Assembly: GCF_000003195.3 (NCBI RefSeq)
Contig: NC_012874.2
Location: 60,765,768 to 60,829,767, forward strand
Direction of reading: 5' to 3'
DNA from: Sorghum bicolor
Lineage: Eukaryota; Streptophyta; Magnoliopsida; Poales; Poaceae
DNA: 64,000 bases
Part shown: positions 1-64,000 of the stretch, one piece after another
Numbering within the stretch: position 1 is the stretch's first letter
Layout: every line of letters begins with the position of its first letter
Program-made: the position numbers and the translations under genes
The notes under the pieces: generated by a model
Database searches by the model: none
Told to the model about the DNA's origin: nothing
Seen by the model: only the letters and a program-made list of their open reading frames with translations

Positions 1-170
1 TACCTTGAGGGCTCCATGAACCAGTTTCATTATTAGAGGTGCCGATTTAGATGTAAAACACTTCTCTGGCAGAAAAATTAGATCAGCAACAGAATCACAT
101 TGCCCACCAGATTCCTGCAATAACAAGCCTCTTTATGTATGGAAGAAATGAACCCCACTTTTTTAAAAAA

Positions 171-653
171 CTAAAGGCAGGAGCTCTGCCGCTCAATTAA
201 GAAAGAAAAGTGGTTTATGTACAAAAGCACCCAAAGTGCCAAACAGGCAAAAACAACGGTCATAAGATCAAACACAAACAGGCACCACTCACACGCTTGT
301 TTTACCCCGCAATACACATGGCTAGCTCTACGCCTTTGAACAATATCTTCCTTGACCAATGCGGCAACTTGTGTTGACGTTTTGTGCTCATTTTCAAAGA
401 TCCTCCTGTTCGTTTCCGTCCACAGGTTCCACACAATTTAGATAAATACTCCATTAAATGTTCTGCATTGTTGCTTTGGCACCTTAGTCGCCGCCTCCTC
501 CCATCAATCGGCGAGGCACATGGGATCTTGTTGGGGCAGCTGCACATCAAAGTTTTCCCAGGTTAACACCTGGCTCCAGATGGCTCTAGCAAAGGGGCAT
601 AGCAGAGATAGATGCAGCCTGTCTCCAGAGGTCCATTACACAAAATGCAATGC
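171..653 (-). pseudogene. LINE A ORF2 C-terminus and 3' UTR
   Basis: The minus-strand reading contains the pattern typical of the end of plant L1 ORF2: a tryptophan-rich stretch (WNLWTETNRRIFEN) followed by QVAALVKEDI and a hydrophobic tail. A frame change near 435 separates it from the upstream part. The region below about 210 matches the usual GC-poor LINE 3' UTR with a GGCAGAGCTCCTGCC hairpin-like motif. A hAT MITE lies directly upstream and its TSD (TCTTGATG) is made of this LINE's sequence. Confidence 0.75.
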
Positions 654-661
654 TCTTGATG

Positions 662-1571
662 CAGTGGCGGAGCCAGAAACAATGCATGGGGGGGGCAATT
701 TGCCAATTAAACCCATAAGTACATAGATAGTGGAGAAATTAGTCTTACTAGTTACTACTTATATAATCAGGCCACACTAAACAAAATACAGTTGACTGTG
801 TGGTCTATTTTTTTCATGAAGACCATCACATATATACACACATCCCAAAATACATGTAACATATAGATAGAACTATCACTTGTCAAAAATCCACTCTCCT
901 TTTCTTTAAATCTTGAAAATCAGAAATTATATCTTTGTAACTGTAGGCTCTTGCAATTTCACCTTCTATGTGTACTAGCATGCTGTTAGCAAGAAATTCA
1001 GCTTCCATTGAGTTGCAAAAGAAAAATCACTCAATTTGGGGATTACTGGTTTAGGTCTAATCATCTAAAATTCTCTAAAAAAATAACAGAAGATCTCAAC
1101 TGAGTACAAAATTGCACTCAATCAGCCACTTATATAGTATATATATTAATATATATTCTATCCATTTTAATCTAGAAGCAAAAAAAAAAGAAAAAAGAAG
1201 AATCAATGAGAAATCAAATGTACCTATAGCCTGTACGCACAGGCACAGAGAAGAATCAGAGGAGAAGGCGCCTGCTCGTCAGCTGGCCGTCGTCGAGCCA
1301 TCCAGGACTCCAGGGCCCGCCAGCCGCCGGCCGCCGGCTCGTCAATCACCACTGAGGGCCGCAGTGTTTGAGGTGTTGACTTGACTCGCAGATTTGCTTC
1401 AGCACCACCGGCCGCTTGTGCCTCGCCCTCGCCGAGTCGTCGAGACGTGGACACAACAAGTTGTGCGTGTGTTATACGATTTGGGCCAAACATCATATGG
1501 GCTCCTTCAAAAAAACGTGGAGGCAAGGGGGGGCCAGGGCCCAGCATGGCCCCAACGTAGCTCCGCCAGTG
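662..1571. mobile_element. hAT-type MITE, copy 1 (8-bp TSD)
   Basis: The element begins CAGTGGCGGAGC and ends GCTCCGCCAGTG, a near-perfect terminal inverted repeat. It is flanked by the exact 8-bp duplication TCTTGATG (654-661 and 1572-1579), the TSD length of the hAT superfamily. There is no transposase, so it is non-autonomous. A second, very similar copy is at 60527-61517 with a different TSD. The right third is GC-rich and the left two thirds AT-rich. It interrupts LINE A coding sequence. Confidence 0.93.
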
Positions 1572-1579
1572 TCTTGATG

Positions 1580-3014
1580 TGGCCACTCTCTCTTTTAAAG
1601 GTTGTCAGCTGTGAGGATTTTGTCATGCATCAGTATCCAGGCATGCACTTTGCATTTATTTTCTGCCCTTGCTCTCCAAATAAGATCAGCCTGGAACTTG
1701 CAATGTGAACCTCAAAACTGTATCATGTAAGCTGAACGTGTGGAGTAGTTACCATCAGCTGTCCATCTCCAAACTATGGAATTTTGCACATCGGGCATCA
1801 GCTGCACATCTTGGAGCCTGATCCAAAGGGCGACAAATTCTATTTGTACAGATGTTGTGATTCGTGTCCTGAGGGATCGGATCCAGTTACCATTTTGTAG
1901 CTGTTGGCGAACCATCCTGTTCTTACAGCGCACTAACTCAAAAAGGTGGGATGCTAGGTATCTTGGAGCTTCACCCTATAGCCAATTATGGTGCCAGAAA
2001 CGTGCCTTGTCACCATTCCCAATTGTTATCGTGGTTGAGGCGTTGAAGAGCAGTCGGTCTCTGTCATTACACAGCAGTTCTGTCCCTACCCAAGGTTTTG
2101 AGTCCTGCACCCACTCCTGCCACAACCAACGTAGCCGCAAGGCTGTTCCAAATCTTTCCAAATCTAGCACCCCCTAAACCTCCCAAATCCTTTGGCATGC
2201 ACACTGTTGGCCAATTTACCAGGCAATGTCCTCCATTAGCGTTCTCCCCTTTCCAAAGAAAATATCTTCTGAGTTTGTCAATTTTCTATCTTGCCCATAC
2301 TGCCAGTGGAAATACTGTGAGGTGATAGGGTAGGCATTGAGGATAGCATCGAGGTGACCAAAGTAAGTCTACTCGCTCTGTTGAGCAATCTACCTTTCCA
2401 TCCAAGTAGCCTTTGCCCAATGCGTTCAATGAGAGGTTGCACATGGACCTTCTGTAGGGATCTCGTGTGGAGCTGCAATCCTAATAGCGGAATGGGAAGG
2501 ATTCTCTTGTCCCTGCAGATGAGGCTAACACATGGTTTAGATCAATGTCCTGACATCGGATCGGGTGGACGGAGCTCTTTTGTAGGTTTATGTGTAAGCT
2601 TGATACACTGCCAAATTCCTGTAGGATCATCGTGATGGAGTCCAAATCATCCTTGATCGGGTTAGTGAATGTAGCCGCATCATCAGCATACATGGAGGTT
2701 CTCCACCTAGCCGTAGGTAGAGGAAGAGCACTAAGAACGCCTTGTTGTGTTGCCATGTCTAGTAGGCTTTGGAGGGTGTCCACAACGAGTATGAACAGCA
2801 TGGGGGATAAAGGGTCACCCTGCCGAACCCCTCTCCTGTGGCTAAAAGCTGGACCCTGCTGTCCATTTAGCAGTGCTCTCGATGATGTCGTGCGGAAATG
2901 ATAGAAACCCACTCACCGCCAGTGTGGTCTGAAACCTAAGGCCTGCAATACCTCGAGGAGGTAGCTCCAACTGACCGTGTCAAAAGCCTTGTGTACGTCA
3001 AGTTTGAGGAACAA
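1580..3014 (-). pseudogene. LINE A ORF2 reverse transcriptase and zf-RVT region
   Basis: On the minus strand the RT core reads KLDVHKAFDTVSW (near 2960-3005), RRGVRQGDPLSPMLFILV (near 2820-2860) and the catalytic MYADDA (near 2690). The block continues through the thumb region (GWKGRLLNRASRLTLV, 2278-2478) and a stretch with LRLRWLW (1976-2170). It ends in the zf-RVT region, where GNYSTRSAYM is visible near 1720-1740. Several frame changes and stops separate these blocks. The upstream end is cut by the CACTA element at about 3014 and RT sequence resumes at 8871. Confidence 0.85.
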
Positions 3015-3026
3015 CATTGACAGGCC

Positions 3027-3215
3027 TGTTATCCCGGTTCCCGAGCCGGTGCTGCCCTTCCGGGACTAAAGGCCCACCCTTTAGTCCCGGTCCGTGGAAC
3101 CGGGGCTAAAGCCCCCCCCCATAACACTGGTTGGTAACTGGTGTTAAAGGGTCCTGCCAGGGTTGCCACGTTGCAGGACCCTTTAACACCGATTGGTAAA
3201 GGGTTTTTTTTTGGT
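3027..3215. repeat. CACTA subterminal repeats, left end
   Basis: Short motifs alternate in direct and inverted orientation: GGGACTAAAGG, CTTTAGTCCCGGT, CCGGGGCTAAAG, and a palindromic pair around TGGTTGGTAACTGGTGTTAAAGGGTCC. Such arrays are the transposase-binding region of grass CACTA elements. A C-run (3112-3120) sits in the middle. Confidence 0.7.
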
Positions 3216-3499
3216 TCACTTCTTCGGTTCTGTTTATTGTTTTATATAATAATAGGTTTTCAATACATATTTTTTGCTGATACAATAATATCTTTATACT
3301 ACACGCATATTAAGCATATATAAATGAAAATTATAGGCTTAGCTTTATAATTAAGCTTTGCCTATAATAAAATGAATAGGCCACATCAAAAATTAAATAG
3401 ATATGTAAAAAGCTTTATATATAGTTTTATAAGTACAAAATTCGTAACACATATATACATAGAGTTTTTTTCTCCCAATGTCTAAAACCGATACAAATG

Positions 3500-5663
3500 A
3501 TCATCGTTGTTTGGAATAAGAGTTTCGTTGTCGTTGAAGTGAAACTCGCCGTTTGGATTGATCACTTGCTCGCGGAGAAATTCTGCTATCGTCTCTTGGA
3601 TAGCTTTGATTCGGTCTTTTTGCATGACCTTTTCCCTCAACCATTCCATCTTTAATTTGAAATAAATAAAAAAGGTATTAGTTATCTAAGTTAATCAATA
3701 TAATTCAGGAGATAATGAAAAGAGACATGTAACGTACTCTGAGCGTCTCTGTGGGTGTTTGATTGACTTGTGCCATCATGAATTTGCACACGTAATGTGC
3801 ACATAGGTTGTTCCCCCCTTCTTGTCTTAAACACCACTGTACGATATATATATATATAAAATATTCACGACCACGACAATAAGAAAGCTAAAAGTTAGCG
3901 AAAGTACTTTGCTAGCTAGTAAAACTTACTTGTGCATGAATTATGTTAAGCGGCGCTTTACATCCACTGAGATGTTCACGGTCAATAAATCTTTCTCAAA
4001 CCCTACACACAGCCACTGTGGATCGTCAACTAATAATTACAGAATCATATTATGATATTCTTCTAGCTGAGATCGACATTACGTACCTTTGAATAATGTT
4101 TACCATTTGTTGATAATTTTCTTGTGGTTTTCTCATTGAGTAAAAGATTATCAACCTGTTCTTGGGAATTTCAATGACCATGAGTATCCAGTGAAAGTTG
4201 TTTACACACACATATATATAGTCAGGCCTATATATATAACTATATAAAACTTGTCTCGAGTAATAATAAGTAAAATAAAATATGCATGCACTTAATAACT
4301 ATATAACTCACTCGAAGTTGAAGAGGAAGAGTATTTTTTGTTTTTCTTTTTGGTTCACAAAGAACCTCATAAGATTGGTGCAGACTTCTGTCTCATGAGA
4401 TGTTGTCCACATTGCCTGCAGAGCCTTGAAAACAATATAAGGGTCAACAAACCCAATACTATTGTCATTTCTGATTCTGAGCTCTCTCATTTGGTGCCTG
4501 CATATATACATACAAATCCTAAGTGTGTAAGGATTATATACATGCACTTAAAGAAGTTAGAAGTTTAATAAAAAGAAAGAAATACTTACAGACAAAAGCA
4601 GCTGACAAGAGATTTGTCGAGAGCGTCGAGGTGACATAATTAGTGCAATTCTTCGAACTGCACGTATATGAGGTTATCTCCACGGAAGTAGTGATGTTGT
4701 CTAATATGAACAGAAATCCAATTATCTCCCCTTTTAGATGCATTAATGCACCACTTGTTTATTGCAAACATTTGTGTACCGAGCTCATGTAAACGCTGAG
4801 GGTTTAATAGACTCCTGCCCGGTTCATAGCTTGCCCTCCATTGATCAACTACCTCAGCTTTTTCAAATGTTTGACATCCAATAATGGTGGCAATGTCTTC
4901 AATATTTAAACCACTCTGTCCAAAGTAATGCTTAAGCGAATCTAGCTCAGACAACGCTAAGCATTTCTTTGGCATCAAGTCGAGTCGAATTGATTTGGCA
5001 CAATCAAAGGGGGCACCGGTTTTGATACTTCTCCGAGCTGTGGGACCCCCTTTCCTACTCTCTTTTCTAGGCTGTGAAGACTTGACCAGAGACTGCTCAT
5101 AGTCCGAAAGTGCTGGCTTTTTCTGAGCTTCCCGCTGCTTCTTTTGCTGGTCCGCCACCTTCTTCCTCAGCTCCTCTGGCTTTACATAAAAGTACGGCTT
5201 TTCTGGGTTTAGCCGCTTTTTCCTTTCCTCCTTCAATTTATCAAAAAATTGTTTCACCTCAGCTTTGGATGCAGCAATTACCTCCTCTTCACTCTTTTCA
5301 TAAGGTAATTTCTCTGGTGTCTTAGCTCTCTTTGCTGAGGCAGCCTTCTTTGGAGGTGGGACCGATGACTTCGGTCGTTCTTGGGCGGACTACTTCTGAC
5401 TACCTCACTTTGGAGGCGAGGGGACCGACCGTGTACTCTTTGTAGAGAGCGGTGTAGGCGGTGGAGGTGGTGGGGCCGATCTTTTCGGTGTTGGAGAATG
5501 CGGTGGAGGAGTTGGAGACCTCGGTGGAGCAGGTGGAAACCGTGGTGGAGGCGGTGGCGGGGTCAGTGTGGCCGCCGCAGGTGTTGGAGGTGATCCAGCA
5601 TTGTCACCGCCCGCAGCACTATGATGCGCTGGGGAAAGAACTGGACTTAGGTTGGAAGAGTCC
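3500..5663 (-). pseudogene. Ulp1-like cysteine protease gene carried by the CACTA element
   Basis: Minus strand, several exons. The first exon starts after a TGCAG acceptor at 5663 and has a proline-rich stretch (5405-5640). A basic segment follows (KKLKEERKKRLNPEKP type, 5150-5257), then a globular part with LSELDSLKHYFGQ (about 4930-4960). Downstream exons give the protease core: HWILMVIEIPKN (near 4170-4190) ends at a CAAAG|GTACGT donor, and QEGGNNLCAHYVC (near 3800-3830) holds the expected catalytic Cys and Gln. The Asp of the triad should lie in IIFxSMRKP but is Tyr (about 4140). SUMO-protease-like ORFs are known cargo of plant CACTA elements. Frame changes near 5260-5400 and the missing Asp suggest it is inactive. 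Confidence 0.72.
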
Positions 5664-5767
5664 CTGCAAAGAAAACAATTACAAGTTTTGTGAGCAAACT
5701 TTTTTAAATTCAATACATAATAAATAATATAAGAAGTAAAATCACGCACAAACCTATGGTGAGGAAT

Positions 5768-8461
5768 TGTAATACCCGATTTTAAGGACAAAACCAGATA
5801 TGCACCATATGTGAGTCATAGAAGTCAAATCTCACATATAGCTACAAATAAGGGGTAATATCAAAAGACAATGCATAAATATATAACGTACTTAGTATAA
5901 AAGAGATAACCTGATAGCAAACAGCGGATAGACAACTCCAAACTTCGGGTATTAACTTCTCTCTACAGGATCCAACTGACTGGTTGATCATAAGCCTAAA
6001 CTTCTCCTGAGGTTTGGGGGAAATAGCAAGAGTGAGTCCATGTCGAACTCCACAAGTATAGCAACTAGATTGTACAGCTCCCACAATCTCATGATCAATG
6101 TGGCATAAATAATGTAGAGTATTAAACAATAAACAATGAGCATATTTAACACACAAGATTCATCACCCTTAATGTAGATGTCCCCAAAGCCGCTCCTGAC
6201 CGTGAGCTCGGCTAGTATACCAGTTTTACACTCTGCAGAGGTTGTACATCTTTACCCATGAGTCATGATTTACCCTTTCGCCCGAGGTGATCAGCCTCTT
6301 AACCCACTTCCAAGGAAGGTCGGCAGGGATCACTATGAAGCCTTTCAAAGGTTTCGTCTAACAAGTTAGGGCCATTAGATTCACTCGGCAGGCAGATATA
6401 GAGCCCCCCCTTCCATGGCACATAACCCGCAGCCTATACACACAGACAGAGGCCACACTATACCCAACGTGTCTAGCCATTCTTACGCCATTTAAGGTAG
6501 CCGCTAACAAGCTAGAAAAAGGTTCTCATACTGAGCTAAAGCCAGAGCCATTATAGACCTCATAGTTGCACTGTTATCCCGGGTGATCACGTACAGATAA
6601 ATCATCAAGTTGTTAAAAAGTCATTTTTATCATTTATTGCTTAACATTAATCTAGTCATAGGATCACGGGTCACAGAAATAAAATCCAAATGCTATACTT
6701 GCCTTAATCCAAATGCTCTTGCTGATCCCTTTTGGTTCTACTGGTCTTGCTCGTTGCCAAAGCCTTGATCCTGATCACCAAAAACTGCTCTCCGTCTAAA
6801 CTCGATCATCGATCACACACACAAACAACCGGAGACAAACATACACGAAGCAAACAAGGCAACAATTAGAACAATACACCAACCATATAAAAACAGTATG
6901 AAAAGCTTATAAAATGATTCTACGCATCGCTACGATCACACGGTCGTAAAGATCACGAGAATCGGAGTTAAAACGTAGAAGATATGAATTTTCTAAGATT
7001 TTCTTTAGAAAAACAATTAATTAATTAGGGTCACGAAAATAAAAAGTTTCAAACTGAGTAAACAATTTTACTAACATGTAGATCTTATGAAAACAAACCT
7101 AACGCAATTTGAATGGGTCAAATCGGAGTTAAAATGAACATTTTATGGCCAAAAGAAACTCAGTGGCAGTTTGGTAATTACTGAAAACGTATTTTGGAAT
7201 CAAGCCAGCAGACTTTATGTCTTCAAAGTCAGAAGGCGTATTTCAGTCTGTACGTATTGGACCGCGGGTTTTATATATAAAAATGCCAGGGGTTCTTTAA
7301 CAAAATTTCAGGCCAAAAGGGTATCGGCCGATTTGAGCCTTTGGATCTGAGATTGATGGCACAGATTAGATCAAAGGAGAGAGGAGGTGGCAGCCGCCGG
7401 TCGGAACAGGGACACGCGGTGGCGCCATGGCCGGATTTTGGCCGAACCTCGCCGGAGTTGATGAATTCGACGTTTTAGTGCACAATTCGAGAAACCAACA
7501 ACACAGGAAGCAAGAGGAGCTCACGGCGAACTCACCCACGGATGTTTTGGAGGCCGAGAGAGTTCGAGGACGACCCGCGTCATGCTTTGGCGGACGCGAA
7601 CCTCCTGTTCCACTTCGGCAGCGATTAGGGCTCCACGGAAACTGATAGGGAGCAAGGAAAAGGGCTCTGCGCCTTCGGAACCTCCACGCGGACCTCGGCG
7701 ATGAAACACAAGCCGCTGAGAAGCTCCGGTTGATGACAATCACGGCGGCGGCTTGGGGACAGGTTCGGCGGGATCTAAAACTCGCCAAACAAGGGTTAGA
7801 GAAGCTTCCCCGATGCAATAGATGGAAAAGGAAGTTGCGGTTGGCTCCATGGTGCTTAAAAAGGACTCAGGGAGATCGAATCCCTGAGAAATCAGGATTG
7901 GGCGCGGTCGATTTCCCTGGACGCCGTCCGACTCGAACCGGACCGAGGTAGGAGACGATGCGGTCGCTGCCATGCGGACCCGGGCTGTCAGCGATGGGAA
8001 GGGAGGGGAAGGCGCGCCTCCTGCTCGGCTTGGGCCGTAGGGAAGCGAAACAGGCCGCGCGCGTGGGCTATCTGAGCCGAGCTGGGGAGAATGGGGTGCA
8101 CTGGGCTGAGCGCGGGGTCTGGGTAGGGAAAAGGAATGGGCCGAGGGGGAAGAAGCTAGGCCTTCGGGCCAGAAAACAGAGGGGGAGCTTTTCCTTTTTC
8201 TTTTCTTTTGTTTTTTTCTCTTTTCTTTCAAGCCATTTTCAAATCCATTTAAAATATGTTTGAAATATTTTTGATCTTTGGTCAAACCACTCATGACAAT
8301 AAAAATGAATTTTCCAGCATGAATGCTCAACCATATTTCTAATCCTATGATAAATTTTATTTTGATGAAGAATATTATTTCCTGTGTTTCATGAGCACAA
8401 AAAAATCATAATTAAATCATTTTAGCTCTATTTCCAAGAAAACAATTTTTAGGGTGTTACA
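5768..8461. mobile_element. Solo LTR (~2.7 kb) inside the CACTA element
   Basis: It begins TGTAATACCC and ends GGGTGTTACA, giving TG...CA with a matching inverted terminus, and is flanked by the exact 5-bp duplication GGAAT (5763-5767 and 8462-8466). There is no internal retroelement coding sequence and no second LTR, so this is a solo LTR left by LTR-LTR recombination. The length and the TGTAAYACCC terminus fit a Gypsy chromovirus type such as Tekay/Del; that lineage assignment is inference. Bases 7380-8200 are strongly GC-rich and give several overlapping open frames on both strands. I do not regard these as genes. Confidence 0.85.
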
Positions 8462-8584
8462 GGAATAATTATGAAGCGCTTGCAACGATGGGCGTCGGAG
8501 ATGAAGAACAAATGAAGAACAAGCAAGAAGAAGCTCCAAGAACAAAAATGGTGCTCTCGGTTTCAAATGGGCAGAGGGGAGGAG

Positions 8585-8830
8585 GTAGCCGGCCTATAAA
8601 CCGGACGTTTAGCACCGGTTCAGAACACAAACCGGTGCTAAAGGGGACCCTAAAGGCTTTGCCTCGGCCCGTGGCACTGGTCGGTGCTAAAGGGGACCCT
8701 TTAGCACCGGTTGGTAACACGAACCGGTGCTAAAGGGTCCCTGCCCCGACAGCACCTGTCAGTAGCCATTGGGCAGGACCCTTTAGCACCGGCCTTTAAC
8801 CCCAGGCCGCAAAAAGGCCGAAGTTTTTGG
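8585..8830. repeat. CACTA subterminal repeats, right end
   Basis: At least five copies of GCACCGGT or its complement are set in TTTAGCACCGGTT / AACCGGTGCTAAAGG palindromes, spaced 20-60 bp apart. They lie next to the CACTACTACAGAA terminus at 8870 and mirror the array at 3027-3215. Confidence 0.75.
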
Positions 8831-8870
8831 CGATTTTGGGCATCGACCAATGCCTCATTCTGTAGTAGTG

Positions 8871-8970
8871 GCTTCATCTTTTGCATTGTCCGGACTGTGT
8901 TCTAAACATATAAAAAGTTGTCGTGGATGTTCCTCCTTTTAATGAAGGTGCTTTGGCATTTCGAAACTAA
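8871..8970 (-). pseudogene. LINE A RT fragment upstream of the CACTA insertion
   Basis: The minus-strand reading includes the conserved RT region 0-1 pattern CQSTFIKRRNIHDNF, followed by a stretch ending KMK next to the CACTA end. In plant L1 elements this directly precedes LKLDxxKAFD, which is found on the far side of the CACTA at 2960-3005. A one-base frame change is present. Confidence 0.75.
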
Positions 8971-9189
8971 TGAATCAAGCAGCAGGGCACTCACTTGGTC
9001 ACTTTCTCCAGCATCCTAGACTGCCAAGCTCTAGAGCAGCCCCTCGCCCTCCCTGCACCAGCATCAGCACCAGCATTGCCATCGGCCATGACGTCACCCG
9101 GACCGACCCCCCAGCGGCCACAGTCACCACCGCCACCCACCGGTTGCCTCCTGAGCCACGAGACGAGGCCTCGATGACCCAACTGCCTC
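8971..9189. other. Rearranged sequence, no gene recognised
   Basis: This GC-rich stretch has open frames on both strands, rich in Pro, Ala and His. It may be decayed pol sequence belonging to the Gypsy fragment that starts just downstream. I cannot place a domain. Confidence 0.4.
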
Positions 9190-10054
9190 AGCCACATCAG
9201 CACGTGGGCAGAAGTCTTCGATTCCCTCTGTCAAGCAACCTTGCATGAACCGGAGTGGCGCGACATCACAAACAACACCATCAACAAGACAGAGGCCTGA
9301 GCATGGTCACTAGACATCGACTTCATCCTCTTCAATGGGCACCTCTACACACCAGCAACATCACCACTACTTCCATCCCTCATAGAAGCACTACTCATTG
9401 GTGGTCGCGTCAACAACCTCAACTATCTAGCATTTGGTTTCCATACTCCACCAATGACACGATACAAACCTATGGCACACCATCCAACATATTGCTCACT
9501 CGCCCCTGGCCTAGGGGCACCCTGCTATCAGCAAGGCTCACCTTCTTCGACAACATGGGCTGCCAATGCATGATCACCAACGACCATGACAATGTCATCA
9601 TCAACATCAATGGTGTTGACTTCATGTTTATCAAGATGGTCCTGACAAACACGTCCCCTATGCATGTACCTTCTACCATCTATCATTGAGTGCCCAGCTA
9701 CATCCTCCCAAGCTTAGGAAATCAGATATGGGGTTTGGAGCAACCTCCACAGGGCATGCATCATTTTGACCTTGATATCCCAAGGTTGACCCCTGTACGA
9801 GCACAGCAGCAACTCTTCCCAACGACAGCCATAGGAACTCACGACTACTAGTTCTACAGCTACATCGGCAACCTCCAATATTGTTTTAGATTCGCCATCG
9901 ACCATGACCACAGCAATCTGCTATCCATCGGAGTTTTGCAAGGCCCTCTACTTGTTCATATTGAACAGATCCTAGAGCACATCCACCATCTCCTGGCATC
10001 GACATCTAGATGATGATTTAGCACAAGGATGTGCCGAGTGGAGAAGGGGGGAGA
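9190..10054 (+). pseudogene. Gypsy pol fragment (integrase N-terminal region) running into a 3' LTR
   Basis: In one plus-strand frame a stretch near 9310-9390 reads FILFNGHLYTPATSPLLPSL. This is the start of the zinc-binding domain of Gypsy integrases, where a 'dGLilf.GRlYip..SpLlp.LLe' pattern is standard. Upstream frames are consistent with the linker after RNase H. Downstream coding is scrambled, with many stops. The block ends in a purine tract (GAGAAGGGGGGAGA, about 10041-10054) directly before TGTCACAC, the expected arrangement of polypurine tract and LTR. Heavily decayed. Confidence 0.6.
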
Positions 10055-10580
10055 TGTCACACGTCCGATTTGGACCCCCACACTAGCCCTAGCAGGGCGG
10101 TGGAAGTCCAGGGGGCGGACCACCACCACCTGCGCATTCTATATATAGGATTAGGAATAAAGGAAGGTTTAGAATAAAATAGGACAAATAAGTAGATAAT
10201 TGTTTAGGAGAAGGATTTGTGATTTTTTAGAACATAGGATAGAGTTTTTGCTTTAGTAGAGGAAGTCCAAATCTATAAGGACTCCTTCCGTAGTTCTATT
10301 GTTGTCCTAGTCCTATAGGGACTCTAAACATAGGGGCATAGTAACTATTTCAATCCAAGCAAGAATATATCTATATTCTTTAAACCCTTTCTCCCCCCTC
10401 TCTCTGTCTTTCTCTCTCTACCACCCTCCCCTTGCCCATGCGCCCTCACTGCCCTAAGCCACCCCTCGTCCACCACAATAGCTGGCACGACTCTTTTCCA
10501 CTGCCATCTAGCTCTCACACTGTCGACCTCTCTACCTTAGCTGCCCCTCAATCTAGCCCCTCCAAGCAGGACCATCACAG
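10055..10580 (+). repeat. Probable 3' LTR of the Gypsy fragment
   Basis: It starts TGTCACACGTCC right after a polypurine tract. A TATA-like element (CTATATATAGG, about 10139-10149) and a CT-rich stretch follow, as in many LTR promoters. The right end is uncertain; CCATCACA near 10578 is a candidate. No 5' partner is in the window. Confidence 0.5.
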
Positions 10581-10985
10581 TTGCTAAATTGTTCTTGTAG
10601 GCTGTTGTGGTTTGATGTTGAAGCCTTAATTTGTGAATAATGTACCCCTCTAGACGTGTGTTGTAAAGAGTTTTTTTGGAGTCGGCTACATTGTAAGTAA
10701 ACTTGTGTGAGCTATATGTGCGATTATGTGACATGATCCTGGATGAAGGATTACTAGAATAGTTACCACAAGTGGTGTTACTAGGGAATGATTGGTTAAG
10801 TGTGAGCCAATGGTGGCAGCTTTACTCGGTCAAGCAAATTGAAGATTTTCATCACCACCTAGTACAAACATTGAGCCCTTGGTGCTCAAGAACACGATGG
10901 AATCCTAACTATATATACATAAGGAACATTGCCCCGAACCAATATAGGTGCTAAGTCTCTGAGGGCTAAGCCATCCAAACTCCAT
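10581..10985. other. No recognisable feature
   Basis: Moderately AT-rich sequence without a supported ORF. It may be the 5' leader of the Copia gag fragment that follows, but nothing in it is diagnostic. Confidence 0.4.
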
Positions 10986-11290
10986 GAATGATGTTCCATT
11001 TGACATGTTGATGGTACAAAACACCACTAATCGACTTGTTGGACCACATACCTCAGTTGAGGTTCACGTGTTCTAATATCTAATAACATGTACAATAATA
11101 AGAATGCTGGCTGACAATATTATTGATGTTTACAAATGGCTGTGTACAGTCAAAGATATGTGGGAAACACTAGAGGCCAAGTTAGGGGATTCTAGTGCTG
11201 GTAGAAGGTTGAATGTGATGGAGCAACTCTATGACTACAAGATGTTCGATATGGCAATTAAAAAGTCTGCATTTGTGGTGCTAGTGTGAC
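10986..11290 (+). pseudogene. Copia gag fragment (UBN2-type)
   Basis: The plus-strand reading contains the Copia gag pattern 'KDMWETLEAKLGDSSAGRRL' followed by VMEQLYDYKM. This matches the conserved 'a.e.W..Le..fg.s..g.eLy.meqf.dYkM' stretch also present in the Copia element at 54.8 kb. It stops at 11287. No zinc knuckle or pol follows, so this is an isolated fragment. Confidence 0.65.
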
Positions 11291-11880
11291 TTAATGAGGA
11301 ACATCTAAGTGCATGGCACCATGAAATATTTCAGTTCCTCAACAGAATCCCAACCAAAGAGTACGAGAGGTTTCAGATTCTCAAGGAGAAACGGTTGGAA
11401 CCAATTCTCATTTTTGTACTAGCAAAAATAAACAACCAGATCCAAGTTTCCCCTAATTATAGTTCTAGTTTCAAAGAATCTAGCCAGGTAGCCAAATGAT
11501 TCTGCAAAGCGATTCTTAATCGCCAGAGAAACATTTCCATAGAGAATCTGAATCCAAAATATTTCTGCGAGAATCTGGAGAGACCACCTGATCAATTGTT
11601 AACCCTTTGGCTGGAGAGTTTGAAGCTGGTCCAAAGACGGAGAAGACACCCTGGTGGAGCTTGCTGAATATCTCTATTGAGTAATCTTGGTGGTGTTCCC
11701 GGAAGCATGTTGTTGGCTGTCAGTTACTGTTTAGTCTCCTGGTAGTTTCGGTTCTTTCAGTCCTGGTGGACAATGCAACTTTGGCTTAAACTCTGTGCTG
11801 TAATAACTCTTGGTATTTTGATGATATTTGAAAGGCCGGGGTGATTTACCCTTGAACTCTATAAAAGATTTTATAAAAAA
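11291..11880. other. Unassigned; right part may be a 5'-truncated LINE 3' end
   Basis: Bases 11640-11880 end in AAAGGCCGGGGTGATTTACCC, then CTCTATAAAAGATTTTATAAAAAACTAAAA. This resembles plant LINE 3' UTRs that close with a GCCGGGGT motif and an A-rich tail. No RT sequence accompanies it, so the call is weak. Bases 11291-11640 show no supported gene. Confidence 0.35.
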
Positions 11881-14340
11881 CTAAAATAATAGAACACGAC
11901 AATGAATTGGTGTAACAATATACATACCTGAACAGTGAGGACATGAGGCAATAACCATAAGAAGATGCTACTGTCTGGGCAAATGGGCACAAAATGCAGG
12001 AGCATGGGCACGTTTGTAGTAATATCCACTTGCAAAGTAGGGCATATGTTATTGCTACAACTATAGCACTTGTAGCAAAATCTTGGCAAATAATTCAATT
12101 TGTGTTTCTTCTTAACTCAAATTTATTTACTTAGTGAACCTCAAATATTTCAAAACTTTAGTAAGGCTGGAGCTTGATATGCAGGTTTCATTTTAACATA
12201 CACAATTAAATACTGTAAAATTGTAGTTATTCAATTTCAATTTGAATTGTGCCAAAAAAATATCTAAAAGTAGAGTGACTAAAAATTTGTCAGTAAACCA
12301 TGGCCAATTCATGTAAACCAAAATGACATCCAACACTACTAGAATCACACTCCACCACAGATGAATTCACCTGCTAGTGTTTCATGTCATATTCGAATGG
12401 TGAATCTTGTCTAAATACCAATGAAGAAAACATGTCTATCTATTCCAATTTAAACTATTTCAACATGGGGAGCTGCTAAGGTAGTATCCAAGAAAAATGG
12501 GAGATGTAGTGGTTAGTCCTGCCTCACGTTCACCTTTCCCTCTGCATAGTTCTTTTTCGCAATATCCAGATTTCCAACTTTCGTGGATCCAAGAATTGAT
12601 TTAAAGGAAGTAAATCTATACAGTGAAGAAAAAGGGACACTGATACTCTGGCAAGAGAATTAAAGATTGATATGCTCACTTCTAATACCTTCTAGCCAAC
12701 ATTATGGCCAAGTCACGTTATTAGCAGTTAGCTTATTACTCATCAATTCTATTGCTAGAGTATTAGTGTCCCTTTTTCTTGACTGTTTGGATTTTGATAC
12801 CTTTGAATCAACTATTGGATCACAAAAAGTTTCAACTCCATATATAAGATTATTCAAAAGAGCCTTCAAGCAAGCATGGTGGACAGGCAGCACTACCACT
12901 AAATCTCCCAGGTGTCCCGGCAGCTAACTTAGCAGCTTCCTATGTCGGACATGTGATTTTTTTATTAGTAATTAGAATTGATTCACTACTTGAATATGAT
13001 GTAGAAAATCATCAGATGAATTTATCAGTAGAATATCATCCCTATGGTTTTGAATGTCATTTTGATTTGCATGAAATGGGGATGGGTCAAGGAGAGGTCT
13101 TGACTCAGCCAAGTCAGCCATATTTTTAGCCCTAATTCAAACTTGAATAACTTTGATTTTATAACATTTGATGATGTAGTTATAGTTAAAGTATAACACC
13201 AGCCTGTATATCTAGCCACAACGCTACCAAAGTCTAGAAACATTTGATTCTCATTTAAATTGGAGTGAAGAACAAAAGCAATCTGAATTATTATGCCAAG
13301 ACATGGAACTGCAAGCAGTGCTCTCCTCGTACCAATAACATATGTCCTACTTTGGAATTAGATAGTTCAAGATACACTTGACCTTATTTATATTAATAAT
13401 TGGAACATTGCACTTTATATATTGTGCACATGTTGAGTTCTGTGGAAAATTATTTTCTATTGCTAATAACTAATTTAGATGGGAGAAAATCAATCTGGAA
13501 AACACTAGCAGCAGCCCGCCACATCAATCCCTCTAGTGTGGCAAACAGGATTTGTCACAACACACCCTTTGGCGCAGAAAGAGCTAGCCCACCTTGTTCC
13601 TGAGTGAGTATGGGTTAGGTCTAAAAAATGCATATGGTGTATTACAGTTGTGTATCCACGCTACGTAGACTAGTGTGGCCAAACGGGTCATATCTAAAGA
13701 TAATTTTAGGCCAAAATGTTTTCAAAATATTATTTACAAATGGTAAAAAAATAAAACTTTCTTCATTTTATTATGGATAGAAATGCTACTGGAGATGTTA
13801 AATAGCAAGAAATCCTCCTCATTGCATAGTATTCCCATGCTGGTCCATGGCTTGTTAAATATGTGCATGAAGGATTTACATGCTATTATTTGCATCATTA
13901 GCAACATAACTAAATGCATTAAGTCAAGTTTTATTTGTCTGCAAGGCTGGGAGCAACCTGTGGTGGCCAGATTGGTACATCACTAGAAATGCATATATAT
14001 AAAGTTGTACCCGATTAAAAACATATGCATATATATAAAAAACTTATGTCGCAGATATTTTTTCCTTTTTTAGGAAACAGGAATGCCCTGGTTACAAAAA
14101 CACAGGTTATATACAAGTCAAATGGATGAAAATAAGAGAGAAAGAAAAGAATATTCTAGAAATTCCTGCTATATGAAATAACTCTAATTTGCTCGAAGCA
14201 TAAACATGGCAAAAGTTAGGAATGCATATGCACAATTGTTTTGTAATTAAGATTTTTTCAAGCCTAAAAGGGCAAGACTAAGTATGGCTTGAATCCAATA
14301 TTGATGACTAGACATATTGATAAATTTGTACCTCTGGTGC
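11881..14340. other. AT-rich intergenic sequence, nothing recognised
   Basis: Only short open frames occur, with no domain-like pattern. I looked for terminal inverted repeats, LTR ends and tRNA genes and found none I could support. Confidence 0.5.
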
Positions 14341-15545
14341 TTGCAGGTGCAAGCGAGCCCTACTCCGCTCGCTCGCCTTTCTCCCCCACATTTTTCCTCC
14401 TCCGAGGCGAGATCATCTTCACCCTTGCCTCCACCTTCCGTGACCGCCGCCCTCGGCCGTCGACACCCTCACCACCGGTTGTGTTGCCCACCTCCTGGAC
14501 CTACCCCTTGACCCCACCCTCCTCCTGGTCCTTGGCCCTGCCACTACCGACCAATCGCAGTGACATCCTTATCCCCCTCCCCTCGTAAAGCTGCCATGGC
14601 CATCGGCACCCCCTATCCAACCTAGCCCAACTGCCTCCTATGCTACCAGAACCCAAATGCCACCCTCCCTTCATCCTCACCGTCCGGTTGGCCTGGCTCC
14701 CCCAAGCCCCTTCTAATTAAGCTACCAGAGTTGGGGAAGAAGAGAGGGAGAGTCAGAGAGAGAGAGCGATGAAGAACCTGTCACCGCTGCTGAACCCTAG
14801 CCACCACCGTCTTCTTCTTTGTCGGTGCAAAGCCTCAGTACGCAAGGGTGAATTTGTTACTGCAAAAGGAAATACCTACACATTCAAGTCCAATATATGT
14901 GCCAAACTGCCAACTACATTTGGGGATGCTCACCTTGGCATTGATGATGTCCTCGACGCGGTCACCCTACTCACGCTACCTCTAATGGTGTTGTCATTAG
15001 CCACCTCGTGTGTCGCCTGCATCCTCACGATGCATTCAAGCCAGATTAAGGTCAGGGCTCACCTTGGATTGAAGAGGGATGGGGCAGCAAGATGTTGGTG
15101 AGCCTTAACCTCTGCACACCTCCTTCTCCTGGCTAGATCCATGCGTCCCTATGCCAGATCTAGCCATACCTTCGTCATCCACACTGCATGCACGCTGGTC
15201 CCATGCGCGTACCTTGGTTGCTAGCAAGGCCGACCATCTTGCGGCACTGTGGCTGCTGCCGAGGGATGGTTGTCGTAGACGCATGCTCCAGCGCGAGGTC
15301 ATGGATGGCACCTGGCGCAGGGGCTTCTGTGCTACCACTAGCCGCTGCGGACAGGAAGGAGAAGGGGAGGAAAAAAGAACTAGGGTTTCAATGGAGCACC
15401 GGCTAGGTGGGTATTTTAACCTCAGCTTGTGTGATCTCAGCCGTCAATATGGATCAAATGGCTCAAATCGTCCAAAGCCAAAACAGACCGAGTTTGCCAC
15501 ATGGGGAAAGGAGATTCCCAACATAAGCCCAAGTTTCTGGGCCTA
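14341..15545. other. GC-rich island in AT-rich DNA, unclassified
   Basis: GC content changes sharply at about 14340 and again at 15545. Inside are open frames of 60-131 codons on both strands, rich in Pro, Ser and Arg, with no recognisable domain. It could be part of an old LTR or a captured gene leader. I see no boundary repeat or TSD. Confidence 0.4.
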
Positions 15546-15799
15546 AGGCCCCGTTAGTGGATTTTCTCTTGTGCAATGCATAATTCAATGTCAAATTCCA
15601 ACAAATTAATATAAATTCACTAAAATGCAAATCATAATAACCATGTATATTTTGGTTTTGGCCAAATGGTCATGTATAGCAATTTTGAACAATAATGTCA
15701 TGGTTTATTGACTAAAGCCATTTTTAAGTAACCACAAATTTTATGGTAATTCAATGAGTATTTGCAACAATAAGTCATCAAACCATAGTCTTTCTTTCA

Positions 15800-17165
15800 A
15801 AAAATAATAAATTGTCAAATGAAGAAGTCATCAACTACAAAGTTGAAGGCCTCATCAAGATCTACAAGTTTAGTTTTGGTCCATTCTACATATGAGTTCA
15901 TTTTGAACAATTCAAAAATCTAAATTTCAAAATATGACAACTTCAAACGGAACTTTGGGATAGAAAATAATTTCAAATGAAAAGGTCATCAACAACAAAG
16001 TTGCAAAATTCATCAAGATCTATAACTTTTGTCCTATTCATTTTTCTATCCTACTTTATTTTAACAATTCAAAATTTAAATTTCAAAGTATGAGCACTTC
16101 AAACATAATTTTGTGGTGGTAAATTATTTTAAATGAAAAAGTTATCCACAACAAAATTGTAGGACATTATAACTTTTGTTTTAGTCATTTCTCCATCCAA
16201 CTTTATTTCAACAAAGTGAGTCTATACATCCTCCACAAAAAGAAACATGTCTAGCCACATAACTAAGTGTGACATGTATCCATCTGTGAACAATGTATAG
16301 TATAATTTTGTCAAAATCTTTTGAAATTTTTATGCAATGATTATACACAAAATCCATGTTGTCAAGAAACTTTATAGATTTTTATAAACAAGTTGGGATA
16401 CTATTACATTTATTCTATAGCAATTCAACAAATAATTACAATAATAGCAGAATTTCATCAGAAAATTTTTCAAATTTATACAACAACATATTTTTGGTCC
16501 GTAAGCACCGCATAAAATTTTGAAGCACTTTTTTGATAAAGTGGGACTATGCATCCTCCGCAAATAGATATATCTCTCACTTAGCCACAAAGCTACGTGA
16601 GATGTATCCATCTGTGAACAACATGTAGCAAATGATTTCACATAAATAGTCATCGAAAACAAAGTGGTAGAACCCATTGGTCATTTCTCCATCTAACTTT
16701 GGTGAACAATTCGAAATTTGAATTTCAGTGGGAAGTTCAAATCAAATTCGGATAATAAAAAACATTATTGTCAACTACAAAGTTGTAGACTCATTGATAT
16801 CTGTAACTTTTGTATTGGTCATTTCTCCAACCGACTATGTTTGAACAATTCAAATTTGAATTTTAAGATATAACAACATCGAACAAAATTTTGGGATAGT
16901 AAATGGTTTCAAATGGAAAAATCATAAACTAAAAATTTTTAGACCTCATCGAGATGTATAAATTTAATATTGGTAATTTTTTTCATCCGAGTTCATTTGA
17001 ATAATACAAAAATTTTAATTTCACATTATGAGAATTCGAAGCTCAATTCTGGTGTTAGTAATTGATTTCAAATGGGAAAGTCGTTAACTATAAACTTTTA
17101 GAACACATTGAGATCTACAAATTTTGTTTTGGTTATATTTTTCATTCAAATATGTTGGAACATTC
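15800..17165. repeat. Degenerate tandem repeat field, ~157-bp unit
   Basis: A unit built around 'TTTCAAATGAAAAAGTCATC', 'AACTACAAAGTTGTAGA', 'CATCAAGATCTACAACTTTT', 'GGTCATTTCTCCATCC' and 'GAACAATTCAAAATTTGAA' recurs near 15813, 15971, 16127, 16752, 16905 and 17063. Successive starts lie 153-158 bp apart. Between 16200 and 16700 a second unit intervenes: a segment with CATCCTCCACAAA and ATGTATCCATCTGTGAACAA, seen at about 16214-16290 and again at 16540-16630. Many units contain an internal palindrome (AAAGTTGTAGA...TCTACAACTTT). Such arrays occur inside grass DNA transposons; here no host element could be defined. Confidence 0.72.
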
Positions 17166-17329
17166 ATAATGTGCCTTATCTATTTACTTGACAATGAAAA
17201 AACTACAATGGGTCTACAATTAGAATAGGCCAAGAATAGGAGTAGGCCCAAAATTTAGCCCAACAACTAAAAAATTAAATATGCGAGAACTTCATATTAG
17301 ATTTAGGAGCAAAAACAATTTAAAATAAA

Positions 17330-17567
17330 TGTCACAATTAAAGTTTTCCTTACTCAAACTATCTAAAGTTTGACCAAGTTTATAGAAAATAGTGTCAATA
17401 TTTATGACACCAAATAGGTATATATGAAAATATATTCCATGACGAATCTAATGATACTTATTTGGTATAAAATTATATATTAACACTTTTGTGTATAGAG
17501 TTGGTCAAACTGAAATGGTTTGACTCGGTATTATGCTAGTTTCATTCTTTTCAAGATGGAGGAAGTA
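17330..17567. mobile_element. Stowaway-type (Tc1/mariner) MITE relic
   Basis: The internal sequence has the hallmarks of grass Stowaway elements: AAAGTTTGACCAAGTTTATAG, two oppositely oriented blocks about a cytosine-poor 'ATACTTATTTGGTATAAA' core, and GAGTTGGTCAAAC. The right end is GATGGAGGAAGTA, a degenerate form of the usual GACGGAGGGAGTA terminus. The left terminus is eroded and no TA duplication can be fixed. Confidence 0.65.
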
Positions 17568-18545
17568 AGCCAATTACAGTTAATGAGAATATAATCAACA
17601 AAACTAACTTCACTAGATCATTATAGACTGTACTTGCAGAATTGTACCATGAAAATGTCTACAAACAAGAAAAGAAGAAAACTGAAAATAGAATGCTCAT
17701 CAAATCCCAAAGTTGCTTGTAGTAAGGATAGTAACTAAGTTTAAGTGGCTCTGTTCCTTTTTCTATCAAATATGATTCTTCCTATTGCAGGAGTCAAGTC
17801 AAGTGTTCAATTGATGGAAAATATGATACCATAACCAAATTAGAGGGTCAACATAACATGAGCTTTAGTGATTTATATGCATATATTTTGTAACATTACA
17901 TAGAGCTCACTACAGCTATTGGAAGCATATACACAGGCTGATGGCTGCAAAATCAAAACAAGCCATATCGTTGCAGTTGAACCATTCAAAGGATTAATTT
18001 ATATAGCAAAAGAAAGATTCACAGTTCAATGAACAGTAAGCAAAGAAACTATACGCTGGAAAGCCCCATATGTTCTAGCAGTAGATGCTTGGTGAAGATA
18101 ATGCAAGTAGATATAATAGTTTTGTCTCGTATTATAGACACTAGACGGCAAAACAAATCCTAATTCACAATGATAGTACTGTAGCTGATGAGATATGACA
18201 ATATGAGCACTAAAAGGGCTTCTCATGAAAAGAACCACAGGAAATCTAGCAGGCCTTAAGTTCCCTTCCTCTTGTAAACCAGGAAGAACCATACCTTGGA
18301 GAGAAAGTGTTTGATAACCAGATCAGAAATTCTTGGCCAGGTTAACTTTGCAAAAGAGTGAACCCATTGCTATTTTCCAAGCAAGTGAATTTGCACATAA
18401 ACTTGATGGCATCAATTATTCTACAGATTTGAACCATCTTTGTCCTTTAACAGTAAAAAACAGTTAGAAATAGATGTGTTTTGGACACGGTTTTTGCTAT
18501 AGAGGAGAGTCGTCTTTGGGCTATGGCGGGGGCTCAGAAGCTTTC
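17568..18545. other. Intergenic sequence, no gene recognised
   Basis: AT-rich with short frames only. It ends at the A-tail (T-run on the plus strand) of LINE B near 18546-18552. Confidence 0.45.
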
Positions 18546-18650
18546 TTTTTTAGATAAAGGATAGTTCATATCCGGCCTCATCTATCCGCAGATAGAATCA
18601 AACCAATTATTACAGAGTTACTTCCATAGCCAAACAAGGAAGGAAAAAGC

Positions 18651-21017
18651 CTAAGCAAGACCAATATGTCTAGTAGATAACCATACAGTGGCACTAAAAA
18701 ATTGTAAAGCTGATGTCTCTAGGTATTGCCCCGCAAGAATCAGTTGATCCTTTAGATCATCATGCCGCTGCAATCTTTCCCATTGCCGAAGCCAATGCGT
18801 TCCCCTGAAAAGAACCTGCAAAAAAGATTTTGGTCTGCATTTGTCAAAAATCACCTCGTTTCTTGTTATCCAAATTGCCCAACAAAGTGCAGCAGTTAAT
18901 AACAATGAATTATACTTTTTGGTTGCTACTTTTGATCACCTGATAAAAAGATCATTTATGTCGCACGGGGTGAAATTCCAGAAAGTATATGTACAGCACG
19001 CCACAGTGATTTGGCAAAAAGTGCAATGTAAAAAGAGGTGTTGTATAGTTTCCGGAGAATGGCAGAAGCAACAATTCCTGTCACCATTCCAGTTTCGCCT
19101 AACTAAATTGTCCTTAGTTAGGATCACACCTTTCTTTAGATACCATAGGAAAACTTTTATTTTCATGGGTACTTTAATTTGCCATAAATCTTGTGACACT
19201 CTGACCCCATTGTTAATTAACTGAACATACATGGACTTGACCGTATAGCTTCCGGATGCATGTAAACCCCACACAAAGACATCCTTTTCCTGTGTTAAGT
19301 GAATAACCTGTAAAGAAGCAACTATTCTATGCCAGTTTGTTAAGTTCGCGCCCACTAAATTTCGTCGAAAGGAAATATTTAGTAGCGTAGAACTAAGCAC
19401 TTGAGCCACAGAATCTTGTTTCCTCCTTACTATATTAAACAGTGCAGGAAATTTGTCCTTAAGAGGTTTATTTCCCAACCAAGTGTCTATCCAAAATCTA
19501 GTTTGGGATCCATCTTTCACTTTAAACAGACCAAAGTCCATAAAACACTCTTTAACATTCATTAAACTTTTCCAAAAATAAGAGTCTGTTGATTTTTCAT
19601 ACAGCTCCCTAGAGTCTTGTCTTTGATATATTTATTCCTTAAAGTTCCTGCCACATGCCATCTTCATTCAATAGCTTGAAGAGCCATTTACTCAGCAAAC
19701 ATTTATTTTGTATTTCCAAATTTTGTATACCTAAACCCCCCTGCTCTTTGGGCTGACATAAAACTTCCCATTTGGCTAATCGATATTTTCTTTTATTTTG
19801 GTCGCTTTGCCAAAAAAGCGAGATCGAAAGCAATCTAACCTTTCTAATACTCCCTTGGGTATTTCAAAAAAAGACATCATGAACATCGGTAAACTTGACA
19901 GCACCGAGTTTATCAAAACGAGTCTGCCCCCTACGGAAAGCAATTTACCTTTCCAACCGCTAAGTCTCTTTTCGATCCTTTCCTCAATTGCTTTCCAATC
20001 TTTGTTATTTAGCTTCCTGGTATTCATGGGTAAGCCAAGATATCGAAAAGGGTATTTACCAATCACACACCCAAATAGTTGCGAATAAAATAACTCATGT
20101 TCTTTTGCTTTGCCAAAGCAAAATATTTTGCTTTTATGAAAATTTATTTTAAGCCCCGATAGTTGCTCGAAGGTGCTAAGCAATAGCTTCATATTTACAA
20201 CTTTTTCAACATCGTGGCTCATAAAGATCACTATGTCATCCGCATATTGAAGGATAGACAAACCATCCTGAATTAGATTAGGTATAACCCCTTCGACCAG
20301 TCCGGCTTCCTTTGCTCTAGCAATGAGTATGGCCAACATATCAACCACTATATTGAATAGTATGGGTGACATTGGATTGCCTTGCCGTAATCCTTTTCTT
20401 GTTTGGAAGTAGGATCCTAGTTGATCATTGACTTTAATGTTAACAATACCTCCTTGTGTAAATTTTTCCACCCATTGGCACCAAATATGTGAGAACCCTT
20501 TCATCCTTAGTGTTTGTTGTAGGAAACTCCATTTTACTTTATCATAAGCCTTCTCAAAATCAATTTTAAAAATAACCCCATCTTTTTTTAGTGAAGTTCA
20601 TGTGATGTTTCATGAAGTATTACTGCACCCTCCATGATGTTTCTTCCAGGCAAAAAAGTTGTCTGTGTTGGTTTAATTAACTTCTGGGCAATGGTAGATA
20701 GTCTGTTGGTTGTGACCTTAGTGAAGATTTTGAAAGAAACATTCCAGAAACAAATCGGTTTAGGTAAAAGAATTATGGTTCCAAAATTAAGGTGATTCAG
20801 TGGTAGGATGCCTTGATGGAAATCCATGAATAGAGTCATCAGGTCATCTTTAATAATATTCCAAAAGACCTAATAAAACTCAGACGGAAAACCATCTGGA
20901 CCAGGTGCCTTATTATGTTCCATTTGGAAGATCGCAGCCCTGACCTCCTCTTGGGAAAAACTATTTGTTAAGTACTCATTTTCTAGCTGAGAGACCTGAG
21001 AATGTCATGAGTTTGTG
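18651..21017 (-). pseudogene. LINE B ORF2: RT to C-terminus
   Basis: Minus-strand blocks, in order. NKAPGPDGFPSEFY (about 20870-20920). An RT block with FLPGRNIMEGAV (near 20640). Then TRKGLRQGNPMSPILFNIVV with the catalytic ILQYADDIVIF (near 20230-20270), the thumb with GWKGKLLSVGGRLVLI (about 19920), and the zf-RVT stretch with WQIKVPMKIKVFLWYL and NCCFCHSPETIQHLFLHC (near 19010-19130). It is broken by frame changes at about 20505-20590, 19770 and 18910-18935. The upstream end at 21017 is the LINE C target site; coding resumes at 27899. Confidence 0.88.
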
Positions 21018-21194
21018 TCTCGTCCAACATTTTTTTTTCTCGAACAACGCAGGAGAGCTGCGTGTCATTTCATTAAGAAGACGGAAAAACCGGTAGGCAC
21101 TGGTCCAAGTACAAAAAAAAAACTCCACTCACACACACACACTTCTAACAGGAGACAAGGCAACAACTAAAACCCCTGGTCAACCTAGACACCA

Positions 21195-24100
21195 CCTAAG
21201 AGGCTAGGGACAGCGACCGAGCAAGAAGCTCTTGGAGCTTAGAAGCTCCAGCCAGCCCCCAAAAACTGCAGCCATCAGCTATCACCCGGAGCAGGTCCGG
21301 AATGCTAGGCCTAGCATGCTCGAAAATACAAAGAGTTTCTGTGTTTCCAAGTTTCCCAAGCTACTAGGATAACTAAAGAATTGACCCCCTTTTGCAATTC
21401 CTTTGGAACGAGCCGAAGACTTTTCCTCCACCAGCTAGAGAATTTGGTGTCCGAAGTTGAGGGCACAAGAGCAGGTAAGTGAAGAGCTTGAAGAATTGAA
21501 AACCATATCTGCCTGGTGAAAACACACCCCACAAGGATGTGCTCTATCGTTTCTTCCTCTTGATCACAGAAAGGACAAACCTCGGAATGGGGCAAGCCTC
21601 TTTTAGCAAGTCGGTCTGCCGTCCAACATCGATTGTTGATAGCTAACCAAATAAAGAACTTGCACCGTAGTGGAGCCCAACTCTTCCAAATCTTTTTCCA
21701 TGGTGCAAATTTGATGGTCCCAACAAAGAAAGCCGCATAAGCCGATTTGCTGGAGTAAGCACCTGACTGAGTTAATTTCCATCTAAACTGATCAGGTACA
21801 TCCTGCTGCAAGGTCAAGCCCTCTACTAGATCCCAAATATGGAAATATTCTTCAAAGACTTGGATAGTGCGTGCCCCCTTGATATCAGCCACCCACCTCT
21901 GATTAGTTAGAGCCTCAGCAACTGTCCTTCTGTTGAGAGATCTCTTGGGAATAGCTTTGACCAAATTTGGGGCAAGATCGCTAATGGTACTTCCATTCAG
22001 CCACCTGTCCTTCCAGAATAAAATTGATTCTCCATTACCTACAATACAGTCAACTGCTAGGTGAAACATTGCTTCTGCACACTGAGGAATTTGAACATGA
22101 AAACCAGCCCAAGGTCTTGAGGGATCTGTTTTTTGGGCCCAGAGCCACCGGATCCTTAGGGCCCAGCCAAGCTTTTCTAAATTATGGATACCCAATCCAC
22201 CGTACTCAAGCGGGCGCTGAACCCTTTCCCATGAAACTAAACAGTTGCCTCCATTTGCCTGTTCCTGCCCTTTCCATAAAAAACCTCTCCTCCTTTTATC
22301 CACTGCCTTGATTACCCATTTAGGGAGATCAAAGGCAATCATTAGATAAATGGGGGTGGCTGTCATGACCACCCGCACCATAATCAAGCGACCAGCCCTA
22401 TTCATTAGTTGTGCCTTCCATCCTGGGAGAAGATCAGCCACTTTATCAACTAGAGGCAGCAGCACCTCTTTGGAGGGTTTGTGTATAGAAAGGGGAAGCC
22501 CAAGATATGTGCAGGGGAAATCCCTGACTGAGCAATTCAGAATTTCTGCTGTAAGCTGCAGATCCTCTGTAGAGCAGTGGATTGGAGAGATTGAGCTCTT
22601 GATTAAATTAGTATGCAGACCCGAAGCATGACCAAACAGATCTAGGATAGTCCTGATAACCTGTAGGTCCAACCTACATGGTCGCAAGAAAACCACAGCA
22701 TCATCTGCATAGAAGGAGATTCGATGTCTAGCATGTTGCACCGCAAGAGGCTGGAGCAATTGCTCTCTAGTTGCATATTCCACCAAATAGTTCAGAACAT
22801 TCATGACCAGTATAAAGAGCATGGGGGAGAGGGGGTCACCCTGACGGAGGCCGCGCCGATGAAAAATAGACGCACCCGGCTCACCATTAACCAAGACTTG
22901 AGTCGAAGAGGTTGATAAAATCAGACAAAGAAGGTCACACCACCTCTGACCAAAACCCACATGTTGCAGAACTTCAAGAAGAAAAGACCATGAGACCGAG
23001 TCAAAGGCTTTGGAGATATCTAATTTGAGCAAAATATGTGCCTCCTTTTTTCTATGCAAAGTTTTCACCATTTGTTGGACAAAGAGGAAATTATCTTGGA
23101 TGTTCCTTCCTTTAACAAAAGCACTCTGATTTGCAGCGACCAAGGAAGGTAGAAGAGGGGCTAGTCGGTTGGCGAGAACCCTGGTTACTAATTTAGCCAC
23201 GCTATGAATCAAACTTATAGGTCGAAAATCTTTAACTTGAAAGGCCTCTACTTTCTTGGGGAGCAGAGAAATGAAGGCTGTGTTCAGCAATCTAAATTTG
23301 AACACATATCCCTGATGAATAGCTGATAAGGCCGACATGAGATCCCCTTTTAAGATGTTCCAACATGACTTATAAAAACGGCCAGTAAAACCATCTGGCC
23401 CAGGGGCTTTGTCCAAGGGCAAATCCTTGACTGTTTTCCACACTTCTTCCTCTGAAAAAGGAGCATCCAAAGAGGAAAGATCATGTTGCTGTACCCCAAT
23501 CTCTGAAAGATCAATAGTGTAGTCTCGACCTTCGGCTGTTCCCAACACATTCTCGAAGAAATTGAGAACCGCCCCATGCTTGGCTTCCTGCGTGACAGCA
23601 ACCTGATCTCCCACTTCAAGTTTGGCAATGAAATTTTTTTTCTTCCTGTATCTGGCCTGTTGGTGGAAAAAAGCCGTATTTGCATCCCCTTCACGCAGAT
23701 AAAGAATTCTTGAACGTAATCTCGCAATGGTTCGCTCCAGAGAGGCCAAACCAAGACAATGAAGCTTAAGTTTCTTCCTTAACCATTCCTCACTGTCAGA
23801 TAGTTCCCGAGAGTCCCTTGCAATTTCCAGTCGATGCAGGATTTCTTTGGCCATTTCCAATTGTAGCTTAATATTTCCAACCTTTCTCTGGGCCCATTTC
23901 TGTAGGTCCCTGCTGAGGCGCTGTAATTTCAGGAACAAGCGTTCAACTGCACAGTTGGACTGTACAGGAGCATCCCAATTCGACTGGACAGCCTCAAAGA
24001 ACCCCGGAACCTTTGTCCAAAAACTCTCAAAATGGAAACGTCTCTTACCACTAGTTTGAGCTTTCAGCCCCAGGATGAGTGGGCAGTGGTCAGAGACAGT

Positions 24101-24766
24101 TGACGCTGCACTCTGTAATACTGAATCGGGAAAGATATTTTCCCAACCGATACAACAGAAAGCCCTATCCAATCTGACAAGGGTGGGACATCTTCTCTCA
24201 TTTGACCAAGTATATTTGCGACCCAAAAGAGGAATTTCCTTAACCTCAGTATCATCCAAGAAACGCCGAAATCGACCCATCATTGCCCTGTCAAGATTGG
24301 CATTATTCTTATCAGCTGCCTGATAAATAAGATTGAAATCGCCAGCAACCAGCCACGGCCCATTACACAGGCTATGGACGTTCCGAAGCTCTTGCAGAAA
24401 CATCATTTTTTCTTCATCTTCCTGCGGTCCATAAACACCAGTGAACCACCAGTTCCGGCCCTCCTGTTCTGAAAAATGAACACAGATTGAGTATGTGTCG
24501 ACTCGGGACGCAACTGCTTGACAACTGCTGCTCTTCCAAGCAATCAAAACACCCCCCCGAGTTCCTTGTGCCGGTAGAGCGACAAATTTATCATAAGCCG
24601 ACCCGAACACTGACAAAAATAACCGCTGATTCATATCTGCCACTTTTGTTTCTTGGAGACAAACAATCTCCGCATTACAAGATTGAATAACATCCCGGAC
24701 CGAATTGCGCCTGTCTTTTTTATTAAGACCACGCGCATTCCAAAAAAGGATTGACGAAGGATTCAT
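21195..24766 (-). CDS. LINE C ORF2: endonuclease-reverse transcriptase, C-terminal frameshift
   Basis: ATG at 24766 (MNPSSILFWNARGLN) opens 1,151 codons, ending at 21311. The first ~230 residues are an APE-type endonuclease (LQETK, VAGDFNLI, SDHCPL). After a coiled linker comes the RT: PGPDGFTGRFY, NQSAFVKGRNIQDNF, LKLDISKAFDSVSW, RGLRQGDPLSPMLFILV, and catalytic FYADDAVVF. The thumb and a zf-RVT domain follow (KFFIWLAINNRCWTADRL, CPFCDQEEETIEHIL). No RNase H is seen, as in L1 types. At about 21335 a T-run has one extra base. The conserved C-terminal tail (FEHARPS...LQELLARSL) continues for about 45 residues in the next frame to a stop near 21195, so the native protein was probably close to 1,190 residues. 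Confidence 0.93.
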
Positions 24767-24803
24767 TTGTAAACAAAGGAGTGAGCGACCTGACAAACCT
24801 CAA

Positions 24804-27578
24804 CTAGAAACCGAAGGTCAGGTCGGTCGAACGCACCTGCTCTCCTTCTCCTACTGTCCATCCAAAGATGGCTGCCAAAGCAGCGACATTGGATTCGGAA
24901 AGCAACCTGCCAAAAAGTTTACTGTACTTGTCTTGGTCAGCAGGATCGATTTTCTCATCGGTCCCAAAGCCTAGACTCTTCATAATCCTCTTTTGCGCCG
25001 CACTGACAACTGGCCCTGGAGAGCAAGGCGACGCGCCAGCAACCCTCCTGCTGCGGCGAGGTAGGGACCTTATCGGTGGTCCCTTGGCCCTTCTCTTGTG
25101 AATCACCGGCTGAGGAAGTAAAGCATTAATGGGTTTGCTAACCTTGTTGAGCCTGTGCAGCGGAGAAGCTAGAGGTGCCTCAGCAGGGGTGCTGGCATCC
25201 AGCACGGATCTGGCCGCACGAGAGCGGAAACGCTTGCGGGAGTACACCTGAGGGAAGCCTGCAACCATCCCAGAAGGCAACAGGACACACCCCGGCTCCT
25301 CCACTGGCCCCCGACTAGAACCAGGAGCAGGAGTATGCGGAGTGCCCAGGGCGGGGAAAAAGTCCGCGTGACCAGGGGCGGCGCCGTCTTCTGGAGCAGG
25401 AAAGGTGGCGGGAGAGGCCACAGGGCCATTCGCAGGGGGCGGCGAGAGGAGCTCTGGAGGGGAGGCCACTGGGGAGCGTTGAGGCAAACACGGCGAGGCC
25501 GGAGATAAGGCTCCATCCGTAGCCAAGTCAGTAGGGGGACTCACGCCGGAGCACGCCCCCACCGGCTGGCCGGGGGAAATCCAGACCGTAGCCTCACCCA
25601 TGCTCGGACCAAAATTATTCACGTTAGCAGCTTCCAATTGGGAGAAACAGCCCAGCCCATTGGGAACATCAAACTCAAAATGGTCCAAGACTGGCCCAAA
25701 GGCGCCATCCAAGGAGATCGGCCCACGACCCACATTGAGCCTCGAGGGGAACTCGTCGTGGGTGCGCACAACATCGATGTTCGAGCTACCCCCCGCGACA
25801 TCCTCGGGACTGCGCGCAGCCACCTCATCAATTTCTGCCGCCAACTCATCGGGCACCGAGACCTCCTCCCGAGCACGCGACACCACAGCGGGTGTAGGGC
25901 GATCGACACCTGGAGAGACATGCACCTCGGCAGCCTCCTTAGCAGCCGCTGCCAATAGCTGAGAGCCAGACCGGCCCACATGAGACATCCCCTGGACGGT
26001 CTCAAGCAGTAAACCGTCATGACCGGAAGTTCCGCCTCCCATCGGGCCTGAACTAGGAGGTGACGAGGGAAAACGAACACGCCGGCGACGCCTTGCAGAG
26101 TCATTGTCATCCTCATCCCCTCCGTCAGAGGGAGGAGGACTCGGGTCCAAACCCCCCGGGCGGAGAGCATCAGAGAACTGCAACTTGATAGGGTACGCCA
26201 AAACCCTCATAACCGGAGGATTCTCCACGACGGACGTTGGTGGCTCCACCACCCAGAGCTCCTTCGTAGATGGAAGTGCAGAAGGGTCTGAACACCAGGC
26301 CAAGCACCGGAAGCAAGACAAGTCCACAAGTCCAAGGGTATCAGGATGAACCTGCTGAACCCAAGCATGAGGACTCAAAAAACGATCCACCGTAGAGGTT
26401 TCCCAGACATGGGCAGGAATGCCGCGAAGCTCAATATCGATCAAGAATGGCAGAACACAACCACGGGCACCAGACAGCCGACTCCATCGCTTGCATAGGA
26501 GACTGAAGTTGTACGTGGACCAGCTAACCGGCTGCTGCAGACCAACCAAACGATCAACCAAGGCCAAGTCAGGAAGAAACAGCAAGTAACTTGATGGAGA
26601 AGCTCGACGAAGCACCAGAGAGCTGGCAACCACATCGATCCTGGCAGCAAGCACTGCTGCCACCTCATCTGCCGAAGCAAGCGGTTCATCCCCGATTACA
26701 GTCACTGTCACCGCCCTTGCAAGATCCTCAACAGCACTGGCCACCTGATCACTCCAATCAATAATGCATGGGGGAGGCTTCACCGCATCACAGGACGCCT
26801 CCGGCAGGGCAGAGCCTGGTTGCGGTCCAGATACCGGAGCAGGACGCTGCCAGAAACGCGGGCGACGACGGCGACGCGAATGTCCAGCCCGTGGTCCTTG
26901 ATTCTGGGTTTGCCTCTCTCCAGTCTCCCGTGTACCACCATCGCCACCAGCAGCACCTGCCGGGGAAGACCGTTGCAGGGCGGCAGCATTGGCAGCACCG
27001 TGGGCCGGGGAAATCCGTTGCCACACGGAGACACGGGGCACAACAGGTCGAGGAAGAGCATTCCGCATCCTACCAGAGCCACCAGCCATGCCCGCCCCAG
27101 CGCTGGACTCATTTTGGGCCGGAGAAATCCGTCGCCACACAGAGACGCGGCCAGGAGCAGAACGAGGACGGGCATTCCCATCGCCGGTGACCCCAGGGCA
27201 CACATAGGAGCAGTGTCCCAGGGACCGGCAGCGAAAACAGCGCGTCTTCAGGCGACATTGGGCAGCAGCGTGCGATGGCGAGAAGCAGTTGAAACACTTG
27301 CCGATGAGGTCCACTGGAGTTGGGCGGTGTGGAGGTCGGGCCGCTCGCAGACGCCGACGACGAGCGCCACGAGACTCAGCCTTCTGCCACCCAGCTGCAA
27401 CGGGATGCAGAGCGCCGGACGAGAAAGCCGCCCTCCCAGGGCGGTCCCGCCGGTGGAGCGTGATCCTCGGCGCCCACCTAGAGGACGTCGGCTGGGGGGC
27501 GGAGGCCCCCACAGGAGCCGCAGAAGAACCATTGCCCGGATGGCCGCCGGCCACCACAGGAGTCGGACTGTCGCCCAT
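24804..27578 (-). CDS. LINE C ORF1: zinc-knuckle nucleic-acid-binding protein
   Basis: From the ATG at 27578 (MGDSPTPVVAG) there are 924 uninterrupted codons; the frame is open further upstream without an ATG. Two CX2CX4HX4C zinc knuckles in tandem (CFNCFSPSHAAAQC and CFRCRSLGHCSYVC) lie at about residues 95-130, after an Arg-rich segment. A structured region with LLCKRWSRLSG and IDIELRGIPAHVW (about residues 355-420) resembles the DUF4283-like RNA-binding fold of plant LINE ORF1 proteins. The remainder is disordered, rich in Pro, Ser and Ala, and ends in a basic stretch (KRRAKGPPIRSLPRRSRR). The zinc knuckles precede the DUF4283-like region, the reverse of the common order. It would bind LINE RNA in the ribonucleoprotein. 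Confidence 0.88.
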   Translation of the reverse strand: MGDSPTPVVAGGHPGNGSSAAPVGASAPQPTSSRWAPRITLHRRDRPGRAAFSSGALHPVAAGWQKAESRGARRRRLRAARPPHRPTPVDLIGKCFNCFSPSHAAAQCRLKTRCFRCRSLGHCSYVCPGVTGDGNARPRSAPGRVSVWRRISPAQNESSAGAGMAGGSGRMRNALPRPVVPRVSVWQRISPAHGAANAAALQRSSPAGAAGGDGGTRETGERQTQNQGPRAGHSRRRRRPRFWQRPAPVSGPQPGSALPEASCDAVKPPPCIIDWSDQVASAVEDLARAVTVTVIGDEPLASADEVAAVLAARIDVVASSLVLRRASPSSYLLFLPDLALVDRLVGLQQPVSWSTYNFSLLCKRWSRLSGARGCVLPFLIDIELRGIPAHVWETSTVDRFLSPHAWVQQVHPDTLGLVDLSCFRCLAWCSDPSALPSTKELWVVEPPTSVVENPPVMRVLAYPIKLQFSDALRPGGLDPSPPPSDGGDEDDNDSARRRRRVRFPSSPPSSGPMGGGTSGHDGLLLETVQGMSHVGRSGSQLLAAAAKEAAEVHVSPGVDRPTPAVVSRAREEVSVPDELAAEIDEVAARSPEDVAGGSSNIDVVRTHDEFPSRLNVGRGPISLDGAFGPVLDHFEFDVPNGLGCFSQLEAANVNNFGPSMGEATVWISPGQPVGACSGVSPPTDLATDGALSPASPCLPQRSPVASPPELLSPPPANGPVASPATFPAPEDGAAPGHADFFPALGTPHTPAPGSSRGPVEEPGCVLLPSGMVAGFPQVYSRKRFRSRAARSVLDASTPAEAPLASPLHRLNKVSKPINALLPQPVIHKRRAKGPPIRSLPRRSRRVAGASPCSPGPVVSAAQKRIMKSLGFGTDEKIDPADQDKYSKLFGRLLSESNVAALAAIFGWTVGEGEQVRSTDLTFGF

Positions 27579-27884
27579 AACCACATGTCCGCCTACTCCT
27601 GCCGCTGAAGACCCAGCACAGGACGCGCCGGATGAAGACAGCACTACATCGCGGTAGGAGGGCGGGGAGCCCCCCGAGGAAGACGAACTCGGGCTCCCAG
27701 CGCACCAGCGCTCCGTCTTTGAGCGCCCGCGCGAGACGAGTAGAGCCGCCGGTGAAGGAGCAGAACTGGGAACGAACGTCTGGGAGGGAAGCGCGAACGC
27801 CGATTGGGTGGCCGTCGGGTTCGGAGTGAACTCCGGCGGGGGGCTGGTGGGGGAGGCGAGACGTTGGGGGAGGGAGGCGAGACC
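27579..27884 (-). promoter_or_regulatory. LINE C 5' UTR / internal promoter region
   Basis: About 306 bp lie between the TSD and the first ATG of ORF1. The stretch is GC-rich and pyrimidine-patterned, as expected for a LINE leader carrying an internal promoter. No TATA-like sequence is visible, which fits L1-type promoters. Confidence 0.6.
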
Positions 27885-27898
27885 TCTCGTCCAACATT

Positions 27899-29149
27899 AT
27901 ATTGGATTTAGTTGATGACCCAAACAGATTTTTATAGTAGGTGGTGATATGCTCTTTGAGTTGGGCATCACCACTTATTATATTATTCCCATCCTCTAGC
28001 TGAAAAATACGAGTTTTTCTGTGTCTACCATTTGCTAATAAGTGAAAATATTTTGTATTCACATCACCTTCTAATAAGTGTTTGACTTTAGCCCTTTGGT
28101 ACCATTTAAGTTCCTCCTCCCGGAGTAGCTCAGCCAGCCTCTCATTTAGCACATGTTTTAAATTTAATTCAAATTCAGTAAGTGCAGCTAATTCCGCCTT
28201 TCTATCCAAATCATCCAGCTTGTTTAAAATTGCTGTTTTTTCCTTCTTGTATGCACCACTTTCACTCTTTGTCCATCCTCGGAGATATTGGTGAAGCCTT
28301 CTAATTTTGGCTTGCCACCTCTCTATGGGCGAGCCATGGGCTGGTGTACTGTTCCATACATCACTTACCATCTCACAAAAGGTCAAAAGCCATCTCTCAG
28401 CAACCACTCCAATTCGAATTTGAATTGGGGCTGATAAGATGAAGATGGGTTATTTGTGGAGAAGAGTAGAGGTGTGTGGTCAGAAATTTCTCTAGTTAAC
28501 GCCCGTACTGTGGTATGTGGATAATTTTCCTCAAAACCTGTGCATACTAAGATTCTATCAAGTTTTTCAAACGTTTGATTTTGTAGATGATTAGCCCAAG
28601 TAAACTTCGCCCTGACATTTCTATTTCCCTAAGATTTAAAGAGTCTATCACAGCATTAAACATGAAAGGCCATCTACCATTAAAATTATCATTGCTTTTC
28701 TCATCCGGCCTTCGGATAATGTTGAAGTCGCCACCTATAACAATAGGTAAAGCTTCTTTAGAACATACCCTTACAATTTCAGAGAGGAAATGGGACTTTT
28801 GATCCATGTGTGCTGGGCCGTAGACCGAAATCAGGTTGAACTTAAAATCAATTTCCCTATGTCTAACCTTAAAACATATAAAGAAATCCCCTTCCTCAAT
28901 TTCCCCAATGTCAAAGGATAACAGATTTATTCCTAGGATCATGCCACCGGACCTACCTCGTGGAGCCATGCAATGCCAAATAAAATCTCTGCCTGCGCAA
29001 ATATTATTCAAAGTGGATTGCGGGAAATTGGCTCTACCAGTCTCCGATAAGGCAATGAAGTCTAAGTTTCTTTCTTTTGTTAGATCCGATAGAAATCTAT
29101 ATTTCTTAGTGTCAGCGAATCCATTACAATTCCATAAAATGCCATTCAT
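27899..29149 (-). pseudogene. LINE B ORF2: endonuclease and linker
   Basis: The ATG at 29149 begins MNGILWNCNGFADTKK, an APE-type endonuclease start. LSETGRA, ISVYGPAHMD and IGGDFNIIRRPDEK follow, the latter carrying the catalytic GDFN. A frame break near 28540 separates it from the linker, which contains a coiled-coil-like stretch (ELLREEELKWYQRAKVKHLLEGD) and NTKYFHLLANGRHRK (28000-28130). It ends at the LINE C target site. The endonuclease His motif near the join is degraded. Confidence 0.85.
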
Positions 29150-29411
29150 TTGGAGCCTGGTTTAGTAATTTTTGTCTTTTTCTGCCGCTGACTCCTCCGT
29201 GAGCCTTTCTTTTGTGATATAGAGGTTTGTAGACACTTAGGGTCACAACCCCCATCACCTAGCCCCTCCGAGATTTCTGAACAAATTAAGTTTAAACCTT
29301 CTACGCCTAAATAATCATCATTAGAACAAAGTGACGAAGCATCATCTACTAATTTTTTGCTTTCCTCTGCTAAACAAATATTCTCACTCTCACTCATTCT
29401 AACTCTTTCTG
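29146..29411 (-). pseudogene. LINE B ORF1, C-terminal remnant
   Basis: About 88 codons remain, acidic and then strongly basic at the end (KKGSRRSQRQKKTKITKPGSK type). The stop codon TGA overlaps the ORF2 start as ATGA (29149-29146). Sequence upstream of about 29411 has no LINE character, so the N-terminus and any zinc knuckles are lost. Confidence 0.65.
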
Positions 29412-30756
29412 AATGTTTGGTCGAAAACCGGGCGAAGACACAGAAAAATAATGTAATGCAAGGGAGACACATGCACATAAATTCGAGAACCACATATTTC
29501 ATTAATTTTTTCTTGAATATACAAAATACATGATCAACGAAAAAATGTCTTCTTCCGTCTTCAGCGTCATGCTTAAGGAGAGGTCTGACTTGTAGAGAAA
29601 ATTGCGTAGTTCGCCGATTTCCGGGGCCTGTTGGGCGCGTCCGGTTAATTACATCCGCAAGACGAGCTTCCGGAAAACATCGATTAAGCTGCGCTTTATG
29701 GTCATCAAATATATTGATCGCCGTCATAGCCATATGCGATATACAGCATAATAATTATGGGTGGCTTTATGTCGCCGAAACTCGGTCGTGACATCGCCAT
29801 CGCCACGTCGGAGTAATAAACGGAATATGTTAATAAAGGGAGTGACTTTCGCCTCATCGGAGCCCAGTCACGTACGTCGGCCTTCATTAACACGGACTCG
29901 TGTAAGTTGCCTTTGCCTCGTCGGTGCCCAGCAACGATGTGTCCGGTCCCGTTAATCGGGACATGTAGATGGACTAGTGACCTCGCCTTGTCGGCACTTG
30001 ACTAGAGTTCCGCCTAGCTTTGTCGGTACTAGACGCAAATAGTAGAAATCCGCCAAAAATCAATAAGCGGCAAAGTATTGCTTGAACGATGCTTTCTCAT
30101 TACGAAATCGGATCGACAGCCTCCCGGCATCAATATTTCATAACGAAACGAGGTATTCTCATCTCGTGTCTTGACTTTTCACTATCGCGACAAGCGGAGG
30201 TTTCCCCTCTTGCGCGTTGCGACTAGCGGATTTTCCGTCTCGCATGCCTGTAACGAGCAGGGCATTCCCGTCTCGTGTGTCTTGTACCGAATATTTAATA
30301 GGAGCGATGGTTAGCTCGAACCCATGATCAGACACTTTGCTATCCAGATCAAACATATCGTTGAAGGCAAGATAGTTTTGTGGATGCATGGCATGGCAGT
30401 GTTGCCATCCGGCGTGGCGAGCAGCGCGGCGGAGTTGCCGTCCAGCGAGAGCGTGCCAGCCTATCAATACAGCAACTCGAGCGTCCAGCATGGAGGGCAT
30501 CGGCATCTATATCTGGTACATGGCCTCTGGAGCCTTAGCAGCCACCGTCATCTATTCTTGACATGGCATCTCATACGCAAGCAGCAGGCGCCAACGTGTA
30601 TATGTCGTGTGTGGAAGCAACAGGGCTGTGGATGAGTATGCGTGCGTAAGATACCGCCCCCTCTTTTACCACCACGACGAGCAGAAATTTTCGTCTCGCA
30701 CGCTGCAACGAGCGGGGCGTTCTCGTCTCGTGCGTCTTATCTCTTTATATATATAT
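29412..30756. other. Unclassified, with degenerate short repeats
   Basis: The stretch has CpG-rich, repetitive wording. A CGCCTCGTCGGTGCCCAGCAACG-like unit recurs near 29850, 29912, 29975 and 30015. A second type (ACGAGCGGGGCGTTCTCGTCTCGTGCGTCTT-like) recurs near 30145, 30185-30280 and 30680-30745. Open frames of about 100 codons exist but contain no domain I recognise. Confidence 0.4.
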
Positions 30757-30866
30757 AGCTTGACTTTGTCATCAACAACTTGATAGACGACCTCGCGCGG
30801 CGAGGGTTCTAACATCGTCAAGTTGCCGACCTTCTCACGATAGTAGATCAAAATACCAAACGACTT
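30757..30866. repeat. ~110-bp direct repeat, left copy
   Basis: It contains CTCGCGCGGCGAGGGTTCT and CCTTCTCACGATAGTAGATC. A diverged copy at 31181-31288 lies on the other side of the 41-bp minisatellite. Confidence 0.75.
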
Positions 30867-30918
30867 TCGCCATACACTCTCCGCCACCGCCATAGAAACA
30901 ATAGAGCAGGCCAAAATG

Positions 30919-31145
30919 ACATCTCTGCCGCCGTAGGAATAATAGAGTAGGCCAAAACGACCCCTCCGCCGCCGTCGTGATAACAGAGTAGGCCAAAACG
31001 ACCCCTCCGCCGCCGTCGTAATAACAGAGTAGGCCAAAACGACCCCTCCGCCGCCGTCGTAATAACAGAGTAGGCCAAAACGACCCCTCCGCCGCCGTTG
31101 TAATAACAGAGTAGGCCAAAACGACCCCTCCGCCGCCGTTGTGAT
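30919..31145. repeat. 41-bp minisatellite, ~5.5 units
   Basis: The unit CCCCTCCGCCGCCGTCGTAATAACAGAGTAGGCCAAAACGA (shown here as a description of its start CCCCTCCGCC and end GGCCAAAACGA) begins at 30961, 31002, 31043, 31084 and 31125. Spacing is exactly 41 bp. An older diverged unit lies at 30919-30960. Only one or two substitutions separate the later units. Because 41 is not a multiple of three, the array is open in more than one minus-strand frame, which creates spurious ORFs. Confidence 0.92.
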
Positions 31146-31180
31146 GAGCTAAAATTTCCGCCTTGCGTGTCCCTTTTTAT

Positions 31181-31288
31181 TGCTTGGTTTCATCATCAAC
31201 AACTTGACAAACGGCCTCGCGCGGCGAGGGTTCTGATGTCATCAAGTTGTTGGCCTTCTCACGATAGTAGATCAAAATACCAAATAAC
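31181..31288. repeat. ~110-bp direct repeat, right copy
   Basis: This is a diverged copy of 30757-30866, sharing CTCGCGCGGCGAGGGTTCT and CCTTCTCACGATAGTAGATC. It lies about 35 bp after the minisatellite. Confidence 0.75.
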
Positions 31289-31578
31289 TTTTAGCATAAT
31301 ATAATAGTCATGTGAATCTATTATCACATCTAGATTGATTGCTCACCCAGGAACGTGACGACCGGCGTGGACGACATGATCAGAGCTTGAACTCGACGAA
31401 GATGCACAACAGCAGGACCCCCAGAGCAGACGTATAGCAAGCCTATCCGGCGAATATGCAGTGGCGTGTATGCGTGCAGCAACGGCGTGCAGTTGATGAT
31501 GTCTGGACCGAGAGCAGAAGCCTGGCGGCGTGGAGTTGATGATGTCTAGAACGGAGAACAGAAGCTTGGCGGCGTGTA

Positions 31579-31927
31579 TGCGTCCAAAGGATCAGGGTCC
31601 CTCCCTGTTGGCTGCGGCTGATTTATATAGGGAGCAGGCCAGGCGTCAACGTAACTCTCTTGGCCAAGCAAAACAAAACTATGCATCTTTAATCTAGATA
31701 GACTAGATTCCTATCATATCTCCAAGTGCGTATCTACCCAGGACTTCTTTTGGTAGTTAGCTTCTCTTATTTGGACTATTACTTCTTTCCAGTAAAGAGC
31801 CAAAACTCATTGAGTATGCACGCAGCCGGGAAATACGCACATATCCGTAGTATCTCGGCCAGCAGGCATGTACTTGAGTTACGTACTGAACCATAATCCT
31901 TGATCTCCAAAACCTTCCTCTCTCTCA
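31579..31927. repeat. ~348-bp direct duplication, left copy
   Basis: It runs from TGCGTCCAAAGGATCAGG to CCTTCCTCTCTCTCA. It is nearly identical to 44750-45096; I count three substitutions (around 31866-31880) and one CT indel. It contains a TATA-like TTTATATAGG near 31621. No coding potential is evident. Confidence 0.93.
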
Positions 31928-32526
31928 TTGGCGGACTCAGGCCTAGGGCCACTAGGGCCTTGGCCCTAGTCGTAGACTAGGTATTCTAGGTAGAATTCTT
32001 TAATTTCTGGACCATTGTCTTATTAATTTATCAAAGTTTAGGCCTTGTTTAATTTCCAAAAATAGCGGCCAGGCCACCGAGGTGGTTGGGAGAGCACCCG
32101 GCGCGGCGGACTAGATGGAGCCGCGCGCAGGACCTGGTCGCGCGCGAGCACCGTGCCGGCCGGCCTGTGCTGCTAAGCCACGCCATGGCTGTCATGCTCT
32201 CTCTCCCTGTCTGTGTAAGATGACGACTGAGTAGGGTAGAAGAAAGTGGGAAGACTGAGAAAACTTTAGGGTTTCATTCCCTTTTATATCAGTATTTTCT
32301 TGTCCAAACGAAGAACAACTGTTGGATCAATTTGGATGGCTCATATGAGTTTACATTAGGGTTTTTTTTACTGGGCTGTTATTTGGGCCTTCAGGAGCCG
32401 CAGAGGCCGAGCAGGCCACACGTAGTGGGCCGCTGCTGGGCCAAATCTTGGCAAAGGCAAAATTTAGTTTTTCTTTTTCCAGAATTTAAATTCCCTTTAT
32501 TATTTTCATCAGCGCAATTGTTTAAG
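31928..32526. other. Left arm of the 12.8-kb insert, non-coding
   Basis: It opens TTGGCGGACTCAGGCC with a palindromic GGCCACTAGGGCCTTGGCCCTAG. A remnant of a GGCCTTGTTTAATTTCC MITE end follows (about 32042) and then GC-rich sequence. It stops at the CATTT target site of the Gypsy element. I see no gene. Confidence 0.5.
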
Positions 32527-32531
32527 CATTT

Positions 32532-33228
32532 TGTTGACACCGTTTTTGGGCACGTGTCCATGATCGGTAAAGTGTGGATTGGCAGGATGAGATGGTGGTG
32601 TTTGATCTGCAGGGTGAGTTGCCGATGGAGGTGATTGCCGATGGAAGGACGGTTCAACAGGACTAAGTCCATAGGTGACGATGTGTCTATGCCGATAGCT
32701 ACGACAAGGGAGTCTGCCGATGATATGGGAGAAGAACCTGGAAGTTGCCGATCGGTTTGTGAAGGAGTTTCAGTTTGTCACGGGGGGATAGCTTTATGTT
32801 TTCCTTAGTCATTTAAATCGTTTTGTATACGGATTCTGTGTAATTTGGAATTTGAGTTCTAGTCGTGTCTAGTTGTAGCTCTTTGAGCAGGGTATAAATG
32901 TAGACCCTAGGGCTTTGTAATGAAGGGATCTATCAATCAATCAAACACAAGTTTTTACTCATATTCCAGCATCTACTTTTTCGACGACTTTGTCATACTT
33001 TTTCCTTTTCATTACGAGTTCTTAGGAATTCGTCGACTTAAGCTCGGCGTGTTCTCAAGTTCCGCGTGAGTACCTCTTAGCCGTGACATCCGGGCGCATC
33101 GCTGTTGTCAGGACTAAAGTATTCAAGTTACCATCTTTGCCGATAGTAAGGTCAAATCGGCTGGCACGCCTTAACGTTTGAATCGGGTATTAGCCCTTTG
33201 TGTTTGCAGATCAGCTTTTGCACCAACA
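32532..33228 (+). repeat. 5' LTR of the Tat Gypsy
   Basis: It begins TGTTGACACCG and ends TTGCACCAACA. A TATA-like TATAAAT sits at 32893-32899. It carries seven GCCGAT/ATCGGC hexamers, five of them within 32621-32752. Confidence 0.95.
32893..32899 (+). promoter_or_regulatory. TATA box of the 5' Gypsy LTR
   Basis: TATAAAT stands in a GGTATAAATGTAGACC context about 360 bp into the LTR; the 3' LTR has the same motif at 44085-44091. The assignment is by position only. Confidence 0.55.
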
Positions 33229-33274
33229 CATCTTTTGGCACGCTCGGTGGGACAGATTCAAGATCGAGATCAAC

Positions 33275-36188
33275 ATGTCGACTTCTGACTTTGATTAAGA
33301 AAACGTTATCCCCGTGACAGAAGCCAACCTCAAGGATGAGCAGAAGCAAGCTATTGCTAAAGCCATGGAAGATTTATAAGCAGCAATGCCTGAGGTCCTT
33401 CAGCATGAACAGGAGCGGCGAAGTGATCTAGAAGGATGCAGTGCCGGCACCACGGCAGGTTACTTTCGAAGCCAATCCTGGCAAACTTCAAGAGATGGTT
33501 GACAGCGCTATCAACCGTGCTTTGATCAACCAAGCTGAGGTGCTGTCTAATACTGTTTTCAATGCCGTGGCAAGAACTTTCAAGGAAGGACAGTTGCCAC
33601 CAGATTACGTGGGCCCTACTTATCACCAGCCGGGATCACCAGTGGTTACAGCTCCATCGGCTGCCGCAGCCGCTGTGGGAGCACAGACTGTCGTTCCTCC
33701 AAGTACATTGGGAGCCACCAATGCACAATCTGCGCCGATGACAACCAATCCGCCAACTTCAGATGGGCAGATTAAAATCACTACAGATTTGTTGGCATCG
33801 GCAATGTCGGGACTGACTCTTCCTCCTAACTGGTGGGGTTATGGCATGCCTCCAGAGTTAACGCCGGGTACATCGCAGACGACCGATATGAGAGGCAAGA
33901 CTCCTATGGCATCGGCACCTCCCAATATGCCGATGAACCAGAGTCCCCAGTATACTACAACTACTACTGCAAGACCTTACACTGGGAATTCTCAAGCTCC
34001 AATATTCCAGATGCCTAACGCATCGGCAGACTCAATGCTGATGCAACAGAGGTCTATGGCTCAATCAGGGTATGTCAATTCAATGATGATGCCCAATTAT
34101 CAGTCATCGGCAGGGCCTATGCCGATGAACGCTAATAATGGATGGCTTGGGCAGCAAGTCTTCCCACAAACGCCCCAACAGAATCACCAGGCTGCAGGGT
34201 TTCAGCAAGGACAGATCTTTCCCGGGTTCCAGAATCAGGGGATCCCTAACCAGCCGATGAATCTCGAGCAGCAAGTCGGCAGACAGCAAATTGGCGGGCA
34301 ACAGCTTGGTGGTCCACAGATTGGGGGCCGGATGATTAATCCAATGTTTCATACAGAACGTGCGCCGCACGGACGCGTGGAAGCTTACCAGCAGGTGCCA
34401 GATCCGCAACCACCCCATCGGCAAGATGCCGATGCTTATTGGGCCGATAAGATTGCTGAAGTGATGAGAGACCAATTTGGGATAAGACCCAAAGTCAACA
34501 CTTACTCTTATCGGACACCGTATCCTCCCGCGTATGATTTGATCCCGCTTCCACATCGGTACAAGGTACCGGATTTTACTAAGTTTTCTAGGCAGGATGA
34601 CACGTCAACTATGGAGCACGTCAACAGATTTATCATTCAATGCGGTGAGGCTGGTAACAGGGACGAGTTAAGGGTTCGTTTGTTCTCATCGTCATTGTCT
34701 GGATCGGCTTTTACCTGGTTTATATCCCTACCTCCCAACTCAGTGATTACTTGGGCCGATCTGGAGAAGCAATTCCACAAGTACTTCTTTTTTGGGGTCC
34801 ATGAGAAGAAGATCACCGATTTGATCAAATTAAGGCAACGCAATGATGAATCGGTTGAGAGTTTTGTGCAGAGGATACGGGAGGTCAAGAACAAGTGCTA
34901 TAGTCTGGTTCTGGATGATCGGCAGCTAGCCGATTTGGCTTTCCAGGGTTTGTTGCCACACATCAGGGACAAGTACGCCTCTCAGGAGTTTGAAAGCTTA
35001 AGTCATTTGGTGCAGAGGATTTCTGATCAAGACGTCAAGCCTTTTGAGCCCAAGAGGGCATGGAACAAAAAGGTATCTTTCGTTGATGAAGCAACAAGCT
35101 CAGATTCTGATGAGGAACCAGTCATCGGCTTGGCAGAGTGGGTAAAAAATAAGAAGCCGATGTCTTGTACTTTTGGACATAAAGAACCAGAGAAGTTCGC
35201 GTTTGACACCGCTAAGGCCGATAGGATATTTGACTTTCTACTTCAGGAAGGTCAGATCAAGCTGTCTCCTAATCACGTGATCCCATCGGCTGAAGAGTTA
35301 AAGAAGATGAAATATTGCAAGTGGCACAATGCAACTTCTCACGGCACCAATGAGTGCAAGGTTTTCAGACAGCAGCTGCAATCGGCTATAGAATCTAGGA
35401 GAATCAAATTTGACAGTCCCAAGACCCAGAAGCCGATGAAGATCGATCAACATCCTTTCCCCACAAACATGTTGGATGCTAAGGGAAAGGCTAAGGTCTT
35501 AACATCGGAAGCAGCCGAAAGGAGTGCATCGGTGGATCCTCAGCATCAGGTCACTACTGCCGATGCAAGAGGAAGAGGCTTGGTCCAGGAAGGAACCAGC
35601 TCAGGGAGGCCTCCCCGATCTGGTATCGTTATAACCCACAGAAGGCCTCGGGAGAATTGGCAACAACGTGAAGATCGGTACCGGCGCTAGCAAGAGGATT
35701 ATCGTTGGGAAGAGGAAAGACGCCGGCAAGAATGGAATCGGCACAAGGATCACTGGAATTGCCCGTTCTTCATTCATTGTTGGGAGGAGAATATTAAGCT
35801 TTCCACTGTCAGAGACTGCCCTGAGTGCAATGGTTATGATCGGTATGATAGGTCCGATCGGCGCTACCACGGTGATAATCGGCGATCTAATGGGCTGATT
35901 AGAGGAAGAGCATCCGTTCACGATTGGCTGGGGGGCAGGCTCAGCGTGCACGACAGGCTTGGTGATCGTGTCCAATATTTTCCCAGGAACCAGGAAGAGC
36001 TCGAAGAGATGGCTAATGCACGAGTTCCCGGCGAGTTCATATTTTGCAGGGACGCCAATACGTATCGGATGGAGTCAGGGGAAAATCATCGCCCAGCAGC
36101 AAGGCAGAAGCCGCTTCCTCCATGGTGTCCAGAGGGGTTGACCAAGACACAGAAAAGGAGGTTGCAGCGCGAAAGGCGAGAAGGCTAA
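33275..36188 (+). pseudogene. Gypsy gag (Tat type), broken
   Basis: A likely start ATG (MSTSDFD) is at 33275, but stops follow within 40 codons and a frame change near 33420. From 33441 the frame is open to a TAG at 35688, then continues in the same frame to 36188. The first half is low complexity (Gln, Pro, Met, Asn). The retrotransposon gag domain lies near 34560-35030 (YKVPDFTKFSRQDD, FTWFISLPPNSVITW, LEKQFHKYFF, LRQRNDESVESFVQRIR). After the TAG a zinc-binding stretch with HCWEE and CPEC (about 35770-35830) completes gag, followed by a basic end. The protease frame overlaps from 36044. Confidence 0.9.
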
Positions 36189-39100
36189 GCAAGGGCGAGA
36201 GCTCTGGTCAGTCTGGGGATCAGCAGCAATCAGATCCCAAGGGGGAAGGTCCATCGGCAGATGTCAACATGGTCTTTATGTTGCCGATGGAGTTCCTTGC
36301 GCCATCCAGTGATGATGAGCTAGAATTTTCCGACCAGATAGCTCAATTGACTCTGGATCCGATGACAGCTATTTTCGAGAAGCCTGCCGATGATGAAAGG
36401 CAACATCTCAAGGCTCTGTTTGTCAAAGGAAGGGTTGATGGACAGCCGATGACCAAGACTCTAATTGATGGTGGAGCTGCTATCAATATCATGCCGTATG
36501 CAGTGTATTGGAAGCTTGGGAAAGGGGATCAGGATTTGACCAAGACCGATATGATGCTTAAAGACTTTGAAGGGAATGTGTCTCCGGTCAAGGGGGCAAT
36601 ATGTGTAGAATTGACCATCGGCAGCAAGACCTTGCCGACAACCTTCTTCGTGATCAGTGGAAAGGGTGCTTACAACCTGCTGTTGGGGAGAGATTGGATT
36701 CATGCCAATTGTTGCATCCCATCTACAATGCACCAATGCTTGGTCCAGTGGGTAGGTGACAAGAATGAAATTGTCCCAGGGGATTCTTCTTATGTCATCG
36801 CATCGGCAGAGGCGGATACCTATGAAAGGACTAGGTGTATTTCCAGAGAAGTTTGGGAAAAGGATTTTCTCAAGGTTGCCGATTACGAGATTCCACCGAT
36901 CCAAGCAGTCGGTTCTGATGAAAGTTTTTAATGGATAGGTTCGCCGATGAGGGAAAATTAGGCCAGGGATTCACGTCGGCCGATGATCTAGTAGAAGTAG
37001 ATATAGGTAGTGGTGATAAGCCTAGACCCACTTTTATTAGTGCCAAGTTAGATCATGAGTGTAAGCAACAGTTGACTGATTTGTTAAAGGAATATAAAGA
37101 TTGCTTTGCTTGGGATTATACTGAGATGCCTGGTTTAGACCGATCAATTGTTGAACATCGGTTGCCTATCAAGTCTGGATTTCGGCCACATCAGCAGCCA
37201 GCTCGCCGATGTAATCCTAATATTCTTCCTGACATCAAGGCCGAAATAACCAAACTTATTGAAGCCAAATTTATTCGGCAGTGTCGGTATGCCGAGTGGA
37301 TTTCCAATGTTGTTCCGGTTTACAAGAAGAACGGGAAGCTTCGGGTCTGCATTGATTTTAGGAATCTTAATAAGGCTACACCGATGGATGGATACCCAAT
37401 GCCAGTTGCCGATCTGCTGGTTGACGCTGCGGCTGGGCATCGGATTATTAGCTTTATGGATGGCAATGCGGGATACAATCAGATATTCATGGCTGAAGAA
37501 GATATTCCAAAAACCGCGTTCAGGTGCCCTGGTCATGTTGGATTGTTTGAATAGATAGTTATGACCTTTGGCTTAAAGAATGCTGGTGCTACTTATCAAA
37601 GGGCCATGAATTTTATATTTCATGAGTTCATCGGCAAGCTGGTGGAGATTTATATTGATGATGTGGTGGTTAAATCTGAAGACTTTGCAAAGCATCTTAC
37701 TGATTTACGAAAGGTGTTGGAATGCACAAGGAAGCATGGTTTGAAAATAAATCCCAATAAGTGTGCATTTGGTGTATCGGCAGGGCAATTTCTTGGTTTC
37801 ATGGTGCACCAGAGGGGAATTGAAATCAGTCGAAGATCTATTGATGCTATCAATAAGATAGTAGCCCCTACCAACAAGACCGAGCTCCAATCCTTGATCG
37901 GCAAGGTAAATTTTATCAGAAGGTACATATCTAACTTGTCTGGTAAAATTCATGCTTTCATCCCTCTTCTTAAGTTAAAGGCCGATCAAGAGTTCGTTTG
38001 GGGGAAGGAACAACAGTTGGCTCTGGAAGAAATCAAGAATTATTTAGTAAATCCTCCAGTTCTAATTCCACCTCAGCAAGGGAAGCCCTTCAGATTGTAT
38101 TTGTCTACCGATGGGATGGTCATCGGCTCGGCTTTAATTCAAGAATTTGAAGGGAAGGAGCATGTAATTTATTATTTAAGCAGGAGGTTGATTGATGCTG
38201 AAACCAGGTATTCGGCTACTGAGAAACTGTGCTTGTGCCTATATTTTTCTTGTATCAAGCTAAGGCACTACTTGTTATCGGCCGAATGCACTGTTATTTG
38301 CAAAGATGATGTGGTCCGGTACATGCTATCCATGCCGATTATGAGTGGCAGGATCGGTAAGTGGATTTTGGCGCTGTCGGAGTTCGACCTGCGTTATGAA
38401 TCGACTAAGGCAGTTAAAGGGCAGGTTATGGCCGATTTTGTGACTCAACATTGCGGTACAGTGGAGGCTTTGGGAATTGTGCCTTGGACGCTCTTCTTTG
38501 ATGGATCTACATGTGACCGAGGGGCAGGAATCGGCATAGTATTAGTTTCCCCTCTGGGAAGGAAGTATGAGTTTTCCTTGCCGATTGTTGCCACGACAAC
38601 GAATAATCAGGCTGAGTATCAAGCTTTAATAAGGGGATTAGAGTTGTTGAGAGAAGTTCATGCTGATGCTGTTGAGGTCTTCGGGGATTCTATGTTGGTT
38701 ATAAATCAATTAGCTGGAAGCTATGAATGCCGAAGTGAAGGTCTCATAACTTATTACGAGCGGAGCATGCAATTATTGAAGGAATTCAATGATTTCCGAT
38801 TAGAGTATGTTCCTCGATTGCATAATGAAGAGGCCAATCGGTTGGCTCAGCATGCCTCGGGATATCAGCCTATAATTGATGCAATATCGGCAATTGGTGC
38901 CGATGATTGGACAAAAGAAATCGTTGATTATTTGAAAGATCCATCCGAGAAAGTTGAGAGGCGAATTCGGTTTCAAGCCACCAAATATGTGCTCCTCGAA
39001 GATGAATTGTACTACCGAACTATTGATGGAGTTCTTCTTCGATGCTTGGGTGATGATGAGGCTAGAAGTTTGATGGGAGAGATCCATGAAGGAGTATGTG

Positions 39101-40164
39101 GAGCACATCAGTCGGCTTTCAAGATGAAGTGGATGATTAGGAGGAATGGATATTATTGGCCGACCATACTTGAGGATTGCTTTAAATATTTCAAAGGGTG
39201 TCAAGGATGTCAAAAGTTTGGCAATATTCAAAGAGCACCCGCATCGGCCATGAATCCTATTATCAAACCTTGGTCGTTCCGGGGATGGGCTATTGATCTG
39301 ATCAGCCAAATTTTTCCACCATCTAGCAAGGGGCATAAGTTTATTCTGGTCGCCACCGATTATTTCACTAAATGGGTTGAAGCTATTCCTTTGAAGAAGG
39401 TCACATCGGCCAATATGATTGATTTTGTGAAGGAACACATTATTTACCGATTTGGGATTCCTCAGACAATTACTACCGATCAAGGCACTATGTTCACATC
39501 AGGAGAGTTTGATGAATTCGCAATCGGAATGGGGATTAAAGTGTTGAATTCCTCTCCTTACTATGCTCAGGCTAATGGGCAAGCCGAGGCGTCTAACAAA
39601 GGAATCATTAAGCTTATTAAACGGAAGATTGAAGCAAATCCTAGAAGGTGGCACACATTGTTGAATGAAGCCTTATGGTCCTATCGGATGGCTTGTCATG
39701 GATCAACTAAGGTCTCACCTTACCAGTTGGTGTATGGACATGATGCAGTTTTGCCTTGGGAAATTAAAGCTGGATCTAGGCGATTATCTTTTCAAGATCA
39801 GTTGGCTGCCGATGATTATGCTACTTTGATGACAGACGAGTTGGATGATTTAGCAGGACATCGGCTAAGGGCTTTGATGAGTATAGAAGAGAATAAGAAA
39901 AGAGTTGCCAGATGGTACGATAAGAAGGTGAAGGCTAAGGAATTTGCCGATGGAGACTTAGTATGGAAATTAATCTTACCGATCGGGACTAAAAGTTCAA
40001 AGTTTGGAAAATGGTCTCTCAATTGGGAAGGTCCCTATCGGATAAGTCGACCGGCTCCTGGTAACGCCTACATTTTAGAAACTCTCGAAGGAGTTGAATT
40101 TCCCAGAGCATTAAATGGCAAATATTTAAAGAAGTATTACCCCAGCATATGGGTCGATGCATAA
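36044..40164 (+). pseudogene. Gypsy pol: protease, RT, RNase H, second RNase H, integrase
   Basis: Protease: LIDGGAAINIMP (near 36465, the Asp-Gly-Gly variant of DSG usual in Tat) and LLLGRDWIH. A one-base shift at about 36930 leads to the RT: KKNGKLRVCIDFRNLN, SFMDGNAGYNQI, then a TAG at 37552 where the family has Trp, then MTFGLKNAGATYQR and catalytic YIDDVVVKS (near 37660). The RT-linked RNase H follows (LYLSTDGMVIGSAL), then a second RNase H (LFFDGSTCDRGAGIGIVL, NNQAEYQALIRGL, VFGDSMLVINQL, 38500-38830). Integrase has an HHCC finger (HEGVCGAHQSAFK, CQGCQKFG), a DDE core (IDLISQ, TTDQGTMFTSGEF, YYAQANGQAEASNKG) and a C-terminal domain. It ends with TAA at 40162-40164. Confidence 0.95.
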
Positions 40165-40282
40165 AGATTTAAATGCCGATAACACTCCTATCGGCTGGAT
40201 TAAAATGTATCTGAGACCGGACTTGATGTTTCAAAAGTTGCCTGAAGAGTGAGGGGAGGCAGGTGTGTTGCCGATGAAGAGC

Positions 40283-43200
40283 TCACATGCTTAGCAGCGC
40301 TTGGATCGCCGATATGGCGCGCAGTCGGATTTGGTTGGCTGCTTCTATTTCTCTGACATCGTCATCGGCAGAACCTTCTATCCTCTTCAGCTTCTTCTTC
40401 AACTGCAAAGCTTTGCGACCATGGGCGTTTCGTTCCTGTTCAAGGAGCTTGATAGTCTCTGGCAGTTGACTTTCTTCCTGTTGGGCTTGGGATAAGGCAT
40501 CCTCCACCTGCTTGAGCTCTGCCAACAGGGCTTCCCGTTTTGCCGATAGGTCCGAGATCTTTTGCTGCAGTGTGTCTCCTGGAGACTTCAAGGTACCGAT
40601 GTTCTTGTGCTTCTCATCGGTCAGGAGCTTCTCCTTCATCATTTCCTCAAAAAGCCGGATCTGAGCGGCTCTATCGGCAAGGCACCGGGCGGCCCTCTAG
40701 TACTGCAGCTGACGACTTTCCAGATGTGCGGCCTGGAAAAGGACTTCTTCGGCATCGGCAGGAATCTGGCCTCTGAGCGTCTTGAACAGAACCTTGGTTG
40801 GGTCAGAGTCATCGACCAGTTGTGCCGTATCCTGATGGAGGAAAGCCGACAGTTCTACCAGCTTGGCCCTGATCTCTGCCGATACGATCCCGACTGCCCG
40901 GGAGGAACTCGTTTCCTCGCCTTCGTCCTCGGAGATATCAATGGCGAAGGAGAATAAGCTGTCAGGAGAATCCTGTTCCTGAAAAGGAAAACAAAGTGAG
41001 TTATTCTGTGGTCGGAACATCGGCGAATAATATTAATGGAGATCGAATAACTTACTTGCTTCAAGGCGATCTCTTGACTTTGACCAGAAGATGCCGATGG
41101 AGCCACTGGTTGATCGACCGGAGTTGCCGATGGAACTACGTCAGCTGAAAATTGATATAAATGGTTATGAGATGGAAAAATAGGTTCATCGGCACTAACT
41201 TTATAAATGTGTTACCTTGAGGAAGGGCAATACTTGTCTGAACGGAGGAAACCACCGATGCTATAATGGAACCTGCTGGATCGGCAGTTGATTCATGAAC
41301 ATCAGCAGATGAGTCTTCTGGCTGAGGTACTTCTTGTTGAGGTTCTTCCACCTATGGTGCTTCTTGCATTGGAGGGGGAGATAGTGCTTGCTGAGTCTCT
41401 GCTTCTGGAGGAGAGGGAGAGGATTCCATCGGAATGGGAGATACCGGAGGAGGAGGAGGAGTCGCCACTTTCTGGCGCTTTGCTTGTGCCCTGGTACTCT
41501 TGGCGCCCTTTCTCTTTTGCTGGCTGGACTGGGGGGCATCGGCACCTTGGCTTTTGGTTCTTGCTGATGCACTGGTTTGCTGTAACAAAAGAGAGGGATT
41601 TGTGAATATAAATGCAGCCGATGTAAAAGTAAGATCGGTACAAATGAAGAGATTTGACAGTTACCTTAAAAGCTTGTGCTAGAGTGGAAGCAGCTACCGA
41701 TGGTGGTGTCTGAGTTTTCCTGGTGGTAACTTTCTTGAGGCGTATACCTCGATGCACGATGGCAGCCAGGGTAGGGGCGTTGTGGCCGATTGAAGAGATT
41801 GGACCTGATGCAAACAGATCAATCGGCTTGCCACTTCTGCTGACCGATGGAGGGGTGTCGTCAACCTGCAAAACGGTACAAAAGTAAATCACCGATAGAG
41901 ACAAAATTGGGAGGATTGAAACAGCGGTTTGAAGACACTTACAGTATCGTTGGGGACTTCATACTCAGGATCGATCATGCCGCGGTACGTGAGGGCCGAT
42001 TTGCAGAACAGATGCTCCTTCCATTCTGCCCACCACTGCTTGTACGCCTGAGTGATGAAGGCGGCTGGAACCCACTCTAATAAATCTACGTCTGTATCGG
42101 CACTCGATGACAGCTGGGCTACTCGAATCCATTCAAGAAGGCTGGTGATGGTTTCTCTAGGCTTTATCACATCGGCATAGCAGAGTGCAATCGGCAGCTG
42201 GCCGAAAGCTAACTGACGAGCTAGTGCCGATGGGTTATAAAATTCATAAGTCTGGGGGGAGATTTTCCCACTACCAAAGAAGTTCACCGGTATGGCTCTG
42301 GGAGTCACCAATGCCATCATCACTTCGTTGTCCTTGTCAAGAGCGTCGTTGAACGGGTTGAAGACCAGGGGAAGCATACTGTCTGGGTCATCGTAGGCCA
42401 ACCATGCTCGCTCATCTCTGGCCAAACCCTCATACAAGGTTTGGAAGAATCGGCTGACCTGATCTGGATTACCCCTGAACCAGGCAGAACTATGACAGCT
42501 TCACCAAAGTTCAGGGGAGCATGTGTTGCCGATTCCTCTTCATCCAACACATGGTTTTCGGCTGTGTCTCTTGGAAAACGTTGTGTGAACAGGTCAAAAT
42601 CAAGGTGCTTGTGCAGATGCAGATTGAGCCACATATTGATGAACCACCAAGGTCCTCCTAAGTTGCCGATAGATTGGCCGAGCAAGAGTTTCCTAGTCAC
42701 TTGGTGAAGGAGGTGGTAGGCTGCACCAAGCAGGTATCGGCCGAGGGGAAATCGGCCACCATTGGCCAGATTTTCAGCTGCCGCTAAGTGGACCGAGGTC
42801 GGTCCTGCCGATCGCCCGCAAAACACGAACTTATCTAGCCACATGTTCAGAAAGCAGGTCTGTTCTTTTATGTTAACGAGGCCTGTTCATTTATATTTTT
42901 GGATGTACCCTGACCAACCGCCGATGGAGCGAGTTTCTACCTTGGCACTGGGCTTGGTGTCGAAAAAATGGGTGCTATCGGCAGAGGATACATCTAGGCC
43001 GGTAAGCATAGCCACATCGGCAAGAGTAGGGGAAGCAGGGCCGTGGCCAAAGACAAAAGCGTTGAGCGTGTCTGACCAGAAGTATGATGCAGCTATCAGC
43101 AGTGACTCATTTCTATGCATATCGGCAATGGACAACCTAATGCATTGATCTAGCTTTCTTTCACCCCACTGGACTTCATTTGAGTTGCTGACCCTCAAAA

Positions 43201-43550
43201 ACCAATCTGTCCATCCTACAGTAGGGCTGGGCCAAGAACGGAAGGTATCCTTCCACAGATCCAAAGAAAAGTTCTCGGCCCTAAAAGGAATCCTGTTTGT
43301 TTCCGCGTTAATGAGATCGGTTGGATCTGGATCCCCTAACGGGCCAAGGCATTGGAGATGTGGTTGATCGGTGGGGATAACAATTTTGTTGGACAATTTC
43401 TAATGGTTTTGAAGGTAAAAGAAAAAAGGGGGAAACAAAGGAAGAAAAGAAAATATTCAGTATAATAGGTTGCGGATGAACAGAGATGCGAGAAAAGTAC
43501 AGGGGATGGAATGAAGAACTGACCTCAGGGATGACGAAGTTGATGGCCAT
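40283..43550 (-). pseudogene. Antisense plant mobile domain (PMD) gene inside the Gypsy element
   Basis: Minus strand, six exons that join in phase at canonical sites. Exon 1 runs from the ATG at 43550 (MAINFVIPE) to a GAG|GTCAGT donor at 43524. Exon 2 (41943-43399) carries the PMD: VGWTDWFLRVS, LIAASYFWSDTLNAFVFGHG, LADVAMLTGLDV, GWSGYIQKY, FLNMWLDKFVFCG, GGPWWFINMWLNLHL. The next exons are 41665-41865, 41216-41579 (Pro/Ser-rich with a KRKGAKSTRAQAKRQK nuclear-signal-like stretch) and about 41056-41141. The last is 40283-40981, ending in a long coiled coil. Breaks: TGA at about 42887, a frame shift near 42475, TAG at about 41353 and TAG at 40697. PMD proteins such as Arabidopsis MAIN and MAIL1 act in gene silencing and genome stability, and PMD-C types are known in plant transposable elements. 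The gene is convergent with pol (119 bp between stops). Confidence 0.85.
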
Positions 43551-43667
43551 CTTGTCACGAAGAAGATGATCGAGAGCTTCGGAGATGGTGGGGAAGGACT
43601 TTGGCAGAGATCTTGGGGCTATTGAACAGCGCCGCCGCCAGGAGAGAAAAGATGGAGGTGTGGAATG

Positions 43668-43746
43668 ATGTGTTGACACCGTTTTTGGGCATTAATGATT
43701 TCATACTCCGAAATTGGGGGGCATGTGTTGACACCGTTTTTGGGCA
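43668..43746. repeat. 24-bp duplication of the LTR start upstream of the 3' LTR
   Basis: ATGTGTTGACACCGTTTTTG and the next four bases occur at 43668-43691 and again at 43723-43746, 55 bp apart. The second copy spans the start of the 3' LTR. The 31 bp between hold the G-rich tract. Confidence 0.9.
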
Positions 43747-44420
43747 CGTGTCCATGATCGGTAAAGTGTGGATCGGCAGGATGAGATGGTGGTGTTTGAT
43801 CTGCAGGGTGAGTTGCCGATGGAGGTGATTGCCGATGGAAGGACGGTTGAACATGACTAAGTCCATAGGTGACGATGTGTCTATGCCGATAGCTACGACA
43901 AGGGAGTCTGCCGATGATATGGGAGAAGAACCTGGAAGTTGCCGATCGGTTTGTGAAGGAGTTTCAGTTTGTCAAGGGGGGATAGCTTTATGTTTTCCTT
44001 AGTCATTTAAATCGTTTTGTATACGGATTCTGTAATTTGGAATTTGAGTTCTAGTCGTGTCTAGTTGTAGCTCTTTGAGCAGGGTATAAATGTAGACCCT
44101 AGGGCTTTGTAATGAAGGGATCTATCAATCAATCAAACACAAGTTTTTACCCATATTCCAGCATCTACTTTTTCGACGACTTCGTCATACTTTTTCCTTT
44201 TCATTACGAGTTCTTAGGAATTCGTCGACTTAAGCTCGGCGTGTTTTCAAGTTCCGCGTGAGTACCTCTTAGCCGTGACATCCGGGCGCATCGCTATTGT
44301 CAGGACTAAAGTATTCAAGTTACCACCTTTGCCGATAGTAAGGTCAAATCGGCTGGCACGCCTTAACGTTTGAATCAGGTATTAGCCCTTTGTGTTTGCA
44401 GATCAGCTTTTGCACCAACA
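43726..44420 (+). repeat. 3' LTR of the Tat Gypsy
   Basis: It matches 32532-33228 with roughly eleven substitutions and a 2-bp deletion by eye (about 1.6%). It contains the same seven GCCGAT/ATCGGC hexamers and the TATA motif. TSD CATTT follows. Confidence 0.95.
44085..44091 (+). promoter_or_regulatory. TATA box of the 3' Gypsy LTR
   Basis: TATAAAT corresponds to 32893-32899 in the 5' LTR. Confidence 0.5.
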
Positions 44421-44425
44421 CATTT

Positions 44426-44749
44426 TTATTAAGTTAATTATATAAAGGTTGTCTAGAAACTAGACAAATTTACTAAACCTAATTAATTCGACATTAGCAC
44501 ATGTATGTTGTACCAATTATGGCTAATCATGGACTAATTAGATTTAAAAAATTTGTCTTACGATTTACAACCAAATTGTGCAATTAGTTTGAGGTGCACA
44601 CGTAATGTAGTCATCGTAAGATAAATTATAGCTTTTTAGTGTTTATAGAAAGGGTAAAATATAAGTAAATATGTAACATTATGTTCTTATTTTCTATTAA
44701 TCTTTTATAGTTTTTTTCTCCCGTTGCAACGCACGGGCATTTTTGCTAG
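44426..44749 (+). mobile_element. Helitron-like 3' terminus and right arm of the insert
   Basis: The arm ends CCCGTTGCAACGCACGGG (44720-44737, stem CCCGT/ACGGG), then GCATTTTT and GCTAG with T following (CTAG at 44746-44749). A hairpin a few bases before a terminal CTRR, with insertion before T, is the Helitron 3' signature. No Rep/helicase is present. A decayed relative of the GGCCTTGTTTAGTTC MITE interior is seen at about 44525-44605. The 5' end of the Helitron is not identified. Confidence 0.65.
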
Positions 44750-45096
44750 TGCGTCCAAAGGATCAGGGTCCCTCCCTGTTGGCTGCGGCTGATTTATATA
44801 GGGAGCAGGCCAGGCGTCAACGTAACTCTCTTGGCCAAGCAAAACAAAACTATGCATCTTTAATCTAGATAGACTAGATTCCTATCATATCTCCAAGTGC
44901 GTATCTACCCAGGACTTCTTTTGGTAGTTAGCTTCTCTTATTTGGACTATTACTTCTTTCCAGTAAAGAGCCAAAACTCATTGAGTATGCACGCAGCCGG
45001 GAAATACGCACATATCCGTAGTATCTCGGCCAGCAGGCGTGTACTCGAGTCACGTACTGAACCATAATCCTTGATCTCCAAAACCTTCCTCTCTCA
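44750..45096. repeat. ~348-bp direct duplication, right copy
   Basis: It starts TGCGTCC immediately after the Helitron-like CTAG end and runs to CCTTCCTCTCTCA. It is the near-identical partner of 31579-31927. Confidence 0.93.
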
Positions 45097-45488
45097 GTCT
45101 CTCTGGATACTTCCTTATTGGGTACCCAGATTTGTTTAGTATTAATATTCCATACAGCTAATTGACTAGCCAAAATTATTATCGTGCGCAAGAGATCACA
45201 AAGTTTTCCCTGGCATAATTATTTTAATAATTATCAATATCTTAGAAATCCAAAAGAATACGTTCCAACAACTTAAAAAAGTATTCAACTTATTTCAATC
45301 TTCCAGACTAAAATATCTGAGCAATACGACTCATTTGCATCATAAGCTCACCCAACAAACCTCGCACTCCTATAAATGCACATGTCAACAATATATGCGG
45401 AATAAAAATATTCTCGTATTCATCTCACACACGATTATTTTCTCTATTAAAAATAATCATTAAACACTGAATCTCTTAATAAGTTTAG
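45097..45488. other. AT-rich flank, nothing recognised
   Basis: The bases contain no supported gene or element end; they connect the duplication to a MITE. Confidence 0.4.
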
Positions 45489-45491
45489 TGA

Positions 45492-45734
45492 GGCCTTGTT
45501 TAGTTCCGAAAAAATTTCGGATTTCGCTACTGTAGCACTTTCGTTTTTATTTGATAAATATTGTCCAATCATAAACTAACTAGGATCAAAAGATTCGTCT
45601 CGTGATTTACAGACAAACTGTGTAATTAGTTTTTGTTTTCGTCTATATTTAGTGCTTCATGCATGTGCCGCAAGATTCGATGTGACGGGAAATCTTGAAA
45701 ACTTTTTGGATTTCGGGGTGAACTAAACAAGGCC
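45492..45734 (+). mobile_element. Tourist-like MITE (GGCCTTGTTTAGTTC family), copy a
   Basis: 243 bp from GGCCTTGTTTAGTTC to GAACTAAACAAGGCC, with the 3-bp duplication TGA on both sides (45489-45491 and 45735-45737). The interior has TACTGTAGCACTTTCG and AAAAGATTCGTCTCGTGATT, shared by all copies in this window. The TIR and 3-bp TNA target suggest PIF/Harbinger; the superfamily assignment is inference. Confidence 0.9.
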
Positions 45735-46302
45735 TGATTTAAAAACATATTGTTCACTGTTCCCTAGAACGACCCCTAAAGATTTAGTAGTAAGTAACAG
45801 CGAAGAATCATCACGAGAAATAAAAGAGCATGGGTGGGGAGTACCTTTCGACTGGCTCGGGTTCAAGGTTTCTGTGAGCCTTCAATTTTGATGCTTTCTC
45901 CACTGAGTCTTGGTATGTAGTTGCTGCATTCCTCTTGCTTAATCTCCTAGGTGATACTGTCTCACCATTCTGCATTTTTATCTTACTCAAAAGCCCAGAG
46001 TCATTTTTTGCCTTAATCAAGTTGGCCTTCCACTGGCCATCACCGCCTCGGAGCATCTCATTTTGAGCTAGCACCAAAACTGGTTTTTTATTTGGTTGCA
46101 ATGGTTGAGTCTGATGGACTACAGAATTCTCAGAATCAAGCACTTGCTGGGCAGCGCCCCCGATAGTAGGTAGCTGGCTACCAGCAGCATTGTTTGGTGC
46201 ATGTTCCTCAATTTTTTTGCCACCTATATCCATATTCTCATCAGTTTTGTCTTCATTTTGTTTTTCTTTTTTAGGGTCGTCATCTTCCATGGTAGAGTCC
46301 AT

Positions 46303-46544
46303 TGCCTTGTTTAGTTCTGAAAAGTAAAAACTTTTCGGAACTGTAGCACTTTCGTTTGTTTGTGACAAATATTATCCAATCATGGACTAACTAGGATCAA
46401 AAGATTCGTCTTGTGATTTACAGCTAAACTATGTAATTAGTTTTTATTTCGTCTATATTTAATGTTTCATGCATGTGCCACAAGATTCGATGTGACGAAG
46501 AATCTTGAAAACTTTTTGATTTTCAGGGTGAACTAAACAAGGCC
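46303..46544 (+). mobile_element. Tourist-like MITE, copy b, inside LINE D ORF1
   Basis: 242 bp, left end TGCCTTGTTTAGTTC (first G changed), right end GAACTAAACAAGGCC, TSD CAT (46300-46302 and 46545-46547). Removing it rejoins the ORF1 reading frame (VIDM to DSTMEDDD). Confidence 0.88.
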
Positions 46545-47052
46545 CATATCTATGACCTCTACCTCACCATCAGTCATACCCTCTTCCACTCTGAACTGTA
46601 GCTCATAACCAAAATCCCCAATTACAACATCCACTAATTGGGGATAAGACTAGGATCAAGCACGGCTACTTTCATTCTTGATCTGCCAAACTTTTTTGTG
46701 AATTTGGTAAGCTCTAGGGACACCTAAGAGAATTTTTTTTATTTTTAGCCTAAATTTGAAACAAAATATAAATTTGACCCTGTTTGAAAAGTATTTACAA
46801 ATCTAGACCGTTTGGCCCACCCCCATACATGGCGGGGCAAATACACAGAACCCCTCCATGCATGGCGGCGAGGTGCACTGGTGACGTGGCGCCTGGCTGA
46901 ACGGGCACGCTGACGTGTACCCCGCCATGACCGATGGCGGGTTTGGGCACCCCGCCGTGGATCATGGCGGGGCACGCCCAGGCCCACCAAAAGCCGCCGC
47001 TCCCGCTCTCTCTCCCTCTGTCCTACCCCACACGCGTCCGCGCCCACACCCG

Positions 47053-47294
47053 CACCTTGTTAAGTTCCAAAAAATTTTGGAAATCGGTACTGTAGCACTT
47101 TCGTTTGTATTTAACAAATATTGTCCAATCATAGACCAACTAGGGTCAAAAGATTCGTCTCGTCAATTTCGACCAAACTGTACAATTAGTTTTTATTTTT
47201 ATCTATATTTAATACTTTATGCATATGTCTAAATATTTAATGTGACGAAAAATCTAAAAAAATTTGTAAAATTTTTTGGAACTAAACAAGGCTG
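47053..47294 (+). mobile_element. Tourist-like MITE, copy c, inside the MULE
   Basis: It runs from CACCTTGTTAAGTTCC to GGAACTAAACAAGGCT, with the family interior (ACTGTAGCACTTTCG, AAAAGATTCGTCTCG). The ends are slightly degraded. Confidence 0.82.
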
Positions 47295-47354
47295 ACAAGA
47301 CTTGTTTGTCCACCCAGCGGTCGTGGTCTGGTCACGTACGAATGAACACGCACG

Positions 47355-47594
47355 ACCCTTGTTTAGTTCAAAAAAATTTGCAAAAATTTTCAGATTCCCG
47401 TCACATCAATCTTTATACGCTTGCATGAAGTATTAAATATAGACGAAAATAAAAACTAATTGTACAGTTTGGTCGGAATTGACGAGACGAATCTTTTGAA
47501 CCTAGTTAGTTCATGATTGAATAATATTTGTCAAATACAGATGAATATGTTACTATTTCTATTTTACAAAATTTTTTGGAACTAAACAAGGCCT
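47355..47594 (-). mobile_element. Tourist-like MITE, copy d, opposite orientation
   Basis: It runs from ACCCTTGTTTAGTTC to GAACTAAACAAGGCC. The interior is the reverse complement of the other copies (GACGAGACGAATCTTTTGA), so it is inverted relative to its neighbours. Confidence 0.82.
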
Positions 47595-47632
47595 CGGGAA
47601 AAGTGGCCGAACTGACCACTTAGGCCTTGTTT

Positions 47633-47865
47633 AGATCCAAAAACTTTTTGGATTTTGACACTGTAGCACTTTCGTTTTTATTTGACAAACATTATCCAAT
47701 CATGTAGCAACTAGGCTTAAAAGATTCGTCTCGTGATTTACAGGTAAATTGTGCAATTAGTTATCTTTTTTAGTTATATTTAATATTCCATGTATGTGCC
47801 GCAATATTCGATGTGATGAAGAATCTTGTAAAGTTTTGAGTTTTTGGGTGTATCTAAACAAGGCC
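47633..47865 (+). mobile_element. Tourist-like MITE, copy e
   Basis: It runs from GGCCTTGTTTAGATCC to GTATCTAAACAAGGCC, with compensating A/T changes in both TIRs and the family interior. Confidence 0.85.
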
Positions 47866-47989
47866 TCAGTAGTCTAGCTCTAGCAGCAGAAGCTGCGCCC
47901 ACGTGAACCAGCCTCGGGAAAAGTGTTGCTGCTACTGCCTGCTGCATGCAAAGACAAGCCAAGACCCTCACTCTGCTCTCAATAGGCTC

Positions 47990-48234
47990 TGCCTTGTTTA
48001 GTTCTAAAAAATTTTAGAAAATCGACACGGTAGTATTTTCGTTTATATTTAACAAATATTATCCAATCATGAACTTACTAGGCTCAAAAGATTCGTCTCA
48101 TCAATTCCGACCAAACTGTGTAATTAGTTTTTATTTTCGTCTATATTTAATACTTTATGCATGCATTTAAATATTCGATGTGATGGAAAATCTAAAAAAA
48201 TTTGCAAATTTTTTTTGGAACGGCCAAACAATGT
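47990..48234 (+). mobile_element. Tourist-like MITE, copy f
   Basis: It starts TGCCTTGTTTAGTTC. The right end is degraded to GGAACGGCCAAACAATG. The family interior is present, including AAAAGATTCGTCTCATCA. Confidence 0.8.
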
Positions 48235-50779
48235 CCAATCGAAGCAGTGCCATGAACTTGCCGCATGTCCAATCGTGCCCCGCCATGATTCACGGCGGGT
48301 GCCCAAACTCGCCATGGTCATGGCAGGGTACACGTTAGCGTGCCCCGCCACCCAGGCGCCACGTCACCAGTGCACCCCGCCGCCATGCATGACGGGGTCC
48401 TGTGTATTTGCCCCGCCATGCATGGGGGCGGGGCAAAACGGCCTAGATTTGCAAATACTTTCTAAACAGGGTCAAATTTGTATTTTTTTTTTCAAATTTA
48501 GGCTAAAAATAAAAAAAATTCACCTAAGATGGAACCAATTGCCCAACTGATTGGGAATTCCCTAAACTCTTTAGGAAGTCTCTTGAACTGCACCCAAACT
48601 TTATCAATCTCATATTTATAGACATCATCTTCTACACCCTTTTCAAAGCGAATTTTTCCCTTTACTGATTTTGTGTTCATGTCACCCCAGTTTACCATAG
48701 ATCCAGCAAGTCCGAGGATGGGAAGTTAGTGGTGAAGGCATCTTTGCCTTTCTCCTCAATCACCCACTTGGTTTTGCCTAGTAGTAGTTTTTCTAGTTCC
48801 ACTGCCAATTGCTCAGCAGTAATGGAACCTTCTAAAACATGTACCACTGCAGATTTCTCCTCTACCTTCTCTTTTGGAACCTTCTCTTTTGGATTCTCAG
48901 TAACCGGGATAAAATAAAAGCCCAAACCTTCTATGGCATATCCACAAGGTAGAGCAGTAATATTCATCTTCTTCACATTTGGGCAAACTTTAACCACATG
49001 ATCACCACACCATATGTCACAACATAGAATCGCATTGCAAACATGCATGGTATGACCTTTTGTATGAGAACGATAACAAAAAGGTTTGCCGTTACTTTTT
49101 TGTGACCCCTTGTTAGATAACTCTGAACTTCATTATTCATGATTGCTAATTCAGAGTTTGGTGAGACAGTATCCCTGGGTACCTCTAACGCAGCATGTGC
49201 TAATGTAGACTTGGTTGCCATCACGGTTGCACAAGCTTGTGCCTCCGTCCCCGTCTTGTACAGCGCAGGTTCAGGCCCCAATGGTGGTTTCCCTTCCTGC
49301 CCTGCTGTACCCGTGATCGGCACAGGCTGTGAAGTCTGTAGCGCCGGACCTCCCTGGGTGTTCGAGATGGATGTGTGAGGTTCCACACCTTGGTGGCTTG
49401 GTGCGGCTCCTTGTCCGACCTTAGTGAGACCCCATCCCTGGAAAGCAGGTCGGAAGGTTTGTCCTCCCACGTTGTGATGAGCAGGAGGGCCTCGACCTTC
49501 GGCCAGGTTATTTGCCGCCGGATGTTGACGACGAGGTCGGCCGTAGTTCCACCCACTGGTCCCTCGCCCTCCACCATAGCCAGGACGAGGAGGACGACCA
49601 CCGCCATGGCCTTCTCCAGAATAGCTGAAGTTGTAACCATAGGCATTGTGGTTGTAGTTTCCACGACCCCCAAACCCGCTGCCATGGCTTCCATGTCCTC
49701 GGCCGCGAGGATGAAGGCCACGGCCTCTACCTCTGATCCCTGGTTCATAAGTAGGATTGAACCCAGGATTATAGCCTCTTCCTCCTCCATCCTCCCCATA
49801 TCCGCCACCAGTGCCTGTCCATTGCATGTACGTTGCCTTACCCTCCCGTACCGCGTCCACGATCGCAGTACCGATGAGGACCGTGGCGGCTGCTTGGAAA
49901 CACGAGGAGGTCGGCGTTTGGTACCAGTGCGAGAGAATAGGGCGCAGAGACCCTTCATGGGCCGAAAGAATTTGCCAGGTCCAAGTCGTACTCGAGCAGG
50001 GGGTCCACGACGCACCTGACTTTCATTCCCTACCACACCGTGAGAACCAGATCCATCCAGGATCGATGGGATCGCACCGGTAAGTGGAGGAAAAAGTGGA
50101 TCGGTGCCCTCAAATTTTGTTATTATTTCAAAAAATTTTGAAACCTCTTTCCTTCTCGCCGGAGAATGGCTTGCCGGCAAGCTTTGAGATCGGGACGGTT
50201 TATGGTGAGTAGCTTTGGCCAGGAAGTCCCCAGCGTTCTAGGTGGAGAAACGCGAGGTTTGGGTAAAGGCCCCTGCCATGGCACTCCCTTAATCTTCCTT
50301 TGAACCAACATAGAAACGATAGATTTTGAAAGTTGAAGACCACCGGGGGAATTTTTCTTACCTGAGTCCAGACCTTGGTCCGCTCTAGAGAGTTGATCCA
50401 ACGTAAAACCTGCACAGGGCCGCGTTGATGAATTCCGGTGTGGAAGGAGTCACTGGCGAGGCCGGCCCTTGTTCATCCTCCTCCGAATCCGACTCGCCTT
50501 CCAGCGCCTAGAATTTGGACTTGATCGGCACTCCATGGATCAGCTTTGGATGGTTGCTCGCCAACACCGCTAACAAGACTTCTCTTGACAACGCTTCACG
50601 TCCCTTCGCCCGCCGTCGATCAATGTCGTCTCCCGAAGTGGCAGCAGTGGACGCCGGCGGTGAGGAAGACCGGAGCGCACGCTTAGTCGCCGGTGCGAGC
50701 GTAAGACGTCGCCCCCGGCGGCCGGCGGCAGGAGCCAGCGTGGGTGGCTCGGCCTCCTGCAATTGTTTGGGCCGCAGAG

Positions 50780-51001
50780 GTGCAGAAAGAAGCTATCTTT
50801 CTTGGCTTCCCAGCCTCCCCCTCCTCCTGTAGCTCTGTAGCCTGGAGGTCGCCTAATCCTGGTCGCCTCTTTGTTTTCACAGGCACGTATGTACTTTTAT
50901 TTTAGAGTGGTGTGGTGTGTTGTAACTGAGGTCTCTTCCCTTTTTTTCTTCTTAATATAATGAAGCGCAGTTCTCCTGTGTTTTCACGAGAAAAAAAAAA
51001 G
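50780..51001 (+). mobile_element. 5'-truncated LINE, 3' UTR only
   Basis: The sequence ends CTTAATATAATGAAGCGCAGTTCTCC, then GTGTTTTCACGAG and a 10-bp A run (about 50991-51001). This is the standard plant L1 3' terminus, also seen inverted at LINE C. Upstream T/G-rich text (GTGGTGTGTTGTAACTGAGGTC) fits the 3' UTR. No RT remains. The 5' boundary with LINE D is approximate. Confidence 0.7.
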
Positions 51002-51335
51002 GTTAATGCAAACACGAAGCAAGTTTACTTAATCTGCAGAAAGTAATCAGGAAATAAAACTAATTATGGATTGTGGTTCCAGATGAACAAATATCTAGTT
51101 CCCCTGCTCAATATTGCTAAAAAAACAAAATATAACATTTACCAATTGAATTGTTTCTTAAAATGAAGATACACATCCAGCACATATATAGTAATGTGTT
51201 GAAAAACTGGGAAATGCACACAGCTGACAACAAATAGGGTCAAGGTACCCCTTGAAAACAGAAAGTTATTACTTAGAATAAATGTATTGACAAACAATTT
51301 TCTTTAGAAATCAGGAAACACGATGAAAGTCTTAC
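51002..51335. other. AT-rich, probably intronic sequence
   Basis: No ORF is supported. It lies between a LINE tail and a decayed minus-strand exon, downstream of that exon's GTAAG donor, so it may be its intron. Confidence 0.4.
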
Positions 51336-51510
51336 TTTTATTTCCTCGGTAGGGACTACACTCAAGACTGATACAGAGTATTCTGGACCACCATCCTCAG
51401 GAACTTCTACAGAAACCTTGATCTGTATGTTACTGATTGCTGGAACCAGAATATGTTACATCATCAAGTCTGCAATTTTTGCCATTCCCATAGCCTAGGG
51501 CATCAATAGT
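51336..51510 (-). pseudogene. Decayed exon, possibly from a ZW10-like (DSL1 complex) gene
   Basis: On the minus strand a TCGCAG acceptor (51511-51516) and an AAAA|GTAAG donor (51335/51336) bound 175 bp. The best frame reads MAKIADLMM, a stop, then HILVPAISNIQIKVSVEV and PEDGGPEYSVSVLSVVP. The 'yGlaKiaDLmikhiivPavS' pattern is what I remember from plant ZW10/MIP1 proteins. That match is from memory and weak. One inserted base near the start and an in-frame TAA show decay. It may be a captured gene fragment. Confidence 0.4.
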
Positions 51511-51639
51511 CTGCGAAACAAAGAAATGAAAAAATTATACATTTGGAGAAGTACAATATTATCATATAATGTGGATCAACACTGGCAGCAACTGCCAGCT
51601 CAGAAAAAGCCTAGAAGAAAGCATCTATAGTCTGAACCT

Positions 51640-51790
51640 TAAGTAACCTATGTTAGAGAAGGTTTAGCATGTGAGAGAAGGAGATAATAGGATCCTTCTT
51701 CAGACCAGACCAGTCCATCTTTCTCAAACTTAGAAAACATTGATGAAAGAACACCTGCACCGTCGTAGAAGGAAAATGGGAAACTAGAAT
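51640..51790 (-). pseudogene. Second decayed exon, function unknown
   Basis: A minus-strand frame reads SFYDGAGVLSSMFSKFEK and then DGLVWSEEGSYYLLL, ending in a TAG. It looks like genuine protein rather than random sequence and lies directly upstream, in the transcription sense, of the exon at 51336-51510. I do not recognise the family. Confidence 0.35.
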
Positions 51791-52444
51791 GCTCTTTCTA
51801 TGCCAGAGATGGACCGCTCCACCCTCTTTGCACCTAGCCTCTGCGTCCATGGCTGCCGCCGCCGTCAACGGCTGTAGAGCTCCGCGCCGTGTGCCTCCCA
51901 TCGCCCCACTCCTCCACCCACCCCCCAACCCCCCCTCCCCACCTCACGACGCTTTCAATGCATGTTGTAGATCTCTACGGCTTCCTCCTCCGTCTCGGGC
52001 TCTCTCGTCTCCTCCCCTGTGTCACTCTGTAAGGTGCTTCCTCTCCCGGGCTAAGCGCTTTGAAGCTGAGGTGGTTCATGAGCTCTTGTCTTCAGTGCAC
52101 CATCCCTCTTCATCTCCAAATGGATCCTTCTTCATGCTGGTGGTTTTTTGTCACTACCTCTTCCAATTAACTGAAGATTCCTTGGCTATGCCTCTTCATT
52201 ACTGCTTGGGTGTCACTTGCGGGATTTCACGTTTCTTATGAGAATGATCATCACAACCATTTTTCAGTTGCTAATAGAGCATTTTACCTGTATGCCATTA
52301 GAAAGATTGACCAAACAGAAGGCCACTAAAAAGTTGTTTCGCACCGCTATGCCCAACTTCATCTTCGGCTATATCCGTGTGTCATTCCGTCCATTTTGAA
52401 GACTAACGGTAGTTAAGTGGCCTCACAATTGACTTGAATGCCCC
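51790..52444 (+). pseudogene. 5' part of a grass multicopy gene (DUF7597-like), interrupted
   Basis: The plus-strand frame includes RAKRFEAEVVHELLSSVHHP, NGSFFMLV and FQLTEDSLAMPLHYCLG, followed after a frame change by FHVSYENDHHNH-like and SVANRAFYLYAIRKI readings (52215-52300). This order ('l.ssvh...spnGSFfLv....F.LteeSv..aLh..LGGtP.GFhV') is familiar from a large grass-specific family that I associate with DUF7597. The downstream half lies after the Copia insertion at 60026. Its function is unknown. Stops and shifts make it a pseudogene. Confidence 0.55.
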
Positions 52445-52449
52445 TGGGA

Positions 52450-53396
52450 AGTGGTGCTATTTCTTGGAAGTCTTACAAGCAGACTATCTTAACGAAGTCT
52501 ACAATGGAAGCAGAACTGACCGCATTGGATAATGCTAGTGCTGAGGCTGAGTGGCTTTGAGATCTCCTCATGGACTTGCCGATTGTTGAGAAACCAATCC
52601 CAGCAATTTCTATGAACTGTGATAACCAAACTGTGATTACAAAGGTAAACAGTTCTAAGGATAACATGAAGTCCACAAAGCATGTGAAACGGTGTTTGAA
52701 GACTGTCAGAAAATTGAGAAACTCCGCAGTAATTGGTTTGGACTATGTCCATACATCAAACAATCTGGCAGATCAATTCACTAAGGGTCTGTCATGAAAT
52801 GTGATAGAAGGCGCGTCGAGGGAGCTGGGTTTGAGACCCACGTAGAGCCAGCAACAGTAGTAACCTGTCCTATGTGATCGGAGATCCCGTGAATTAGGAT
52901 GGTGAAACAAGCTGTTGACTGACTGAGGGAGAGGCCCCTTAGACAATAACTCAGCTCGTTAAAGATGCACCGTCTCTCCAGTACTGTAAGGCAGGTTGAT
53001 TAAGTTCTTAATGTGATCCGAGCGGCTTTGTATAGCGGCGATGTTGTCCTATAGGACATCCTATAAGGAACACACACCTATATGAGCTCGATTGCTAGTC
53101 ACAATCTATGAGATGTGGGTAATCTCTAGATGCTCTTGAAAAGGCCCCGAAGTGTGACATATATGCTTCAAACAGAGGGAAGGCACTTGGCAGCCTAGTA
53201 TCAGTTAAGACGCTTTGTGAAACTCATCTCACACAAAACTGTCAATTCAAGGTTCTGTCCATTGTTCAATTGTGGCTGAGTGTAGCTAGTCTTCTAGATG
53301 GATGTTCAACTTAACAGTCTCCATCGAAACACCGGTATATAAAAGGAATGTGGTATTTGAGAACTTCAAATTGTGTACCCTAGAGTTTGGTGGGGA
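52450..53396 (+). pseudogene. Truncated Copia internal region (RNase H end), upstream tandem copy
   Basis: It is nearly identical to 58023-58965: KQTILTKSTMEAELTALD type RNase H sequence, the C-terminal YVHTSNNLADQFTKGLS end, then the same ~600-bp 3' untranslated segment and GGTGGGGAT tract before an LTR. The left break falls within the multicopy gene sequence at about 52445. It shares the LTR at 53397-54452 with the downstream element. Confidence 0.88.
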
Positions 53397-54452
53397 TTGT
53401 TGGATATTATGGGCCTAGCCCATTAATTTAATAATATCTATTAAACTCTATGGTCCTTACGTGTGCATTAGTTTGTTTTGTACCGTATGGAATTTAACCG
53501 AGAGACGACGTGGCGTGGCGTGGCGTAGCGAGGCAGGCAGGCAGCGAGCGAGCGGACCGGCGGGCGGGCGAGGCCTTTAATTTTGCATCTCATTCCTTCA
53601 TGGTTTTGATTGAGAGGAGTTTCTGGTAACTCCCGTAACTCCTGCCTTTATGGTTTTGATTGAGAGAAGTTTCTGGTAACTCCCGTACCCGTTTCCGTCT
53701 CCACCATCGCAAAGAGTAACGACTTTTCTGTTTCGCGCCTGGCCTTCCTCCTTCTGCTTGCCTATAAAAGAACCCGCACCCTCTCGGTTCTCCTCTGAAG
53801 GAAAAAACACATCCAGTTGCGCAAGTCCTTTCCGTTCCATCTCTGGCGAGCACCAGAGATGGAAGAGTAGGCCTCCGGAACGCGTCTCTGTCATGCGCTT
53901 CATCTGCTCGGGTGAGGACGGGCGATTACGTTTTTGGGGAGTGTCGTTGGCGACACAACTACTCGCTGGTGATTCTACGACGGCGACTACACGGCAACCT
54001 TCTCTGCACTACACCGAGTGGGACGACTACAACGACAAAGCACCACCATGGCTTTTCCCGGTGCGAGCGGTTCTGCCGCATGGTATAATCTCCTTCATCC
54101 TATTATTAATTTCACTATTAATATCATGATGTTCCTGGGTAGCATTTTGCTGTTATCCTGTATGTTTTGCTTGGATGATCATGTGAATAAACTTTTACTG
54201 GTACCATATATTTCTGTACTCATCTTTGTTTCGGTTATTGAGGATACATTGCTCACATCTATGATGATTCACATAAATAAAATGATATTAGTTGTATGTT
54301 CTGTCTTCTTAATTTGTTTCTGCAAATTGATAGTCATCCTTTTAATATTTGTCATGAATTGTTTTTCTCAAATAATTCATGTCGTAATTATCCCTTTTAT
54401 TGCGTCATTTTTATGGATTAAAATAAATATGAAAATGCCTTATATTTCAACA
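53397..54452 (+). repeat. Copia 5' LTR
   Basis: It includes a GC-rich microsatellite-like patch (GGCGTGGCGTGGCGTAGCG, 53508-53575), a 50-bp internal tandem duplication beginning TGGTTTTGATTGAG at 53601 and 53651, a TATAAAA at 53763 and an ATG in CACCACCATGGC context at 54048. It differs from the 3' LTR by a few percent. Confidence 0.93.
53763..53769 (+). promoter_or_regulatory. TATA box of the Copia 5' LTR
   Basis: TATAAAA stands in a GCCTATAAAAGAACC context. This places transcription start near 53795, about 250 bp before the LTR-encoded ATG. It is conserved in the 3' LTR at 59338-59344. Confidence 0.7.
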
Positions 54453-55317
54453 ATACAAAAATGTAATTTCAGGCCATTTTCATTTGTTGGCTTTGTGGGC
54501 ATGCTAAAGCCTATGCCATTTGAGTGCACTCAATACAAGAGGTGGCGTGAGAAAGCCCTTCTATGGTGTCAGCTATGCGTTGTGGTCATGTGCTCCACGA
54601 GCAGCCTGCCGGTGTGAGATCCGAGCAGGATGAGGAGGCCTGGGGACATGCTGAGACTATATGCAAGGCTGCACTGTTGAGCATCATCCATGATTCGCTG
54701 GTTGATGGCTAAATACCACTCCCGTCGGGCAGAGCTGTGTGGGAGGCTCTTGAGGCCCGGTACGGTCATTCTAACGCTGGTTCTGAGCTGTATATCATGG
54801 AGCTATTTCATGACTACAAGATGGTTGATAACCGTTCTGTAGTCGAACAGGCTCATAGGTACAGGGACTGGTGAAAGAATTAGAGTTGTACTGATGTCCT
54901 CTTCCTGACAGGTTTGTGGCAGGCTGCATTATTGCTAAGCTGCCATATTCCTGGACTAATTTTGCTACTACCTTGAAGCACAAGAGGCAGCAGTTTAGTA
55001 TTGTTGAACTTGTTGGCAGTCTTGATGTCGAGGACAAGGCTAGAGCAAAGGATGTCAAGGGGAAGGGCAAGGGCGGGAATGGTGAGGCGACTACTAGTGC
55101 ACATGTGGTGCAAAAGTTTCGTCCTAAACCACAGAAGAAGAAGCCCTAGCAGGAGCTTAAGCAGAAACCCACTACTTCCTTCAAGAAAGGTAATAACAAG
55201 AAGATGAGATTTGACAAGGCGAAGATGACTTGCTTCACCTGTGGGAACAATGGGCACTTCTCTAGAGAGTGTCCTGAGGCTAAATGGAAGCCCCCCACCA
55301 AAGGCGAAGACAGCTAA
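54048..55317 (+). pseudogene. Copia gag with a proposed LTR-encoded first exon
   Basis: The ATG at 54048 (MAFPGASGSAA) has a strong start context and lies inside the LTR. A donor (G|GTATAA at 54082/54083) and an acceptor (TGTAATTTCAG|GC at 54472/54473) would remove 390 AT-rich bases. The frame then joins to KPMPFECTQYKRWREKALLW, the classic start of Copia gag. The gag body (RAVWEALEARYGHSNAGSEL, MELFHDYKMVDNRSV at 54730-54850) and a CX2CX4HX4C knuckle (CFTCGNNGHFSREC, about 55230) follow, with frame changes near 54570 and 54870 and a stop at 55147. The element is defective. Confidence 0.7.
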
Positions 55318-58300
55318 CGCCATTGAGAGTTGAGACTGATGCAGGTGCTTTTGGGTATGGCAATTTATCTGCATTTGCAGTTTGTTCCTCACCTGATTGG
55401 TGGGTTGATACAGGTGCAAATATACATGTGTGTGCTGATAAGTCCTTGTTTTCCTTTTACCAGGTCGGGAGGAGTGGAGCCTTGCTGATGGGGAATAGTG
55501 CTCGTGCTGGTGTTCATGGTGTTGGTACGGTGGATCTGAAGCTTACTTCGGGGAAGACCGTGTAACTCAAGAACGTGCTTCATGTCCCCTCTATAAGGAA
55601 AAATCTGATTAGTGGATCTTTGTTGTGTCGTGATGGCTTTAAACTTGTGTTTGAGTCTAATAAATGTGTAATGTCAAAGTATGGAACCTTTGTTAGAAAA
55701 GGCTATGAAAGCGGAGGCTTGTTCCGCTTGTCGCTGGTTGACACTTTACCTCTTGCCGTGAACAATGTGGTTAATAATGTTAATGTTGAGATGAATGTTT
55801 GGCATTCTCGATTATGTCATATTAATTTTGGCTGCGTCTCGCTTAGCTAATTTAAATTTAATTCCTAAATTTGATGTTGCCAAAAATTCAAAGTGCCATA
55901 CATGCGTTGAGGCAAAACAACCTCGCAAGCCTCACAAGGCTGCTGCGGCGAGAGAGTTGGCACCACTTGAACTCATCCATTCCGATATTTGTGAAATGAA
56001 CGGAATTTTAACAAAAGGTGGTAAGAGATACTTCATAACGTTCATAGATGATTGCACTCGATACTGCTATGTGTACCTAATTAAAACAAAAGATGAGGCG
56101 TTACAATATTTTAAAACCTTTAAAGCTGAGGTTGAGAATCAACTTGAGAAGAAAATCAAATGGTTGAGGTCCGATCGCGGGGGAGAGTATTTCTCTACTG
56201 AATTTTCTGAGTTCTACGCGGTGCACGGTATAATCCATGAGAGGACACCTCCATATTCACCTCAATCCAATGAGATTGCTGAGAGAAAGAATCGTACTCT
56301 AACTGATTTGGTGAATGCCATGTTGGAGACTGCTGGTTTATCTAAGGAATGGTGGGGTGAGGCAATTCTAACTGCGAATCATGTCCTAAATAGAGTGCCC
56401 ACGAAGAACAAAGAAATTACTCCATTTGAGGAATGGGAGAAAAAGAGATTAAATATTTCTTATCTTCGCGTTTTGGGTTGTTTGGCCAAAGTGAACGTGC
56501 CAATAAACAAAAAGCGAAAGCTTGGACCGAAAACTGTAGATTGTGTTTTCCTCGGCTATGCCATTCATAGTGTGGGCTATCGGTTTTTAATAATAAACTC
56601 TAATGCTCCTGATATGGCTGTTGGGACGGTCATGGAGTCTAGAGATGCCACGTTCTTTGAGAATGAATTTCCTATGAAAATAGGTGCACCTTGCGTGTCT
56701 AGTCATGACTCTGTTCCTGAATCTCATGATTCAAATATACACGCTGATGACAACACCCATGAGCTTGAGCAAAATTCTGAGGAGGCTGATAATACTGTCA
56801 CTCGAAGAAGTAAGAGGCAAAGAGTTGCTAAATCCTTTGGAGAAGACTTTATTATATACCTCATGGATGACATTCCCACGACCATTTCTGAGGCATATTC
56901 CTCTCTTGATTCTGATATGTGGAAAGAGGCAGTGCAAAGTGAGATGGACTCTATTATGTCCAATGGGACGTGGGAAGTGGTTGACCGTCCATTTGGCTGC
57001 AAGCCTGTGGGCTGCAAATGGGTGTTTAAAAAGAAGCTGAGGCCTGATGGTACAATTAAGAAGTACAAGGCAAGGCTTGTTGCTAAAGGCTATACCCAGA
57101 AGGAAGGTGAAGATTATTTTGACACTTACTCACTTGTTGCTCTACTGATGACCATTCGTATGTTGCTATCCCTGGCTGCCTCACATGGTTTTCTCATTCA
57201 TCAGATGGATGTTAAGACAGCTTTCCTAAATGGAGAGCTTGAGGAAGAGATCTACATGGATCAGCCCGATGGGTTCATTGCAAATGGTCAGGAGGGTAAG
57301 GTTTGTAAGTTATTGAAGTCCTTGTATGGCCTAAAGCAAGCTCCAAAGCAGTGGCATGAGAAGTTTGACAAAACTTTAACATGAGCCGGCTTTGCTGTGA
57401 ACGAAGTTGATAAATGTGTATACTATCGGTTTGGTGGTGGTGATGGTGTGATACTGTGCTTATATGTGGATGATATATTAATATTTGGAAACAATTTAAA
57501 TGTGATCAAAGAAGTAAAAGAATTTTTGTCAAACAATTTTGAGATGAAAGACTTGGGTGAGGCTGATGTCCTTCTTAACATTAAGCTTTCACGGGAGGAA
57601 GGAAATGGTGGGGTAACTCTTATGCAGTCCCACTATGTGGAAAAGGTCTTGAACCGATTTGGGTACAATGAGTGTACGCCTACTCCTACCCCGTATGATC
57701 CAAGTGTTTATTTGAGAAAGAATCACAGAATTGCAACAGACCAATTGAGATATTCACAGATAATTGGCTCTCTCATGTACCTAGCTAGCGCAACTAGGCC
57801 TGATATCTCATTTGCTATGAGCAAATTGAGCCGGTTTGTGTCAAATCCGGGAGATACTCACTAGAACGTTCTTGAAAGAGTGTTGCGCTACTTGAAAGGG
57901 ACAATGAGTTATGGCATTTACTTTTCCGGGTACCCAAGGGTACTAGAGGGTTATTGTGATGCTAATTGGATTTTTGATGCAAATCAGCTTTATGCCACGA
58001 GTGGATATGTGTTCCAATTTGGAGGTGGTGCTGTTTCTTGGAAGTCTTGCAAGCAGACTATCTTAACGAAGTCTACAATGGAAGCAGAACTGACCGCATT
58101 GGATACTGCTAGTGCTGAGGCTGAGTGGCTTCAAGATCTCCTGATGGACTTGCCGATTGTTGAGAAACCAATCCCGGCAGTTTCTATGAACAGTGATAAC
58201 CAAACTGTGATTACAAAGGTAAACAGTTTTAAGGATAACATGGAGTCCACAAAGCATGTGAAACGGCGTTTGAAGACTGTCAGAAAATTGAGAAACTCTA

Positions 58301-58374
58301 GAGTAATTGGTTTAGACTATGTCCATACATCAAACAATCAGATCAATTCACTAAGGGTCTGTCATGAAATGTGA
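55318..58374 (+). pseudogene. Copia pol: protease, integrase, RT, RNase H
   Basis: Protease: WWVDTGANIHVCAD (about 55400, DTG). A stop at 55563 and a frame change near 55840 follow. Integrase: WHSRLCHIN, CHTCVEAKQPRKPH, then a DDE core with HSDICEMNG, FIDDCTRYCYVYLIK and PYSPQSNEIAERKNRTL. RT: CKWVFKKKLRPDGTIKKYKA, HQMDVKTAFLNGELEEEIYM, a TGA at 57382, catalytic LYVDDILIF (near 57470), a TAG at 57862, then RNase H (GYCDANWIFD, LTKSTMEAELTAL). From 55795 to 58374 the frame is the same apart from the two stops. A short deletion near 58335 alters the last residues. Confidence 0.93.
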
Positions 58375-58965
58375 TAGAAGGCGCGTCGAGGGAGCTGGGT
58401 TTGAGACCCACGTAGAGCCAGCAACAGTAGTAACCTGTCCTATGTGATCGGAGATCCCGTGAATTAGGATGGTGAAACAAGCTGTTGACTGACTGAGGGA
58501 GAGACCCCTTAGACTATAACTCAGCTCGTTGGAGATGCACCGTCTCTCCAGTACTATAAGGCAGGTTGATTAGCTTCTTAATGTGATCCAAGCGGCTTTG
58601 TATAGCGGGGATGTTATCCTACAGGACATCCTATAAGGAATACACCTATATGAGCTCGATTGCTAGTCACAATCTATGAGATGTGGGTAATCTCTAGATG
58701 CTCATGAAAAGGCCCCGAAGTGTGACTTATATGCTTCAAACAGAGGGAAGGCACTTGGCAGCCTAGTATCAGTTAAGAGGCTTTGTGAAACTCATCTCAC
58801 ACAAAACTGTCAATTCAAGGTTCTGTCCATTGTTCAGTTGTGGCTGAGTGTAGCTAGTCTTCTAGATGGATGTTCAACTTAACAGTCTCCATCGAAACAC
58901 TGGTATATAAAAGGAATGTGGTATTTGAGAACTTCAAATTGTGTACCCTAGAGTTTGGTGGGGAT

Positions 58966-60025
58966 TGTTGGATATTATGGGCCTAGCCCATTAATTTAAT
59001 AATATCTATTAAACTATATGGTCCTTACGTGTGCATTAATTTATTTTGTACCGTATGGAATTTAACCGAGAGACAATGTGGCGTGGCGTGGCGTAGCGAG
59101 GCAGGCAGGCAGCGGGCGAGCGGACGGGCGGGCGGGCGAGGCCTTTAATTTTGCATCTCATTTCTTCATGGTTTTGATTGAGAGGAGTTTCTGGTAACTC
59201 CCATAACTCCTGCCTTTATGGTTTTGATTGAGAGGAGTTTCTGGTAACTCCCATTACTCCTGCCCGTTTCCGTCTCCACCATCGCAAAGAGTCGCGACTT
59301 TTCTGTTCCGCGCCTGGCCTTCCTCCTTCTGCTTGCCTATAAAAGAACTCGCACCCTCTCGGTTCTCCTCCAAGGAAAAACCACATCCAGTTGCGCAAGT
59401 CCTTTCCGTTCCATCTCCGGCGAGCACCAGTGATGAAAGAGTAGGCCTCCGGAACGCGTCTCCGTCGTGCGCTTCATCTGCTCGGGTGAGGACGGGCGAT
59501 TACGTTTTTGGAGAGTGGTGTTGGCGACACGACTACTCGCTGGTGATTCTGCGGCGGCGACTACACGACAACCTTCTCTGCATTGCACCGATTGGGACGA
59601 CTACAACGACAAAGCACCACCATGGCTTTTCCTGGTGCGAGCGGTTCTGCCGCAGGGTATAATCTCCTTCATCCTATTATTAATTTCACTATTAATATCA
59701 TGATGTTCCTAGGTAGCATTTTGCTATTATCCTGCATATTTTGCTTGGATGATCATGTAATAATCTTTTACTGGTACCATATATTTCTGTACTCATCTTT
59801 GTTTCGGTTATTGAGGATACATTGCTCACATCTATGATGATTCACATAAATAAAATGATATTAGTTGTATGTTCTGTCTTCTTAATTTGCTTCTGCAAAT
59901 TGATAGTCATCCTTTTAATATTTGTCATGAATTATTTTTCTCAAATAATTCATGTCGTAATTATCCCTTTTATTGCGTCATTTTTATGGATTAAAATAAA
60001 TATGAAAATGTCTTATATTTCAACA
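58966..60025 (+). repeat. Copia 3' LTR
   Basis: It matches 53397-54452 over its length, ending TTATATTTCAACA. A 4-base deletion near 59760 closes the frame that is open across the same region of the 5' LTR. Confidence 0.93.
59338..59344 (+). promoter_or_regulatory. TATA box of the Copia 3' LTR
   Basis: TATAAAA in the same context as 53763-53769. Confidence 0.6.
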
Positions 60026-62466
60026 AAGAATGTCCTACTCTACTCCTCTCATCCTCACAGTGTGGGCATCTATCAGCTGGCAAACCCGTGTCAGAGAGAT
60101 ACCTTGATTGCCACAATTCCTCACATGGTGGGAAATAGGGTGTTGAGTTTTGTCAAACATGATGAGGCCCCAATGAATGCTAGGCGATCCCCATTCACTA
60201 GAACTTGTTGGTAGCTACCTGCTTGATCTCAAAGATACCAACATCATGAAACAAGTCTGTGGTGTCATGGGTCAGCTGCTTTTCTGCAATTCAGAGGGTC
60301 ATTCTCTTGCTAGGGCCCTGGTTAAAGTAATGATTGATAACCCGCTAGAGGTCCCTCGTAGTTTAGTTATCAAGCACGGGAAAGAATTGGGTGGGGTTGG
60401 AAAATCTTGGACTGTCCCGGTCTATATGTTCAACTCTGAGTAGGTTGATATTGGGCCTACTAATGAAGAGGATCCCCCAGCCAACAATGGGAATCCTCAT
60501 CCATTTGAGGGTCCAGTAGTGCCAGGCAGTGGCGGAGCCAGAAACAAAGCATAGGAGGGGCCAATTTGCCAATTAAACCCATAAGTACATAGATAGTGGA
60601 GAAATTAGTCTTACTAGTTACTATTTATACAATCAGGCCACACTAAACAAAATACAGTTGACTGTGTGGTCTATTTTTTTTTCATGAAGACCATCACATA
60701 TATACACACATCCCAAAATACATGTAACATATAGATAGAACTATCACTTGTCAAAAGTCCACTCTCCTTTTCTTTAAATATTGAAAATCAGAAATTATAT
60801 CTTTGTAACTGTAGGCTCTTGCAATTTCACCTTCTATGTGTACTAGCATGTTGTTAGCAAGAAATTCAGCTTCCATTGAGTTGCAAAAGAAAAATCATTC
60901 AATTTGGGGATTGCTGGTTTAGGTCTAATCATCTAAAATTCTCTAAAAAAATTAACAGAAGATCTCAACTGAGTACGCACTCAATCAGCCACTTATATAG
61001 TATATATATTAATATATATTCTATCCATTTTAATCTAGAAGCAAAGAAAAAAGAAAGAAGAAGAATCAATGAGAAATCAAATGTACCTATATATTCTATC
61101 CATTTTAATCTAGAAGCAAAGAAAAAAGAAAGAAGAAGAATCAATGAGAAATCAAATGTACCTATAGCCTGTACGCACAGGCACAGAGAAGAATCGGAGG
61201 AGAAGGCGCCTGCTCGTCAGCTGGCCGTCGTCGAGCCATCCAGGACTCCAGGGCCCGCCGGCCGCCGGCCGCCGACCGTCGGCTCGTCAATCACCACTAA
61301 GGGCCGCAGTGTTTGAGGTGTTGACTTGACTCGCAGATTTGCTTCAGCACCACCGGCCGCTTGTGCCTCGCCCTCGCCGAGTCGTCGAGACGTGGACACA
61401 ACAAGTTGTGCGTGTGTTATACGATTTGGGCTAAACATCATATGGGCTCCTTCAAAAAAACGTGGAGGCAAGGGGGGGGGCAGGGCCCAGCATGGCCCCA
61501 ACGTAGCTCCGCCAGTGGTGCCAGGTGAAGAGGTTCACATTGCAGAGCTTGCTGATCAAGTCATAGATGAGCTTGTTGCTGAGAATCAGAATCAAGATGA
61601 CATGATTCAAGACCAAGGATCCGGGGTTCTTCAGGCTGACTCTGGTTCATCTGCTCCTTTGCTCCAAGCTGGTACAGGTGCTGACAAAATTGTGGAAATT
61701 GAACCATGGCAGAGTGTTCCCAACCAGAGCCAAGTTGCAGCAACCCTGTCTGCTGCGTCCATTTCCCCCACAGGCATTCAGTTGGAATCCTCAAGGGACA
61801 TTGACCAGAAGGTTGCTATCTACAATTTTCTTGTTGTAGGGTTAAGGCAAATGATCAACAACCAATTGCTAGTTGGTACCCCTCGTTTTGTTGGCAGCAT
61901 TGACATTCTGAGCTCCCTAATCCAGATTGATTTAGCTGCGCTGGGCATCAGCTCTCTCAAGAGTCAAGATTGCCATCAACATGACTGATCAAGCTTCAGC
62001 ACTTCCAATAGAAGGGAATTTAGACCCTCTGCAGATTGACCAAAGTCCTAGAAACCTTGAATTTATCCCAAATGAGCAGGCTCAACCAGTTGTCTTACCA
62101 ACCAGAGCCACTACCGTTACCAAGGTCTACTACAGAAAGAAGTTCAAGAGCAAAACCAAGGAGCTGGAGGCCCAAGCTGAACCCAGGAATAATATCTTTC
62201 CTGTGATCCCTGAAAGCTACAAGCTATCTGATCCTCTGCCACCTCCTGATGGCTTCCTGGGCGCCGTAACTAGAGCAAAAAAGAAAAGAAGTATCACCCC
62301 GGTTTCCACTAAGATGCTTCGTAGAAGCTCAAGGCTCAAGACCAGACTGGACGGATTCAAACCTCAATCTCCCCCATCCACAAAGAAGATGGGCAACAAA
62401 GGCAGAACCAAAGGCAAAAAGGTGGCTCTAGCCTGTTCGTTTGAGCTTATCTGCCGAATTTGCTAG
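60026..62466 (+). pseudogene. 3' part of the grass multicopy gene (DUF7597-like), interrupted by a hAT MITE
   Basis: Before the MITE: TLIATIPHMVGNRVLSFVKH (about 60090-60160), a frame change, VGSYLLDLKDTNIMKQVCG, then VKVMIDNPLEVPRSLVIKHG and SWTVPVYMF, a TAG at about 60440, and an acidic [17 protein letters not shown]. The MITE at 60527-61517 splits PVVPG. After it the frame runs EEVHIAELADQVIDELVAEN to 61988, and a further ORF from 61981 contains KVYYRKKFKSK, SYKLSDPLPPPDGFLGAVTR and a basic MLRRSSRLKTRLDGFKP segment, ending 62466. The pattern matches the grass-specific family named above. Function unknown. Confidence 0.55.
60527..61517. mobile_element. hAT-type MITE, copy 2 (8-bp TSD)
   Basis: It starts CAGTGGCGGAGC and ends GCTCCGCCAGTG, with the exact 8-bp TSD GTGCCAGG (60519-60526 and 61518-61525). 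It aligns with 662-1571 along its length. The main difference is a 75-bp tandem duplication (units starting CTATCCATTTTAATC at 61021 and 61096) that copy 1 has only once. Confidence 0.94.
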
Positions 62467-63875
62467 CCATTCAGCAGTATTTTTCTCTCATAACAAATCA
62501 GTAAAGGGTACTTTTCATTCATGACTTTTCAGACCTTGTTTACTAAGGATTAAAACAGTTTTATATACATCTGCACCTATATTGTTGACAAGAGTATCTT
62601 TTCTCTCCACCTCAAATGAACTAGGAGCCAATGAATAGGATTGGTTAACAATTTAGTTCGTCTCATTAGGGTTTATTAAGTTAATGTTCTAATCCTTGTC
62701 AGCCTGTTAAGAAAACAACCTTAGAAAACTTCGCTCACTATACCATAGTCTATCTTTAATGTCACCCTTTTCTCAAAAAAAAAAACTTTAGCATCACACT
62801 ATGGGTCATTTTAAAAGTTGTTTCAATGACATACAGTCAGTCTTGTTTCACTGTAGCATGTTACATCATGGGTTTATATAAACAATGGGACTATTTGGTC
62901 CAGACGGTATGACGATAGCAATGCGCCGATGTGCCGCCACCGCCATCGAAGATAGAGACGAGAAGTCTGTCGAAGATGGATACGAGAAGTCTCGCCCTTG
63001 GTCACCTACACGTGAGAATTTTTTCAGTTATACGAGAAGTCTCTCCCTTGGTCACCGAGAAATCGTCTGCGCATGACTCCAGTCCAACCACTCGAACCGA
63101 AAGATTTCCACAAACTATGCACACCAAATTGGTGGGTCTTGTTCCTTTGTAGCATGTGGCATTATGGGTTTGTTCGTGTTCTCACAAACTATAAGGGTGT
63201 CCTCAACAGTTGAGTCAACTACTAGCTTGTATAAGCCATGTCATTACCACTTCATCATGTGAACCCCACATATAATGATATTTATTCTACATTCTTTCCT
63301 CTCTGTATTTGAGCAGGCCCACAGATTATCTTATTTTCTGAGCGAGATAGGTGTTGAGATAAGAGATAGTCTCTTCTCTTTTTCATCTTTTCTCTCTTCC
63401 ACATAGGAAAAGTAATGACATAGATTGTTATGAGCTAGCTGAAGTGGTACTGTTCCCTAAGCACCAGATGTTGTATCAGGAAGACTCGACACCAGGCAAA
63501 ACTAAGTCAAATGATGAAATGCTTTGGAGAGATTTCTCTTGTAGTGTTTCGAATAAGAAAATTACCGTGTCACCACAGTCCACATGCTTCACTAAACCGG
63601 CAAACATAGGATATCAACAAAGAGGTCATAAATCTTCCAAAAAAAATAATGAACGATGCACTGATATATGTACATTTTTAATTGTACAAACAGGATTAAT
63701 TGATTCATGTATTATTTACACAGAAACACAGCTAGCATAGACACCAAGCAGTGAAGTACTCATCATGTACACGAACAGCCTGCTGAGACCTCAGGCAATG
63801 GATTTCTTATTAGCTGGCAAAATAATACATAACCACCCAATAAATGAAGGAACGACTGGAACGCTATACACTGAC
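62467..63875. other. Intergenic sequence, no gene recognised
   Basis: It has AT-rich text with a short GC-rich patch (62915-63120) where GAGAAGTCTCGCCCTTGGTCACC and GAGAAGTCTCTCCCTTGGTCACC form a ~50-bp-spaced repeat. Open frames are under 100 codons and lack domain character. No element ends could be fixed. Confidence 0.45.
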
Positions 63876-63973
63876 CTGTAACTCTGATGCATCATAAAAT
63901 GCATCCAGTTTATCTCTTATTCTGTTTGATTTACATCCCCCTCGCTCAATCAGGGGGGTGGTATCACTCTGTT
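63876..63973 (-). CDS. Possible internal exon of an unknown gene (edge of window)
   Basis: On the minus strand a TCTATAG acceptor and a CAG|GTCAGTG donor bound 98 bp, open in a frame reading SDTTPLIERGGCKSNRIRDK and then LDAFYDASELQ. Codon use looks protein-like and the splice sites are good. The family is not recognised, and the rest of the gene would lie outside the window. This could be the end of a real host gene or another captured fragment. Confidence 0.35.
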
Positions 63974-64000
63974 CTATAGACTATATTTCTCTTCACATAG

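Follow-up and report, generated by a model that had tools for sequence, protein, structure and literature searches.

Here we report that a single hexamer, GCCGAT (ATCGGC on the opposite strand), saturates a complete Tat-type Gypsy element of Sorghum bicolor and is conserved, at the DNA level, between the lineages of this element. As in the VANC/VANDAL system, the short motif is enriched in its own family: the window, that is, the whole 64,000-nucleotide stretch analysed, contains 122 sites, 102 within the element (54 GCCGAT and 48 ATCGGC) and 20 elsewhere. The explanation that we consider probable, albeit far from assured, is VANC-like self-recognition in an LTR retrotransposon, whereby the element's own PMD protein would read the selected word and probably counteract the silencing of its own copies.

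The density of the word, approximately one site per 115 bp over the whole retrotransposon, bears out the saturation claimed in an earlier note on this DNA, and dinucleotide-preserving shuffles do not yield similar counts, the mean being 4.7 sites (SD 2.2) and the maximum 12 (n=200). When one LTR is counted, the word is the top hexamer (z 38.9, compared with a maximum of 5.1 over all hexamers across 40 shuffles), and the most frequent 8-mer, TGCCGATG/CATCGGCA, occurs 34 times against 0.4. The rough counts of the earlier note hold up well: we find 35 sites at 33.6-37.0 kb (gag to protease; about 35 claimed), 21 at 37.0-40.2 kb (pol; about 20) and 31 at 40.2-43.2 kb (antisense PMD gene; about 31), and the five sites placed within 32621-32752 start within 32621-32747. 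The figure of about 7 per LTR is right for the 5' LTR, but the 3' LTR has 8, the extra one being an ATCGGC at 43772. The sites indeed occur in all three reading frames and in both orientations. The contention that codon choice does not explain them stands for four of the seven ORFs, which surpass every synonymous-codon shuffle (500 per ORF), whereas the other three, with 4 sites each, are at or one below the shuffle maximum (5, 4 and 4); the observed counts are 23, 7, 4, 17, 4, 6 and 4, and the shuffle means, in the same order, 3.8, 1.5, 1.5, 2.9, 1.1, 1.1 and 1.3. These three ORFs notwithstanding, the shuffles reject chance, composition and codon choice as the general cause. The spacing of the sites is slightly more even than random (CV 0.85; lower in 6.8% of 5000 simulations). 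A period of about 185 bp has an R of 0.24 in the window, but random placement equals this value at some period within 140-230 bp in 22.9% of 1000 trials. In L039 the peak is at 186 bp (2.8% of placements), nothing is seen in the other five pieces tested, and we claim no period.

The element is complete, with LTRs and a target-site duplication on both sides (Table 1), and its two LTRs diverge by about 1.6%. We assign it to the Tat lineage because Pfam places an additional RNase H (RVT_3, residues 313-432) between RT_RNaseH (174-275) and Integrase_H2C2 (500-553), the position described as the Tat signature (PMC6317226). The gag-to-integrase genes occupy the plus strand, and pieces of a PMD domain (PF10536) lie on the minus strand between pol and the 3' LTR; the curated cut-off is passed by the family copy L085 (53 bits), whereas the window's own pieces (30 and 22 bits) stay below it. 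That the family is large is evident from the 3,096 exact hits of the LTR pair TGCCGATG-N8-TGCCGATG in the genome (709 Mb), compared with 0 for the reversed control, and TTGCCGATG occurs 48,122 times genome-wide against 3,904, family membership being assigned for only part of these sites.

Table 1. Features of the word-bearing element, in window coordinates
Feature	Positions	Strand	Remarks
Target-site duplication CATTT, left	32527..32531	.	
5' LTR	32532..33228	+	7 word sites
gag ORF	33441..35690	+	PF03732; 23 word sites
Protease ORF	36044..36931	+	PF13975, 27.5 bits, slightly below cut-off; 7 word sites
ORF with start of RT	36931..37554	+	PF00078 below cut-off; 4 word sites
RT, RNase H, second RNase H (RVT_3), integrase ORF	37561..40164	+	17 word sites
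Antisense-gene region	40269..43675	-	77% identity to the same region of family copy L085
Antisense PMD coding region	41937..43120	-	matches relative P0034 residues 1-395; two pieces in different frames
PMD-bearing ORFs	42887-43396 and 42320-42844	-	Pfam PMD, 30 and 22 bits, below cut-off 34.9
3' LTR	43726..44420	+	8 word sites
Target-site duplication CATTT, right	44421..44425	.	
GCCGAT/ATCGGC array	32532..44420	.	102 dispersed sites, both orientations

Comparison of lineages reveals pronounced conservation of the word sites in place. Across six pol pieces (the window, L039, L043, L044, L051 and L052; 85-97% identity), the word is the most conserved class in all 30 ordered pairs, with 67-100% of its sites identical, compared with 24-73% of other NNCGNN hexamers and 35-85% of non-CpG hexamers. 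A word-blind ranking puts GCCGAT at the top of 734 words (75/98; nominal p 3e-10, the pairs not being independent), and in the antisense region it likewise comes first in three pairs (124, 95 and 68 words). The earlier note proposed to test for turnover of motif positions faster than that of the flanks; the opposite is found, the motif being far more conserved than its own flanks. Specifically, the fraction of sites kept, against that of flank hexamers, is 80/100 vs 0.53 in pol; 22/31 vs 0.45 in gag from the window to L086 and 22/24 vs 0.44 from L086 to the window; 11/14 vs 0.39 in gag-protease to L039, with one site set aside for poor local alignment; 28/31 vs 0.22 and, in reverse, 26/33 vs 0.23 in the antisense region, with 6 sites set aside for the same reason from L085 to the window; 92/112 vs 0.31 in the LTR against 16 family copies; and 4/7 vs 0.15 (1/1 in reverse) against the LTR of the distant L040. 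In a single pair of antisense regions, 28/31 word sites are kept compared with 19/109 other NNCGNN hexamers (Fisher 8e-14), and among five lineages of this region (67-84% identity) the word is the highest in 20/20 ordered pairs, with 48-90% kept against 1-40% of other NNCGNN hexamers. Of the 59 distinct positions in these lineages, 6 are common to all five, 10 to four, 7 to three and 18 to two, and 18 are found in one.

The conservation is that of DNA. Where the amino acid is conserved in pol, third bases are unchanged in 139/155 cases inside the word vs 2553/3616 outside (totals of five comparisons with the window as the common reference), and at CpG third bases the figures are 69/74 vs 106/178; amino acid conservation itself is equal (155/165 inside, 3616/3939 outside). 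Among single pairs, the difference is significant for L051, L052 and L044 (p 0.001-0.005) and weakest for L039 (23/30 vs 469/701); in gag, from the window to L039, it is 13/13 vs 108/159. This synonymous conservation rejects protein-level constraint. Forward and reverse sites are both kept (42/52 and 38/48 in pol, 14/14 and 14/17 in the antisense region, 80/96 and 12/16 in the LTR), the uneven case being gag towards L086 (forward 8/15 vs reverse 14/16; 8/8 vs 14/16 in the opposite direction). Given that both orientations are used, the evidence points to the word acting as double-stranded DNA. The fate of the word after insertion can be read from the two LTRs of one copy, which differ only by post-insertion mutations. 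In 20 LTR pairs, with the two sites used for finding the copies left out, 91/108 word sites are identical, compared with 557/655 other NNCGNN hexamers (Fisher p 0.88). Resident copies thus give the word no protection, and it decays like any CpG hexamer. Because this decay is ordinary, the word is, on the evidence of these comparisons, under selection in the replicating lineage rather than maintained by mutation bias. Moreover, the retention between lineages in the nearer comparisons, approximately 0.8-0.9, is close to that from post-insertion decay alone, which suggests that many sites are nearly fixed in the replicating lineage.

So which protein could read the word? Among the three candidates of the earlier note, Gag, integrase and the PMD protein, the last now appears to be the best. 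The predicted structure of PMD yielded a match to VANC21 bound to its target DNA, and full-length relatives are predicted to carry, after this VANC21-like fold, a linker containing basic stretches and then a tail resembling a coiled coil. The comparison with VANC made in that note thereby gains a measure of independent support; none of the sequence comparisons run recovers the resemblance. In profile comparison, PMD is matched by 50/50 members of A2, and DUF1985, the domain criterion of VANC/VANDAL, is absent among the 20 families listed for A2 at E values up to 10. Judging by the predicted fold, we infer that the PMD protein is the likely binder of the word. A PMD alone does not bring GCCGAT: the 30 other PMD loci found with the Pfam profile (L009-L038), which are of different kinds, contain 0-4 sites apiece, so that PMD in general is rejected as the cause of the word.

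A sister Tat family (L045, L094 and L095; 67-69% identical to the element at the nucleotide level in the parts aligned by BLAST) carries a different form of the word. In L095, pol is followed by a PMD gene on the sense strand (5067-6761), one ORF of which scores 30.4 bits for PF10536, below cut-off. This gene has 28-45% identity to the PMD of the element's family (tblastn), whereas pol of the sister family is less diverged (51-69% amino acid identity); the pieces of L094 and L045 yielded no PMD. The word of L095 (8.2 kb) is shifted but related, with AGCCGA present 17 times against 1.4, TAGCCGAT 8 against 0.1 and GCCGAA 13 against 1.35; that of L094 is weaker (AGCCGA 8 against 1.6, GCCGAT 9 against 1.4) and is not the top hexamer. 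When L094 and L095 are compared, 10/17 and 10/15 word sites are kept, compared with 0.18 and 0.15 for other CpG and 0.27 for other hexamers; nothing comparable is seen with the old copy L045 (1/13 from L095 and 2/9 from L094; 1/5 and 2/2 from L045). Across the two families, GCCGA is kept at 8/15 sites from L095 to the window (0.17 other CpG, 0.15 other 5-mers) and at 7/37 from the window to L095 (0.06 and 0.17), and hence there seems to have been an ancestral core array common to both, with many sites gained subsequently in the element's family or lost in the sister family. That word and PMD diverged together, and pol less, is suggestive only, this being one comparison.

An unlikely alternative retains the word as a selected site but assigns its reading to another protein of the element, integrase or Gag, which would act on the cDNA inside the particle or within the pre-integration complex, such that the element's own DNA would be preferred for protection, import or integration. 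Such a function on the whole cDNA would predict the similar density of the word over the whole element, and conservation restricted to the replicating lineage fits as well; however, it is the PMD that has a predicted fold resembling that of a DNA reader, and the shift of the word in the sister family accompanies the greater divergence of PMD, not that of pol.

Enrichment of the core over 47.4 kb of sequence from the family is 19.1-fold, and A is tolerated at position 1 (8.0-fold), with any other single change at or below 2.4-fold; outside the core, the information is mainly in a T before and a G after, along with a weak pyrimidine preference two before, which makes the extended word (T)RCCGAT(G). 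This variant profile looks like that of a site bound by a protein rather than that of a copied block. Together with the conservation at synonymous sites, in the LTR and in the antisense region, this binding-site-like logo upholds the proposal of selection for sequence-specific recognition, and such recognition of the word can be considered well supported. The conserved sites would amount to a ready-made binding-site map, and the evolutionary variant table predicts the bases that a purified protein should tolerate. The tolerated A recalls the core of the DRE element, RCCGAC, which differs from RCCGAT in the last base, and a host transcription factor or chromatin protein, for example, of the AP2/DREB type, might bind the word to the benefit of the element. 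We consider this doubtful because GCCGAC and ACCGAC are hardly enriched (6 against 2.8 and 3 against 2.4, compared with 94 against 4.8 for GCCGAT), which rejects a DRE/CRT (DREB/CBF) target array, and because site density is no lower in gag and the antisense gene than in the LTR, rather than promoter-centred. Mutational bias, composition, codon choice or CpG protection as the source of both density and conservation is highly improbable: the word does contain a CpG, the mutability of which depends on methylation, but the dinucleotide and codon shuffles and the synonymous and flank controls all speak against this, and the LTR pairs refute CpG protection or mutation bias as the main cause. Retroelement RNAs carry packaging signals, yet a conserved RNA-level signal (packaging, splicing or an RNA-binding protein) is scarcely credible for a non-palindromic word conserved in both orientations in pol, the antisense region and the LTR.

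Under the self-recognition hypothesis, (T)RCCGAT(G) would be a double-stranded DNA recognition site scattered through the whole retrotransposon and kept by selection because the element's own DNA has to be recognised over its full length by a sequence-specific protein. This reader would most likely be the antisense-encoded PMD protein, which would coat the DNA of its own element via the dispersed sites and, by analogy with VANC21, counteract host silencing on its own copies, so that de-repression would be restricted to the family; anti-silencing as the outcome is suggested by this analogy. If true, sequence-specific anti-silencing would extend from DNA transposons to LTR retrotransposons, in a very large family.

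Sequence-specific anti-silencing has been described for the Arabidopsis VANDAL DNA transposons, through VANC21 and VANC6; localisation of VANC21 depends on motif density, and its effect extends across the entire element (PMC5735166, PMC10398659). The VANC21 targets are reported to form arrays of one orientation, chiefly within non-coding tandem repeats (PMC5735166). The likeness lies in a transposon-encoded protein coupled with a short word enriched in its own family and, judging by the predicted match, perhaps also in the fold. Unlike VANDAL, a Mutator-like DNA transposon, the carrier here is an LTR retrotransposon with LTRs, gag, RT and integrase; unlike VANC, its protein matches Pfam PMD and not DUF1985; and, in contrast to the targets as described for VANC21, the Sorghum word is dispersed in both orientations, also in gag, pol and the antisense gene, its sites being conserved in place over deep divergence. 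In bacteria, DNA uptake sequences (DUS of Neisseria, USS of Haemophilus) are short words linked to a protein for self-recognition; they are dispersed over genes and non-coding DNA alike and occur in either orientation. In its dispersal, orientations and presence inside genes, the word of the element is closer to these than to the VANC targets; uptake sequences, however, cover whole genomes and serve natural transformation, and no homology is claimed.

Among Tat Gypsy elements with extra ORFs, a survey reported PMD for 57% of the Ogre elements and Transposase_28 for 23% of the Retand elements (PMC6317226). The present element resembles these in the dual RNase H between RT and integrase and in the extra PMD ORF between pol and the 3' LTR; the accessible part of that survey makes no mention of a saturating conserved word (PMC6317226). 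The host PMD proteins MAIN and MAIL1 have been associated with the 'DOWN' promoter motif, its recognition by a complex being proposed as one hypothesis (PMC7156037, PMC5418596); in the available text, Nicolau et al. leave open direct reading of a DNA motif by host PMD proteins (PMC7156037), and Ikeda et al. speculate on anti-silencing by MULE-captured PMDs (PMC5418596). Here, too, PMD proteins go with a DNA motif tied to function, although, unlike the element's PMD, MAIN and MAIL1 are described as host genes supporting silencing and gene expression. Our results link these observations with those on VANC21, binding by PMD being what we infer. If it holds, a function would be suggested for PMD, a widespread domain described as of unknown function, along with a direct test of target choice by MAIN and MAIL1.

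A broader and more tentative possibility, which we consider slightly less likely than not, is that PMD is a VANC-type sequence-specific DNA-binding fold, that grass Tat families each write their own word over the full extent of their DNA, genes included, read by PMD or by another extra-ORF protein, such as Transposase_28, to lift their own silencing, and that MAIN and MAIL1 are related readers. Other Gypsy pieces (L046-L050) have 0-2 GCCGAT each; L050 and L046 have mild words of their own (z 8.1 and 6.3), and no word stood out in conservation between the two. In a Gypsy family with a Transposase_28 ORF (L089, 82.4 bits), in the pieces of which no PMD was found, CGACCA occurs 43 times against 7.5 in 12.6 kb, and 34/72 CGACCA sites are kept in six ordered pairs (L047-L049), compared with 0.18-0.37 of other CpG hexamers.

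In the alignment of the PMD-bearing region between pol and the 3' LTR, which covers five lineages, the word positions at columns 2237 and 2241 overlap and alternate by lineage: GCCGAT is found in two lineages, while the remaining three have ATCGGC four columns further, a pattern that looks like the in-place replacement of one word site by the other. The sister Tat family, too, carries a PMD gene, together with a shifted form of the word (see the table); there, however, PMD lies in the sense orientation, whereas in the window element it is opposite.

An ORF antisense to pol is also present in a separate Gypsy family (L047-L049, L089 and L090; G000:C1), in this case a Transposase_28 ORF, and this family has a mild word of its own, CGACCA/TGGTCG (43 versus 7.5 expected in 12.6 kb), which is conserved in part among the copies. 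Furthermore, 13 TTGCCGATG sites cluster at G000:C1:461097-474340, where the matches listed include neither the LTR-pair pattern nor the RT pattern; perhaps this is a divergent or non-autonomous relative that shares the word. The CACCGGAC-type words that are dense in L032 (G000:C5:1198958-1202494) and L002 could possibly be subterminal repeats of a different transposon (CACCGG counts, 17 versus 1.7 and 16 versus 1.2, respectively).

DUF1985-like ORFs are present in the genome (L096, L097), with six matches at 28-30 bits, below the Pfam cut-off; a search of the protein collection with one of these ORFs gave five homologs. As for the surroundings of the window element, the direct repeats on its two sides are perhaps the termini of another element that received its insertion.

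Coordinates of the sister-family locus and of the repeats around the window element
Feature	Location	Remarks
Sister Tat family with PMD gene and shifted word	L095 5067-7949 (G000:C4)	PMD sense
Direct repeats, 300 bp, 99% identity	window 31579-31878 and 44750-45049	flank the window element on both sides, ~13.2 kb apart
Repeat array, 41-bp spacing	window 30840-31167	immediately upstream of the window element
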